Assembly (NCBI RefSeq): GCF_014192335.1
Contig: NZ_JACHXU010000009.1
Span: 124,001-188,000 of the forward strand
Origin: Aporhodopirellula rubra
Lineage (GTDB): Bacteria; Planctomycetota; Planctomycetia; Pirellulales; Pirellulaceae
Length of the DNA: 64,000 bases
Direction: 5' to 3'
The position numbers and the translations under genes are program-made. Positions 1-64,000 of this stretch are shown piece after piece (position 1 is the stretch's first letter; every line of letters starts with the position of its first letter). The notes under the pieces were generated by a model. That model saw only the letters and a program-made list of their open reading frames with translations, ran no database searches and was not told the origin of the DNA.

Positions 1-645
1 CGGTTCGTCTCAATGACGGCCGCGGACAACATCGGCGCGATGAACACGTTTTACGAGCGTGCCTACGACTTGCTCGACACGCCCGCCGCGAAGGAAGCGT
101 TCGATCTCACGAAGGAAGACGGCAAGATGCGTGACCGCTATGGTCGCAATCAAGCGGGTGCGAGAATGTTGATGGCACGGCGGTTAGTCGAAGCCGGGTC
201 ACGCCTGGTGACGCTGACATACGGCAGCTGGGACATGCACAACAACATCACCGGCGGCATTAACGGCCAAATGCCCGCTTTCGATCAGGGCCTCTCGGTA
301 TTGCTCGAAGACTTGAGCGAACGCGGGATGTTGGACGAAACGCTGGTCATGGTCAGCAGCGAATTCGGACGGACGCCGAAAATCAACAACGACGCAGGTC
401 GCGATCACTGGCCGAAGGTATTCAGCGTCATGTTGGCTGGTGGCGGCGTCAAAGGCGGCATGATCCACGGGGCGTCCGACGCAACCGCGACGGAACCTGA
501 ATCAGATCCGGTTTCGCCCGCTGACTTGGCAACGACGATGTACCACCTGCTGGGAATCGTCGCGGACAAAGAACTCATGGCCCCCGGTGCCCGACCGATC
601 GAAATCGTCGACGGCGGCAAGATCATCCAAAACATCATCAGCTAA
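1..645 (+). CDS. DUF1501 family protein, C-terminal part (5' truncated by window edge)
   Basis: The reading frame is open from base 1 (R-F-V-S before the first Met at 13), so the start lies outside the window. The visible 214 residues contain motifs typical of the planctomycete DUF1501 family, which has an alkaline-phosphatase/sulfatase-like fold: a WDMHNN segment near residue 79, SSEFGRTPK near 122 and GRDHWP near 135. Family members are usually secreted and encoded beside DUF1549/DUF1553 cytochrome proteins, as here. It is the first visible gene of a four-gene forward operon; the next start follows 15 bases after the stop, behind an AGGAG ribosome site. Substrate and reaction are not known for the family. 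Confidence 0.85.
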   Translation, partial: RFVSMTAADNIGAMNTFYERAYDLLDTPAAKEAFDLTKEDGKMRDRYGRNQAGARMLMARRLVEAGSRLVTLTYGSWDMHNNITGGINGQMPAFDQGLSVLLEDLSERGMLDETLVMVSSEFGRTPKINNDAGRDHWPKVFSVMLAGGGVKGGMIHGASDATATEPESDPVSPADLATTMYHLLGIVADKELMAPGARPIEIVDGGKIIQNIIS

Positions 646-660
646 GCAGGAGTATCTCAG

Positions 661-3180
661 ATGCGAATGATCTCCCTCGGCCTCTTGTTTCGGCGTCCCT
701 TGCTTCAGCGTCCCGTCGCTACTGCCACACTATTGGCCGCCGCATTTTCACTCGGGTTGTTTTCTCCCGCGATGGCGGCGTTTCCGATCGTCACCTATCA
801 CCAACCTCTCGGTGTAACGCGTGGCGGAGAAGCAACCGTTGTCCTGCATGGCGACCGACTCTCCGATGCACGTGAAGTCTTGTTCGACCAACCGGGCATC
901 GAAGTTCTTGAGTGCAAACCGATCGACAACAAATCGGTCGAACTGAAGGTCAAAACCGAAGCGACGCTTTCGCCAGGCATGTATTCGTTTCGGGTCGTCA
1001 CCGCGAGCGGTGCAACGAACCTAAGATTTCTCAGCGTGGGCACCATGCCGACGGTCGACGAGGTCGAGCCGAACAACGACTTTGCATCGCCGCAAGAAAT
1101 TGCGATGAATCATACCGTTGAAGGAAACGTGGACCGCGAAGACGTCGACTGCTATCGCGTTTCGCTCAAGGCGGGCCAAAAACTAACAGTCGAAATTGAA
1201 GGAATCCGCCATCGATGGAGCCTGAACAACCGCGACATCCTCGATCCCTACATCGCCATCCTCGACGAAAAGCGATTCGAAGTCGCGGTCAGCGATGATT
1301 CGATGCTGTTCCAACAAGACGGTGTTTGTTCCTACACACCGGAAGAAGACGGCCAATACACGATCCTCGTCCGAGACAGCTCGTTCCTCGGCCAACGCAA
1401 CATCTGCCGCTATCGGTTGCATGTCGGTTCTTTCCCAAGGCCGACCACGGTGATTCCGTCAGGCGGAGTCCAGGGCGAAGTGCTCAAGGCGAAATTGATT
1501 GATATCGACGGAACCATCACAGACGCTACGGTGCAATTGCCGACCGATTTAATCACGGCAAAGAACAGTGCCGCGTCACCGACTCAGCCATACCCGGTGA
1601 TCACTGAGGATGCCTCTGGGATCTCGCCATCGCCGAACTGGATCCGCGTCGGCAATCTTCCGATCGTGACCGAGGTTGAACCCAACAACGATCACCGCAA
1701 CGCTCCCGAATGCACCGTTCCAGCTTTGTTATGCGGCGTCATTGGCGAACCAGGTGATTTCGATTGCTTTGCGTTTAATTGCAAGAAGGGCGAAAAGTAT
1801 CTCGTCAAACTCTACGCACGCGAGACGCTCCGTTCGCCTCTCGATGGCGTCATGAACGTGTTTGACGACAATGGCAAAACAATCAAAAGCAGTGACGACA
1901 GCGGTGGAAAGCTTGATGGCTTCTTTGACTTTACTGCCGCCAGCGATTCGAAACACACGATTCGCATTTACGATCACCTGCGTGGTGGCAGCCCACTGCA
2001 CAATTACTTAATCGAGGTCAGTCGGCTCGAACCGAGCTTCAGCATCGATCTGAAAGAACTGCGTCGCGACGAAGCGATGATTGTCCCGGTTCCCGTCGGC
2101 GGCAACGGCGCGATGATGGTGCAAGTCAAACGAGATCAATTCAACGAAGAGATCTCACTCGCGTTGGAAGGTTTGCCGGAGGGTGTTACCGCTCAAACGT
2201 TCCCCATCCCCGCCGGTCGGGTTGAAATCCCGGTCGTGTTCACCGCGGCGGCGGACGCAAAAATCACTGGGGCCTTCTTCGACATCCTGGGCGAAGGCAA
2301 ACGGGGCGATGAAGTCGTTTCAGCGGATTTGCAGCAATATCATAAAATCGTTCTCGGTCAGAACCGACGTGCCATGTTGGAACATTCGACGCCGAAGGCG
2401 GTCATGGCGGTTTGCGATGCGATGCCGTTTACGATCGAACTCGTACAACCGAAAACTCCGGTGCTCCGACGTGGTAGCAAAGAATTGGTCGTTCGCATCG
2501 AACGCAACGAGGGTTTCGAAAATGCGGTTTACCTCAAGACGCTCTACAACCCACCGGGCGTCGGTGTGAACAACAGCCGAAAGATCGACAAAGGTCAAAC
2601 CGAAGTCCACATCCCAATCACCGCCAACCAAAACGCAGCGATGGGGACATGGCCGATGGTGATGCAGGTCAGCTACGGCACGAAGCTCGGCACCCAAACG
2701 GTTGCAACGGCACCGATCATGCTCGACGTTGAAGACTCCGTTTTCGACTTCAAATTCCCACGGGCTGCCGCCGAAACGGGTAGCGAAACTCCATTGTCGA
2801 TCACGATGGAAAAGATTCGTGACATCAAAGGGGAAATGGAAGTCCAGCTCGTCGGCCTTCCCAACGGAGTGACGTGCGACGCGGCATCCCAAAAGGTAAC
2901 GCTCGAAAGCACGACGGTCACCTTCCCATTGAAGATCGCCGCTGATGCCAAGACCGGCCTGCACAAAACACTCAATGTCCAGACACGAATCAGTCGAGAC
3001 GGTGAAACGATGATCCAAACCAACGGCACCGGAGAGATCCGCATCGACAAACCGGTCGTCAAGAAGACGCCAGCGGCTGAACCAGAGAAGAAGGCTGCTC
3101 CGCCTCAACCAAAGACCGATGCCCCTCCGAAACCACTCAGCCGACTCGAACAGCTTCGCCAAGAAAAGGAATCCTCATGA
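661..3180 (+). CDS. Secreted protein with two PPC (pre-peptidase C-terminal) domains
   Basis: 839 residues. The N-terminus carries a signal peptide (hydrophobic stretch about 20-38, likely cleavage after AMA). Two PPC-like beta domains begin at the paired motif EVEPNND (about residues 138 and 339), each followed by a G-x-x-D-x-D-C-[YF] strand. The middle and C-terminal parts look like further beta-sandwich modules. The tail (about 800-839) is rich in Lys, Pro and Ala. PPC domains are usually non-catalytic parts of exported proteins. The start is supported by AGGAG at 647-651. Its TGA overlaps the ATG of the next gene (ATGA), so the two are probably translationally coupled. No enzyme motif is visible. 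Confidence 0.88.
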   Translation: MRMISLGLLFRRPLLQRPVATATLLAAAFSLGLFSPAMAAFPIVTYHQPLGVTRGGEATVVLHGDRLSDAREVLFDQPGIEVLECKPIDNKSVELKVKTEATLSPGMYSFRVVTASGATNLRFLSVGTMPTVDEVEPNNDFASPQEIAMNHTVEGNVDREDVDCYRVSLKAGQKLTVEIEGIRHRWSLNNRDILDPYIAILDEKRFEVAVSDDSMLFQQDGVCSYTPEEDGQYTILVRDSSFLGQRNICRYRLHVGSFPRPTTVIPSGGVQGEVLKAKLIDIDGTITDATVQLPTDLITAKNSAASPTQPYPVITEDASGISPSPNWIRVGNLPIVTEVEPNNDHRNAPECTVPALLCGVIGEPGDFDCFAFNCKKGEKYLVKLYARETLRSPLDGVMNVFDDNGKTIKSSDDSGGKLDGFFDFTAASDSKHTIRIYDHLRGGSPLHNYLIEVSRLEPSFSIDLKELRRDEAMIVPVPVGGNGAMMVQVKRDQFNEEISLALEGLPEGVTAQTFPIPAGRVEIPVVFTAAADAKITGAFFDILGEGKRGDEVVSADLQQYHKIVLGQNRRAMLEHSTPKAVMAVCDAMPFTIELVQPKTPVLRRGSKELVVRIERNEGFENAVYLKTLYNPPGVGVNNSRKIDKGQTEVHIPITANQNAAMGTWPMVMQVSYGTKLGTQTVATAPIMLDVEDSVFDFKFPRAAAETGSETPLSITMEKIRDIKGEMEVQLVGLPNGVTCDAASQKVTLESTTVTFPLKIAADAKTGLHKTLNVQTRISRDGETMIQTNGTGEIRIDKPVVKKTPAAEPEKKAAPPQPKTDAPPKPLSRLEQLRQEKESS

Positions 3181-5744
3181 TTCGATCTAGCCGTGTCGTC
3201 AACCGACACAGTCGCGCTGCGAGTTCGTATGTGCACGGAAACCATTTTGCGGGCTCCCGCAGTCAAAACGTCAACCTAGCGTTGCTGTACTTGGCCACGT
3301 TGGTCGCCTGCGTCGTTCTCTCGCGTACCGCCTCGGCGGCCTCACCCGACGCGTCCGTTTCGAAACCGGACCCGCGCAAGACGATCCAGATGGACGTCTA
3401 CCCAGAGACGATTTCACTCAATTCCGGCGCCGATTTCCAATCCTTCATCGCCGTGTTGCGACGCGACGATGGTGTGACGCTCGACATTTCCGACCGGGTC
3501 CGATGGACGGTTGAGAATCCAGCGATGGCGAAGATCGACGGTCACATTTTGCGTCCGCTCGCCGACGGTGAAACTGTCTTGGCGGGACGATACGAAGGCG
3601 GCTTGGTTCGCGTCCCGGTCAAAGTTGAAAACGCTGCAGCCAATCCACCGATCAGTTTCGCCAAAGACGTGATGCCGGTGCTAACCCGTTCGGGCTGCAA
3701 CACGGGTTCCTGCCACGGTGCGGCACGCGGGAAGGATGGATTTCGCCTCAGCCTGTTCGGCTTTGACCCGCAAGGCGATTACCAACGGATCACCCGCGAG
3801 ATCGGCGTTCGCCGGATCAACATAGCATTGCCCGCCGAGAGCCTGTTTCTGAAGAAAGCGATCGGCGCGGTTCCACACACCGGTGGAAAACTATTCGATG
3901 TCGACAGCGACTATTACGCGACGTTGCATCGATGGTTGCAATCGGGTGCTAAGAACGATCCTGCCGACGCACAACCACCGGCGGTCACGTCAGTTGAAAT
4001 CTATCCGAAACAAGCCGTGCTCGAAGGCGATGCGGCGGTGCAGCGTATGGTAGCCGTCGCGACCTACGCCGACGGAACCACCCGCGACCTCAGTCGCTTG
4101 GCGGCGTTTTCGACCAACAATTCATCCGTCGCTTCGATCGAACAGGATGGCGTGGTGACGGCGCACTCGCGAGGCGAAGCGTTTGTGATGGCGAGGTTTG
4201 ACACGCACACCGTCGGCAGCCAAATCCTCACCCTGCCGGCGAACCTTGAGTACACACCGCCGCCTTCGCAACCGAGCAATTACGTCGATGAACTCGTCGA
4301 CAAAAAGCTGCAACAACTCCGGATTCTTCCGAGTGGCCCATGCACGGACGAAGAGTTTATCCGCCGATTGACGATTGACGTCACGGGATTGCTGCCGACC
4401 GACGAAGAAGTCCTCCGGTTCACGGCGGACACGGCACCCGACAAACGCGAGGCACTGGTCGATCAACTACTCAGCCGTAAAGAATTCAGTGAAATTTGGG
4501 CGATGAAGTTCGCTCAACTGCTGATGATCAAGAGCGACAACACGGTCAGCAAGAAGTCCGCGTTGCTTTACGCGAATTGGCTGATTGACCAATTCGCTCG
4601 CAACGTCCCGATCAACCAAATGGTGCACGATCTTTTAACGAGCACCGGTGGCACGTTCGGCGAACCAGCAACGAACTTCTACCAGATCGAACGCGACACT
4701 CTTAAAACGTCTGAGAATGTCGCTCAGGTGTTCATGGGCATCCGGACTCAGTGCGCCCAATGTCATAACCATCCGTTCGATCGATGGACAATGGATGACT
4801 ACTACGGCTTCGCCGCATTCTTTGCCCAAGTAGGCCGCAAACAGGCCGAAGACTATCGCGAACAGATCGTCTTCAACCAGTTCGGTGGCGAAACGAAACA
4901 TCCCGTCACCAACCAAAACGTGGCTCCGAAACTACTCGGCGGCCCGACACCGGAAACGCGTGGAAAGGATCGACGCGAAGTGCTGGCCGACTGGCTGGTT
5001 TCGCCCGAAAACCCGTACTTCGCAACGAGCATCGCGAACCGAGTTTGGGCACACTACATGGGTGTGGGTATCGTCGATCAAGTCGACGATGTTCGTGTCA
5101 GCAATCCGGCGACCAACCCTGAACTGTTGGAAAAGCTCGGTAAAAAGCTGATCGAATACAACTACGACTTCCGCAAATTGGTGCGAGACATTTGTGTCAG
5201 CCGTGCCTACGCACGGAGCTGCCAAACCAACGAAACCAATGCTCACGACACGCGAAATTACGCCCACGCGGTCATCCGCCGGATTCCTGCGGAAAGCCTG
5301 CTCGACTGCATCTGCCAAGTCACCGAATCGGACGAAAAATTCACTGGCCTTCCCCTGGGAAGTCGTGCGGTCCAGATCGCGGACGGAGCGGTCTCGAACT
5401 ACTTCTTAAACACGTTCGGTCGATCGCCACGGACAACCGTTTGCGATTGCGAAGCCACAACCGATCCCTCGCTTTCACAAGCGTTGCACTTACTCAACGG
5501 GGCAACGGTTTCGCAAAAGATCACGGCGGGGAAAGTCATCAATAAATGGATCGAACAGGAAAAGCTCGAGCACGATCAAGTCCTCGATCGGATCTACCTC
5601 CGCTCACTGAGTCGGATGCCTGATCCAGAAGAACGCGAAGCAGTTCACACGATGCTCGCCGAAAAAGACGCGAACGCTCAGCAAGTGTTCGAAGACGTGT
5701 TTTGGGCCGTGCTCAACGGTCGCGAATTTGTATTCAATCACTGA
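3177..5744 (+). CDS. DUF1549/DUF1553 planctomycete cytochrome-like protein with BIG2-type domains
   Basis: 855 residues. A long basic N-terminus precedes a hydrophobic segment at about 35-50, suggesting export. Two bacterial Ig-like (BIG2) segments flank a cytochrome-like region. That region holds an unusual spaced motif, C174-N-T-G-S-C179-H180 (CX4CH), and later a standard CAQCH (C526, C529, H530) followed by NHPFDRWTMDDYYG, a DUF1549 signature. The C-terminal third matches DUF1553, including NRVWAHYMG and FLNTFGRSPR. These proteins (PSCyt2/PSD1 families) are abundant in planctomycetes and usually sit beside DUF1501 genes. Haem binding is inferred from the motifs. The function is unknown; a role in envelope redox or polysaccharide breakdown is only a guess from family context. 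Confidence 0.9.
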   Translation: MIRSSRVVNRHSRAASSYVHGNHFAGSRSQNVNLALLYLATLVACVVLSRTASAASPDASVSKPDPRKTIQMDVYPETISLNSGADFQSFIAVLRRDDGVTLDISDRVRWTVENPAMAKIDGHILRPLADGETVLAGRYEGGLVRVPVKVENAAANPPISFAKDVMPVLTRSGCNTGSCHGAARGKDGFRLSLFGFDPQGDYQRITREIGVRRINIALPAESLFLKKAIGAVPHTGGKLFDVDSDYYATLHRWLQSGAKNDPADAQPPAVTSVEIYPKQAVLEGDAAVQRMVAVATYADGTTRDLSRLAAFSTNNSSVASIEQDGVVTAHSRGEAFVMARFDTHTVGSQILTLPANLEYTPPPSQPSNYVDELVDKKLQQLRILPSGPCTDEEFIRRLTIDVTGLLPTDEEVLRFTADTAPDKREALVDQLLSRKEFSEIWAMKFAQLLMIKSDNTVSKKSALLYANWLIDQFARNVPINQMVHDLLTSTGGTFGEPATNFYQIERDTLKTSENVAQVFMGIRTQCAQCHNHPFDRWTMDDYYGFAAFFAQVGRKQAEDYREQIVFNQFGGETKHPVTNQNVAPKLLGGPTPETRGKDRREVLADWLVSPENPYFATSIANRVWAHYMGVGIVDQVDDVRVSNPATNPELLEKLGKKLIEYNYDFRKLVRDICVSRAYARSCQTNETNAHDTRNYAHAVIRRIPAESLLDCICQVTESDEKFTGLPLGSRAVQIADGAVSNYFLNTFGRSPRTTVCDCEATTDPSLSQALHLLNGATVSQKITAGKVINKWIEQEKLEHDQVLDRIYLRSLSRMPDPEEREAVHTMLAEKDANAQQVFEDVFWAVLNGREFVFNH

Positions 5745-5754
5745 GTCAAACAAC

Positions 5755-7764
5755 ATGAATTTCTTTCGATTGCTCGCGGCCACGACGTTTGGTCTTTGCT
5801 CCACGGGCGTGATGGCGGCGGACGCAAAAACCACCGACGGCGCGCCCGCAAAAGTGACGTACGAAGACGACGTCAAACCGATTTTCCGTCAACACTGCAT
5901 GACCTGTCACAACCAAAGCGACAAGCGTGGCGGATTGGCGATCGACTCCTACGCGGCGTTGATGGAAGGCGGTGGCAGTGGTGAGGTCGTCTATGACGAT
6001 GGCGACATCGACGCCAGCCGGTTGTGGCAACTCGTCAACCATGACGACACGCCCGTGATGCCTCCCGAGCAACCCAAGATCGCCGCGGAACAACTCGCGA
6101 TTCTGAAAGCGTGGATCGAAGGCGGCGTGCTCGAGAACTCCGGCAGCAAGGCGAAAGCGAAAAAGAAAAACGCGTTGGCGTTTGCAGCCCCGTCGACCGG
6201 AAAGCCAGACGGACCACCACCGATGCCCGCCGCGCTGCCACAGAAGGTCCCCGTCGCGACCGAACGCGCCTCCGCCGTGACGGCCATCGGCGTCAGCCCC
6301 TGGGCACCATTGATTGCGGTCGCCGGACAAAAACAGATCGTGCTGTACCACGCCGAAACGGCCGAACTACTCGGCATCCTTCCATTCGACGAAGGGATCG
6401 CACAATCGTTGCGATTCAGTCGCGATGGCCGATACCTCATCGCCGGTGGCGGCGAACACAGCGTGCGCGGGATCGCGGCGGTTTACGAAATCGAAAAGGG
6501 AACCCGCGTCGCTACCGTGGGTGACGAGTACGATGTCGTGTTCGACGCCGATTGCAATGACAAACTTTCGCGGATTGCATTGGGTGGCCCGCAAAAAATG
6601 CTGCGGATCTTCGACGCGACCGACGGCTCGCTGCTGTTCGATCTCAAGAAACACACCGACTGGATCTACTCGGTCGCCTTCAGCCCCGATGGCGTACTAG
6701 TCGCGTCGGCTGATCGCAGCGGTGGGCTCGTCGTCTGGGAAGCCGACACGGGCCGGCAATTCCTCGATCTGACCGATCACAAAGGTGCCGTGAATTCTCT
6801 TTCGTGGCGTGACGACTCCAACGTTCTGGCCAGCGCCAGTGACGACGGCACGGTCAAGCTTTGGGACATGATCGCAGGCAAAGCGATTAAATCGATTAAC
6901 GTTGGCGGCGGTGCTGTGATGGCGGTTCGGTTCGACCATAAAGGGCAACTCGTTACCGCATCGAAAGATCACAGAGTCCGGTTGTGGGATCCATCGGGAA
7001 ACAAGATTCAGGAGTTCCCGCCAATGTCCGATGCGGTACTCGAAGCGGCGATCACACACGATTCGAGCCACGTGGTTTATGGCGATTGGACGGGCACAGT
7101 CCAACTGACCTCGATCGCCGATCCAGCCGCCACCAAACCGTTAGCCGCCAATCCGCCACCCGCGGCGGAACGACTCAAAGCGGTTGAGCAAACACTCGCG
7201 TCGATCCGCACGCAACTCGAGCCGTTGGCGAAATCACAACAGGATTTCAAAGCGAAACTCGACGCCGCCGAAAAATCGCTCGCCGAAGCCGATGCGGCTC
7301 ACAAGGCTGTCGTTGCCGAGATCCAACAGAGCCAGGCGAAAGAACAGTCTCTCCGCGAACAGGCAACACAACTGAACGCAAAACTGCCCGGCATGGTCAC
7401 GACATCCCGCGACCTGCATGACGCCGTGATTGCGACACGCTTGTCTCTCGGCGACGCTCCTGACGCAGCGAAGATCGAATCGGTCGCCGCAGCGGAAGCT
7501 AACCTTGCGAACCATTTAACCCAAATCGCACAAGCCCGACGTGACGCGGTCAACCGAATCGCTCAGGCCGAAGCGGAAAAGACACGCACCTCGGAATTGA
7601 CGACCAAGGTGAAACCCGCTGAAGAGCAGATCGCTCAGAAACGCGGCGAAGTGGAGACCGCCAAGAAAGCGTTCGAGCAGGCCAAACAAGCTCACGATGC
7701 AGTCGCGGCACAAATGAGCGAGCAAGAGAAGAAGAAACAGGCACTCGCCGCTGCGGTGCAGTAG
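5755..7764 (+). CDS. PSCyt1-type c-type cytochrome fused to WD40 repeats and a coiled coil
   Basis: 669 residues from the ATG at 5755, which gives a clean signal peptide (MNFFRLLAATTFGLCSTGVMA). A TTG at 5728 is in frame but would overlap the previous gene and hide the signal. Domain order: PSCyt1 cytochrome with haem motif C48-M-T-C51-H52 and a distal Met candidate in PVMPPE; WD40 repeats about 170-450, seen as repeated S-P-D-G and [LV]WD or VWE motifs; then a long Ala/Glu/Lys/Gln-rich coiled coil to the end. It is the last gene of the operon, starting 10 bases after the previous stop. Likely periplasmic, perhaps scaffolding the neighbouring proteins. Confidence 0.88.
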   Translation: MNFFRLLAATTFGLCSTGVMAADAKTTDGAPAKVTYEDDVKPIFRQHCMTCHNQSDKRGGLAIDSYAALMEGGGSGEVVYDDGDIDASRLWQLVNHDDTPVMPPEQPKIAAEQLAILKAWIEGGVLENSGSKAKAKKKNALAFAAPSTGKPDGPPPMPAALPQKVPVATERASAVTAIGVSPWAPLIAVAGQKQIVLYHAETAELLGILPFDEGIAQSLRFSRDGRYLIAGGGEHSVRGIAAVYEIEKGTRVATVGDEYDVVFDADCNDKLSRIALGGPQKMLRIFDATDGSLLFDLKKHTDWIYSVAFSPDGVLVASADRSGGLVVWEADTGRQFLDLTDHKGAVNSLSWRDDSNVLASASDDGTVKLWDMIAGKAIKSINVGGGAVMAVRFDHKGQLVTASKDHRVRLWDPSGNKIQEFPPMSDAVLEAAITHDSSHVVYGDWTGTVQLTSIADPAATKPLAANPPPAAERLKAVEQTLASIRTQLEPLAKSQQDFKAKLDAAEKSLAEADAAHKAVVAEIQQSQAKEQSLREQATQLNAKLPGMVTTSRDLHDAVIATRLSLGDAPDAAKIESVAAAEANLANHLTQIAQARRDAVNRIAQAEAEKTRTSELTTKVKPAEEQIAQKRGEVETAKKAFEQAKQAHDAVAAQMSEQEKKKQALAAAVQ

Positions 7765-7798
7765 CGGCACTCGGGAGTGACCGCACGACGCCTGTCTC

Positions 7799-7866
7799 GG
7801 TCGCGAACTTATTCCTATCTGGAACCTATTCCAATCGCGAGCCTATCCCGATCACGTACCGGTGTA
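7799..7866. repeat. Imperfect 17-bp tandem repeat, about four units
   Basis: Consecutive 17-base units start at 7799, 7816, 7833 and 7850. The first three share the pattern C-x-[GC]-G-A-[AG]-C-[TC]-T-A-T-[TC]-C-C; the fourth is diverged. The array lies in the spacer between the convergent cytochrome-WD40 and BON genes. It has no visible coding role. Confidence 0.6.
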
Positions 7867-7892
7867 ACGCTGGTCCGGATCGGGCAAGCCTC

Positions 7893-8138
7893 TCACGAGG
7901 CGGCTACGTCGACGCGGTTTTTGACCTGCCAAAGCACACCGGCGCGGCGGATCGTCGGGACCAATTCGCTTCGCAATTCTTGATTGGGCAGCGTGCCACG
8001 CAAGATAATCGCGGTGTTCTCGACCGTCACTTGCAAACGGGCCGCGTAGGCACCGAGCCGTTCGTGGACGCGAATCATGGAATTGATCCGATTCAGACTG
8101 CGATTTGCGCGATTATTGCTTTCACTTGAAGTATCCAT
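7893..8138 (-). CDS. Small BON-domain-like protein
   Basis: 81 residues from the ATG at 8138. The frame extends upstream to 8240, but that part is low quality and the shorter start gives a polar N-terminus. The sequence from about residue 25 on has the BON pattern: a helix, then a strand with VTVENTAIILRGTLPNQ, and a closing VKNRVDV segment that matches the typical end of BON modules. BON domains bind membranes or small ligands in the periplasm or cytoplasm. No signal peptide is seen with this start. It stands alone, convergent to the upstream operon. Confidence 0.65.
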   Translation of the reverse strand: MDTSSESNNRANRSLNRINSMIRVHERLGAYAARLQVTVENTAIILRGTLPNQELRSELVPTIRRAGVLWQVKNRVDVAAS

Positions 8139-8409
8139 CTCTCGACTCGTCACTTGAATGAAGATGTAAGGTACTGATCCATAACTTAGTAGCGGAAAAC
8201 GGGCGGCATTCGTGACATAAAAAGCCGCAAATTCGCTCACATTTTCCGATCAAGGGATCCAAGTCACTTTCTCATTGACGAGCCGTAAAGGCATATCGCG
8301 TGCCGATTAGTAGATCAGCATCGAATTTTACGTGTGTACCACGATGTCGCCGCAGTGAGCCGTTCCGACCGGTTCACGTGCGACAGACGATCGTGATCCT
8401 CAACGATGA

Positions 8410-10074
8410 CTACCACTCTGGGTCATTGATCACTTCTTTGCCTGCTCGGGTGAGCAGCTTTTTGAACAGCTCAGGATCGGTGCTGCGGGTTACAAATCGG
8501 ATCGCACCGTCGGCGAGCGCCACGTGAAAGCCGCCCTCTCGAGCATTGCCCAAATTTCGCATCGGGTTTTCGAGATCGATTTCAATGTCCTCAGGTTTCG
8601 ACCACACGACGGCGGCATCTGGATTGACCTCGACGACAAGAATCGAATTGCTCAACCCATCGAGGAAATCACGAAACGCGGTTTTCTTCAGAGGACGCAT
8701 TCCCATGTCGTCGCCGACAACGCCTTGAACAATCGTCATCCCAGGCGGAAGAGGCACGCCGGGTGCCTCATAAACGGCGGGCAACTTCTTTGATAACGGA
8801 AGATTGTGCTCGCTATCCCAAGGTTCATCGAGGTGAAACTGTTGATACAACTCTTGTTCTTCGAGGAATGGCAGGAGCGCGACTCGCCAACTCAATAACG
8901 GCTTACCGTCGTCGTCGGTGATCGCTGAAGGAGGCAACTGTCGATACGCCGCATGGTAATTGTGAAACGCCAACAAGACCTGTTTGAGGTTGTTCGAACC
9001 ACTCATCCTTCGGGCGGCTTCGCGAGCTGCCTGCACGGCTGGGAGCAACAGACCGACTAAAACTCCGGTCGTCGCGATGCCGACTTCCGATTCCAGCTCG
9101 ATCGCGACTTCGTCACCTTGCAGTTTCGGTTTTAAAGATTGCGTGATCATGTCGGCCATTCGGTTGGCGTATCGATCGGTCGCCTGACGCATCGCGTTGG
9201 ATTGATCAGTCGAGGCCAAATTGCGATTGATCTCGGCGATAGCGAGCACTCGGGCGGCCATAATCGAGTCGATCAAAATTGATTCGATGCGCTGCGCGGC
9301 AACCTCATCGGTTCCCATCAACGCAATTCGCAGATTGCCCGAATCATCGGTGAAGTCGGCGTGAATTTTGATCGCCTCGGTGAGGCCAGGAATTTGAGCG
9401 AGTGGTTGCAGGTCCGGGGCGAGTTCGTTCGCATTCTGCATCGCGACCCCACTGAGAATGGGACGAACCTGCTCGGTCACCACCGCGATAGTCAGTCCAG
9501 ATGAATGCGACATTGTTCGCAACAACATCGGGAGTTCGCCGGCACCGTTGTCGGAATCGAGCATCCCTTGAAGGTAGCCTGCCATCCCGACATACAACGT
9601 CCTCGCGTTGATCATAGAAATGACTGTTCCGGGCGGGCCCTCAATCTCGTAGGCGGTATGATCGCCGATTGGTACCTCATCCGGAGAGGCATCGATGGAT
9701 TCACGCAATCGCGCGAAGTTGATCTTATCGGTGAACTGAGTGATCGCACCGAACTCCGGTTGCATCGTCTGTGGATTGAGCGAGATCACCAATTTGATCT
9801 CGCTGACATCGAACGGATCGATCCCCATCCCTTCAATCATTTGCACCCGCAACACCTCGACGGGAAACATCTCCACCATCGGGTTGTTAAACCAACTCGC
9901 CGGCGACAAAACGACTGCAGCCAAAGCGTCATCAGGAACGTAGCGGCTGAGCGAGGAGGCCGGAGCGGCGGTCTCTTGAGCCGACGCCGAAGGAGCCAAT
10001 TCCAAAGGTAAGAAGAGCGTTAGCGCGGCGGCAAACACACCTGCGGTGAACGCGGTAAGAGATCGTGTCATCAT
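8410..10074 (-). CDS. Exported DUF1559-like protein with a large N-terminal domain
   Basis: 554 residues with a signal peptide (hydrophobic about 8-32, Ala-rich cleavage region). The C-terminal ~220 residues resemble DUF1559: the amphipathic helix [15 protein letters not shown] and NLKQ followed by HNYH, an [12 protein letters not shown] segment, and a closing [12 protein letters not shown] element. In typical DUF1559 proteins that helix is the extreme N-terminus behind a prepilin leader. Here it is internal (about residue 335), after a ~300-residue region without a recognisable motif, so this is a rearranged or fused version. No pilin leader is present. Function unknown; probably envelope-associated. 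Confidence 0.8.
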
Positions 10075-10181
10075 TTCATCCGGTGGAGAGTGAGAAGCGA
10101 ACGGCGGGTTTGATGCCCCCGAACCGATTTTCAGTTTAACGAACCTGATTATGGCGGTGTGTGCCGAGGCAGCATGGCATT

Positions 10182-10217
10182 AAAAAAACCGCCGCAACCC
10201 GAAGGCAGCGGCGGTTT
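10182..10217 (-). terminator. Rho-independent terminator of the YTV gene
   Basis: On the minus strand a 10-bp stem (AAACCGCCGC with GCGGCGGTTT) and 12-base loop is followed by an uninterrupted T run (10182-10188). It lies about 85 bases past the stop of the YTV gene. Confidence 0.85.
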
Positions 10218-10299
10218 CGATGAATCGTTCAGCGGACGCGTCGCCCGATCTCACTCAAGCCGGCAAAACGCGATCCGATGGAACAGTGTCAGGTCGTCA

Positions 10300-12027
10300 T
10301 TAGCATCCGTGACAAGGCGAGGCACTCACGGGAGCACCGCAACCGCCACAGCCGCTGTTGAGAACAGGGGCAGCCATCACAGGAGTCGAGTAGACAGGTG
10401 CGCCGCATCCGCCGCCCTGCATGATCGATGGTCCCGTGCTGATCACTCCGCCGCTGATGATGCCGGTCGAGGCACCGCTGCGACATGGGTGAATGGTTTC
10501 TTCGACCAAGGTTGGAACCATTTTGCAAACTTGGACGGTTTGCTCTTTGATCACGGTGTGAGGAACGTTGACGACGTACTCTTCGACTTGCTCTTCGGCG
10601 ACTCGCTCGTAGCGTGTCGTTTGATAAGGCTCGACAGAGTACTCAGGCACGTTGTACGTGTAGCTGATTTCCTTCGTACGCTCTTCGGTCGAGTAGGTGA
10701 CGTAAGGGATCGTTTCGGTTTTCGTGACCGTGTTGTACGTCAAAGTCTTTCGCATACGAGTGCGAGTTTCTTCGTTGTACTGAACGACTTTACGAGTCCG
10801 GGTGCGTGATTCATCGACGTAGTCGACGACTTGCTTGGTACCGGTACGAGTTTCCGGACGATAGGCAATCGTGGTGCATTCGTAAGGAACTTGCGTCGAC
10901 TGCTGTTCGTAAACGGTGTAGTTAACGACTTGCGATTGTTTCGTGCTGCTCGTGACGGCGATCGTTTCGGTCGTCACGTTCGGGACCCAAACGCGTTTGG
11001 TCGTGGTAGTCGTTGTTGGGGCACAACTGGTTGCCACGGCGGGAGCCGAATAGCTCACGCTGCCGCCGCATCCGCCGTAACTGCCGCCACCGCATCCGCC
11101 ACAAGACGAAACCTTCGCACATCCACCACAGGCTGAACGGCAACCGCAACCACAACCGCGACTGTGGCTGACGCCGCATCCGCTGCCGTAGCTAGCAGAC
11201 GAACCACAACCGCTGCTGTAAACGACGTTGGTCGCGACAGGTGCGGCAGGGACTTCGATGACTTGCTCTTCCCAGTGGCCGTAGTCTTTGGTGACCGTTT
11301 TCATTTCGGTCGTTGGAACGTCGATTTGGATCGTTCGCGATTTGGTAACGGGCACGGCGTTGACGACCGTACGTGTCTTTTGCGTGGTAACGGGGTAAGG
11401 AACGTTGACGGTGTATGTGAAGGTTTCGTCGCGGAGACGTGGCACTTTCACGGTGTATTCTTCAGGAACGTCGACGAGGCTCGGCACGCGAACGGTGTAC
11501 TCTTCAGGCACTTCCGACCACTGCGGGACGGTTTCGGTCACGTCGACGGTCTTTTCGCTCTTGTTGGGAACCAGAACCGTGTAAGTGATGGTTTTGGTAT
11601 CGGTCTTAGGAACGTTCGTTACCGTGGTACGGTATTTTTCTTCGGTAACGGGAACCGTCTTGTAGATGGTTTTGGTGCGGAATCGCGTTTCCGGGCGAGT
11701 TTCCTGGACGGTGACCGGACGTGTTTCGGTGACGTAGGTCGGCTTCATCACGACGCGGTACGCCGTGGTGGGCTCGCAAAGTGTTTCCGGCGCGGGAACG
11801 CTGCTGACCGAGACCGAGGGTCCGTAGCTGGCGTTGACGCTGTAACTGCTAACCGATGGGACGACATAGCCTTGGCCACAACCTACCGCTCCGCCGCAGC
11901 CACTGCTGACAACGGTTGGCGAGGTGCCGCACGGATCCGAGCAACCACCACAGGGTTGGCATCGGGCCGCCGCGGTCGTCGCGTAGGAAGCGAGCATCGC
12001 AGTTGCGATACCCAAGAAGCGGGACAT
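10300..12027 (-). CDS. Cys-rich YTV-repeat surface protein
   Basis: 575 residues from the ATG at 12027, which starts a signal peptide (MSRFLGIATAMLASYATTAAA); the in-frame extension to 12111 has no signal. The mature protein alternates Cys/Gly-rich blocks with long Thr/Val/Glu/Arg-rich beta segments. These segments contain repeated EYTV, TYTV and Y-x-V-x-V-P motifs, matching the planctomycete YTV family. Cys-Gly clusters occur near the N-terminus, in the middle (many GCG and CGG triplets) and at the C-terminus. YTV proteins are reported from planctomycetes and proposed as envelope components, so disulfide-linked extracellular assembly is plausible but inferred. It has its own terminator downstream. 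Confidence 0.85.
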   Translation of the reverse strand: MSRFLGIATAMLASYATTAAARCQPCGGCSDPCGTSPTVVSSGCGGAVGCGQGYVVPSVSSYSVNASYGPSVSVSSVPAPETLCEPTTAYRVVMKPTYVTETRPVTVQETRPETRFRTKTIYKTVPVTEEKYRTTVTNVPKTDTKTITYTVLVPNKSEKTVDVTETVPQWSEVPEEYTVRVPSLVDVPEEYTVKVPRLRDETFTYTVNVPYPVTTQKTRTVVNAVPVTKSRTIQIDVPTTEMKTVTKDYGHWEEQVIEVPAAPVATNVVYSSGCGSSASYGSGCGVSHSRGCGCGCRSACGGCAKVSSCGGCGGGSYGGCGGSVSYSAPAVATSCAPTTTTTTKRVWVPNVTTETIAVTSSTKQSQVVNYTVYEQQSTQVPYECTTIAYRPETRTGTKQVVDYVDESRTRTRKVVQYNEETRTRMRKTLTYNTVTKTETIPYVTYSTEERTKEISYTYNVPEYSVEPYQTTRYERVAEEQVEEYVVNVPHTVIKEQTVQVCKMVPTLVEETIHPCRSGASTGIISGGVISTGPSIMQGGGCGAPVYSTPVMAAPVLNSGCGGCGAPVSASPCHGC

Positions 12028-12450
12028 TGAATTCACTGCTGTGTTCCTCAAAGAGAGTTCATTAAAGCCGAAACGGCGAGACTTAGAGATCAAAACGAGA
12101 TATAGAGCCAACTGCGCACACCACCCGTCAGGTGACAGACTAAACTGAACATTCGCCCATTCAATCTTCCAACCGGTATTTTCTGCGCAAAACAGCTAAC
12201 CGACAAAAGTGTCGCGTCTTACCCAGGCTATTGCAATCGTCAGAATCCTGACAAATCTCACTATGCGGAAAAACCTCCCAGCCCCCGCAGTCCCTCACGC
12301 GACCGAGGATTCGGATTCAGGCTCAAGAGAAGGTTAAAAATCCCAGCGGTTTCCCCGCCCTCCGGACTTCAAAAGACATCTGCAAACGGTTCCAATTCGT
12401 GCCGAGTCTTTCCCAAAAACTCTTCCGCGATCCCGCCCGAAGGTAAACAG
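12028..12450. other. Divergent intergenic region between YTV and TPR genes
   Basis: 423 bases without a convincing gene. It must hold the promoters of both flanking genes. A short hairpin (GTCAG-AATC-CTGAC, around 12239-12252) is the only structure I see; no clear -35/-10 pair stands out. Confidence 0.5.
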
Positions 12451-13866
12451 ATGACTAGTGTCCCTTTCCGCTCAACAGCAGGTTTATATTTTGGGAATCG
12501 AGACGCCCGGTCGCTTTTCGAATTCGGCCTCTGCCTCGTCACGACGATTTCGTTGAGCATCGCCGCTGCGACCAGTTTTGCCGCCGGTCCCGGGCAGCCC
12601 GTGGTGGCTCGCGTTGAGATGAAATTCGCCACCGGCGAGGAAGTCGTCGACGTCATTTCCAAGGGCGATTTGCTGACGGTGGTGGAAGACCGGGGCGACG
12701 ACTACGTCATCGTGACTCACGACGGGACACGCGGTGCGGTCGACAAAGTCAACGCGGTAGAACTAGCCGAATCGACGGGAATCTACACCGAATTGATCAA
12801 AGAATTCCCTAACGAGGGTCGCTATTACACGCTCCGAGCCTCGGCCTGGTGGGCTCTCGGAAAGCAAGACGAAGCCCTCGAGGATTTCAACACGGCGATC
12901 GACAAAGGTTACAAGGCGGCCCACGCCTACAGCAGCCGAGGGTTGTTCATGGCGGCGCGCGGTGAACACGCCGCGGCAATCGAAGACTACGACACGGCAC
13001 TGAAGATTGACCCCGACGACATCACGCCGATGATCAATCGAGCGGCCGTGCACATGGGACAAGGCGAATACGAAAAAGCGATCGCTGACTACACGACGGC
13101 CCTCGAAGTTCGCAAAAACAACGCAGCACTCCTGCGTCAACGGGCGATCGCGTACAAGGCTGCCGGCCAGTATGACAAAGCCATCAAGGACTTCGACATG
13201 ATTGTCGACGCCAACGCAGAAGACGTCGCGGCGATCATGGGACGCGGCTACATCCGATTCCAACAACAAGAATTTGCTGCCGCCGCGGCCGATTTCTCAG
13301 CAGCCTTGGAACTCAACGATGAGGATCCGGTCGCCTGGAACAACCGCGGCTACAACCGCTACCAACTCGGCAAAGCGGAGGCCGCGTTGGAGGATTACGA
13401 CCGTGCGATCGAGTTGGCCCCGAACTACGCGCTCGCTCATCAAAACCGCGCCTGGCTGTTAGCGACGGCCGAAGACGAATCGCAACGCAACCCAACAGCC
13501 GCAATCGAATCCGCCGAAAAGGCATGCGAAATCAATGCCTATGGAAATATCGGAGACCTGTCGGCGCTCGCGGCCGCCTACGCCGCAGCGGGTCAATTCA
13601 AGGACGCCGTAGGATGGCAAGAGAAAGTCGTCGAGATCGCTCCGGCCGACGTTAAGACGTTCGCCGAAAAAATGCTGACGCGCTACCGAAACGAAAAGCC
13701 TTACATCTCCGACCCGGTCGCGGCCGAAAAAGCGGAACGCGAAGCCGCCGAAGCGGTCGCCCAAGCCGAAGCGGAGAAAAAGAACGAAGCGGCGATTAAA
13801 GAAGCCGCCGCCAAGCTGGAGCGAGAAGCAAAGAATAACGCGAAGGGTGAAATCGAGGTCGAGTGA
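12451..13866 (+). CDS. Exported TPR-repeat protein
   Basis: 471 residues. The N-terminus has a long polar stretch and then a hydrophobic core (about 27-44, ending SFAAG), consistent with export. Residues 48-108 form a small beta-rich segment that looks SH3-like. From about 110 to 400 there are seven or eight TPR units, recognisable by repeated A-Y-x-x-R-G and A-I-x-D-[YF]-[DT]-x-A-[IL] motifs. The C-terminal ~50 residues are a charged Ala/Glu/Lys helix. A GAAGG sequence lies just upstream of the ATG. TPRs mediate protein contacts; the partner is unknown. Gene is divergent from the YTV gene. Confidence 0.85.
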   Translation: MTSVPFRSTAGLYFGNRDARSLFEFGLCLVTTISLSIAAATSFAAGPGQPVVARVEMKFATGEEVVDVISKGDLLTVVEDRGDDYVIVTHDGTRGAVDKVNAVELAESTGIYTELIKEFPNEGRYYTLRASAWWALGKQDEALEDFNTAIDKGYKAAHAYSSRGLFMAARGEHAAAIEDYDTALKIDPDDITPMINRAAVHMGQGEYEKAIADYTTALEVRKNNAALLRQRAIAYKAAGQYDKAIKDFDMIVDANAEDVAAIMGRGYIRFQQQEFAAAAADFSAALELNDEDPVAWNNRGYNRYQLGKAEAALEDYDRAIELAPNYALAHQNRAWLLATAEDESQRNPTAAIESAEKACEINAYGNIGDLSALAAAYAAAGQFKDAVGWQEKVVEIAPADVKTFAEKMLTRYRNEKPYISDPVAAEKAEREAAEAVAQAEAEKKNEAAIKEAAAKLEREAKNNAKGEIEVE

Positions 13867-13986
13867 GAGGCCGGGAATCGGAACCCATCACCGTTGCGAG
13901 AAACGCATCGCTTTTGCATCCAAACCTTCGCCGCACGTTACCGAGCGGCCACACAAACGGCATCTTTCGCGATCAGCAATCACGCG

Positions 13987-14565
13987 TCATGAGAGGTCTA
14001 GCTGCGAGAAGACCACCGCCATCGATTCCGCGTAGCCGTCGGGATCGCCCTGACAATCTTGCCACGCCTTCACCTTGGCTTCTTCGAATTCGATTGCCGC
14101 TTCCGGAGCCGAACGAAGATAATCTCGCAACCGCATGGTCTGTTGCAGCAACGGTGCCCCTTGGGTGACCGCGTAGACCTGGTGCGTGACTTCGCCGTGA
14201 CGGGGCTTGTGCAGCGTGATCCGCCGCCCGCCGCCGCTGGGTGCCCACGATGGCGTTTCGACGGCGAGAAAGTTCAGACCTTCAATCAACGCCGCGGATT
14301 CATCCAAGTCGACGGGATCGGCGACGACAGCCACGGCATCGACCACTGGCCGAGCGATCAGCCCACTGATCGCGGTCGACCCGATGTGTTCGACGGCGAC
14401 GACACGTCCCTCACAGCACTGCAGAATACTGCTGCGAGTTTGCTCAAACTCCTGCCGCCATCTCGCGTCGTGGTGCATCAAACGCACCCGCCCCGGTTCG
14501 TCATCTTCGTCGAAATGGTTGCCCAGCCAGTGAGGTTGCGTCAAAGTTTTACCCGTCTTCCTCAA
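13987..14565 (-). CDS. GrpB/UPF0157 family protein
   Basis: Up to 192 residues. The core motif VEHIGSTAISGLIARPVVD (about residues 57-75) is the GrpB/UPF0157 signature, a nucleotidyltransferase-like fold with unproven substrate. A later LRDYLR segment and the C-terminal helix ending in a K-x-W-x-x-x motif also fit the family. The start is uncertain: 14565 is a TTG without a visible ribosome site, while an in-frame GTG at 14487 (just before R-L-M-H-H-D) is preceded by a G-rich stretch and matches the normal family start better. It is divergent from purE. Confidence 0.8.
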   Translation of the reverse strand: MRKTGKTLTQPHWLGNHFDEDDEPGRVRLMHHDARWRQEFEQTRSSILQCCEGRVVAVEHIGSTAISGLIARPVVDAVAVVADPVDLDESAALIEGLNFLAVETPSWAPSGGGRRITLHKPRHGEVTHQVYAVTQGAPLLQQTMRLRDYLRSAPEAAIEFEEAKVKAWQDCQGDPDGYAESMAVVFSQLDLS

Positions 14566-14656
14566 TCCGAAACTGATATTTGAAACGTGGGGGGCTGATT
14601 TCGATCAACGCCCGTCTCGGTTATAACCCCATGCCGAGGGCGAACGCGAGCGAGTC

Positions 14657-15250
14657 GTGAACGCCCACCGCTCATCCTCTCACCAGACACAATCGCCCGT
14701 GAATTCAAACGACACCACGAATTTGAACGCCACGTCCCCCTCTTCGGCATCCTCAACGAGTCAAGCCTTGGTGGGCGTCATTATGGGCAGTCGCAATGAT
14801 TGGGACACCATGTCTGCGGCCTGCGAGATGTTATCTCAGCTTCAAGTCCCGTTTGAAAAATCCGTGGTATCCGCCCACCGCACGCCACAGCGAATGTTTG
14901 AGTACGCTCAGTCCGCCCGCAGTCGTGGTTTGCGAATCATCATCGCGGGAGCGGGCGGTGCGGCCCACCTGCCAGGCATGGTCGCCTCCGAAACGATCCT
15001 TCCGGTGATCGGGGTGCCGATTCAGAGTCGAGCCTTGCAGGGACTCGACTCGCTTCTTTCGATCGTCCAAATGCCCGGCGGTATCCCTGTCGCGACGATG
15101 TCGATCGGCAAGGCGGGGGCGAAGAACGCGGGGATTCTGGCCGCCCGCATGCTCGCCATGTCGGATGAAGAACTGGCGAGCCGCGTCGAAGCGTTCGTGC
15201 AAAAGCAGCACGATGACGTGATCGCGGGTGCGGACCTCAGCGACGTCTGA
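14657..15250 (+). CDS. purE: N5-carboxyaminoimidazole ribonucleotide mutase
   Basis: Converts N5-CAIR to CAIR in purine synthesis. Conserved PurE motifs are present: [10 protein letters not shown] near residue 42, SAHRTP near 72, [13 protein letters not shown] near 98 and GVPIQS near 118. The length from the core start fits class I PurE. The first ~35 residues are a Ser/Thr/Asn-rich extension. Start is uncertain: GTG at 14657 or GTG at 14699, neither with a strong ribosome site. purK follows after 68 bases, so the two probably form an operon. Cytoplasmic. Confidence 0.95.
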
Positions 15251-15318
15251 CGAACTGCGTTCTCACCACTCCACTCGCCCCGTATTGAAGTCACGTTTTG
15301 AAGGAAGGCCCACGCGAT

Positions 15319-16479
15319 ATGAATTCGACTCTTGCCCCGATCCTGCCCGGATCCACGATCGGAATGGTCGGTGGCGGTCAACTCGGCCGCATGTTCGCCA
15401 TCGCTGCGGCGAAACTCGGATACCGCGTTGGCGTGTTCTGCGGCAGCAGTGACGAACCTGCCGCGGACGTTGCCACCTTCACGGTTTGCGGCCCGCTCGA
15501 AGATCATTCCGCGATCGAAATTTTCGCCGATCGGTGCGACGTGATCACGCTCGAGTTCGAAAACATTCCCGCCGAAACGATCGCTGCTTGCGGGCGTCAC
15601 GCGCCCACTTTTCCGGATGCCTCGGTGCTCGCGACCGCCCAAGATCGCTTGCTCGAAAAGTCGACGCTGCGTGACGCCGGGCTGCCGGTCACTCCGTTCA
15701 TGCCGGTCGCCAACGCCGAGCAGGCCTGCGAGGCGGCCAAAGAATTCGGATGGCCGATCATCGTCAAAACGCAGCGAAGCGGTTACGACGGAAAAGGCCA
15801 ACATCGCCTCAGCAGCGCCGACGAAGCCGAGGCTGTCGATTGGCAGGGCGGTGGCGACTGGATCGCCGAAGCAATGATCCATTTCGAACGGGAAGTTTCC
15901 GTCGTCGTGGCTCGACGTGCCGACGGCAAATCCACCACGTTCCCTGTCTTCGAGAATGATCACCGCAATCACATTCTCGACCTAACCACTCTCCCGGCCA
16001 ACATCACACCCGAAACGGAAAACCGAGCACGAGAGATCGCGATCGAAGCGACCCGCTGCCTCGATGTGGTCGGCCTGTTGTGCGTTGAGATGTTCATCCA
16101 AAACATTGACGGCGAACAAAAGATTTACATCAACGAAGTCGCACCGCGGCCTCATAACTCGGGACACGTCACCATCGAGGCCTGCCACACGAGTCAATTC
16201 GAACAGCACGTCCGTGCCATCTGCGGGCTGCCTTTGGGAAACACTGATTTGATCGCACCGGCAGCCGGAATGATCAACTTATTGGGCGATCTTTGGGGCG
16301 AAAATGGTGCCCCACCGAATTGGCAGGCCGCACTCGCCGTCGACGGAGTCTCGCTGCATCTCTATGGAAAACACGCCGCCCGGCCCGGACGAAAAATGGG
16401 ACACATGTCTGCCGTTGGCGATTCGCTCGATGATGTCACCGAGCGCTTGCACCGAGCCCGCAACGCCCTGCGTCAGTAA
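15319..16479 (+). CDS. purK: N5-carboxyaminoimidazole ribonucleotide synthase
   Basis: 386 residues. ATP-grasp enzyme that carboxylates AIR with bicarbonate to N5-CAIR, the substrate of PurE. The ATP-binding fold is clear: G-M-V-G-G-G-Q-L-G-R-M at the N-terminus (about 14-24), IVKTQRSGYDGKGQ in the ATP-grasp lid, and NEVAPRPHNSGH near the metal site, all typical of PurK. The ATG at 15319 is preceded by AAGGAAGG at 15301-15308, which decides the start over a TTG at 15298. It follows purE in the same orientation. Confidence 0.96.
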   Translation: MNSTLAPILPGSTIGMVGGGQLGRMFAIAAAKLGYRVGVFCGSSDEPAADVATFTVCGPLEDHSAIEIFADRCDVITLEFENIPAETIAACGRHAPTFPDASVLATAQDRLLEKSTLRDAGLPVTPFMPVANAEQACEAAKEFGWPIIVKTQRSGYDGKGQHRLSSADEAEAVDWQGGGDWIAEAMIHFEREVSVVVARRADGKSTTFPVFENDHRNHILDLTTLPANITPETENRAREIAIEATRCLDVVGLLCVEMFIQNIDGEQKIYINEVAPRPHNSGHVTIEACHTSQFEQHVRAICGLPLGNTDLIAPAAGMINLLGDLWGENGAPPNWQAALAVDGVSLHLYGKHAARPGRKMGHMSAVGDSLDDVTERLHRARNALRQ

Positions 16480-16577
16480 TCGCAACCATCGCGAACCGCG
16501 GCTCCTGCTCCACACAAACGACACACCGAACATTCATTTCATCACGCCTGACCCTCTTTAAGAAAACGATTCCCCAC

Positions 16578-17330
16578 ATGAGTAGCGCCGTCCCCGCCAA
16601 CACTTCCGACCGCCCCCACGACACGATGCGTGAGGTGCAAATCGAGTGTGGCTACTTGGAATCGAATCCCGCCAGCGTCCTGTATCGCAGCGGAAAGACG
16701 ATCGTGTTGTGCACCGCATCGATCGAGCGCAACGTTCCACCTTGGATGGTCGGACGCGGCAAGGGATGGGTGACGGCGGAATACAACATGCTCCCCGGCA
16801 GCACGAGCCCGCGGAAACGACGCGAACGCGGCGGAAAAGTTGACGGCCGCACGACCGAAATCCAACGACTGATTGGCCGCAGCCTGCGTGCCGTCGTCGA
16901 CTTGGAAGCCCTCGGCGAACGCTCCATTACCGTTGATTGTGATGTCCTGCAGGCCGACGGGGGAACCCGAACGGCGTCCATTACGGGTGGCTTCATCGCA
17001 CTTTCGCTCGCCGTCGCTGAACTCGCAGCCAACCCCGATCCCGATCCAGAAGCGAAACCGGTCGTTGTCGCCGATGTGTTGCCACGCAGCGTCGCGGCCG
17101 TCAGCGTGGGAGTACTCAACGACGATGTCGTGTTGGACCTCGACTACGTCCTCGACTCCGCCGCCGATGTGGACATGAACGTTATCATGACCGGTGATGG
17201 CCGATTCATTGAAATCCAGGGCACCGGCGAAGAAGCGACGTTCGACGATGAACAACTCGCCCGCATGCTCAGCCTCGCCAAGAAAGGCATTCGCGAACTG
17301 ACCGAACTTCAAAAAGCTGCGATCGGCTGA
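16578..17330 (+). CDS. rph: Ribonuclease PH
   Basis: 250 residues, normal family length. Phosphorolytic 3'-5' exonuclease acting on tRNA 3' ends. Visible motifs: GKTIVLCTASIE, the phosphate/RNA-binding GWVTAEYNMLPGST with SPRKRRERGGKVDGRTTEIQ split around it, and LIGRSLRAVVDLEALGER. The catalytic-site DCDVLQADGGTRTASITGG is intact (about 121-139). The gene lies 98 bases after purK on the same strand and is convergent with ruvB. Nothing unusual. Confidence 0.97.
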   Translation: MSSAVPANTSDRPHDTMREVQIECGYLESNPASVLYRSGKTIVLCTASIERNVPPWMVGRGKGWVTAEYNMLPGSTSPRKRRERGGKVDGRTTEIQRLIGRSLRAVVDLEALGERSITVDCDVLQADGGTRTASITGGFIALSLAVAELAANPDPDPEAKPVVVADVLPRSVAAVSVGVLNDDVVLDLDYVLDSAADVDMNVIMTGDGRFIEIQGTGEEATFDDEQLARMLSLAKKGIRELTELQKAAIG

Positions 17331-17478
17331 ACCGCCCGCGCTGCGACGGCCAATGACACTCGCCGCTGCGAATCCCAAACGGCATCGCGAATCACAGCAC
17401 GCCGTTTCCTTCGAAAAGGAACACCAATTCTTCTCGATGCCGAAACGGAATCCCCGCCGGTGCAGCGAGACACCCAGA

Positions 17479-18597
17479 TCAGTCAGGCATTGGGCGGCGC
17501 ATGTGCTCATACGCGCCAGGCGTCGCCAATCGGCCACGACGGGTGCGGACCAGCAACTCGCTACGCAACAGGAACGGTTCGACTTCGTCTTCGAGCGTAT
17601 CGCCACTGACGTTCATCGTATGAGCGATCGCGTCGAGACCAGCGGGACCGCCCAAAAAGACTCGCATCAGAGTGTCGAGATAATTGCGATCCTGTTTATC
17701 GAGGCCGAGCGCATCGATCCCAATCATGTCTAGCGCCGCACGCGTGATCTCCTGATCAACTTTTCCGCCGGCTTTGCTTTGGGCGTAATCACGAACCCAA
17801 AGCAATCGATTGTTCGCTAACCGCGGCGTGCTGCGAGACCTCGCCGCGATGACGGCGGCCGATGGATCGTCGACTTTGATTGACAACTTCTTCGCGTTGC
17901 GGTGAACGATCTCGGACAACTCTTCGCGGGTGTACCAACCGAGATGCTCGCGAATTTGGAATCGATCACGCAGCGGCGCGCTCAACATCCCCGCTCGCGT
18001 GGTCGCGCCGATAAGCGTGAAAGGCTTCAGCTCGAGATTGAGGGTCCGGGCGTTCACACCGTCGCCGAGAACAACGTCGATGCGATAGTCCTCCATCGCG
18101 GTGTAGAGGTATTCTTCGACCGCTTTGGGAACACGGTGAATTTCGTCAATAAACAACACCGAGCCCTCCGAAACGTTTGTCAGGTAGGGCAGCAGGTCCT
18201 TCGGAGCTCGCAGTCCGGCACCGTTGGCCATTTGCACGGTGGTGTTCATTTCCGCCGGGATGACGGTCGCGAATGTCGTCTTGCCGAGACCGGGCGGCCC
18301 GTCGAAAAGGATATGTCCGAGCGGTTCGCCACGCGATTGAGCGGCGTCGATCGCGATTTTCAACCGTTCGATCACATCGCGTTGGCCGACCATTTCGTCC
18401 ATCCGGCGGGGACGCAGCTTGACGTCAACTTCCGCGCGTGGACGTGATTCGTCGCCGCTGGCGGTCGCGGGTGGCGCACCCGGTGGCTTCCCAGGCGGAC
18501 GTTTTGCATTCGTCTCGCCCCCGGAGGGATTTTGCGAGTCAAGCGCATTGCCGCGCCGTTCGGGGTCGGATTGTTGGTAAATTGCTTCACGTGCCAT
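17479..18597 (-). CDS. ruvB: Holliday junction branch migration ATPase RuvB
   Basis: 372 residues from the ATG at 18597 (MAREAIYQQSD). RuvB is the hexameric AAA+ motor of the RuvABC resolvasome. Walker A is GPPGLGKTTFA, Walker B is VLFIDEIHR, sensor 1 is GATTRAG and the arginine-finger region is SAPLRDRF. The C-terminal winged helix follows, ending RGRLATPGAYEHM. The first ~60 residues are a disordered Pro/Gly-rich extension absent from short RuvB proteins. No ruvA or ruvC lies beside it. It is divergent from the sigma factor gene. Confidence 0.97.
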   Translation of the reverse strand: MAREAIYQQSDPERRGNALDSQNPSGGETNAKRPPGKPPGAPPATASGDESRPRAEVDVKLRPRRMDEMVGQRDVIERLKIAIDAAQSRGEPLGHILFDGPPGLGKTTFATVIPAEMNTTVQMANGAGLRAPKDLLPYLTNVSEGSVLFIDEIHRVPKAVEEYLYTAMEDYRIDVVLGDGVNARTLNLELKPFTLIGATTRAGMLSAPLRDRFQIREHLGWYTREELSEIVHRNAKKLSIKVDDPSAAVIAARSRSTPRLANNRLLWVRDYAQSKAGGKVDQEITRAALDMIGIDALGLDKQDRNYLDTLMRVFLGGPAGLDAIAHTMNVSGDTLEDEVEPFLLRSELLVRTRRGRLATPGAYEHMRRPMPD

Positions 18598-18729
18598 CGT
18601 GGATTCCGTCGAGCTATCTCTCAAACAAGTGCGATCTGCTGAGTTCACTGTAGCGGTCGAGAACCCATCGGTGGTAGTTCAGTTCGCTGCCGCGCGGCGT
18701 TCTCACTTGAGAAAACTGCGTAAATTGCC

Positions 18730-19407
18730 ATGTATTTGAGTGCCAGAATGATGCCGGAATCCTCGTCGGACCAGCCCACCGCAACCAACCGTCCCGATAA
18801 ATCGGCGAGCGGCCCCCCAGCCGCAGACATGTCCGACCCACAATGGATCGCCAAATACGAGCCCTATTTGAGAATGCTCGCTCGGACTCACATGCGTGCC
18901 GCCTATCGGGCCAAAATCGGGGCGTCCGACATCGTCCAACAGGCCATGCTGCAAGCCGTCGGAGCGATCGACCAATTCCGCGGCGGGACCGAAGCGGAAC
19001 TGAGAGCGTGGCTGCGACAGATTCTCGTCCGGCAAATCTGCCATCTCGATCGAGACCTCCATCGTGACAAACGCGACGTCCGGCGAGAGCGGTCCATGGA
19101 GCAAAAACTCGCGCAATCGTCCATGCGACTCGAGGGACTGCTGGCCGCTGACCAAGCAACACCGAGCCAAGTTGCGATTGTCGGCGAAAACGTCACCGCC
19201 CTCGCTGCCGCGGTCGAACGCCTGCCCGACGGACAGCGACAAGCGATCGAACTGCATTATCTCGAAGGCCTCAAATTAGCCGAAGTCGCTGAAGCGCTCG
19301 GAAAGACAACCGGAGCCGTCGCGGGACTGCTCCACCGGGGCATGAAACAACTCCGATCAGACTGGGAATCGTCACAACAAGGCTCGACCGGAGGCGGGGC
19401 ATCGTGA
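18730..19407 (+). CDS. ECF-like sigma-70 family factor
   Basis: 225 residues at most. Region 2 is seen around 45-105 (YLRMLARTHM, then GASDIVQQAML and LRAWLRQILVRQI). Region 4 follows after a linker (about 160-215: LPDGQRQAIELHYLEGLKLAEVAEALGKT with the recognition helix TTGAVAGLLHRGMKQL). The pattern fits planctomycete ECF-type factors. Several in-frame Met codons (18748, 18751, 18829) leave the start open. The stop overlaps the GTG of scpB (GTGA), so expression of a transcription factor and a condensin subunit is coupled. No anti-sigma gene is adjacent. Confidence 0.85.
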   Translation: MYLSARMMPESSSDQPTATNRPDKSASGPPAADMSDPQWIAKYEPYLRMLARTHMRAAYRAKIGASDIVQQAMLQAVGAIDQFRGGTEAELRAWLRQILVRQICHLDRDLHRDKRDVRRERSMEQKLAQSSMRLEGLLAADQATPSQVAIVGENVTALAAAVERLPDGQRQAIELHYLEGLKLAEVAEALGKTTGAVAGLLHRGMKQLRSDWESSQQGSTGGGAS

Positions 19408-20525
19408 CCGACAAACAAAGTGAACCTCGCGACGACGAAGAACTCAACAGTGATGATCTCCACGATGAAACGGCGGACGTGGAGCACGCGGACCAAACGG
19501 CACCGGAAAACACCGCACCCGATTCTGATGATGGGTCCGAGTCCAATGATGAGCCCGACGACGACGTTGAACACGCATTCGTGAACGAACCCGAGGACGA
19601 ATACGAACCGGAAGACGACTTCGAAGATGACGAGGACGCATTCTCGCTCGAGGAACTCGGTGCGGCCTACAAACATATTGTTGCGAAATCAGATTCCGAC
19701 GACGGTAGCGAAGCGATTCAGACCGGCGAAGTCCTTCAACGTGAACAACTGATCGCGGCTCAAGCGGTCGATCAGAGCGAACCGGAATCGGATCCGTCCG
19801 AAGCCCCTGATGATGATGTTGAAACAGAGGCAACGACATCGGAAGACGAACCCGAAAGCGCCGCCACTCCCGAAGCGATTATCGAAGCCGCGCTGTTTGT
19901 GGGACATCCCAACGGACATGGAATCACGGCAGCACGATTGGCATCGATCATGCGTGGGATGACCCCAGAAGAAGTGATCGAAACGATCGACACGCTCAAC
20001 GAGTCCTACCGAACTCACCGACAGGGGATCCGCATCGCACAAGATGATTCAGGCTATCGCCTGATCGTGGCCCCCGAGGTCGAGTCGATCCGCCACGTCT
20101 TTACCGGCAAGGTCCGTGAAACGAGGCTCAGCCAAGGGGCGATCGAAGTGCTCTCGCTCGTCGCCTATCAACCGGGGATCACCGCCGTCGAATGCACCGA
20201 CAAACGCGGGCGCGACAGCGGCCCGTTGCTAAACCAAATGGTCCGTCGACGCTTGATCGAAATGCGCCGTGAACCGGAAGAAGAACCGGCCAAACCCAAA
20301 CCACCGGCCGTAGCGACGATCGATCCGGACGAAGCGGGCGGAACATCCGACGCGTCAGAGACATCCGACGCCCCCGAGTCAATTGACGCCCCTGCAAAAC
20401 CGAGCAAGAAAAGGCCTAAACCCAAACTGGTCTCGAAATTCTATCCCGCTGAGCGGCTACTCGTTTTACTAGGGCTGGAATCACTCGACGACCTTCCTCA
20501 GGTCGAAGAAGTGCACCTCGAGTAG
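19404..20525 (+). CDS. scpB: Segregation and condensation protein B with long acidic N-terminus
   Basis: 373 residues. The core from about 150 to 290 matches ScpB: EAIIEAALFVGHPNG, two winged-helix units, and the typical EVLSLVAYQPGITAVEC with GPLLNQMVRRRLIE. The C-terminal end (FYPAERLLVLLGLESLDDLP) also fits the family. ScpB joins ScpA and SMC in chromosome condensation. The first ~150 residues are an acidic, disordered Asp/Glu extension, and a Pro/Ala/Ser insert separates the second winged helix from the end; both are additions to the usual ~200-residue protein. Start GTG overlaps the sigma gene stop. scpA is not in the window. Confidence 0.92.
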   Translation: MTDKQSEPRDDEELNSDDLHDETADVEHADQTAPENTAPDSDDGSESNDEPDDDVEHAFVNEPEDEYEPEDDFEDDEDAFSLEELGAAYKHIVAKSDSDDGSEAIQTGEVLQREQLIAAQAVDQSEPESDPSEAPDDDVETEATTSEDEPESAATPEAIIEAALFVGHPNGHGITAARLASIMRGMTPEEVIETIDTLNESYRTHRQGIRIAQDDSGYRLIVAPEVESIRHVFTGKVRETRLSQGAIEVLSLVAYQPGITAVECTDKRGRDSGPLLNQMVRRRLIEMRREPEEEPAKPKPPAVATIDPDEAGGTSDASETSDAPESIDAPAKPSKKRPKPKLVSKFYPAERLLVLLGLESLDDLPQVEEVHLE

Positions 20526-20543
20526 TTCCCGCGGAGCTGATGC

Positions 20544-20576
20544 AACGCGACTCATGGTATGAGTCGCGTTTTGCTT
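20544..20576. terminator. Bidirectional hairpin terminator between scpB and the phosphatase-like gene
   Basis: A perfect 12-bp stem (AACGCGACTCAT / ATGAGTCGCGTT) with a 3-base loop at 20556-20558. It is followed on the plus strand by TTGCTT. It lies between two convergent genes and can serve both, although T runs are short. Confidence 0.75.
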
Positions 20577-20650
20577 GATGATGCTGTACCGGGAGGGGTA
20601 TCCCCGCCGAGTGATACGATCTCGTAACTGATGTCGAAACGACTGCCCGC

Positions 20651-21235
20651 TCAGCAATCCGCTTCGATCAACTGCCAACTGCCCGCGTCGGTCTCAACCT
20701 TCCAGATATCCGGCATCGCTTCGTCGTTCAGATGGGCAGCAACGAGGCTCGCCATCGGATCCGGAATCACGAACGCCACGACTTGGTTGCGGCTCTTACG
20801 CAGCACACGATTGATCGCTTTCATCACACGGGTGGCCGCAACGTCGAGCGACTCGCCTCCCGGTGGGCAGACCGTTTCCGGATTCTCCGCACCACTTCGG
20901 TAGAGCCGAGGTTGGTTTCGACGAATCTCGTCAATCAGTTTGCCATGCCACAGGCCATGATCGATGTTGCGAAAACCGTCAATCATCTTCGGACGCAGAT
21001 CGCGGCCTTCGACGAGAACGGCAGCCGTTTCACCCGCGGATTCGCAGGGTGCGTGATAGACAGCGTCGAGGCGAATTCCCGCCAATTCTTCGGCAAGGTT
21101 TTCTACTTGTTCGCGACCACGCTCGCACAGCGGCATGTCCAGCGAACCCTTCATGCGGCCCTGTTCATCAAATGTCGTTGCGCCCGGGCGAATCAAAATC
21201 ACACGCGATCGTGCTGCAGATCGAAGAGAGATCAC
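20651..21235 (-). CDS. Histidine-phosphatase-fold protein lacking catalytic residues
   Basis: 194 residues from a GTG at 21235, which overlaps the rpe stop (GTGA) and has GGAGG six bases upstream. The fold of the histidine phosphatase superfamily is clear from its order of motifs: VILIRPGAT, GR-x-x-G-x-x-D-x-PL-x-x-x-G, CESAGETA, HGLWHG and PPGGES. Every catalytic position is changed. The RHG motif reads R16-P17-G18, so the phosphorylated His is Pro; the RAxxTA Arg is Ser; the later SHG is I-P-D. It should not be an active phosphatase and is better seen as a pseudoenzyme with a binding or regulatory role. The codon for Pro17 is CCG, read on the minus strand. Confidence 0.88.
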   Translation of the reverse strand: MISLRSAARSRVILIRPGATTFDEQGRMKGSLDMPLCERGREQVENLAEELAGIRLDAVYHAPCESAGETAAVLVEGRDLRPKMIDGFRNIDHGLWHGKLIDEIRRNQPRLYRSGAENPETVCPPGGESLDVAATRVMKAINRVLRKSRNQVVAFVIPDPMASLVAAHLNDEAMPDIWKVETDAGSWQLIEADC

Positions 21236-21939
21236 CGTGAACCTCCGTTTGCAGACATCATCGCGTCGTTCAATTCCGAAACCGCAACGGTGTAATCGTC
21301 GCTCGAAATGATCGCCGATCCGACAACAAACAAATCGCAACCGGCTTCGCGAGCCGCACCGATGGTGGAGAGATTGATTCCGCCATCGATTTCCAACAAA
21401 AGCTCAGGGTAGCGTGAGCGCAGTTCACGAATCCGATCGATCGCGACCGGGTTGAACGTTTGGCCGCCAAAGCCCGCTTCCACACTCATCACCAAAACCA
21501 TGTCGACGCTGTCCAGACACACATCGAGTTCGCTCAGTGGCGTGCCGGGGTTGATCGCAACGCCAACGCCCACACCGAGGTCGCGAACTTTGCCAGCCAC
21601 CTCGACGGGATCTTTCACCGCTTCGACGTGAAATGTCAGCATGTCAGCGCCCGCATCCACCATCGGTTTGGCGTACGTCACCGGATCGCTGATCATCAAA
21701 TGAACGTCCAGCGGCATATCCGTGTGTCGCCGCAGGCCTTCGACGATCGGCATGCCGAACGTGAGATTAGGAACGAAGTGGCCATCCATCACATCGAGAT
21801 GAAGGATTTCAGTGCCCGCCTCGCGCAGCCGATCGACCTCGGCCATCAGATTGCCAAAATCGCAATTCAGCACGCTCGGCAAAATTGCCGGGCCGGCTCC
21901 ACGAATCGAATCGAGCTTGGCTCGGTTCATAAGGTCCAT
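21232..21939 (-). CDS. rpe: Ribulose-phosphate 3-epimerase
   Basis: 235 residues from the ATG at 21939; a GTG at 21960 and ATG at 21930 are alternatives. It interconverts ribulose 5-phosphate and xylulose 5-phosphate in the pentose phosphate and Calvin pathways. TIM-barrel motifs are intact: ILPSVLNCDF, the metal/catalytic HLDVMDGHFVPN, DVHLMI, SVEAGFGGQ and EIDGGIN with the phosphate-binding VVGSAI. The following histidine-phosphatase-like gene is translationally coupled to it. Upstream lies a 570-base spacer with a palindromic site at 22082. Confidence 0.95.
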   Translation of the reverse strand: MDLMNRAKLDSIRGAGPAILPSVLNCDFGNLMAEVDRLREAGTEILHLDVMDGHFVPNLTFGMPIVEGLRRHTDMPLDVHLMISDPVTYAKPMVDAGADMLTFHVEAVKDPVEVAGKVRDLGVGVGVAINPGTPLSELDVCLDSVDMVLVMSVEAGFGGQTFNPVAIDRIRELRSRYPELLLEIDGGINLSTIGAAREAGCDLFVVGSAIISSDDYTVAVSELNDAMMSANGGSR

Positions 21940-22081
21940 TCCAACGAGGATCGAAACCACTGATCAAATGAAAAACACCCAACCGACGACGTAAAACCAG
22001 AAGCCTGGTGTGGGGACGCCTTCGGCAGACACCTTTCAATCAGTGTTTTGAGAGTCCACGGACACCGCCGCGGCATGTGAA

Positions 22082-22097
22082 CACAGGTATACCTGTG
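22082..22097. promoter_or_regulatory. Perfect 16-bp palindrome, operator candidate
   Basis: The sequence CACAGGTATACCTGTG equals its own reverse complement. It lies about 140 bases upstream of rpe and 415 bases upstream of the next forward gene. Such dyads usually bind a dimeric repressor; the regulator is unknown. Its GGTATACC core recurs at 22432-22439. Confidence 0.5.
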
Positions 22098-22431
22098 CGC
22101 ATTGCGTTGCCTCTCATCTGACACCGGCACGATTGCCGATCGTCGCGACCAAGATTGGGCAGAGACCGGTGCGTTGTCAATCGCTTGATTTTTCACGCCG
22201 GAGCCCGGAAGTCGATAGAGTTCAGCTTCACCTCGCAAATTCACGGTTTGCGTGGAAACGAAAATGTCGATTCGGTAAAAAAAGACGCCGCTAAAATTCT
22301 CATATCTTTCGAGAACCGAACACGTCCATCGGCATGATAGGTGGGCGTGCCTCAAGCCGACCTGAGCCGCAACAGAGACATTGATACAAGATTCGTTAGG
22401 ACATTCACCCTTGGGAGATAACGCTCCACAG

Positions 22432-22439
22432 GGTATACC
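22432..22439. promoter_or_regulatory. Second GGTATACC core, partial copy of the palindrome
   Basis: The context CACAGGGTATACCT shares CACAGG and GGTATACC-like cores with the site at 22082. It sits 73 bases before the ATG of the disordered-protein gene, a reasonable operator position. The flanks are less symmetric. Confidence 0.3.
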
Positions 22440-22512
22440 TACGAGGAAACAACCTCATACAACTGATCGGCGGTGGATTCTCCCGCCGATTCCAATCGGA
22501 TTTTCTATCCCC

Positions 22513-24297
22513 ATGCCCGATAATTGGAACATTCTCGCCAGCCTCCTGGGTACACCACGTCCCCCGGAACCGGTCGAAACCACTCCGGACGAGCCTCAAG
22601 AAGCGTCCCCAGCAGTGAAAAATGAAACTGCTGAAGAAACCACCACCGAGCAAGCCAAAGTCGACGACGTCGAGCCCGCCAGCACCGAATCCAATGAGTC
22701 CAGCCGCTCGAGCCTGCGTTCATCGCACTCGGTGTCCTCGACCGAATCTGACGAGCCTGCTGCGGAAACAAAATCAGACGTCGACGTGCTCGAAGCTCTG
22801 ACCGCGGTCCAACCGCCGCCGAAATTGCCCGGATTCGGACTGCCCGATGACGAACCGGTTGCTGCCCCGGCGAAAGCCGCCACGCCGGCCAAAGCCGAAA
22901 CCGCCGGTTTCGGTTCCGCCGAAGCCGATATTTCCGAACGTGAATCCCAACTCAGCGCCGGACGCCGGTCTGAATCACGCTCACGGCGTGAACCAGACGA
23001 CTCCCGCGGTGGATCTCGTGGTTCAAGTCGCCCGTCGCGGCGATCGGGCGGATCGAGTTTTGCCGACGGCCTCGGAGTCGTCTCGCCAGACGATGATGAT
23101 GACGCTCAAGAGGACGAGGTGTTCGGTTTCGTCGACGACGACAACGTTGCCGACGAAGAAGAAACCAACGAAGTGGAGGCACGTCGCCCTGCTTCGCGTG
23201 AAGAACGTTCATCCGAAGGCGATCGCGACGAGTCACCTCGCACCGCACCAAATTCACGCCGTCGCGGACGCCGCGGTCAACGACAACGCATGTCCGAAAG
23301 CGACGTCGTCGACACTCCGGCCGACGAAGAATCAGCCGACCGCCCACGCGGCCGCGTTGAGAAATCCGACGATGACGACTCCCGATCACGTTCGCGAGGA
23401 CGCTCCCGCCGGGGAGGCCCGCGCGACGACGAGAAAGCCTCCGAAGACCGCGGCCGAAGCGGTCGCAGCCGAGGACGTGGCCGCGGACGCGACGAAGAGG
23501 ACGACTTTGGCGCAACCGTCGTTGCGAAAGAATCGTCCGAACCGAAGGAAAAGGACGCCGAATCGGACTCCAACGACTCACCTCGTCGATCCCGACGTGG
23601 TCGAGGCGGACGACGCGGCGAACCTCGTCGCGGTGAACGCGAAAACGCCAGCCAACCTGCTGCACGAAATCGCGGACCGGCAATCGACGATGAAGACGGC
23701 GATGACGGATTCGCAGCCGACCTATTCGACGACTTTGACTCCGACGACAGCCCTGCGGATGACTTCGGCTCAGAATCCAACAGCCCACGCTCGTCAACTC
23801 GCAGCGAAAACGAGGATGACGATGGCCCTCGCGCCGGACGTCGGTCGCGACGTGGCGGTCGACGCCGAGGACGACGCGGCTCCGGCGCGTCCGAATCGAG
23901 CGATGCAGAGACGACCGCGCGAGCGAAAAAGCCATCTGACGACCTCCCTCGCTCGGCATTCGACGATGACCTCGAAGATGACGAAGAAGTCGAAGTGATT
24001 CGACGGGGACGCGCCGAATCGAAAGATCGCTCGCGCGACGACGAAGGCGGTGGACGCGAGCGTTCTCGCCGAGGCGGCAGAGGCCGTGGCCGAGATCGCG
24101 ATTCGCGAGATCGTGACTCCCGCTCCGACAGCGGCGCCGCGGGACAAGACTTCCCCACATGGAACACCATCGTTAACACCATGGTCGACAAAAACCTCAG
24201 CGGTCGACGCGGAGGAGGAGGCGGCAGCCCACGAGGCGGTGGAAGCGGTGGCGGACGCGGCAACTCGTCGAACGGCTCTCGAGGCCGACGACGCTAA
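22513..24297 (+). CDS. Large intrinsically disordered acidic/RS/RG-rich protein
   Basis: 594 residues from the ATG at 22513 (MPDNWNILASLLG); the frame continues upstream to 22381 but without motif content. Almost the whole protein is low complexity: acidic Ser/Glu stretches first, then mixed Asp/Glu with Arg/Ser (SRSRGRSRRGG), RGRGRGRDEE-like segments, and at the end an RGGGGGSPRGGG tail. Short ordered-looking segments remain at the N-terminus, at FGLPDDEPV, and at FPTWNTIVNTMVDKNL near residue 553. The composition recalls eukaryotic RS/RGG RNA-binding proteins and the disordered tails of bacterial RNase E or DEAD-box helicases, but no catalytic or RNA-binding fold is visible. Nucleic-acid binding is inferred from composition only. 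Confidence 0.75.
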   Translation: MPDNWNILASLLGTPRPPEPVETTPDEPQEASPAVKNETAEETTTEQAKVDDVEPASTESNESSRSSLRSSHSVSSTESDEPAAETKSDVDVLEALTAVQPPPKLPGFGLPDDEPVAAPAKAATPAKAETAGFGSAEADISERESQLSAGRRSESRSRREPDDSRGGSRGSSRPSRRSGGSSFADGLGVVSPDDDDDAQEDEVFGFVDDDNVADEEETNEVEARRPASREERSSEGDRDESPRTAPNSRRRGRRGQRQRMSESDVVDTPADEESADRPRGRVEKSDDDDSRSRSRGRSRRGGPRDDEKASEDRGRSGRSRGRGRGRDEEDDFGATVVAKESSEPKEKDAESDSNDSPRRSRRGRGGRRGEPRRGERENASQPAARNRGPAIDDEDGDDGFAADLFDDFDSDDSPADDFGSESNSPRSSTRSENEDDDGPRAGRRSRRGGRRRGRRGSGASESSDAETTARAKKPSDDLPRSAFDDDLEDDEEVEVIRRGRAESKDRSRDDEGGGRERSRRGGRGRGRDRDSRDRDSRSDSGAAGQDFPTWNTIVNTMVDKNLSGRRGGGGGSPRGGGSGGGRGNSSNGSRGRRR

Positions 24298-24362
24298 AAT
24301 CCCGATCCGATTTATAGAAAACCAGTAACGATCCATAATCAATTTGCAAGGAACTCTACGAC

Positions 24363-25274
24363 GTGTTTAAGAATTTTTGTCCTCAAGCCCTCGGTATCAA
24401 CGGTCGCCAAAGTGAACTCATCGAATTGGCGCTGACCTATGCCTTCCGCGGCATGGATATCGACATGCACGACATGCTTCGTCGATCACAACGCTCCTCA
24501 TTCGAAGACGCTTCGAAATACCTGAAGGCAGCGGACATTCGCATCGGAACCTTCACGCTGGCACTCAATCTTGATGCCGACGACGATGCGTTCGCAGCGA
24601 GCGTGGCAACACTGCACCCGCTCAGCGAAATCGCTCAACAACTCGAAGTGGACCGCGCCCTCATCCGCGTTCCTGCAGCAACCGACCGATTGCCGTTCAA
24701 CGAATTTTTCGAAGTTCAACGCAATCGAATCGGCCAAATCGCAGACGTCCTCGGATCACGTGACATCAAACTCGGCGTCGGATTCCGTGCCGGCAAAGAG
24801 CACACTGAAGGCAAACAGTTCCCATTCATCTCGAAAGTCGAGACCTTCCGCGCCCTCGTCGACGCGATTCCAAACGTTGGATACCTCATCGACACTTGGG
24901 ACTGGGTTGTCGGCGAAGGTGCCATGGATCAATTCAGCGAAATCCCAGGCGATAAAATTGTCGCCGTGCGTTTGGGATCGATTCCTGAAGACATCGAACC
25001 AAGTGCCGCCACCACGCACGACCGCATCCTGCCTGAACTCAACGGCCCGCTCGATCACGTCAAAGTGGTCAAGCACCTCGATGAAGGTGACTTCGCAGGA
25101 CCGATCAGCCCAACCGCGTCGACGCTGCAGTACAAAGGCCAAACTCGCGAATTCCTCGTGCAGAAGGCTCAAGAAGCGATCGATGCGATCTGCAAAGAAG
25201 CCGGCCTGACCGTCGCACCGTTGCCGATGGACCTCATCGAAGACATCCCTTACGAACCGACTCCGATGATCTAA
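24363..25274 (+). CDS. Sugar phosphate isomerase/epimerase-like TIM-barrel protein
   Basis: 303 residues, start GTG at 24363 with AAGGA about ten bases upstream. The sequence fits an AP-endonuclease/xylose-isomerase-like barrel: N-terminal GINGRQSELIELALTYAFRGMDID, a central strand IKLGVGFRAG, then NVGYLIDTWDWVVGEG and KIVAVRLGSIPEDIEPS. Usual metal ligands (Glu/His/Asp) are only partly recognisable: the D of LIDTWDW is present, while a clear H-x-K-D-x-x metal motif is missing. The substrate cannot be named. It follows the disordered-protein gene by 65 bases on the same strand and may be cotranscribed. Confidence 0.7.
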   Translation: MFKNFCPQALGINGRQSELIELALTYAFRGMDIDMHDMLRRSQRSSFEDASKYLKAADIRIGTFTLALNLDADDDAFAASVATLHPLSEIAQQLEVDRALIRVPAATDRLPFNEFFEVQRNRIGQIADVLGSRDIKLGVGFRAGKEHTEGKQFPFISKVETFRALVDAIPNVGYLIDTWDWVVGEGAMDQFSEIPGDKIVAVRLGSIPEDIEPSAATTHDRILPELNGPLDHVKVVKHLDEGDFAGPISPTASTLQYKGQTREFLVQKAQEAIDAICKEAGLTVAPLPMDLIEDIPYEPTPMI

Positions 25275-25555
25275 TCGGATCGGATTGGAGCCAGTGCTGC
25301 GTGACAGCAGAGAACGAGGGTGAAGGCCGCACCGAATATCATCAAGAAATTCGGTAAACAACCAGACCACGGAAATTCTTGACGAGTTCCGTTACCCTAA
25401 AATGAAGCTGTGACCTACCACGAGGCTGCAATTGGATGACACCACCAATCGAGGGAACTCCTGCTTCCGCGACGTGGCAACCAACGGCGGAAACTCATTG
25501 ATCGCCACGCCCGACGGGCGTGGCACTACTAGATGCACTGTTTGAGAATCATTCG

Positions 25556-25939
25556 ATGAGCGAAGCGGAACCTGATCTCCTGACCCAACTCGGCGGAACC
25601 GAAGGGCTACGGCGAGTCGTTGACGAAATGTACGTTCGCGTCCTCGCCGATAAAGACCTCAGCCATTTCTTCGAAGGTGTCGAAATGGACACGCTCGTGC
25701 GAATGCAGACCGAGTTCATGGCGTCGATCACATCCGGCGACATTGCTTACACCGGCGCCGACCTGACCCGCGTCCATAAAGGACGAGGCATCACCCGGCA
25801 ACACTTCTCTCAGTTCGTCGGTCACTTCACGTCAGCCCTGCAATCACACGGCGTGACTCCCCATGCCATCGACCAGGTGCTCGGAAAACTCGCGATGTAC
25901 AGCGACAAGATTACCGGCACGACTAACGTCGACGGCTAA
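25556..25939 (+). CDS. Truncated haemoglobin
   Basis: 127 residues from the ATG at 25556 (MSEAEPDLLTQLGG). Truncated globins bind O2 or NO in the cytoplasm. The 2/2 globin pattern is present: LLTQLGGTEGLRRVVDEMY at the A/B helices, FFEGVEMDTLVRMQTEFM around B10-E, and the proximal region LTRVHKGRGITRQHF, whose His is the haem ligand. The following helix VGHFTSALQSHGV also matches. Length fits the family. An upstream GTG at 25520 would add 12 residues without motif. The gene is isolated between long spacers. Confidence 0.9.
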   Translation: MSEAEPDLLTQLGGTEGLRRVVDEMYVRVLADKDLSHFFEGVEMDTLVRMQTEFMASITSGDIAYTGADLTRVHKGRGITRQHFSQFVGHFTSALQSHGVTPHAIDQVLGKLAMYSDKITGTTNVDG

Positions 25940-26725
25940 CGCTCGCTGCGTGACTGCCGAAGCACTCCCGCCATGCGATCACGGCGTGATTTCCACCGGG
26001 CTATCGCGTGAGATCACCTCATGCGAACACGACGACCGGGCCAACACCTCGCCTCGCAGCGTTTGGCCTGACAGCGGACCACCGAGCGGATGACTCCTCG
26101 CGACACGGTCTTGCGCTGACAACAAGACGGCGTCACTGAAAACATCAAAGCATTTCAAACGATAGTGCGCCCGACCGCGGTAGCTTCACTCGCCAAAATT
26201 CAGCCCCCTGAAGCCTGACGAAATCGGCTACGTCTTTATAAAAATTGCTCTCGGTTTCAGATCGCGTGCGCCTCGGCACAATCAGCACCGACACACACCA
26301 CCCCGCGCATCGTTCAACCGATGAATTAGCAAACGACCGGAAGCACGTTGACCAACCGCACTGGCCGGAGCCTAATCGAATCTTCATGCGTTTGAGGAAA
26401 CAGCGCGTACGCGTGTTCGATACGCTAAAACTTGATTACGCTCTCTCGCCCCTTTTCGTCCCGCGGTGGCGTCGTGCGACAACATCGCAATGGCCTAGCC
26501 GAAGCTTACTACCGTTTCACCAATCAATCCCCGTACATTCCCCGCCATACACCACGTGCGCCACACACACACCACGCGCGACACCTTGCAACCTCAGCCC
26601 CCACTGCCTTGACACCACCGGATGCTGCCCGCAGCGAGACACCTCGCCGTGACCGTCTTTTCGCTGGGCACATGATTTGCTGATGTTGTGCCACTCATCC
26701 CCAATCCATCCTCTGTTGAGTTGCC
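25940..26725. other. Long intergenic region before egtD
   Basis: 786 bases. Open frames here have unnatural composition (His/Pro/Arg/Thr-rich) and no homology signature. It contains a degenerate dispersed repeat at 26153-26220 and a CA-rich patch near 26545-26580. I see no gene. Confidence 0.5.
26153..26220. repeat. Copy of a degenerate intergenic repeat
   Basis: Begins TTTCAAACGATAGTGCGCCCG, minus one base of that reading at the end, and resembles the start at 30978 (TTTCAAATGATGACGTGCCC). Its second half (CCAAAATTCAGCCCCCTGA) resembles 46070-46090. All three lie in spacers. Confidence 0.4.
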
Positions 26726-27757
26726 ATGACCTTCTTGCCTGCTATTACTCGGCCGCGGGAATCCGCCGCGTTAACGACAGACACGCCCGTCAAGCACGCC
26801 AATCAATACGCCACCACGCCTGATGTTCGAACACCGTTCGCAACTGATGTCATCGAAGGCCTTTCACAGCAGCGCAAACGCCTGCACTGCAAACATCTTT
26901 ACGATCGTCGTGGGTCTCAACTGTTCGACAATATCTGCGAACTACCTGAGTACTATCCGACGCGCACCGAACTGGCGATCATGCATCGTTACGCCGACGC
27001 GATGGCCGAGCAGATCGGCCCCAATGCGGCACTCGTTGAACTGGGCAGCGGCAGCAGCCAAAAAACTCGCGTGCTGCTGGATCATTTGCGTGAACCAACC
27101 GCCTACCTTCCCGTCGACATCTCACGTGGTCATCTCCTCGAAACCGCCGACAAACTGAGACGCGAGCATCCCGGCCTCAACATTCAACCAATCGTCGCTG
27201 ACTTCACCCAACCCATCGAATTGCCGTCCTCACTGGCCACCGAAAAGGTGTGTGTCTACTTTCCCGGATCGACGATCGGTAACCTAGAACCGCACGACGC
27301 AGTAAAACTACTCAAGAACATCGCCAAACTCGCTGGCAACGAGGCCGGGCTGTTGATCGGGTTCGACCTGCAAAAAGACCATGATGTTCTGCACGCCGCC
27401 TACAACGATTCACAGGGCGTCACGGCGGCCTTCAACCTAAACCTGCTACACCGAATCAACCGCGAAGCGAACGGCAACTTGATCGTCGATCAGTTCAGTC
27501 ACCATGCGATCTACAATGCATCCAAAGGGCGAATTGAAATCTCAATCGAGAGCAAAACCGATCAGACTGCACGTATCGCGGGTCAAGAATTTCACTTCTC
27601 AAAAGGTGAGCTAATTCACACAGAATACTCTCACAAGTACACACAAGAAGGATTCGCCAACATGGCCGCTTCCGCCGGCCTGACAACCAAGAATGTTTGG
27701 ACGGATCCTCGTGACTGGTTCGCTGTGAACTATTTGGAATCGAAACATGGCAACTGA
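26726..27757 (+). CDS. egtD: L-histidine N-alpha-methyltransferase (ergothioneine synthesis)
   Basis: 343 residues. EgtD trimethylates histidine to hercynine with S-adenosylmethionine. The SAM site VELGSGSSQKTRVLL (about 107-121) and YLPVDISRGHL (about 129-139) match EgtD, as do VYFPGSTIGN and FDLQKD. N-terminal RKRLHCKHLYDRRGSQLFDNICELPEYYPTR-type sequence (here QQRKRLHCKHLYDRRGS) is also typical. Start is ATG at 26726, without a strong ribosome site. The gene overlaps egtB by 11 bases, so the two are an operon. Cytoplasmic. Confidence 0.96.
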   Translation: MTFLPAITRPRESAALTTDTPVKHANQYATTPDVRTPFATDVIEGLSQQRKRLHCKHLYDRRGSQLFDNICELPEYYPTRTELAIMHRYADAMAEQIGPNAALVELGSGSSQKTRVLLDHLREPTAYLPVDISRGHLLETADKLRREHPGLNIQPIVADFTQPIELPSSLATEKVCVYFPGSTIGNLEPHDAVKLLKNIAKLAGNEAGLLIGFDLQKDHDVLHAAYNDSQGVTAAFNLNLLHRINREANGNLIVDQFSHHAIYNASKGRIEISIESKTDQTARIAGQEFHFSKGELIHTEYSHKYTQEGFANMAASAGLTTKNVWTDPRDWFAVNYLESKHGN

Positions 27758-29051
27758 CGTCCGCTCGTCGCAAAGAACACCCGCGGTATCGAACAACGCA
27801 AAAACACCCTCGTTGATGGATTCGACCCTCGATCGATACAAATGCGTTCGCGACCTTAGCACCCAAATTGCAGAGCCTCTGTCACCCGAAGACTGCGCCA
27901 TGCAAACGATGCCCGACGTCAGCCCAACCCGCTGGCACCTGGCCCACACGACTTGGTTTTTCGAAACTTTCCTACTGAAAGAACGCCCCGGATACCACCC
28001 CTTCAACACCAGTTTCGAACGCCTCTTCAACTCGTATTACAACTCTGTCGGGCAGCCATTTCCTCGCCACCGACGAGGGCATCTTTCTCGCCCGGGACTA
28101 GATGAAACGCTTCAATACCGACAACACGTTGACAACCTGGTGAGCGAACTCATTGATTCGGACACCCTGAGCGACGCACAACTGTCCGTGATCGAACTCG
28201 GCCTCAATCACGAACAACAACACCAGGAACTGATGCTCACCGACATCAAACACGTGCTGGCATCTAACCCATTGCAACCGACTTACATCGCCGATGGCGT
28301 CGCTCCGGTTGACGCAACGAACGCACCGCCGCTGCAATGGAATTCCTCGGATGAAACCATCGTCGAGGTCGGGCATGACGGCAACGGTTTCGCCTATGAC
28401 AACGAAAGCCCACGACACCGTGAACTCATTCACCCTCACAAGATCGCGTCACGGTGCGTGACCAACCGTGAATACTTGGATTTCATCGACGACGGCGGTT
28501 ACCGACAACCTGAACACTGGCTGTCGATGGGATGGGACGCAGTCAATCAGCATGCTTGGGACGCACCGCTTTACTGGATATCGCAAGACGGAAACTGGCA
28601 GCAGTTCACACTTTCGGGCGTTCGCCCGCTCCACCTGGACGAACCCGTTTGTCATGTGAGCTACTTCGAAGCCGACGCGTTTGCACGGTGGAGCGGCAAG
28701 CGATTACCGACCGAATTCGAATGGGAACACGCCGCGTCGGGCAACGCAATCGGCGATGTTTTCTGTGATAAACTCATGCAGTCGGGCAGTGCCATTCACC
28801 CTCGCGTGACCGGCGACAGCGATTTCCTCGGGAACGTTTGGGAATGGACGGCGAGCCAATACATGCCATACCCAGGATACCGACCCGTTGCAGGTGCCCT
28901 CGGTGAGTACAACGGGAAGTTCATGTGCAACCAATTCGTGCTCCGGGGCGGCTCCTGCGCAACATCGTCGGACCACATTCGATTGAGCTACCGAAACTTC
29001 TTCCCACCCGACGCCCGCTGGCAATTTAGCGGCATCCGCTTGGCTCAGTAA
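27747..29051 (+). CDS. egtB: Hercynine oxygenase / sulfoxide synthase EgtB
   Basis: 434 residues. EgtB is a non-haem iron enzyme that joins hercynine to a thiol, forming the C-S bond of ergothioneine. The N-terminal DinB-like domain has H-T-T-W-F-F-E and the iron motif HEQQHQE (HX3HXE) near residue 151. The C-terminal half is a formylglycine-generating-enzyme/sulfatase-type domain with CVTNREYLDFI, AFARWSGKRLPTEFEWEHAA, NVWEWTASQY and LRGGSCATSSDHIR. Start overlaps the end of egtD. The later pathway genes egtA, egtC and egtE are not in the window, so the thiol donor (cysteine or gamma-glutamylcysteine) cannot be told. Confidence 0.95.
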   Translation: MATDVRSSQRTPAVSNNAKTPSLMDSTLDRYKCVRDLSTQIAEPLSPEDCAMQTMPDVSPTRWHLAHTTWFFETFLLKERPGYHPFNTSFERLFNSYYNSVGQPFPRHRRGHLSRPGLDETLQYRQHVDNLVSELIDSDTLSDAQLSVIELGLNHEQQHQELMLTDIKHVLASNPLQPTYIADGVAPVDATNAPPLQWNSSDETIVEVGHDGNGFAYDNESPRHRELIHPHKIASRCVTNREYLDFIDDGGYRQPEHWLSMGWDAVNQHAWDAPLYWISQDGNWQQFTLSGVRPLHLDEPVCHVSYFEADAFARWSGKRLPTEFEWEHAASGNAIGDVFCDKLMQSGSAIHPRVTGDSDFLGNVWEWTASQYMPYPGYRPVAGALGEYNGKFMCNQFVLRGGSCATSSDHIRLSYRNFFPPDARWQFSGIRLAQ

Positions 29052-29437
29052 CAGCGTTCCGCTGAAGCCAGCGTCTGCTTCCTCAAATGAGAAGCTAAAG
29101 GCGACGAGCTACCGAGAAGAAGCTCAGCACCAAAGCAGACCGATTCACAGCCATTTGCGGCGTCGAAAAAGCCGAATTTGTCACCGATTCGGCGACAAGG
29201 ATTCATTCGAAGTCCTACTTAGAAAAGCTGATCTCCAGCCGAAACATCGATTCGCCGCGAACCTCCTTCGTACTGCTTCTGTCATAGGGACATCCTCCCG
29301 CGACGCGTGTGCATTAAGCCCCGACCTAAATGGCAGGCCGCACGACGAGCACGATGCGAGCGAGAATTGCTGTTGCAAAGCTTCGAATTCCCAAACGACA
29401 GACTCGTCCCCGATTCAACTTCCAGATAATCGCTCCC
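29052..29437. other. Intergenic region between egtB and rtcB
   Basis: 386 bases. Open frames on both strands are shadows or lack any motif. No hairpin with a T tract and no tRNA-like element seen. Confidence 0.5.
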
Positions 29438-30934
29438 ATGGACACGACTCATCAAATGCTCGATGTCACCGGGCCGGCAACGGCTACGTTGTCTGTAGGT
29501 GATTCGATGAGTCCGATCACCGTGATTGGGACCGAGTCGATTCGTGAATCGTTTGGGCCGCAAACATACCAACAGGCAATCAACAGCCGACTCGCACCTG
29601 GCGTCTCTCGCGTTGTGCTCAACCCGGACGCGCATGTCGGCTACGGCGCGCCGGTGGGCTGTGTGATGGTATCGCCGACGCACGTTTACCCCGGTCCTGT
29701 AGGCGTCGATATCAAATGCTCGATGAGCTTGCTGCAAACGGATCTCCCTGCCGATGCGATTGAGGAACATACCGTTCGCCGGAAACTGATCAAAGCAATC
29801 GCCAAACGCGTTCCGACTGGCGCCGGACGCGGACAACGCCATGTCCCAAAGGCTCGCAGCGTGGACGGTTCGCTCGGCTTTCGCGTTGCCACCGAAGGCG
29901 CGTCCAAAATGGTCCTGAAGAAACTTGGGATCCCCAAAGCGTGGGCTGATCGATGCGAAGACGCCTACCACACTGCCGCCGACGGGACTTCCGATTCCCT
30001 TGCGGCGAGATTGGAGTGGATGGGACGAGACAGGGACAAGCTCAATCGAATCGAGAGCAAGTACCGGCAACTGGGCAGCTACGGCGGCGGCAACCACTTC
30101 GGTGAAGCCGAGGTAGTCCAGGTGTCTCAAGATCCGCACGCCCGACAGATCGCAGAGCAGATCGGTTTGCGACACAACCATGTTGCGTTTCTTTCGCACT
30201 GCGGCTCCCGCGGATTCGGCCACGATCTCGCGATGGGGCAATTCCGTGCTTTGAAATCAAGCTTCCAAAAACAAGGTCTCGCTTTCCCTGCCGGCGACCC
30301 GCAACTCGTTTACGCCGAGGCCGATTCGCCCGAAGGACGACTGTACCTCAGCGACATGGCGATGGGGGCTAATTTTGCCACGGTGAATCACCTGCTGATC
30401 AATGCCTTGGTACTGGAGTCATTCCGAGATGTGTTCCCCGGCATTCGCGGTGAATTGATCTACTTCATCAGTCACAATATTGTCCGTCGCGAACCCATCG
30501 ACGGACAAACGCAATGGGTACATCGCAAAGGAGCCACGCGAGCCTTACCGGCAGGCCACTCACAACTCGTCGGCACCGAGTTCGAACACACGGGACACCC
30601 GATCCTGTTGCCCGGCAACCCACGCGACGGGTCGAGCGTGATGGTTGCTCGTCCAGGCGCAGCATTGTCCGCCTTCAGCGTCAACCACGGCGCGGGCCGA
30701 CAGATGAGTCGCACGAAAGCAAAGAAAAACCTTTCGCAAACGACAATCGATCAAGACCTGCTTGATCACGACATTGTCAGTAACTGCCGGGTGTACCCGC
30801 GAGACGAAGCCCCCGATGCATACAAGGACTTTCGCGAAGTGCTCGACAGCGTGGTGGGAGCCGATTTGGCGATGGAGGTCGCACGCCTGAAGGCGAAGTT
30901 CGTGCTCAAAGACGGTGCACCGGCAGACGATTGA
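29438..30934 (+). CDS. rtcB: RtcB-type RNA-splicing ligase
   Basis: 498 residues from the ATG at 29438 (MDTTHQML); the upstream in-frame extension is Arg-rich and not family-like. RtcB joins 2',3'-cyclic phosphate or 3'-phosphate ends to 5'-OH RNA using GTP and Mn2+. Key motifs are intact: PDAHVGYGAPVG, the metal Cys in GVDIKC, GSYGGGNHFGEAE, SHCGSRGFGHD, and the guanylylated His in NHGAGRQMSR. HKGATRALPAGH is also typical. No rtcA, archease or rtcR gene lies beside it. It is convergent with accC. Confidence 0.95.
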   Translation: MDTTHQMLDVTGPATATLSVGDSMSPITVIGTESIRESFGPQTYQQAINSRLAPGVSRVVLNPDAHVGYGAPVGCVMVSPTHVYPGPVGVDIKCSMSLLQTDLPADAIEEHTVRRKLIKAIAKRVPTGAGRGQRHVPKARSVDGSLGFRVATEGASKMVLKKLGIPKAWADRCEDAYHTAADGTSDSLAARLEWMGRDRDKLNRIESKYRQLGSYGGGNHFGEAEVVQVSQDPHARQIAEQIGLRHNHVAFLSHCGSRGFGHDLAMGQFRALKSSFQKQGLAFPAGDPQLVYAEADSPEGRLYLSDMAMGANFATVNHLLINALVLESFRDVFPGIRGELIYFISHNIVRREPIDGQTQWVHRKGATRALPAGHSQLVGTEFEHTGHPILLPGNPRDGSSVMVARPGAALSAFSVNHGAGRQMSRTKAKKNLSQTTIDQDLLDHDIVSNCRVYPRDEAPDAYKDFREVLDSVVGADLAMEVARLKAKFVLKDGAPADD

Positions 30935-30977
30935 CGCCGCTGCTACGGACGAGGCGGCGGGCGTGAAGACCAACACG

Positions 30978-31060
30978 TTTCAAATGATGACGTGCCCGTT
31001 CACCGTGGCTGGGCTTGCGAAAGCTCGCTCCACCGTCTGGTGACGGTGGCTACAGTTCGA
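30978..31060. repeat. Intergenic repeat with an 8-bp hairpin between rtcB and accC
   Basis: Starts TTTCAAATGATGACGTGCCC and ends in a perfect stem, CCACCGTC (31030-31037) and GACGGTGG (31042-31049), with a TGGT loop. There is no T run, so termination is possible but not certain. The first part is shared with 26153. Confidence 0.5.
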
Positions 31061-31148
31061 ATTGGCTACAGATAGCAAACGATGTCGCCGGTTGCCTGCG
31101 GTGCCGAATGCCGATCACGACGAATCGGCACGCGACTATGCCTGGCGT

Positions 31149-32498
31149 TTACGATTGGCCCTTGTAGGCGCGGTCGACATATTTAGTGTCGATACTTCCA
31201 CCGAGGAACGCCTCGTCCTTCAAGATCCACTCGTGGAACGGAACCGTCGTCGAAATGCCTTCGATTTGAAGTTCCTTGAGGGCCCGAAGCATCGTCGCGA
31301 TTGCCATTTCACGCGTCGGACGATGAACAATCAACTTGCCGATCATCGAATCGTAGTACGGCGGAACGGTGTATCCCGTCGTCACATGGGAATCGAATCG
31401 GACGCCCAGTCCGCCCGGGGCGAACATCGATTGAATTTTGCCGGGACACGGCTGGAAATTCTTCGTCGGATCTTCCGCGTTGATACGGCACTCGATCGCA
31501 ACGCCGCTGCAGGTCAGGTCTGACTGCTGGAACGACAGCTTTTCTCCCGCCGCAACGCGGATCTGCTCTTGGATCAGGTCGACGCCGGTAACCATTTCGG
31601 AAACCGGATGCTCGACTTGGATCCGCGCGTTGACTTCGATGAAGTAAAAGTTGTAATCCTTGTCGACGATAAACTCGACCGTTCCCGCACCTGCGTAGTC
31701 GGCCCCTTTGATCATGCGAACAGCGGCATCACAAATCGCTTCGCGGCGTTCTTGAGGCAGGTCGGGGCTCGGGGCCTCTTCGACGAGCTTCTGGTGACGA
31801 CGCTGGACACTGCAGTCACGTTCGAAAAGGTGACACACGTTGCCGTGCGTGTCGGCGATTACCTGGACTTCGATGTGGCGAGGCTGCTGGACGAATTTTT
31901 CCAGATACACGCCGCCATTTCCGAACGCTGCGATCGCCTCGTTACGGGCCGCTTCGAGCTGGCTGACCAAAACGTCTTCGGTTTCGGCGACACGCATCCC
32001 TTTACCGCCACCACCCGCGGTGGCTTTGATTAGGACAGGGAAACCGATTTCCCGGGCGACTTCGGCCGCACGTTCGAAATCGGCAATCAGTCCGTCACTG
32101 CCTGGCACGACAGGAACGTTCTGAGCGACGGCCATCGAACGGGCGGTGTTCTTATCACCGAGCTTTTCCATCGCGGTAGGCGAGGGGCCGATGAATTCAA
32201 AACCGCTGCTGCGACACATCTCGTTGAACTGAGCGTTCTCGGCGAGGAATCCGTAGCCCGGGTGAATCGCATCAACGCCCGCGACTTCGGCGGCGGCAAT
32301 GATTTGGTCGATCTTCAGATAGCTGTCGGAACTGCGAGTGGTCCCGACGCATAAAGCACGGTCGGCCAGACGGACATGCATCGAGTCCGCATCGGCTTGG
32401 CTGTAAACCGCGACAGATTCGATACCCATCTCACGACAAGCACGAATGATTCGCAGGGCGATTTCGCCTCGGTTGGCGATCAGGATACGTTGAAACAT
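31149..32498 (-). CDS. accC: Biotin carboxylase subunit of acetyl-CoA carboxylase
   Basis: 449 residues, standard length. It carboxylates the biotin of AccB with ATP and bicarbonate, the first step of fatty acid synthesis. Motifs: N-terminal [13 protein letters not shown], the ATP-grasp glycine loop [12 protein letters not shown], and [24 protein letters not shown] with the catalytic Glu/Asn/Arg set. Start is ATG at 32498, three bases after the accB stop, so translation is coupled. accA and accD are not in the window. Cytoplasmic. Confidence 0.97.
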
Positions 32499-32501
32499 CG
32501 C

Positions 32502-33050
32502 TTAGCCACCGGTTTGGATGCGGAAGAGCGGTTTACCAAAATCGACGGGCTCCTGATCGCTGACCAGCACCTCAACGATCTTACCGCTGCATTCGGCCGG
32601 AATTTCGTTGAACACTTTCATGGCTTCGACGATGCAAACCACGGTGTCTTCGCTGACCGAATCACCGACTTTGACAAACGCCGGAGCTTCCGGGTTCGCT
32701 CGGGCGTAGAACGTCCCGACCATTGGCGAATTGATGGTGATCGTTCCTGCCGGTGGTGCGGCGGCGGCTCCGCCTGCGGCAGCCGCAGGTGGGGCCGATG
32801 GCGCGGCCGGAGCAGGGGCTGCTGGAGCCGGAGCGTAGGCGGCGGGTGCAGCGACCGCGGGCTGCGATCCGCCACGGGTCAACCGGATTCGGTCGTCGGA
32901 TTGCTGCAAATCCACTTCGCTCAATTCGTGTTGCTCCATCAGCTCAACGATTTGGCGGATGCGATCAATATCAAAAACATCGCCGGAACGATTGGATTTT
33001 GAGCGATCGCTCTTGGAGGTGGAGCCGCTTTTGGGCGAATCAGCAGTCAT
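32502..33050 (-). CDS. accB: Biotin carboxyl carrier protein
   Basis: 182 residues. The C-terminal biotinyl domain contains the biotinylation motif EAMKVFNEI, whose Lys carries biotin, preceded by the SPMVGTFY strand and a PG-less [17 protein letters not shown] turn. The middle is a flexible Ala/Pro linker (about 75-115). The N-terminal part ([22 protein letters not shown]) matches AccB. It sits directly upstream of accC. An M24 peptidase gene ends up being its upstream neighbour, an arrangement common in bacteria as pepP-accB-accC, here without efp. Confidence 0.95.
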
Positions 33051-33108
33051 GCGAAAGGCCTGAGTTACAAACGTGATTTTGAAGTTCGTGTGTGGGTGAC
33101 GCGTTGTT

Positions 33109-34227
33109 TTACATCACGAGCGGGCAATCATCGAGACCCTTGGGAAGGTCGCTGAGGACCTCACATCCGGTGTCGGTGACCAACAGGTCGTCTTCGATGC
33201 GAATTCCAAACTCATTGGCGAAATAAACGCCCGGCTCGACCGTCACAACCATTCCCGATTTCAGTGTTTCGGTGGAGGACGGTCCCATCCGTGGATCCTC
33301 GTGAATTTGCAATCCGAAACCATGCCCCAGGCCGTGATTGAACGCCTCACCGAGTCCCGCTTTTGCCAGCACAGCGCGTGCCGCCGTGTCCACGGCCACC
33401 GCATCGACTCCATCATGAATGGCAGCGATTGCCGCCAACTGAGCCTCCAACACCGCTTCATAAGCCGCTGCGAAACGATCCGAGGTTGGCGACGTTGAGC
33501 CGGGACGATGCAGCGTGCGGGTCAAATCGCTGCAATACCCGTCCACCTTCGCGCCCCAATCCATCAGCAGCGTCCGGCAATCACCGAGCGGGATATTGCC
33601 AGGGGTATAGTGAGGCAAAGCCCCGTTGGGCTCGGCACCGATGATCGGGTGAAACGAAACCCCCTCGGCTCCGAGGCGACGCATCTCAGCCTCGAGTTCG
33701 TAGTAGATTTCACACTCAGTTTTTTTAGGTGAAAAATTCGCAGTCACCTTCGTGAAGGCCTGCTGAGCGACCGAGACGGCCCGGCGGATGGTTGCAATTT
33801 CGTCGGCATCCTTGATCGCGCGGAGTTGTTCGACACGCGAAGAGGTTTCCACCCACGTCACGTCCGACAATCGACTTTCCAAATCTCTCAACATCGAAAC
33901 GTGAACATGATCGGCTTCGAATCCGATGCTTTTCACGTTCGGCATCGACGAAACGACCTCGGCGAGCAGTCCGCCCATCTTCTGACTCGGCGGTCGAATC
34001 GCGACGGGCAAATCCGGGCATTCTTGCGCGAGTTGGATCTCATAGCGTCCGTCGGACAAGAGCGTCGCGGAGGCGTCCGGACGGACCAACAACCAAGTGC
34101 TGTCGCCGGTGAATCCGCTGAGGTAGCGGACGTTGATTTCACTGTTAACGAGAAGCGCATCGATCTCGAGATCGGCCATCGTTGATGCGAGACGTGCGAT
34201 TCGGTTGGATTGGTTGTCTTGGGTCAT
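33109..34227 (-). CDS. M24B metallopeptidase (Xaa-Pro aminopeptidase/dipeptidase type)
   Basis: 372 residues from ATG at 34227 ([13 protein letters not shown]); an in-frame ATG at 34287 is possible. N-terminal creatinase-like domain with [19 protein letters not shown] is followed by the pita-bread catalytic domain. Metal ligands are in place: the Asp pair in [18 protein letters not shown], His in [10 protein letters not shown], and Glu residues in VTVEPGVYF and [10 protein letters not shown]. Cleaves X-Pro bonds from peptides. It is the first gene of a probable operon with accB and accC. Confidence 0.92.
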
Positions 34228-34425
34228 GGGTGGTTTGTCGTTTGCGAATGTCGAAGTTGCAGGCCTCAACGCCACGATCGGACGCATGCCTCAATAGAGC
34301 GAACAGGCTAACAACAAATTACGAACAACTCACCGCCCCCGCCGGATCGATCTCGCACAAAATCGTTCTTGGACAGAACGATTGACAATCGATGGGTGCA
34401 AGGCCCAAAAGTTGACCTCAAAACG

Positions 34426-34471
34426 AAAAAAACGCCACAGACGCGAGCGGGCAAGCGTCAGTGGCGTTTTT
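34426..34471 (-). terminator. Strong terminator of the HTH-receiver gene
   Basis: Arms ACGCCACAGACGC and GCGTCAGTGGCGT pair with one A-A mismatch around an 11-base loop. A runs on the left and T runs on the right make it functional in both directions. It lies 28 bases past the stop at 34499 on the minus strand. Confidence 0.85.
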
Positions 34472-34498
34472 GAGCGAGGCGAGGATTTCGTCGGTGGT

Positions 34499-35071
34499 TT
34501 ACACCAACTCTTTCTTTGCACCGACGAGAGTTCGCAAACGTTCGGCGAGCAAGTGCGCGTCGAATGGTTTCTTGAACGTTTCGTTGATACTGCTTCGATC
34601 GAAGCTCATCGGTTGGCCGTCATCGGGCAGCAACGCGATCAGGACGATATCAGTGAAATCGATATTCTTCCGGAGGTTCTGGCAAATCTGAACTGCTTCG
34701 ATCTTGCCGATCGAGAAGTCCACGATAATGCAATCCGGGTTAAAGCTCTCAGCTTGAATACCGGCTTCGAAACCGCTGGCCGCAACTGCGACTTTGAACG
34801 ATTTCTCAGGTGGCAATTCTCGCTTCAAGTTTTCGATCAACACCTGATCCTGGGCGACGATCAGGCATTTCGCCATCGCTTCGTCTTCCAGGTCGCCCAG
34901 CGGCATGCCGTGCTCTTTCAGGAATTTGATCAGATATTCTCGCGGAATCCGTCGATCTTGCGATCCAGGAATCCGGTAGCCTTTTAAACGCCCCGAATCA
35001 AACCATTTGCTAACGGTTCTCGGAGCAACTTTACAGATCTTTGCGACCTGACCAGTTGTGAAGACCTTCAT
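34499..35071 (-). CDS. HTH (MerR/excisionase-type) protein with C-terminal receiver domain
   Basis: 190 residues. Residues 4-52 form an excisionase/MerR-type winged helix: FTTGQVAKICKVAPRTVSKW, then the wing KGYRIPGSQDRRIP and EYLIKFLKEHG. Residues 68-188 look like a response-regulator receiver. The phospho-acceptor Asp is D118 in CIIVDFSIG and the conserved Lys is in FKKPFD. The N-terminal acidic pair is weak (IVAQDQ, one Asp left), so phosphorylation chemistry may be altered. The order DNA-binding then receiver is the reverse of normal response regulators. It has its own terminator and no kinase neighbour. Confidence 0.85.
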   Translation of the reverse strand: MKVFTTGQVAKICKVAPRTVSKWFDSGRLKGYRIPGSQDRRIPREYLIKFLKEHGMPLGDLEDEAMAKCLIVAQDQVLIENLKRELPPEKSFKVAVAASGFEAGIQAESFNPDCIIVDFSIGKIEAVQICQNLRKNIDFTDIVLIALLPDDGQPMSFDRSSINETFKKPFDAHLLAERLRTLVGAKKELV

Positions 35072-35153
35072 TCTAGGTTCTCCAAACGCCTCGTTGAATC
35101 ATCCCTTGAGAAAATGGTGCGTCGGTAACCATTTCCTCGATGGCCCTTGGTCG

Positions 35154-35215
35154 TTCGTCGAATCGCCTCGTGTTGAATCGGTAATATTGCGGTGGGTCGC
35201 AACGGATTCGACGAA
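35154..35215. promoter_or_regulatory. 11-bp inverted repeat upstream of the HTH-receiver gene
   Basis: TTCGTCGAATC at 35154-35164 is the exact reverse complement of GATTCGACGAA at 35205-35215, separated by 40 bases. It lies 83-144 bases upstream of the regulator's start and could be two half-sites of its own operator. No evidence beyond symmetry. Confidence 0.35.
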
Positions 35216-35854
35216 ACAATTTTCAAAACGCTGGGTCTGGGCCAGCCGGCTCGCATCCTGCTGAACGCGTTGCCGAAGTGGGATCCTCGCGGTTGATAAA
35301 AGTAATTATTAGTTGGATCATCCACGCGGGTACGTGAATGTTCGGGGGAAAAAAATAGATGCCGCTTATCGCGTCATGACAAAACGATCGTTCCTATTTG
35401 AGAGTCGGCTTCACTGTCACTCGCATCGAACGTGGGTTCGAAATGAATGTCGGCAATCCGTCTTCTCTCAATGGAACGGTCTTGTCAGATCGCTCATCGA
35501 CCGCGGTCGCACTCTCCCCTTCGGCACTTTGATCCCTGAACCGAAGTCCCGTTGAATCAGTGGCAATGGTGATGAGCCCGAACACGTTTCCCAGAATTCC
35601 CCCCTGGGTGTCCGTCGACCTTCGCCCCTCGCTTCGATAGTTTAGTAAGCCTGCAAGTTGATGACTCTCGACCGAAGCCGCGAGGCACCTCCGCCAGGCC
35701 AGAAACCGAAGCAAAAGGGAAAGTGTCCTTCCAAGGCTTAGTGTCGAGAAAAACCGGGGTAACTCTTTAATGTGATTCAGCACGAATAACCAGTATCAGC
35801 CAATCGAGCCGCCAATCACCGTTAATCACGAGTCAAGAGCAATCGATCTCAGCC

Positions 35855-35897
35855 AAAAAAAAATTCCCGGTACCGTTAGGACGGTCTCAAACCGGGA
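35855..35897. promoter_or_regulatory. Compound hairpin flanked by an A9 tract, upstream of moaC
   Basis: Outer stem TCCCGGT/ACCGGGA (35865-35871, 35891-35897), inner stem ACCGT/ACGGT, and nine A residues at 35855-35863. Read on the minus strand this is a classic terminator with a T9 tail; on the plus strand it would be a structured leader 69 bases before moaC. Confidence 0.5.
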
Positions 35898-35965
35898 TGG
35901 GTTCCCCCCCTCGAGATCCCCCAACCGTCTTAATTCATATTTTTTTCACGAAAAGGTTGGATTGC

Positions 35966-36493
35966 ATGAGCCAATCTGATTCCGTGGGCTCGACCCATTT
36001 CGATGATGCCGGCCAAGCCCACATGGTCGACATCACCGCCAAACCTGTCACCGCTCGCGTCGCGGTTGCGTCGTCGATGATTCGCATGAATCCCGAGGCA
36101 GCCGAATTGGTGCGAACAGGAACCGGCCGGAAAGGAGATGTCCTTTCCGTCGCCCGGCTCGCCGCGATCGGGGCGACGAAGTGGACTTCGACTCTGATCC
36201 CGCTCTGTCACGCCATCCCTATCGAGGGGGTATCGGTGGATTTCCAATGGGGCCCCCTGGACGAATCGCCGGCCATTGACCCTGCCGATGGGGCCTCGGA
36301 AACGCTACGATGCGTCGCGACGGTTCGGACGACGTACAAAACCGGCGTGGAAATGGAAGCGATGACGGCGGCCTCTGTGGCCACGCTGACGGTCTATGAC
36401 ATGCTCAAAAGCGTCGACCGCACGATGGTGATCGTCGAGACCAAGCTGGAATCGAAAGCAGGCGGCAGATCCGGCGTTTTTTCCCGACAATGA
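35966..36493 (+). CDS. moaC: Cyclic pyranopterin monophosphate synthase
   Basis: 175 residues from the ATG at 35966 (MSQSDSVGSTHFDD), with AAAAGG nine bases upstream. MoaC converts the MoaA product to cPMP in molybdenum cofactor synthesis. Motifs: HMVDITAKPVTARVAVA, GDVLSVARLAAIGATKWTS, the active-site LIPLCHAIPIEGV, and TGVEMEAMTAASVATLTVYDM with the catalytic Lys in MLKSVDR. No other mo cofactor gene is adjacent in the window. Length is normal. Confidence 0.96.
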   Translation: MSQSDSVGSTHFDDAGQAHMVDITAKPVTARVAVASSMIRMNPEAAELVRTGTGRKGDVLSVARLAAIGATKWTSTLIPLCHAIPIEGVSVDFQWGPLDESPAIDPADGASETLRCVATVRTTYKTGVEMEAMTAASVATLTVYDMLKSVDRTMVIVETKLESKAGGRSGVFSRQ

Positions 36494-36630
36494 GCGACAT
36501 CGAGTTGCCCAACCGTGCGGGAAATCGGTTCTAAGAACGGCCGGTCGATGGTATCCCCGATACCGGTCGTGGCATTCCCATCGGCGGATCGTCACGGATG
36601 AATGACACCTCGCTCATCATCCACCACCCA

Positions 36631-36670
36631 CGAGAGCATTCTCAAAAACCCGAGAGCCTTCTCAAAAGCA
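36631..36670. repeat. Two 20-bp direct repeats before the polyprenyl synthase gene
   Basis: CGAGAGCATTCTCAAAAACC and CGAGAGCCTTCTCAAAAGCA are adjacent and match at 17 of 20 positions. Each contains a GAGA...TCTC dyad. They end 53 bases before the next gene start, a possible tandem regulator site. Confidence 0.45.
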
Positions 36671-36722
36671 GTCGGCGTCAGTTTTTCACCTTCATCGCTT
36701 TCTTTCCACGGCCAAACGTTTA

Positions 36723-37871
36723 ATGGACCCATCGACTACTGCTTCCGCGTGTTCGCCTGAGGCTGCCATGGCGGATTCCTCTTCGTCGTCCGCGGGGATC
36801 GCTCGCAACGGTGAAAAAGCGGCACCTTCGTCGATCCCATCGCCCAACCGGGCCGCCGAGGCGATGGCCCGCGTCTATGGCCCTATCGCAAAACACCTGG
36901 TCGACGTCGACGCCCGATTGCATCTCGAATTGCAATCCCAATACGAAGCCCTCGTTCCCGTCCTCCGCCACGGAACTCAGTTGGGTGGAAAACGATTGCG
37001 TCCCGCGTTGCTATTGCTGTCCGCGTTGGCGACGTCGCGTGAGCTCGCAAAGTCCGCCGATCCGACTGCGGATGAATCAGACGCGATCGGCGAAGACCAC
37101 ATTGTGATGGCAACGGTCGTCGAAATGGTTCACACCGCGACCCTAGTTCACGACGACGTCCTCGACAAAGCGGACACACGCCGCCACGTGCCGACGATTA
37201 ACGCTCGTTGGAACGATGACACCAGCATCCTGTTGGGCGACTACTTGTTCGCACAAAGCTTCTATCTCGCCGCGACGTTGTCTTCGACACTCGCCTGCCG
37301 CTGGGTCGGCCGAGCCGCCCAACGAGTCTGCGAGGGAGAACTGCGTCAAATTCTCGGTCGCGATTGGCTCGACATCGATGAAGAGACCTACCTCGAAATC
37401 ATTCGAGGCAAAACTGCCGAACTGACCAGCGTCTCTTGCCGATTGGGAGCCCAATTGAGCGATGGCGATGAATCACTGGTGAACGCCCTGGGTGTCTACG
37501 GCAACGATCTCGGGATCGCGTTTCAGATCGCGGACGATTTTCTGGATTTGTGGGGCGACGGCGATCAAGTCGGCAAAACTCTCGGCACCGATCTGGCACA
37601 AGGCAAGATCACGCTGCCTCTGATTCGTTTGCTTCGACATGAGAACACCTTGATCGCCTCCCAAGCCGTCGACGCTCTCCGCGCCGCGCCGCAAGAACGC
37701 ATGCGGTTGATTGCTCCGTTATTGAGAAAGAGCGACGCCGGCGAATACACTCGCGACGTCGCCGACCGGTATCGCCGCAGCGCGATCGCCGCAATCGAGT
37801 CACTCGCCCCCTCCCCAGCACTCGAGTCGTTGATCCGCATCGCCGACTTCTCAGTCGATCGCAGGTTCTAA
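36723..37871 (+). CDS. Polyprenyl diphosphate synthase (trans, long chain)
   Basis: 382 residues. The two aspartate-rich motifs are DDVLD (in LVHDDVLDKADTRRH) and DDFLD (in QIADDFLDLWGD), with GGKRLRP upstream and KTLGTDLAQGKITLPLI downstream, as in heptaprenyl/octaprenyl-type synthases. It makes the isoprenoid side chain of menaquinone, which fits the mqnA and mqnC genes that follow. Chain length cannot be read by eye. The first ~45 residues are a Ser/Ala-rich extension, and starts at 36723 or a later Met are possible. Confidence 0.92.
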   Translation: MDPSTTASACSPEAAMADSSSSSAGIARNGEKAAPSSIPSPNRAAEAMARVYGPIAKHLVDVDARLHLELQSQYEALVPVLRHGTQLGGKRLRPALLLLSALATSRELAKSADPTADESDAIGEDHIVMATVVEMVHTATLVHDDVLDKADTRRHVPTINARWNDDTSILLGDYLFAQSFYLAATLSSTLACRWVGRAAQRVCEGELRQILGRDWLDIDEETYLEIIRGKTAELTSVSCRLGAQLSDGDESLVNALGVYGNDLGIAFQIADDFLDLWGDGDQVGKTLGTDLAQGKITLPLIRLLRHENTLIASQAVDALRAAPQERMRLIAPLLRKSDAGEYTRDVADRYRRSAIAAIESLAPSPALESLIRIADFSVDRRF

Positions 37872-37937
37872 CGTCGCCTCTCTTAATACGATCTCGATTT
37901 CGAATCCTCCACTCACCTGCATTCCCAGCGAATTCCA

Positions 37938-38747
37938 ATGCTCCGCTTCGGTGCCGTTTCCTATCTCAACACCAAACCACTGGTCGAGACTCTCGAACAG
38001 CGGTTAACGGATTGGGGCACATTGCGATTGGATCTGCCCTCACGATTGGCGGCGGATCTCGCGAGCGGTGATTTGGACGTCGCGCTGATTCCGAGCGTGG
38101 AGTACTTTCGCAACCAATCCAACTACGCGATCGTGTCCGACGCCGCGATCGCGTGCCGCGGACCGGTCTGGAGCGTTCGGCTGCTCAGCCGCGTGCCGAT
38201 GCCTGAAATTCGTACTCTCGCACTCGATGAAGGCAGCCGGACCAGCGCCGCGATGGCTCAAGTCCTGTTGTCGGAAATGCATGGAATTCGGCCCCAAACG
38301 GTGCCGTTCCCGATCGGATCCGACGCTGCCGAGCTCGACGCGGACGCGGTGCTGATGATCGGCGACCGGGCAATGCATCCGCCTCGTGGAACCTACAAAG
38401 AGATCTGGGACCTCGGCGATCGTTGGTGCCGCTGGACTGAACTCCCGTTCGTGTTCGCGATGTGGGTCGCGCGGCGTGAAGTGGTCGAGAATTCAGATCA
38501 ACTCAAACGCATCGATCTTGCCTTGAACGCCAGCCGTGACGATGGTGCTCAGTGTTTTGAATCGATCGCCATCCGCGAAGCTGCCGATCAGGGCCTGACA
38601 AACGAAGACCTGCATCGATATTTTGCCGAAAACCTTCACTTTCATTTAGGCCCCGGCGAACGGGCCGGCTTGAGTCTTTTTCGCAAAAAAGCGGAAGCGA
38701 TCGGCTTGGTCCCACCCTTGCCGACGGCTTCAAATCCGAACGCCTGA
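37938..38747 (+). CDS. mqnA: Chorismate dehydratase (futalosine pathway)
   Basis: 269 residues. MqnA dehydrates chorismate to 3-enolpyruvylbenzoate, the first step of the futalosine route to menaquinone. It shows the MqnA/MqnD periplasmic-binding-like fold: RFGAVSYLNTKPL at the N-terminus, LASGDLDVALIPSVEYF, SVRLLSRVP with LALDEGSRTS, and DAVLMIGDRAM, followed by W-x-x-W-T-x-LPFVFAMWV. These are typical of MqnA. It lies between the polyprenyl synthase and mqnC, all in one direction. Confidence 0.94.
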   Translation: MLRFGAVSYLNTKPLVETLEQRLTDWGTLRLDLPSRLAADLASGDLDVALIPSVEYFRNQSNYAIVSDAAIACRGPVWSVRLLSRVPMPEIRTLALDEGSRTSAAMAQVLLSEMHGIRPQTVPFPIGSDAAELDADAVLMIGDRAMHPPRGTYKEIWDLGDRWCRWTELPFVFAMWVARREVVENSDQLKRIDLALNASRDDGAQCFESIAIREAADQGLTNEDLHRYFAENLHFHLGPGERAGLSLFRKKAEAIGLVPPLPTASNPNA

Positions 38748-38788
38748 CACCTTTGTCTTCCCTCCGTGCCAGAACATCCTGACGCATC

Positions 38789-39952
38789 ATGAACGCTCCT
38801 GTTGCCAGTACCACATCTTCCGTCCGCTCGATTCTCGACCGTGTTGTCGACGGCCAGCGATTGAGTGACGCCGACGCCATCACGTTGCTGCAATCGCATG
38901 ACCTCGCTGCAATCGGTGCCGCCGCCGAAACGGTCTCGCGGCAAAAACACCCCGAGCCATACCGAACCTACAACATCGACCGGAACATCAACTACACCAA
39001 CGTATGTACGGCGGTGTGTGACTTCTGCGCGTTCTACCGCGGCCCTAAGAGCGACGAGGGATACGTCTTACCGCGTGAAGTGTTGCTACAGAAAATCCAA
39101 GAGACCGTTGATCTCGGCGGCAACCAAATTTTGCTGCAGGGCGGTTTGCATCCGAAGTACAAACTCGATTGGTACGAGGAGATGCTCACGGATATCAAAA
39201 CAAAGTTCCCACAAATCAACATACACGGGTTCTCCCCTCCGGAACTGCATCACTTCACCAAAGTCAATCGTCTTTCAATTAACGAAGTCCTCACTCGATT
39301 GAAAGCGGCCGGGCTGGGCAGCATCCCTGGTGGCGGTGCGGAGATTCTGAATGACCGCGTGCGTGGAGAAATCACCCGCGGCAAAGTCATGACGGATGAC
39401 TGGCTCGGCGTCATGCGTGCGTGGCATGAACTCGGTGGCGTCAGCTCGGCAACGATGATGTTCGGTCACGTCGAAACCGTCGCCGAACGAGTCGAACACC
39501 TTCGACGCCTCCGAGAGGTGCAAGACGACACGGGTGGGTTCACCGCGTTCATTTGCTGGACGTTCCAACCCGAAAACACCGAGATGAGTGACGTTCCGAA
39601 AACGGGATCGTTCGAATACCTGAAAATGCTCGCCGTCTCACGTCTGTATCTCGACAACATTCCCAATCTGCAGAGTAGTTGGGTCACCCAGGGTCTGAAG
39701 ATCGGCCAAATGGCGTTGATGTTCGGTGCAAACGACATGGGCAGCCTGATGATCGAGGAGAACGTGGTCGCCGAAGCGGGCACGGTTCACTACCTGTCGC
39801 TGCAACAAATCCGCGAAGCAATCGAGGAGCACGGTTTTGAAGCCCGGCAACGCGACGTGTTCTACAACCTCGTCGACGAAGAACTGGAACAAAAAGCGAT
39901 CACGGCCAACGCGAACGCCAGCGCCCGCGAATTGGTCCAAATGAGCGTCTGA
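38789..39952 (+). CDS. mqnC: Cyclic dehypoxanthinyl futalosine synthase
   Basis: 387 residues. MqnC is a radical SAM enzyme that cyclises dehypoxanthine futalosine in menaquinone synthesis. The cluster motif CTAVCDFCAFYR (CX3CX2C) is at about 72-83, preceded by YNIDRNINYTNVC. Other family motifs are QGGLHPKYKLDWYE, IHGFSPPE, GLGSIPGGGAEIL and MMFGHVET. It follows mqnA by 41 bases. The remaining genes mqnB and mqnD are not in this window, so the pathway is only partly clustered here. Confidence 0.95.
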   Translation: MNAPVASTTSSVRSILDRVVDGQRLSDADAITLLQSHDLAAIGAAAETVSRQKHPEPYRTYNIDRNINYTNVCTAVCDFCAFYRGPKSDEGYVLPREVLLQKIQETVDLGGNQILLQGGLHPKYKLDWYEEMLTDIKTKFPQINIHGFSPPELHHFTKVNRLSINEVLTRLKAAGLGSIPGGGAEILNDRVRGEITRGKVMTDDWLGVMRAWHELGGVSSATMMFGHVETVAERVEHLRRLREVQDDTGGFTAFICWTFQPENTEMSDVPKTGSFEYLKMLAVSRLYLDNIPNLQSSWVTQGLKIGQMALMFGANDMGSLMIEENVVAEAGTVHYLSLQQIREAIEEHGFEARQRDVFYNLVDEELEQKAITANANASARELVQMSV

Positions 39953-40114
39953 GCACCGCCGCCACGAAATCAGAACGCTGCTATCCTAAACCCCGTCCTC
40001 ACACGTAATCGAGTCTCGCCGAGGCTCGGTTTCCAAAATGAGTCGACGGGTAACGCAGATTCCGCGGGACACAAACACAGCGTGGCGAGCCGCACGCGAC
40101 GAAGCGATTTCCAA

Positions 40115-40948
40115 CTAACCGTCGTGCTGGCCTTCGAACTTCCGGTTCCACCCGCCGTTAACGTTGATGGTTTGTCCGGTGACGAACCCAGCGTTGGGAC
40201 ATGCTAAGTACGCGACCGCTTCTGCGATATCTTCGGGACGCCCCCATCGTTGCATCAACGACTGATTCTGAGCACGTGCATTCCAATACGGGCTCGTTGT
40301 TTCGCCCCATGCGGTTTGGATCCAACCGGGGGCCACGGTATTGACGCGAACGCGTGGTGCCAAAGTTTGCGCGAGGCTATTAGCAAACGCCATCACCGCC
40401 GCTTTCACGGGACCGAACATCATTCCCGCATCACCCTCCATCCCCTCGGGTGCTTGATCCCATCCGATGAAGATCATCGACGACGCGACTTCACGCGACA
40501 TTACCTGTTCTGCCATTGCGGGCCCGATGATGCGTGACATTGCAATCGTGCCGCAGACGTCCACATCGAGCAGCATTCGCAGCTTCTGATCAAACGACCA
40601 CGATGCGGCCTCGCCGGTCAAAACATCGACGCCCGCGTTGTTCACCCACGTCGAAATCACCCCGAGGCGTTCGATCGCGTCATCCGCGAATCGGTGCACG
40701 TCGTCCGGTTTGCTCAAATCCGCAGCCATAACGTCGCATTCAACGCCGAGACGTTTAATCTCATCGGCGGTTTCGAGGGCACCGTTACGATTGCGGCGAT
40801 AGTGTACCAACACCTGCGCCGAATCCTCGAGGCTTCGTCGGGCAACGTCCTCGGCCAATCGGATCGCGATCGCGCGACCAATTCCGCTGCTGCCACCCGT
40901 TACCACAATGCCTGTCATCGAATCTGCCGTTGCTGGTGAGGATGCCAA
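40115..40948 (-). CDS. Short-chain dehydrogenase/reductase with altered active site
   Basis: 277 residues; an ATG at 40918 would trim ten residues. NAD(P) binding is intact: TGGSSGIG (17-24) and the NNAG motif (WVNNAG). The C-terminal VAPGWIQT and LACPNAGFVTGQTINVNGGWNRKF are typical of 3-oxoacyl-ACP-reductase-like SDRs. The catalytic part differs: the YxxxK motif reads F178-G-P-V-K182, with TTC coding for Phe, and there is no Ser between residues 158 and 177 where the catalytic Ser should be (IFIGWDQAPEG). So it should not work by the normal Ser-Tyr-Lys mechanism. It is convergent with mqnC and has no partner gene. Confidence 0.9.
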   Translation of the reverse strand: MASSPATADSMTGIVVTGGSSGIGRAIAIRLAEDVARRSLEDSAQVLVHYRRNRNGALETADEIKRLGVECDVMAADLSKPDDVHRFADDAIERLGVISTWVNNAGVDVLTGEAASWSFDQKLRMLLDVDVCGTIAMSRIIGPAMAEQVMSREVASSMIFIGWDQAPEGMEGDAGMMFGPVKAAVMAFANSLAQTLAPRVRVNTVAPGWIQTAWGETTSPYWNARAQNQSLMQRWGRPEDIAEAVAYLACPNAGFVTGQTINVNGGWNRKFEGQHDG

Positions 40949-41017
40949 CGTCGATGCGTTGGCTCTCGTCTAACCGATCACGTCGGCAGACTTATCGTAC
41001 GGCTTAGCCTACCCCGT

Positions 41018-42469
41018 TCACATAGCGTATTGCAATCGAGGGTCATCGAGACCGAGGCGTTTCATTTTCTTGTACAACGTCGTGCGATTGATTTCCAATT
41101 CATCTGCCGTGGCGGCACGGTTCCAGGCGTGACGTCGCAGGGAATTAAGAATAATTTCCCGTTCGGGAGCTTCGAGTGCTTCTCGCAAACTTCGCCCCAC
41201 GGTACCGCTGGCGACCGGAGGCATCGATTGCCCCGGCGCGGCTGCGCGGTTGGAGGTTGAAAATCCGATCTCACGGTTGTCCTGTTTCGTCACCCCTAGA
41301 ACTTCAGGTGGCAGGTCTTGGAGACCGAGTACTCGGTCGCTGCCCAACAGCACAGCCCGTTCGACCACATTCTCGAGTTGCCGAACGTTGCCCGGCCAAT
41401 GATACGCCTGCAATGCCGCCATCGCCTCATGATCGAACGCTTCGACATCCCGCGACGCGGCTTCGGCGGCCTCGCGAATGAAGTGATCCGCCAACAACGG
41501 AATATCCCCGGGTCGCTCACGAAGCGACGGCAAAACGATATTAACGACGTTAATTCGGTAATACAAATCTTGCCGGAAACTTCCGTCGGCGACGCCACTT
41601 TCGAGATCCTGATTCGTCGCCAAAATCACACGAGTGTCCACTTTGCGAGTCTCGGTTCCACCGAGCGGTTCGAATTCAAACTCTTGAAGCACGCGAAGCA
41701 ATTTGACTTGCATCGCGGGCGTCGCAGTCCCGATCTCATCAAGGAACAGGGTTCCCCCGTCGGCCAATTCAAATTTCCCGACGCGGTCGGTGTTGGCGCC
41801 GGTGTAGGCTCCCGCCACATGCCCGAACAATTCACTTTCTAACAACGTGTCCGGCAACGCACCACACGCGACTTCGACGAACGGGCCGCCGCGACGTGAA
41901 CTGCGATGATGAATCGCTCGAGCGATCATGCTTTTCCCGGTACCGTTCTCTCCCGTGATCAAAATTGACGCGCGGGCGTCGGCCACGCTATCGATCACAT
42001 CGAAGATTTTCATCATCCGGTAATCATGGCTGAGGATGCTCTCCAACCCACTGCGACGATCGAGTTGCTTGCGAAGAGCTTCGTTTTCCTGCTCGACTTT
42101 GTGATGATTGATCGCTCGGTCGATTGCCAGCATCAACTCATCGTCGATGACTGGCTTCGTCAGCAAATCAAATGCTCCCGCACGAACGGCTTCGACTGCC
42201 GTATCCGGCGTTGCATAACCGGTCATGACCAGCACCGCAGTCTCGGGATGATGCTTTGCCGCATATCGAATCAGATCGAAACCGTCTTCGCCGCCGAGAC
42301 GCAAATCAGTGATAATCAGGTCGAACGGACGCCCGCTCAGATGAGCTCGAGCTTGCTGAAGATCGCTCGCGACTTCGGCATCGTATCCGACTTCGACGAG
42401 CCATTGCCCGAGCGATGTGGCAAGATGAAAATCGTCATCGACGAGTAACAGACGTGCGGTGTTGTTCAT
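41018..42469 (-). CDS. Sigma-54-dependent response regulator (NtrC family)
   Basis: 483 residues from ATG at 42469 ([13 protein letters not shown]), chosen for the GGAA site about nine bases upstream over starts at 42511 and 42529. Order: receiver domain with phospho-acceptor Asp in [10 protein letters not shown] and Lys in LLTKPV; AAA+ domain with GENGTGKS (Walker A), the sigma-54 contact loop GAYTGA (the Phe of GAFTGA replaced by Tyr), and [10 protein letters not shown] (Walker B); then a Fis-type helix-turn-helix with [20 protein letters not shown]. It activates sigma-54 promoters. No histidine kinase lies next to it. Confidence 0.95.
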
Positions 42470-42570
42470 GTGGTGTTTCCGAGGCGTCGGTGGCGTTTCG
42501 ACTACACTCATATTTAGGTCGGAAAACACGCTCGGTCAAAAATGTCATCACATGTTTCAAAAAATCAACG

Positions 42571-44163
42571 TCAACTGAAGCGACCGCGAATACGTGACGG
42601 CATCAATTCGATCAAACGCTCGCGAGAGGCAGGTTTTTTCCATTGCGACCAACCGATCGCACAGGCCAGAAGAATCGCAACCCAAGGCGATGCCAGTAAC
42701 GTGAACGGCAATAGCGACAACATCACGGTCTTGGATCCGATCGGATAACCAAAGAACACCATCGCACTCCACACACAGACCATCACTACTCCGTGAGCGA
42801 GCAAGGTGGCCACGACGGCCCCCATCAATCCGAAACGTGGCAGCAAAATCGCATTGAGCACGAGGTTCGCAATCAACCCGACGAACATCGCCAAAGCAAC
42901 CGCACGGCCTTTCTCGGCGGTCAGCAAGTAGCATTGCCCGACCATGACGAGGGCAGACCAAGTACAAAAACAAAGCGCGAGCGGCATCAAGTTCAACCCG
43001 TCGCTATACCGTCCTTGCAACAACACATCGAACATCCACGGTCCGATCAGGATTGCGAAGGCCCCGCCGACGGTAAAAACCAACGACACTGCGAGCAACG
43101 CGTCTCCGATTCTCGCACGTACGGAGTCGAGTTTCTTTGCCTCCCAATCGGCGGACAAATAAGGCATCAATACGCCCGCGATCATCGTCCCGACACTCAA
43201 TAACATCATCGGAACGATGCGTCCTGAGTGGTACTGTCCCACGGCGGCCTGGCCCATGGTCTCGCGAATCGAATCCGCGGATCCCGATGCCAACGCATCG
43301 GGTGGCAGTGGCAAAAAGTGCAAAATCATATAACGATCGGACAACTCAAAGAGGTTTCCGATCAGATTGGTCATCCACAACGCTGCCGCATACGGTGCCA
43401 AGCGGCGAACCATCCGCCCGAGACTTATTTTGTCGTCGGTTTCGTTCGCAATTCCAGCGATTTCTGGAGTCTCCGACACACCGGTCGCAGCTTTCCAATT
43501 TTTTGCCAACGACCAGACTCCCGGCAACGTCGCGAGCAAGCAAGCAACCGCGAAGACCAAGATCAATCCGGTAAACCCGCCGCCGTTGACCAACCATGCC
43601 AAACTCAGCACGGTAAATCCGACGCCGTGCACAAACTGCATCATCGAGACGACTCGCACCTGGCGCAAGGACGCGTTCAGATCCGATGCAAAGTTATAGA
43701 CAATCATGCCCACAACCGCGGCGGCCATCGCGTAAACCAATGACGCGGATTGACTCTGTAGAAAGATCACCCAACCGAACCACTCCGGAAGGAGAGCCAT
43801 CGCGGCAACAAACACTCCGGTGCAGACGAGGGTTCCGATCGCAATCCGGCGAACGAAAGGTTGCAACTGCCCCTTCAACCGGAAATGTTCTGTGAATTTT
43901 GGAAGCACTCCCGGAATGCCAAATAACATGACCGGAGTAATCAGGGTGATGAATCCAAACGCCATCGACCAACGTCCAACGTCGGTGTCGTCCATCAGGC
44001 GACAAAACGCCATCCCGCGAACAAATCCGATCCCGCGTCCAACCACGGTCATGGCGAGCATCACCAACATGCCGACGGCAAGCGAATCAACGCGAAATTC
44101 GCGTGAGGTGCGATTCGCTCCAATCATAGGAACGATCTGTTGAGGTTCAGCGGCGGAGGACAT
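42571..44163 (-). CDS. Polysaccharide-export flippase-like membrane protein
   Basis: 530 residues from ATG at 44163 (MSSAAEPQQI). About twelve to fourteen hydrophobic segments are visible, including LAVGMLVMLAMTVVGRGIGFVRGMAF near the start and repeated ones to residue 500. The pattern and the motif GRGIGFVRGMA resemble the MOP/Wzx flippase superfamily that moves lipid-linked oligosaccharides. No sugar-transferase cluster surrounds it in this stretch, so substrate is unknown. It lies 101 bases upstream of the NtrC-like gene on the minus strand. Confidence 0.8.
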   Translation of the reverse strand: MSSAAEPQQIVPMIGANRTSREFRVDSLAVGMLVMLAMTVVGRGIGFVRGMAFCRLMDDTDVGRWSMAFGFITLITPVMLFGIPGVLPKFTEHFRLKGQLQPFVRRIAIGTLVCTGVFVAAMALLPEWFGWVIFLQSQSASLVYAMAAAVVGMIVYNFASDLNASLRQVRVVSMMQFVHGVGFTVLSLAWLVNGGGFTGLILVFAVACLLATLPGVWSLAKNWKAATGVSETPEIAGIANETDDKISLGRMVRRLAPYAAALWMTNLIGNLFELSDRYMILHFLPLPPDALASGSADSIRETMGQAAVGQYHSGRIVPMMLLSVGTMIAGVLMPYLSADWEAKKLDSVRARIGDALLAVSLVFTVGGAFAILIGPWMFDVLLQGRYSDGLNLMPLALCFCTWSALVMVGQCYLLTAEKGRAVALAMFVGLIANLVLNAILLPRFGLMGAVVATLLAHGVVMVCVWSAMVFFGYPIGSKTVMLSLLPFTLLASPWVAILLACAIGWSQWKKPASRERLIELMPSRIRGRFS

Positions 44164-44597
44164 ACAGGCGTGAATGATGAAGAAATACAGCCGCAGGCGA
44201 AAGATACATGCGATCATCTAATTTTGGGACGTGATCGCAGTCATGTCGGTTAATCGCACTGATGTGACACAGACTCATCGGGGTCCGAGCCTACAGATTT
44301 GGGTTGTAACGATCATGCGGTTGATGAGGCTCTCGCCATTCACACTCGCAAAGCAGCGTCCCCAAAAAACACTCGGCATCGGTCGGTGTTTCGCACCTGG
44401 CGAGTCGGTGAGACGAGACCTCTGGGAGTCCAAAGGTCCGACTAAACGGTCCGAGTCAGTTGGCCAGGCGTGCCTGCCTAAGTGCAATTCCTTATGCAAT
44501 GACGCGGTGAAGACTGCTATACTCGGCTATTATCTTTCCTGCCGCCGCTCCCGGCATCTCGCTGAGAGCGTCTTTCTCGTGCCTTTTAGGTCGCTTG
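44164..44597. other. Divergent intergenic region between flippase and a membrane-protein gene
   Basis: 434 bases with no gene supported. A TATACT hexamer at 44518-44523 could be a -10 element for the forward gene, but no good -35 match lies at the right distance. Confidence 0.45.
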
Positions 44598-45503
44598 ATG
44601 ACAACCACTGCTGAAACCGCGCCGGATGATGTCGTTAATAAAAGCCCGTCTGCGCTCGACATTGACATGCGGACGAGTCGATTCGAAAAGGTATCGAGCT
44701 TCTATTTGACGCTCATTCTGTTTTTGGGCGTTATCGTTTCGGCATTGTTTCTTTTGTGGACACTCAATCGCTGGGCGTCACAAGAAGAGATCAAACACTC
44801 TCGTCCCACTCGCACCGCATGGGTTCAAGGGACCGAAAATGGATTGACCAACGGCTTTGACGAACCCTCGCGCGATGAATATCCAGCGTTACAGGAACCG
44901 ACTCTTGACGCGACTTTGGTAGCCGTAACCGACGCCGCTACCCAAACGGCGGCCTCGTTCGAAGGCGCAATGGGGCTAGGCGATTCACAAAACCTTGGCA
45001 GGGGTGCCCGGCGTGGAGGCCCCGATCCTGGTAGCGAAAACGGCGTCGATGTGATCCCCCGGTTCAACCGCTGGCAATTGAATTTCTCCGCCGCAGATTT
45101 GAGCACCTATGCCGCTCAACTCGACTTCTTCGGCATCGAACTCGGTGTCGTCGGTGGCGGCATCCAAGGAGTCGATATTGTCAACGAGCTGTCGACACAA
45201 CCGAAGAGCAGGCGAGTCGTTGATACAAGTGACGAGAAACGCCTGTACTTCATGTGGAAGACCCCGAGCCCATTGATGAAGCACGAATCGGTTTTACTGG
45301 AAGCCGCAGGGGTGAAACTAACCGATCGACACATGATCCGTTTCATTCCGGCACGGCTCGAACAACAGCTCGCTGACGCGGAACTCGAGTTCGCTGTCAT
45401 GGCGGGGCATGAATCCGAGACAGAAATCGCCAGGACTGTGTTTCAATGCGTTGCCACCGAAGACGGTTACGAATTTCGAATCGCCGACCAACGCTATCGC
45501 TGA
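44598..45503 (+). CDS. Single-pass membrane protein of unknown function
   Basis: 301 residues from the ATG at 44598, with AGG seven bases upstream; a TTG at 44595 is next to it. After ~35 polar residues there is one transmembrane segment (about 37-58, SFYLTLILFLGVIVSALFLL). The extracytoplasmic part has a Gly/Arg-rich linker (DSQNLGRGARRGG, about 131-143) and then a folded-looking domain from about 155 (RWQLNFSAADLSTYAAQLDF, LYFMWKTPS). The layout of a short tail, one helix and a C-terminal domain recalls TonB/TolR-like envelope proteins, but I find no decisive motif. Not recognised. Confidence 0.75.
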   Translation: MTTTAETAPDDVVNKSPSALDIDMRTSRFEKVSSFYLTLILFLGVIVSALFLLWTLNRWASQEEIKHSRPTRTAWVQGTENGLTNGFDEPSRDEYPALQEPTLDATLVAVTDAATQTAASFEGAMGLGDSQNLGRGARRGGPDPGSENGVDVIPRFNRWQLNFSAADLSTYAAQLDFFGIELGVVGGGIQGVDIVNELSTQPKSRRVVDTSDEKRLYFMWKTPSPLMKHESVLLEAAGVKLTDRHMIRFIPARLEQQLADAELEFAVMAGHESETEIARTVFQCVATEDGYEFRIADQRYR

Positions 45504-45657
45504 TCAACATCGAGGGTAATCCAACGCCTCTGCAAAGCCCGTCTGTTGTGCCGTTTTGCGCGGTCATGCGGGCGAGCAAGAATTCCAGCAAGTCACCTCA
45601 CGTCCCATTCCGATACTTCATCGCAGGCGTCTTTTCAGATAGCGGGAGTTCGGAGCG

Positions 45658-45921
45658 ATGTGGCGAAGTCTATTTTTAGCAATCGGAATCATGGTCATCG
45701 TTGTCGGTGTTGAAACGATGTTCATCGACTCAGCGAGCGTGTATGCAGCAGCGGAGTCCACCGCGGTCAATTTTGTTGACCCCAGTGCCACCCCTGCGCC
45801 CACGACAAAAACGTGGCAACCCGGTGAAAAGTTCCCGTGGGCAATGCTCGCGATCGGAACCATCATCGTCCTCTACGCGATCACGCTCCCCAAACGCTGG
45901 CACCGAACCGCCGAAGGTTGA
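45658..45921 (+). CDS. Small two-helix membrane protein, unknown
   Basis: 87 residues starting at ATG 45658 (MWRSLFLAIGIMVIVVGVE). Two transmembrane segments: about 4-20 and 62-77 (PWAMLAIGTIIVLYAIT). Between them is a short Thr/Pro-rich loop. A GGAG sequence is a few bases upstream of the ATG. It follows the single-pass protein by 154 bases on the same strand. I do not recognise the family; the clean hydrophobic pattern makes a real gene likely. Confidence 0.6.
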   Translation: MWRSLFLAIGIMVIVVGVETMFIDSASVYAAAESTAVNFVDPSATPAPTTKTWQPGEKFPWAMLAIGTIIVLYAITLPKRWHRTAEG

Positions 45922-46049
45922 GCCCGGACGCCTTTTCGCATGTTCGAACGCACACGATCGTGAACCGATCGACTTGGCATAGTTGAATAGTGAAGGTCTC
46001 CCCAAACCCTGTCACGTCTCGGCTTCCTATCTGCCCGGAAGCCTGAATC

Positions 46050-46110
46050 GCCGTGACGTTCGCTCCCAAAATTCTGGCCCCTGATGAGACGGCACGTTAG
46101 GCTATAACGG
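46050..46110. repeat. Copy of a degenerate intergenic repeat
   Basis: Contains CCAAAATTCTGGCCCCTGA, similar to CCAAAATTCAGCCCCCTGA near 26201. It lies in the spacer before the ECF sigma gene. Similarity was judged by eye only. Confidence 0.35.
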
Positions 46111-46162
46111 CACATCCGTTTCATTCCAACGCAGCCGGCGCGGCAGAGGCAGGGCCGCCAAC

Positions 46163-46759
46163 ATGAGCCCGCAAACTCGCGACGAACCCTCAACTCACCG
46201 GTCGTTGCTCGATCGTGCCCGAGACGGCAACGATGAAGGGTGGCGAATGTTGGTCCAGGTTTACGGACCGATCGTCTACAGGTGGATCCGTCGATGTGGA
46301 GTCCAGTCCGCTGACGCCGCTGATGTGATGCAGGAAACATTCCTTTCGGCTTCCAAATCGCTCGCACGATTCGACATGGAACGTACCGGGGCGACGTTTC
46401 GAGGTTGGCTTTGGACGATCGCGAAACACAAACTTCGCGACCGCCAGCGGGCCGAGGCCCGAGAGCCCGCTCAGGGAAACCAATCGATCGAGGAGATTGC
46501 GACCGAGCAATTACATTTCAACGACGCCGATCCTCCCAGTGAAATTGCCGAAGATATCCAGTCGGTGCGAATTCGCATGCTCGAGGTGCTGCGGACGTCG
46601 ATTCAGCCGCGCACGTGGCAAATGTTTTGGCGAACGGCCATCGACGGCTGTGACCCTGGTGACGTGGCCGACGAAATGAATGTCAGTCGGTGGACGGTCT
46701 ACAAAGCGAGGGCTCGGGTACTCCAGAGATTGCGAGAGGAAATGCGTGGATTTGAGTGA
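46163..46759 (+). CDS. ECF sigma factor
   Basis: 198 residues. Region 2 covers about 25-95: LVQVYGPIVYRWIRRCG, then DAADVMQETFLSA and GWLWTIAKHKLRDR. Region 4 covers about 145-195, with GCDPGDVADEMNVSRWTVYKARARVLQRL as its helix-turn-helix. Length and motifs fit an ECF sigma. The next gene, 60 bases downstream, is a Ser/Thr kinase with an N-terminal zinc-finger motif, an arrangement known for planctomycete ECF factors that lack a classical anti-sigma. Confidence 0.92.
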   Translation: MSPQTRDEPSTHRSLLDRARDGNDEGWRMLVQVYGPIVYRWIRRCGVQSADAADVMQETFLSASKSLARFDMERTGATFRGWLWTIAKHKLRDRQRAEAREPAQGNQSIEEIATEQLHFNDADPPSEIAEDIQSVRIRMLEVLRTSIQPRTWQMFWRTAIDGCDPGDVADEMNVSRWTVYKARARVLQRLREEMRGFE

Positions 46760-46819
46760 TCTCGGGCTGTCCAATCTCACCGTTGTGTCATCGGACAACC
46801 CGCTTTTTCCCACAGGAAC

Positions 46820-49549
46820 ATGTCACCGATGATCGCGACTACCTCTCAATGCCTGAGCACGACCGAACTGAAAAAGCTGCTCGAGGGCCAACTCGATGCC
46901 GATGCGTTTGAATCCGCGAGTGAACATGTCGATCGCTGCAGCCGCTGCCAAGCCTCGATCGAGGAAATCAGCGAATCGCCCCAGTCGCTCAATTTTTCAA
47001 AGGATCCTGATCCCCTCGAGAACGAGTCCGCCTGCCAGTTCGCGATCCATCGATTACTCGTCGCGAAACCAACCGTCAACACGACCGCGTCACAGGGAGA
47101 CGAATCGTTGCCACTGCAACAACTCGGCCCCTACCGCATTCTCGGTAATCTCGGTCGGGGCGGAATGGGAACCGTTTGTCTCGCCGAGCATGTTCGGCTC
47201 AAACGTCGCTGTGCTATCAAGCTATTACCGCCCGCTCGTGTTGCTCAGCCCGGTTGGCTAGAACGCTTTGAACGTGAGATGGCGGCAGTCGCCTCGCTCG
47301 AACATCCGGGAATCGTTCGCGCTAACGACGCGGGAACGGAGGCGGGATGGCACTATCTCGTCATGGAATATTTAGACGGACTCGATCTCGCCCGGGTCAT
47401 GCGTGCAGTCGGCAAGCTGGCGGTTCCTGATGCCTGCGAGGTGATCCGGCAAACCTCGCTGGCGCTCGCCCACGTCCACGGTTCGGGTCTCATCCATCGC
47501 GACATCAAACCATCCAATCTGATGCTGACGCGCAGTGGCACGGTGAAGTTACTGGATCTCGGCTTGGTCTTGGCCGGTGACGACCCGCTATCGTGTGATG
47601 ACCGATTGACGACGGTGGGGCACCTGATGGGAACGCTGCCCGCAATGTCGCCGGAACAGTTAATGGACAGTCGGCGGGTCGACGCCTCTGCAGATGTTTA
47701 TTCACTCGGAGCCACACTTTACCGGCTGATCAGCGGTCGCTGGCCGTTCTCCAGTGATGGCGGAATTGCAACGCGGGTGCTCGCGATCACGAGTGAGTCA
47801 CCACCGCCACTCGCGACTGTACATCCCGATGTGGATCAACAACTGAGTGCCTTGGTCGATGCGATGATGAGTCGCCATTCCAAACACCGCCCCAGTGCAG
47901 ACCGTGTGGCTGACAAAATCCAAGCGTGGACTAGCGAAGCAAACTTGAAGGCACTGATTCGCCGCGCAGAATCAACCCAACCGGCGGATGACGATGACGC
48001 ACCAGCACCACGTTCGATCGCAGTGATGTCTGCGAACGACAACACCCCACCACGCAGTCGCGGCGGCAAGTCGCTCGCGGGTGGCTTTCGAGCGTTCGGC
48101 TTGCTAGCCGCAGTAATGCTGCTCGCGACGGTTGTGATTCAAATCCGTGCCGATCACGGCAATGTTGTCGTGACGACAGACGGAAAGGAAACCCAAGTCG
48201 AAGTCATACCCGACGATGCAACCGAACCGGACGCCGTCGGCACCAAACCAGCAGTTGCGGAAACCAAACCCGAACGATTGTATCTCGGCAAGAACTTCCA
48301 GCACTGGATGGATGTCTTCCAGCGTGAACAACAAATCGAAGCGATTGGACAAGCGATGCGAGCGGTCGAGTTGCTTTCTCGAGGTGAACCGCAACGTGCC
48401 GAGGCAGCCAAGGTGACCTTGCAATTGGGAAATGAGTACGGCACCCGGTATGTTGACGAAACTCCCGACAATCGATTGGAAGGTTCCGGCGGATCCTCAT
48501 CCAACCCGGAACGGTTCATGGGTTACCTGACGGAAGTCTTTCCGTTCTACCTCCCCGAACCTGGACTCATTGAAATTGACCGTCAATTAGCAAGCGGGAA
48601 TGACAAAGCGAAAATCGCCGCGATCATGGTGTTGGAGAAATACATGGATGGTGTTTACAACGGAACGTACTACGACGAACGGAAAAAATCAGCGAGCCAA
48701 TACATCGCAAACTTGGCAAAAACAGACACTGGTGCACGGCAACTTCGCAACCTCTTGGATCATCTCGGCTCCTCATTCGAGTCACTAGATAAGCATGTCC
48801 GCAAGCGAGCCAGTCGTACCGGGTCGATTTTATCGTCTGGTGAATACGACGCGATCGCGTCGCGAAAAGCAGCGTGGGACACCGCTATTGATTTGATTAC
48901 CGCCAGCAAGAGCAACATCGATCCTCCGGCATGGATCGCGAAACATGTTGTGGACGCAGTGCGAACCGCAGTCGCGGAGTACGAAGCGAGACCGGTTGAC
49001 CCAGTAACAGGCGAGGACATGGTCTCACCAACTCAAAACACCTTCGGAATGATGGGCGGCATGGGAGGATACCCCGCACCGCCGGATTGGGCGATCGACC
49101 CGAATATCTTGATGGCAGCATTGGAAATGCGCCGCGAAGGACGCCTCCCTTTCCCCAACGAGTTCGTCGTCGCCCTAATCACCCATCCCGGATTCCGTTG
49201 GCATTTCGGATTGGATGAGCAGATCGCGACGCTGGACGGATTGGTCAAAGACGAACCCAACGCACTCAACCTCGTGCTCACGGCCGTCGACAAGCACCTT
49301 CAAAAACTGGATTCAATGCTTGAGGGCAGCGAGCACCACTCGATCGGATACAGCTATCCAATGCTTGCGTTTACCGGACGTCTATACGCCGCACATGTTG
49401 CGGATATCGAAACCGCAATCCAACGGTTCGAAAAACTACAATCCGCGTTGAAGGCGAACGGGTTCAGCGGCTCTAACGATCTGCTCCAACCCATCATTGA
49501 GATATTGAAGCAGCGATTCAACGAAGCTCAAAAAAGCAGCGACAATTAA
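46820..49549 (+). CDS. Zinc-finger-containing membrane Ser/Thr protein kinase
   Basis: 909 residues. Residues H36, C40 and C43 form an HxxxCxxC motif as in zinc-binding anti-sigma domains. A Hanks-type kinase follows: GRGGMG at 112-117, ATP Lys K134, catalytic HRDIKPSN with D228, and DLG in place of DFG, which is common in this group. One transmembrane helix lies at about 424-443, so kinase and zinc motif are cytoplasmic and ~460 residues lie outside. That C-terminal part has no motif I know. Start may be 46820 or the Met at 46829. The gene follows the ECF sigma and probably controls it. Confidence 0.93.
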   Translation: MSPMIATTSQCLSTTELKKLLEGQLDADAFESASEHVDRCSRCQASIEEISESPQSLNFSKDPDPLENESACQFAIHRLLVAKPTVNTTASQGDESLPLQQLGPYRILGNLGRGGMGTVCLAEHVRLKRRCAIKLLPPARVAQPGWLERFEREMAAVASLEHPGIVRANDAGTEAGWHYLVMEYLDGLDLARVMRAVGKLAVPDACEVIRQTSLALAHVHGSGLIHRDIKPSNLMLTRSGTVKLLDLGLVLAGDDPLSCDDRLTTVGHLMGTLPAMSPEQLMDSRRVDASADVYSLGATLYRLISGRWPFSSDGGIATRVLAITSESPPPLATVHPDVDQQLSALVDAMMSRHSKHRPSADRVADKIQAWTSEANLKALIRRAESTQPADDDDAPAPRSIAVMSANDNTPPRSRGGKSLAGGFRAFGLLAAVMLLATVVIQIRADHGNVVVTTDGKETQVEVIPDDATEPDAVGTKPAVAETKPERLYLGKNFQHWMDVFQREQQIEAIGQAMRAVELLSRGEPQRAEAAKVTLQLGNEYGTRYVDETPDNRLEGSGGSSSNPERFMGYLTEVFPFYLPEPGLIEIDRQLASGNDKAKIAAIMVLEKYMDGVYNGTYYDERKKSASQYIANLAKTDTGARQLRNLLDHLGSSFESLDKHVRKRASRTGSILSSGEYDAIASRKAAWDTAIDLITASKSNIDPPAWIAKHVVDAVRTAVAEYEARPVDPVTGEDMVSPTQNTFGMMGGMGGYPAPPDWAIDPNILMAALEMRREGRLPFPNEFVVALITHPGFRWHFGLDEQIATLDGLVKDEPNALNLVLTAVDKHLQKLDSMLEGSEHHSIGYSYPMLAFTGRLYAAHVADIETAIQRFEKLQSALKANGFSGSNDLLQPIIEILKQRFNEAQKSSDN

Positions 49550-49699
49550 TCGCTCGAGCGATTTAGAAATTGATACGCGATAGAGGGTCGGCTTCTGCAA
49601 ATCGAGACATTCCGGTGAGTACCGGATGCACGTCTCCTGTTGAATACCGCCACAGCCGGAAGCAAAGAACGTGCAGACGCGCGTAGTGTTTCCCGCCGA

Positions 49700-50377
49700 T
49701 CAATCCATCCCGAGATCCTCGATGAACCGTGCGGTGAGAACGATCTCGGAAGCGTCGACTCCGAGTGCGTCAACCAAAACCGGGCGTAATTCCGCCAACA
49801 CATCCTCGGCGGTGTTGAGATTCAAGTGTTTGGTCGCAAATTCGGTTTGAGTTGCGTAGCGTGCCAGGGCACCAAACGTTGATAATCCGTCCGGCGGTAC
49901 TTGCCGAAACCCGACCGTTGCCGAATGCAGAAACCACGATCCCATGGCCGCCAGTGGCAAGATATCCGTGTTTACGGTGAATGCCGACCACATGGCGAAA
50001 AGGAACAGCAACAACACTGCGACGACCAGCAGTTTCCTCAGCCACGGTGGACGACGCAGCGCACGTGGCGATGCGTCTTGAAGGTCTCCGAGCCAGCTCC
50101 AAAGCTGTCTTCGCTGGGATGGATTCAAGACGTCCACAACACGAGTGCGGGTTCGAATGCGCAAACCATCGTCAGCGGCAATTTCTCGGACACGTCGACG
50201 AAGATTAAAAAAAGACGCCAGAGAAGGGCAAACTGCAGAACGCGTTGCATCGATCCGTTTCTGGATCACGGCCACCAGATCGCCGACCGTACGGACGCGT
50301 TCGGACTCGGTGCTGCGAATCGTGATGCCGAAGTGATCCTCGACATCCATCAAAATCTCAACCGCATCGAGTCCCAT
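49700..50377 (-). CDS. Membrane protein with separated ACP-like half-domains
   Basis: 225 residues. The N-terminal 43 residues (MGLDAVEILMDVEDHFGITI and on) align with the second half of acyl carrier protein, from the residue after the modified Ser; Gly stands at the Ser position. One transmembrane segment follows at about 113-135. The last ~38 residues (EDVLAELRPVLVDALGVDAS then RFIEDLGMD) align with the first half of ACP and stop just before the Ser. So the halves occur in swapped order. A phosphopantetheine Ser is absent. Start ATG at 50377 has GGAG six bases upstream. It lies 21 bases after the hydrolase gene, an operon. Confidence 0.75.
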   Translation of the reverse strand: MGLDAVEILMDVEDHFGITIRSTESERVRTVGDLVAVIQKRIDATRSAVCPSLASFFNLRRRVREIAADDGLRIRTRTRVVDVLNPSQRRQLWSWLGDLQDASPRALRRPPWLRKLLVVAVLLLFLFAMWSAFTVNTDILPLAAMGSWFLHSATVGFRQVPPDGLSTFGALARYATQTEFATKHLNLNTAEDVLAELRPVLVDALGVDASEIVLTARFIEDLGMD

Positions 50378-50398
50378 GGCTGCTCCATTGAACGCAGG

Positions 50399-51087
50399 TC
50401 ACGTGGCCTGCGTCTTGCTGATTTGATCGATCACGTCTCGAGTGAACGCGTTGACTTCGGAGGGATGCGTCAACGAGATCACGTGGCCGCCGCCTTTGAC
50501 GACCGTGTCGGGTTGAGTGTACCGAATCGGCAGCGTCCAATCACGATCGCCGTGGATGTGAAAACCGGGCAATCGAACTCCGGCTGATGACGCCAATCGA
50601 GAATCCGAGCGAGTGACCATTTGAAGACGGCCGGATCGGAACCACGAAATTGCTGAACGAGCCCCCACGAAAACGGAGCGATACGGCGGAACAACGTTAT
50701 CGCCAGCGGCGCCGCGAGCCACTGCAACATACGGATCGGCAACCAGCCGACGAGCGTCTTCAACGGCCGAGCCATTCGCCCGTACAGCGGCAGTTCGTCG
50801 GGCGATGCGATACTGCCGATCAAGAGCACCGCGCGAGCATCCAAGTGCTGGGCAACGTGCAATGCCATCATGCCGCCGAACGAAGCGCCCCCAACGACAC
50901 ACGGACCATGAACACGCAAGTCCTCGGCGATGCGTCCGGCGTATGCATCGAGGGTCTCATTTGAAACCGGCGTCGGCCACGGCGGAACGATGAGTTGCGG
51001 GAACGCGATCTTTTGCGGTACGAAGATATTCGCGTCCGCGGCGAGGCCGGGAAAGAGGATCAGCGGAAGCGTTTTATCGTTGGTCAT
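50399..51087 (-). pseudogene. Alpha/beta hydrolase with a one-base frameshift
   Basis: Start ATG at 51087. The first part reads LPLILFPGLAADANIFVPQK and contains the nucleophile elbow GASFGG near residue 68. It then continues to WRHQPEFDCPVF. Here the frame is broken: as read, it runs on with unrelated residues to 50479, while the -1 shifted frame resumes with HIHGDRDWTLP and the closing KGGGHVISLT, holding the catalytic Asp and His. Adding one base between 50560 and 50561 restores a 229-residue enzyme ending QISKTQAT at 50399. The total length, 689 bases, is one short of a multiple of three. Either a true mutation or a sequencing error. Substrate unknown. Confidence 0.85.
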
Positions 51088-51180
51088 CGGTGCGACGCAC
51101 TCGATGTCGTAAACGCCTCAACGCAGAAGAAAGCTTCGCCGTCGAAGAACATGTGGAAGCAATTCAGCGTGAAAAAGAAA

Positions 51181-51216
51181 TGCGAGTAAAACGGGGTCTC
51201 CCCCGTTTTACTCGCA
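51181..51216 (-). terminator. Hairpin terminator of the Pro/Tyr-rich secreted protein gene
   Basis: A perfect 15-bp stem (GCGAGTAAAACGGGG and its complement) with a TCTC loop at 51197-51200, extended by one T-A pair. On the minus strand it is followed by ATTTCTTTTT. It lies 15 bases past the stop at 51231. Confidence 0.85.
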
Positions 51217-51230
51217 AATCAGCGTTTCGC

Positions 51231-51722
51231 CTAACGGCTAGCGAAATGCGTTTCGACGTCGACAAACGGGTTCGATCGGATCTTGCCCGGCTCGAATGTT
51301 TTCGCGGTTGCCAAAGTGTCTGCTTCGTTCCAGTTGTTTTCGACAACTGGGCCTGCTTTCACGGGAGCATCAAAGCTCGCCGAGCGGCAGATGAACGGGT
51401 TGCTGACCGGACCTTGGTAAGTGCGTGAACGCAGCCCCGACGGTCCGGCTTGGCCTTGATAACTGGCCGGTGCGGAGACTTGCGGAGGCGCCGCAAACGG
51501 GCTGATTCCGTATGGACGGAAGTGGCGAGTCCCGTAGTAAACCGGTGGGTTCAACGCGAAATAGGGCGGTGTGCCGACCCGCGAACGATACTGAACACCG
51601 TAGGGCTGGTAGAATCCGTAGGCTTGGAACCCATAGGCGCCAAAACCTTGTGCATGCACGCTACGGTTGTCCATCAATCCGGCGAAACAAACCGCGGCGA
51701 CAAGGGCGAGCATTCGCAACAT
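51231..51722 (-). CDS. Secreted Tyr/Pro/Gly-rich protein, unknown
   Basis: 163 residues from ATG at 51722 (MLRMLALVAAVCFAGLMDNRSVHA), giving a signal peptide; a second Met at 51713 is also possible. The frame extends upstream but is not signal-like. The mature part starts with repeats of G-[FA]-x-x-Y-G-F and Y-x-P-Y-G-V, then Y-R-S-R-V, and a less biased C-terminus with NPF motifs. Aromatic/Gly repeats suggest a structural or surface role. No family recognised. The terminator hairpin follows directly. Confidence 0.7.
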   Translation of the reverse strand: MLRMLALVAAVCFAGLMDNRSVHAQGFGAYGFQAYGFYQPYGVQYRSRVGTPPYFALNPPVYYGTRHFRPYGISPFAAPPQVSAPASYQGQAGPSGLRSRTYQGPVSNPFICRSASFDAPVKAGPVVENNWNEADTLATAKTFEPGKIRSNPFVDVETHFASR

Positions 51723-52012
51723 AGTGAAAAATCTGCTTTCCCCCGCTGGCGGCGAGGTAATTTCCGTTCGGCCTCGGGCCCCGGCGGGGTTTCCGCGGGT
51801 CGTGGTGAAACCGGAGGAAGGGGTGGGTTTCGGTTCAAAAACGAGTCTGTGATCGCATGGTTCAACGACGCACCCCCGTGCAGACTCCACGTTAGTCTCG
51901 CCTTAAAAACCTTGCAACGAAAACAATTGGTAACTTGAGTAGTTCTTTTCACGAATCGAGACGGAAATTGCCCGCACACGACGAAAACGTGATCTCACAG
52001 GACAGCGTTCCG

Positions 52013-53218
52013 ATGAAGATCGCGTGTGTGATCCACTCGCTCGACGGAGGCGGTGCCGAACGCGTAATGGCGGGGCTAGCCTCCCGTTTGGCGATGCGTC
52101 ACCACGACGTCGATCTGATCACGCTGGACAATGGTCAACGTCAGCGACATCCGCTTAGCGATTTGGTGAAATGGCATCCCCTCGATGTACTCTCGACGAC
52201 CGACCACCGCGTCTCTCTGCCGACGCGTCTGAAGCGTCTTCGCGCGGCAATCATCGTGGGAGGCTACGACGTTGTCTTGTCTTTCTGTGACTCGACCAAT
52301 TTGCTGGTGATGTTGTCGACCCGGTGCATGCGGCGTCCCGTGCCGATCGTGCTAAGTGAACGCAGCGATCCGGCTCAACAATCACTCGGGGCCGCTCGCG
52401 AATGGCTCCGTGATCGCATGTACCCAAAAGCCGATGCGGTGATCGGGCTGAGCGACGAGGTGGCGACAACATTGCAATCGCGAATGCACGTTCAGCCGAT
52501 CGTGATCCCCTCGGCGGTCGAAGCGCCGCCCCATCATTACTCTGACATGCGGTTGGCATCGCATCGTCGTCCGGTGACTCCACCGATCGGCAACCGCTCG
52601 TCGGTTCGGTTGATCGCGATCGGACGTCTCGAACCGGAGAAAGGTGTCGACCGATTGCTCTCGGCGTTGGCGACTCTCAACGAGTCTGGTAATTCGACGG
52701 ATTGGCGTTTGAAAATTCTTGGCGACGGCAGCGAAATGGAGCGTCTACGATCATTCGCGGAGGAACATGGGATTGAATCTCGAATCGAATTTTGCGGCTG
52801 GGTGGACTCGGTGTGGCCCCATTTGGCGGAGTCAGACGTGTTCGTTCTGCCGAGCCTTTACGAGGGGTTCCCTTCCGCGATGTTGGAAGCGATGGCGGGC
52901 GGTCTCGCGGTGTTGGCCGTCGACGCCGGTGGCGGGGTACGGTCGGTAATTCGACACGGAGAAAATGCCTGGTTGGTCGACAACGAAGCGGGCCCGCTTC
53001 TCGATGGCCTGCGAACCTTGCTTTCGGACGCGGCACTGCGTGGGCGATTGGCAAATTCGGCTCCCGAGGTCTGCGACCAATTCGGCTGGGACGCGATGGT
53101 GGATGCGTACGAGCGGGTGCTCCGCGGCGCAGCACGTTCCTCGTCAGGAGGCACACCGGTGCCAACCGATGGCGATGTCGAGGCCCATCCCCCTGCGCCA
53201 GATTGTGTGACACAATAG
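52013..53218 (+). CDS. GT4-type glycosyltransferase
   Basis: 401 residues from ATG at 52013 (MKIACVIHSLDGGGAERVM), with AGGA ten bases before; the longer frame from 51935 is not needed. GT-B fold transferase. Motifs: N-terminal GGGAERVMAGLA, the nucleotide-sugar domain with IGRLEPEKGVDRLL near the middle and the E-x7-E region FVLPSLYEGFPSAMLEAMA. Transfers a sugar from a nucleotide donor, most likely to an envelope polysaccharide or lipid. Acceptor unknown. Cytoplasmic or membrane-peripheral. Confidence 0.92.
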   Translation: MKIACVIHSLDGGGAERVMAGLASRLAMRHHDVDLITLDNGQRQRHPLSDLVKWHPLDVLSTTDHRVSLPTRLKRLRAAIIVGGYDVVLSFCDSTNLLVMLSTRCMRRPVPIVLSERSDPAQQSLGAAREWLRDRMYPKADAVIGLSDEVATTLQSRMHVQPIVIPSAVEAPPHHYSDMRLASHRRPVTPPIGNRSSVRLIAIGRLEPEKGVDRLLSALATLNESGNSTDWRLKILGDGSEMERLRSFAEEHGIESRIEFCGWVDSVWPHLAESDVFVLPSLYEGFPSAMLEAMAGGLAVLAVDAGGGVRSVIRHGENAWLVDNEAGPLLDGLRTLLSDAALRGRLANSAPEVCDQFGWDAMVDAYERVLRGAARSSSGGTPVPTDGDVEAHPPAPDCVTQ

Positions 53219-53261
53219 GGGCTCACGCGTTTGCGCCGATGCCCTCGAAGGAGTGAACCCC

Positions 53262-54227
53262 ATGAGCGATCCAGAAACGAACATCGCCTCCCAAACCGGC
53301 AATGAACAATCCGGTATGGCGCCTGAGCAGAGCCCCGTGGGTGACCTGCAGCAACCCTCGGGGATCGTTCACGACAAGAACGAAGTGCCGGTCATCGTTC
53401 ACAGTCGCGCCAGCGGGCCGATCGCGGAGATGACGTTTTTGCAGCGGGCATTGCTGTTCGCCGAACTCGCCATGGTTTCTTACAACGATGAGCGTGAAGC
53501 GACCGCTGCGGCAGAATTCGTGGGATTTCCGGACGTAACGTTTTTCGACCACGACGGATCCCAGGCTTACCGTTTTCGAAACGACCATGATTGTGTGATC
53601 GCGTGTCGAGGCACCGAACCGAACGAATGGAACGACATTCGGGCGGATGCCAACGCGGCGGCGGTCTTGGCGGAAACGGCGGGCAAGGTGCACCGTGGTT
53701 TCAAAACCGAAGTCGACGATTTATGGCCGATGCTCGAAACCGCACTCATCGGCAACGAACAGCCGACGTGGTTTTGCGGGCACTCCCTCGGTGGTGCGAT
53801 GGCGACGATTTGTGCAGGCCGCTGCTTTTTGTCACACATTAAAACGACCCCCAGCGCGTTGTTCACCTACGGCAGTCCTCGAGTAGGTGACAAACGGTAC
53901 ATCAATTTCGTTAAACTCGATCACTTTCGATTTGTAAACAACAACGACATCGTCACTCGCGTCCCGCCGGCCTGGATGGGATACCGTCATTGCGGTACCG
54001 AGGTATACATTGACCGCAACGGAAATCTCGGTCATCTCGGGATGTTGATGAAACGCCGGGACCGTTGGCGTGGCTTCCTGAAAGGGTTGCGTCGATTTCG
54101 CGTCGACCATTTTTCCGACCATCCACTGCACCAATACATCGGGCCGATTCTCAGCGCGGCGCGCCAAGAGCAGGCTGAACTGGGGCGTGGCAAAGAAGCC
54201 ATCAATGCCTCAGACTTGACCCGCTGA
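53262..54227 (+). CDS. Class 3 lipase-like serine hydrolase
   Basis: 321 residues from ATG at 53262, with AAGGAG at 53248-53253. The nucleophile elbow is GHSLGGAMATI, preceded by a W-F-C strand, and the catalytic Asp is likely in VNNNDIVTRVPP. A following His near HLGM or HQYIGP would complete the triad. The overall pattern (ACRGTEPNEWNDI, FKTEVDDLW) fits the class 3 lipase family. No signal peptide, so it may be cytoplasmic. It starts 43 bases after the glycosyltransferase and may share its transcript. Confidence 0.9.
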   Translation: MSDPETNIASQTGNEQSGMAPEQSPVGDLQQPSGIVHDKNEVPVIVHSRASGPIAEMTFLQRALLFAELAMVSYNDEREATAAAEFVGFPDVTFFDHDGSQAYRFRNDHDCVIACRGTEPNEWNDIRADANAAAVLAETAGKVHRGFKTEVDDLWPMLETALIGNEQPTWFCGHSLGGAMATICAGRCFLSHIKTTPSALFTYGSPRVGDKRYINFVKLDHFRFVNNNDIVTRVPPAWMGYRHCGTEVYIDRNGNLGHLGMLMKRRDRWRGFLKGLRRFRVDHFSDHPLHQYIGPILSAARQEQAELGRGKEAINASDLTR

Positions 54228-54257
54228 ACCTGAACGCTCCCTCCTCACGGATTCCGA

Positions 54258-55265
54258 ATGAGTTCCTCTGAATCGTCCCAACCGCAATCGCAGGCATCCG
54301 CCGATGACTCGGTCGTCACCATCGAAGGTGTCGAACTGAAGCTAGCGCATCCCTATGAGTCGCCCGGCGACTGGATCGGTCAAAGCGAAATCCTCAAACA
54401 ACTGCTCGCGTGCTGGATCACGGTCGACGACACGGACCTGCCGTTGACGCCGCGTTTGTTGGGTTCTCCCGGTGTGGGCAAAACGCAGCTCGCGATTGCA
54501 GCGGCAAAGCAACAAAAATTGCCGCTCTACATCTACCAGTGCACCGCCGACACGCGTCCCGAGGACCTGTTGATCACGCCCGTGCTCAGCCGAGGCGGCG
54601 AAATCTCTTATCACGCCTCGCCATTGGTCAGCGCGATGATTCGCGGCGGTGTCTGCGTGCTCGACGAAGGCAACCGGATGAACGAAAAGTCCTGGGCCTC
54701 GCTCGCTCCGCTGCTGGACAATCGTCGCTATGTGGAATCCATCGTTGCGGGCATCACGATTCCGGCATCGCGTCAATTCCGCGCCGCGGTGACAATGAAC
54801 CAAGACGAATCGACGTTCGAGATTCCCGACTACATTCTCAGCCGCCTGCAACCGACACTGCAGGTCGGATTCCCGAACAAACAGGACGAAATGGCGATTC
54901 TGCAGTACCATCTGCCGTTCGCCGAGCCCGAAATGCTGGCGTTGACGGTCGATTTCCTGCAGCATTCACATGAATTGAAACTCGATTTCTCGCCTCGTGA
55001 TGGCATCAATCTTTTGCGTTTCGCGATCAAACGGATGGCACAGGATCCCGATCATCCGGTCGCTCATGACGACGCCTGGCAAGAAGCCCTCGAAAAATGC
55101 TTGGGCGAAGAAGCAGTTGATCTCGAATTGTTAGCCGAACGTCGTAGCCGAACGCTCGGCGGCGATGCCGTGCCGCTCGGCCTCGCCGATCTGTTCTTCG
55201 ACCCCGATGATCCGTTGCATCCCGATCGGGATGATGACGACGACGATGACCTCGACGGCATCTAA
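54258..55265 (+). CDS. MoxR-like AAA+ ATPase
   Basis: 335 residues. Walker A is [12 protein letters not shown] (about 70-81), Walker B is [16 protein letters not shown], and a sensor region [23 protein letters not shown] follows. This matches dynein-related AAA_5/MoxR proteins, which act as chaperones, usually with a VWA-domain partner. No VWA gene is seen next to it. The C-terminus ends in a run of Asp residues. It follows the lipase gene by 30 bases. Confidence 0.9.
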
Positions 55266-55600
55266 ACCAGATTGACGCCACACGCTCGCGGCGATTGGAC
55301 GATTTGTTGCTCCAGGCAACCTGAAACCTGATCGCCAACAACGGGAAACGCAGCACCTACCGAATCGCCTCTCCTACGGCTATCTTTCGGGTGCCTCGCC
55401 AGTCGTCGATTTCGTGAAAGTGGTCCCCTCAAAAACGCCCCTTCGCACGAGACCGAACGTGTCTCCACACGTTTCGCTAGCGTTTGGCACTCCCTTTCAT
55501 CGGGGGCCCCATCAATCGAAATGGCGTTCCACTGCGTGACGCTTCGCGTTGATTCGCCCCTCCTTCCGCCCATTCATCACTCGTATTTCCCACGAAATTC
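55266..55600. other. Intergenic region before rpiB
   Basis: 335 bases without a supported gene. A 7-bp hairpin (AACGTGT-CTCC-ACACGTT, 55456-55473) is the only structure noticed; it has no T tract. Confidence 0.45.
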
Positions 55601-62026
<6,426 letters not shown>

Positions 62027-62251
62027 TCGACAATGGAGACGCGCGGATAAATCTGTATCCGAGCATAATCACCACCTCACCAAAGGCCTTCCCGATCCCT
62101 CATCATTCAGGGGGTGGACCACCCTCTGTTCCGATTATTCCGATCATACGGATTACGACAGCTCGCCTAGTCCGGAGGATTTTGCGGCAGACCGAGCTCA
62201 CGTCGGTCTGAAGGCATCAACATCGGAAGTTAGCCGTTCGCTTGAGCCACG

Positions 62252-62683
62252 CTAGGCCGCCAAATCATCTGAGAATTGATCGTCGGAAAAACGTTTTGTC
62301 GCCGGAATCGCGCCCGCAATGCGTTCGCGTTGCGTTTCACGGTTAGAACGAGAACCATCGAGCATTTGCTGCAAACGCTCCAGCGTCATCGCCATTTGAT
62401 TCCATTCCCCAACGACCTCCATCGTCGACATCTCATTCGCGTCATCCCGATCAAACCCTCTTTCATTGACCCGCACCACCCCCGATAAAACCGTCATCTT
62501 CTGAACCGATTCATCATTTCCGAGGCCATCTGCAGCGGGCGTTACATTCGAATCACAATCATCCTCCTCCGTTGGCAGAATTTGCTGCATCACTTCGTGA
62601 ACAGCCCACAAAGCCGCCTTGCGAGACGAATCAGCTGCGACGACACGACGAAAAGTACCAGATTGAACGTAAAACTTAGCCAT
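62252..62683 (-). CDS. Small conserved-looking protein, unknown
   Basis: 143 residues from ATG at 62683 (MAKFYVQSGTFRRVVAADS), with AAGGA nine bases upstream; the longer frame to 62746 is not supported. The first ~40 residues (FYVQSGTFRRVVAADSSRKAALWAVHEVM) look like a compact alpha/beta unit. The rest is polar, with an acidic stretch, and ends in SDDQFSDDLAA. No signal peptide or membrane segment. It lies upstream of the giant surface protein on the same strand. I cannot assign a function. Confidence 0.65.
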   Translation of the reverse strand: MAKFYVQSGTFRRVVAADSSRKAALWAVHEVMQQILPTEEDDCDSNVTPAADGLGNDESVQKMTVLSGVVRVNERGFDRDDANEMSTMEVVGEWNQMAMTLERLQQMLDGSRSNRETQRERIAGAIPATKRFSDDQFSDDLAA

Positions 62684-63004
62684 TGAATCATTCCTTGAGA
62701 GAGTAAGTTGCCGGGACAACCAAACTATCGGACAGCCCTTGGACACCTTTGGTCACCCACGCATCAAGGATCCAGGTGCTGGAAATTTTCGCGTTCGGGC
62801 ATCACCACATACCGAACTCCAACCCCGCAGGCACACGAGCATTCGTTACCGCAGAAATCGTCATTCTGAGAAAACCGCCCTTGCGGTAACGTGCACGGCA
62901 CGACGACTGTGGCGGGCAACCGGGCATGGTAAACTTCTCATCCGGATTCCCGGACGCGATCGCGGTCATCCCCCAATCTCCGATCCTCCTCTTAGACCTA
63001 TTCA
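62684..63004. other. Divergent intergenic region
   Basis: 321 bases between the small unknown gene (minus) and the MBL gene (plus). No gene or strong hairpin seen. Confidence 0.45.
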
Positions 63005-64000
63005 ATGCTCACTCATCACGGCGCTTACGACGGTGTCACCGGTTCTTGCCATCAGCTTTCGTGGAACAACGGACGTTCCAGCTTGTTGGTCGATTGCGGC
63101 ATCTTTCAAGGTAGCGATGCCAAGAAGCATCCCAACCCGGAGATCGAATTCTCCCTGAAAGGGATCAAGAGTCTTTTGTTGACTCACGTGCATATCGATC
63201 ATGTCGGCCGTTTACCGTATCTGTTGGCCGCCGGATTCGAACAACCAATCTACTGCAGCGAACCGACCGCCAAACTGCTACCGATGGTGATGGAGGACGC
63301 GCTCAAAATCGGATTCACTCGGTCGAAACGCTTGATCGCGAAATTCAACCATCAGATTAGAAAGCTGCTTCGGCCGCTGCCCTACCATGTTTGGCAAGAG
63401 ATTCCCGGTGGCCCCAAGGTACGTTTGCTGCCCGCCGGACACGTCCTCGGCTCGACTATCTTTGAAGTCGAACTTCCCGATGGGAAACGCGTCGTGTTCA
63501 GCGGAGACATCGGCGCCGGGACGAACCCGTTACTCAACCCGCCCGTCAGTCCGGAGAAAGCCGACCTGCTCATACTCGAGAGCACCTACGGCGACAAATT
63601 GCATCCGCCCAAGATCGATCGACAAGCCGAACTCGAAAAAATCATCCGCCGAACCCTGGAGGATCGCGGGGTCACGATCATTCCCGCATTCTCACTCGGT
63701 CGAACGCAAGCGTTGCTTTATGAACTCAACGGAATCTTTGAACGCGTTCAGGAAACCGAACACCACACATTGATGAAGCAAATCGACGTGATCGTTGACT
63801 CGCCGTTGGCGTCGCGGTTCACATCGCTCTACAAAGAAATGCAAGACCACTGGGGTGAGGAAGCCCAAACGATCCTGCAAACCGACGATCAACCATTGGT
63901 GTTCGAAAACCTAACCACCGTCGGCAGTCACACCGAACACAAGGAAACACTCAACTACGTCGACAAACACGAATTGCCCGCAATCGTCATCGCAGGCAGT
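63005..64000 (+). CDS. MBL-fold metallohydrolase of the RNA-processing (CPSF/beta-CASP) type, 3' truncated by window edge
   Basis: The frame is open from the ATG at 63005 to the end of the window, 332 residues so far. It begins MLTHHGAYDGVTGSCHQLSW, a start pattern of beta-CASP proteins. The zinc motif HVHIDHVG (HxHxDH) lies near residue 60, followed by AGHVLGSTIFEVEL and GDIGAGTNPLL with the metal Asp. A beta-CASP domain starts around 215 (IIPAFSLGRTQALLYEL). Such enzymes are endo/exonucleases for RNA. The C-terminal RNA-specificity motif is not in the window. No separate ribosome site is clear. Confidence 0.9.
   Translation, partial: MLTHHGAYDGVTGSCHQLSWNNGRSSLLVDCGIFQGSDAKKHPNPEIEFSLKGIKSLLLTHVHIDHVGRLPYLLAAGFEQPIYCSEPTAKLLPMVMEDALKIGFTRSKRLIAKFNHQIRKLLRPLPYHVWQEIPGGPKVRLLPAGHVLGSTIFEVELPDGKRVVFSGDIGAGTNPLLNPPVSPEKADLLILESTYGDKLHPPKIDRQAELEKIIRRTLEDRGVTIIPAFSLGRTQALLYELNGIFERVQETEHHTLMKQIDVIVDSPLASRFTSLYKEMQDHWGEEAQTILQTDDQPLVFENLTTVGSHTEHKETLNYVDKHELPAIVIAGS

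Follow-up and report, generated by a model that had tools for sequence, protein, structure and literature searches.

The window, a stretch of 64,000 nucleotides from the planctomycete Aporhodopirellula rubra, encodes a circularly permuted acyl carrier protein (ACP), in which residues 3-45 are the second half of the domain and residues 188-225 the first half. A second ACP-like domain, predicted to hold a membrane hairpin, lies between the two halves (Table 1). The anatomy of this permuted, nested ACP protein is well supported. Its role is proposed from sequence: with a probability of about 0.5, the protein would be an unmodifiable, usually membrane-tethered ACP mimic whose acidic helix docks ACP-dependent enzymes without carrying an acyl chain. 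Few small proteins are as conserved or as well studied as ACP. No natural circular permutant of ACP is known to us, and a literature search found no description of such a permuted ACP protein.

Table 1. Features of the window gene and its surroundings (positions within the window; residue numbers refer to the 225-residue protein).
Feature	Position	Strand	Description and basis
Whole gene	49700..50377	minus	225 aa, nested double-ACP membrane protein; ORF, profile matches, relatives
Ribosome-binding-site-like GGAG	50383..50386	minus	5 bases 5' of ATG; from sequence
Outer ACP, second half	50237..50377	minus	Residues 1-47; helices 3-16, 22-27, 31-47; Pfam PP-binding 32-67 and AlphaFold2 model
Gly2 codon	50372..50374	minus	Aligned with ACP serine; Gly in 78/78 members
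Inner ACP-like domain, helices I and II	50054..50230	minus	Residues 50-108; Cys50, Phe56, Arg60, Trp93; model, structure and profile comparison
Cys50 codon	50228..50230	minus	Start of inner domain; conserved cysteine
Membrane hairpin within inner domain (predicted)	49904..50050	minus	Residues 110-158; one segment by hydropathy, two helices in model
Inner ACP-like domain, last helix region	49838..49897	minus	Residues 161-180; model and structure comparison
Outer ACP, first half	49703..49816	minus	Residues 188-225; ends EDLGMD, one residue short of serine site
Alpha/beta-hydrolase (thioesterase-like), upstream	50399..51087	minus	Frame interrupted in window; not a conserved partner

Relatives were collected by a pattern search of genome contigs, which gave 174 relatives among 359 pattern matches, 80 of which were kept. 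The search patterns included MGLD, and the start of the protein is therefore biased in this 80-locus set. The alignment used below has 78 members, namely the window protein and 77 of the 80 loci, with L066, L086, and L103 dropped as interrupted, split, or running off the contig. By record titles, relatives occur in planctomycetes, Bacteroidota (Chitinophagaceae, Flavobacteriaceae), Verrucomicrobia, beta- and gammaproteobacteria, Geobacter relatives, and others. Members are mostly about 200-245 residues long.

The window gene can hardly extend backwards, since GGAG precedes its ATG and a stop lies in frame eight codons upstream, and its stop codon follows directly after EDLGMD. A wrongly assigned start codon was rejected for 50 of the 78 members, in which the frame meets a stop at most 40 codons before the start and has no alternative ATG, GTG, or TTG in between; the start codon of the remaining 28 rests on conservation. 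An SD-like four-base motif precedes the start in 45 members. A missing half hidden near the gene was also sought, by comparing 240 bases upstream and downstream of the 78 members, in three frames each, with ACP and family pieces. Apart from tandem paralogues beside L117 and L110, no clear match was found, and three further matches were weak (E 0.23-0.61).

Searched against the Pfam PP-binding family (PF00550), each half gives the part of ACP that the preliminary description had assigned to it. Residues 3-38 cover positions 32-67 of the profile; the last 40 residues, searched alone, cover positions 2-30 with an E-value of 0.023, which does not reach the curated cut-off. Between the two half matches only one PP-binding position is missing, number 31, where the serine lies. 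Joining the halves C to N improves the E-value from 2.1e-6, that of the native protein, to 2.3e-11. NCBIfam ACP models match the native protein as well, the best at 8.2e-15 in two stretches, all below their curated cut-offs; TIGR00517, the acyl_carrier equivalog, scores 47.0 bits against a cut-off of 70.45.

The permutation was assessed in the whole family with a self-junction test, in which each of the 78 proteins was joined head to tail with itself and searched with an ACP model built from 40 ordinary ACPs encoded in the collected loci. The self-joined window protein contains one gapless ACP domain of 64.8 bits, spanning model positions 3-74 of 75, versus 30.6 bits for its best native match. 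All 78 members, the window protein included, have an ACP match across the junction, which covers at least 85% of the model in 68 of them and exceeds the best native match by a median of 31.8 bits (minimum 14.7). With the C-terminal 40 residues shuffled, the junction match was found in 2/78 proteins, and with the N-terminal 44 shuffled in 6/78. A smaller model of three ACP sequences also matched 78/78 junctions (control 9/78). The swapped, serine-less ACP halves of the preliminary description thus hold for a family that spans several phyla.

Comparison in the other direction, with the family profile as query, matched solved ACPs in the PDB in two pieces with one residue skipped, in both alignments shown (3-34 and 36-75 on 2ehs; 2-38 and 40-79 on 1x3o). 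The ordinary ACP gene was matched by the same profile as two pieces with 3 bases between them in six of six genomes; in the four where the skipped codon was read, it encodes the serine of GADSLDTVEL. One further two-piece match, in G581, has 18 bases between the pieces.

Several features that define an ACP are altered in the window protein. A profile match over the whole length appears only after the ring is closed, natively as two half matches; the helix order is swapped rather than normal; and Gly2 occupies the column of the 4'-phosphopantetheine serine of the DSL motif. The acidic helix II associated with enzyme recognition is present. With AcpP (TIGR00517, PRK00982; PF00550), the protein shares profile matches in both halves, the acidic helix II, and, by structure comparison, the fold of its inner part. 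However, AcpP has about 80 residues in normal order and carries the serine, whereas the window family is permuted and serine-less, with a nested second ACP and usually a hairpin. PF00550 and the NCBIfam ACP models name this family acyl carrier protein, which is misleading because the attachment serine is absent.

On indirect evidence, the first and second halves are proposed to pack as one fold within one chain. In the AlphaFold2 model of the window protein, block means of pLDDT are 94-98 for residues 191-225, and the hairpin-free relative L101 (197 residues, Spongiivirga citrea) reaches a single-chain pTM of 0.82. In a coupling analysis of 119 sequences (effective number 86), the strongest long-range coupling, L9-F218, connects the two halves, as do three more of the top ten; half-to-half pairs make up about 8% of all pairs, and over the top 150 couplings their enrichment is only 1.6-fold. 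A minus-strand frame of 109 residues (L207), which could be a damaged gene, consists of a second half, a linker, and a first half with no insert. Alternatively, the same mimic might form its outer ACP between chains, as dimers or head-to-tail chains in the membrane. Open chain ends would permit such pairing, and the second half of L086, a separate ORF, would need to join in trans. The pTM of the single hairpin-free chain and the insert-free frame suit packing within one chain instead, and assembly between chains is unlikely, though it deserves some weight.

The stretch between the halves (about residues 51-180) is, by structure prediction and profile comparison, a predicted second ACP fold that holds the membrane hairpin. 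Its helices are in normal order, and there is no conserved serine at the aligned place. A Foldseek search against the PDB returned no match at E 0.001 or better. In a second comparison, with VIA-align, the inner domain matched solved ACPs, EmbB-AcpM2 entries included; the structural matches also include entry 6bug (DltC). The EmbA/EmbB-AcpM2 and DltB-DltC systems likewise have an ACP fold held at the membrane, but there a separate ACP binds a membrane enzyme, whereas in the window family the membrane part lies inside the ACP fold. The single membrane helix that was first placed between the halves agrees with hydropathy (residues 116-132); the model has two helices (111-134 and 139-153), and the ACP fold around the hairpin had been missed. 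Hydropathy gives two segments in 56 of the 78 members, one in 8 (window included), three in 4, and none in 10, the last being nine Bacteroidota proteins of 197 residues and L124. The hairpin is thus common but dispensable.

The mitochondrial ribosomal protein mL50 (PF10501) has an ACP-like fold without carrier function, and to our knowledge neither a permutation nor a membrane part; PF10501 matches two of the 78 members weakly (best E 0.0035). At E 0.01 the 78 members match seven Pfam families, and DUF1493, a serine-less ACP-like family, is not one of them.

The position of the chain ends is highly conserved. From Asp221 of the DLG motif to the C-terminus there are five residues in 75 of the 78 aligned members, four in two, and six in one, and a five-residue tail puts the chain end one position before the ACP serine. 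Since the C-terminus was absent from the search patterns, its conservation is independent of the search. At the other end, Gly2 of the window protein falls on the serine column of the junction alignment once Met1 is dropped. Gly2 is present in 78/78 members, a set chosen partly by the MGLD pattern. Among 30 proteins with a second half that were found without this pattern, a set that overlaps the window and several of the 78 members and in which some N-termini were read separately, 25 start with Met-Gly, one of them from a GTG codon; L151, L182-184, and L188 have no such start. The cut point is not fixed in every relative. In the Bacteroidota branch L182-184, the two ends of the chain lie several residues upstream of the usual cut, as judged by eye; L150 and L151 run on for about three residues past it and L210 for one. 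L158-159 have a degenerate C-terminal end. In L183, with the register set by eye, an Asp-Ser lies near the place of the ACP serine.

These ends could also belong to a working carrier, in which the amine of Gly2, after removal of Met1, or Cys50 would replace the serine and hold an acyl or other group. The position of Gly2 exactly on the serine column, and its presence in all aligned members and in 25 of 30 proteins of the pattern-free set, are consistent with a new attachment point, as is the conservation of Cys50 in 75/78 members and 10/10 sister proteins. However, we know of no chemistry or enzyme for attachment at either residue, five relatives with a second half lack Met-Gly, the ends of L182-184 are shifted, and Cys50 is part of the inner domain. 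A replacement carrier therefore has only a slim chance. It is similarly doubtful that the N-terminal Gly amine at the serine position, beside the C-terminal carboxylate, is a functional group of the nested double ACP, as carrier or switch; if it were, evolution would have opened the ACP ring exactly at its active site.

The docking mimic draws instead on the recognition face of the outer domain. Asp4, Glu7, and Glu13 occur in 78/78 members, outer helix II has a mean net charge of -4.2, and the LVM patch is largely kept in the alignment. The three acids correspond to Asp38, Glu41, and Glu47 of AcpP. One account describes the acidic helix II of ACP as the surface for recognition by SpoT and fatty acid enzymes (PMC3340395). 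With a recognition face under purifying selection and no attachment serine, a docking mimic is the simplest reading. In this mechanism, two ACP folds would be nested in one chain, the outer one permuted and the inner one in normal order. The outer ACP would begin at the start of helix II and end just before the serine, so that the chain would stop where phosphopantetheine normally sits. A hairpin after inner helix II would put both folds on the same, presumably cytoplasmic, side. From what we infer of enzyme docking, topology, and any regulatory result, the outer acidic helix II would be shown to ACP-recognising enzymes, and the outer domain may dock, position, or compete for them, at the membrane in most members. 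A conserved permutant that is opened exactly at the catalytic serine and encloses a further ACP fold and a membrane hairpin would demonstrate use of the ACP surface as a docking signal in its own right, separate from carrying. With this family, one can test directly which features ACP-recognising enzymes read.

On average, the inner domain has a basic helix II, in contrast to the acidic one of ACP, and this helix may face lipid or bind ACP. The second case would suit a sensor for ACP or acyl-ACP, in which ordinary acidic ACP would bind to the basic inner helix, an event that the outer domain would report. The charge contrast between the two helices II points this way, as do Arg89 in 53/78 members and Arg or Lys at position 90 in 60/78. 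Yet the basic helix, which adjoins the membrane hairpin, may do no more than contact lipid head groups, it is not net positive in 22/78 members, and neither a signalling domain (Pfam on the 78 members) nor a conserved neighbour was found, which makes a sensor improbable.

Selection on the window gene is purifying. Against its nearest relative (L002), dN/dS is 0.13 overall and 0.09 and 0.20 in the halves, and the gene is therefore not decaying. Values for L083-L084 (0.63 on a dS of 0.03, C-half 1.22) and L064-L065 (0.29) come from a set in which several pairs are saturated or derive from few changes. Two decayed half domains around a membrane segment, the alternative raised in the preliminary description, would account for the missing serine but not for this low dN/dS, the exact ends in 75/78 members, or the invariant surface acids, and can almost be discounted.

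The operon link to an acyl-hydrolase-like gene, also suggested at first, proved weak. A hydrolase-like gene lies beside the gene only in the window, in G008 (L002), a close relative, and in a single locus from Phycisphaerales (L081), in a survey where many loci had only 1.5 kb of flank. The window copy is broken by a frame change, either a sequencing error or a recent loss, and is one frame of 236 residues in G008. When 884 mechanically called neighbour ORFs were clustered, no widespread group emerged, the largest occurring in 8 loci, and among 97 of 115 ORFs (130-700 aa, at most 400 bases away) run against Pfam, no partner family was found in more than three. No conserved partner gene was found, and no neighbour points to a particular pathway.

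A second search with residues 46-225 only (A3) removes the MGLD bias. In the window's class, 70/148 genomes matched at E 1e-5, and about 20 have family members; the remaining matches are mostly to the C-terminal part only, as ordinary ACPs give, with a few sister proteins. In three other phyla, 3/240, 3/198, and 2/299 genomes matched at E 1e-12, the known centre genome counted in each, and in the phylum of L111 the count is about five of 198, again with the centre genome. Among the 35 A3-set proteins listed, the second half is absent from L152 and L155, L161 belongs to the sister proteins, and L156 and L160 are cut. Outside Planctomycetota the gene occurs only sporadically, and it has probably spread by gene transfer. 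No plasmid copies were found at E 1e-5.

The sister proteins (L211-L215, L219, and L161) are planctomycete proteins with a normal-order ACP-like N-terminal domain, serine-less by eye, followed by the same inner domain with hairpin and cysteine. The inner ACP-like domain, the hairpin, and the conserved Cys are common to both groups. They differ in that the other ACP-like domain of the sister proteins stands whole at the N-terminus with its helices in normal order, and that the inner domain is not followed by a first half. Profile comparison of the sister N-terminal domain with the outer domain gives a probability of 78.7 over 77 columns, versus 27.4 in the wrong order and 1.5 for the best of 20 shuffles; against the ordinary-ACP model, the probability is only 31.9. 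The simplest path would be a duplication and loss that permuted a two-domain ancestor. Two variants with two inner domains (L040, L043) and a natural split (L086) fit such a modular history. The family is a clear case of nested domain duplication combined with permutation, and nature supplies a sister family in normal order as well as variants that lack the hairpin, are split, or lack the insert.

Some loci have a more unusual architecture. By eye, L040 and L043 encode 430-460 residues with a tandem pair of inner hairpin domains flanked by the outer halves. In L086 (3893-4585), an in-frame stop separates a second half of 42 residues from a longer ORF, which has a start of its own; L066, L103, L156, and L160 also look broken or split. 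Sister genes sometimes occur two close together (L212, L213, L219).
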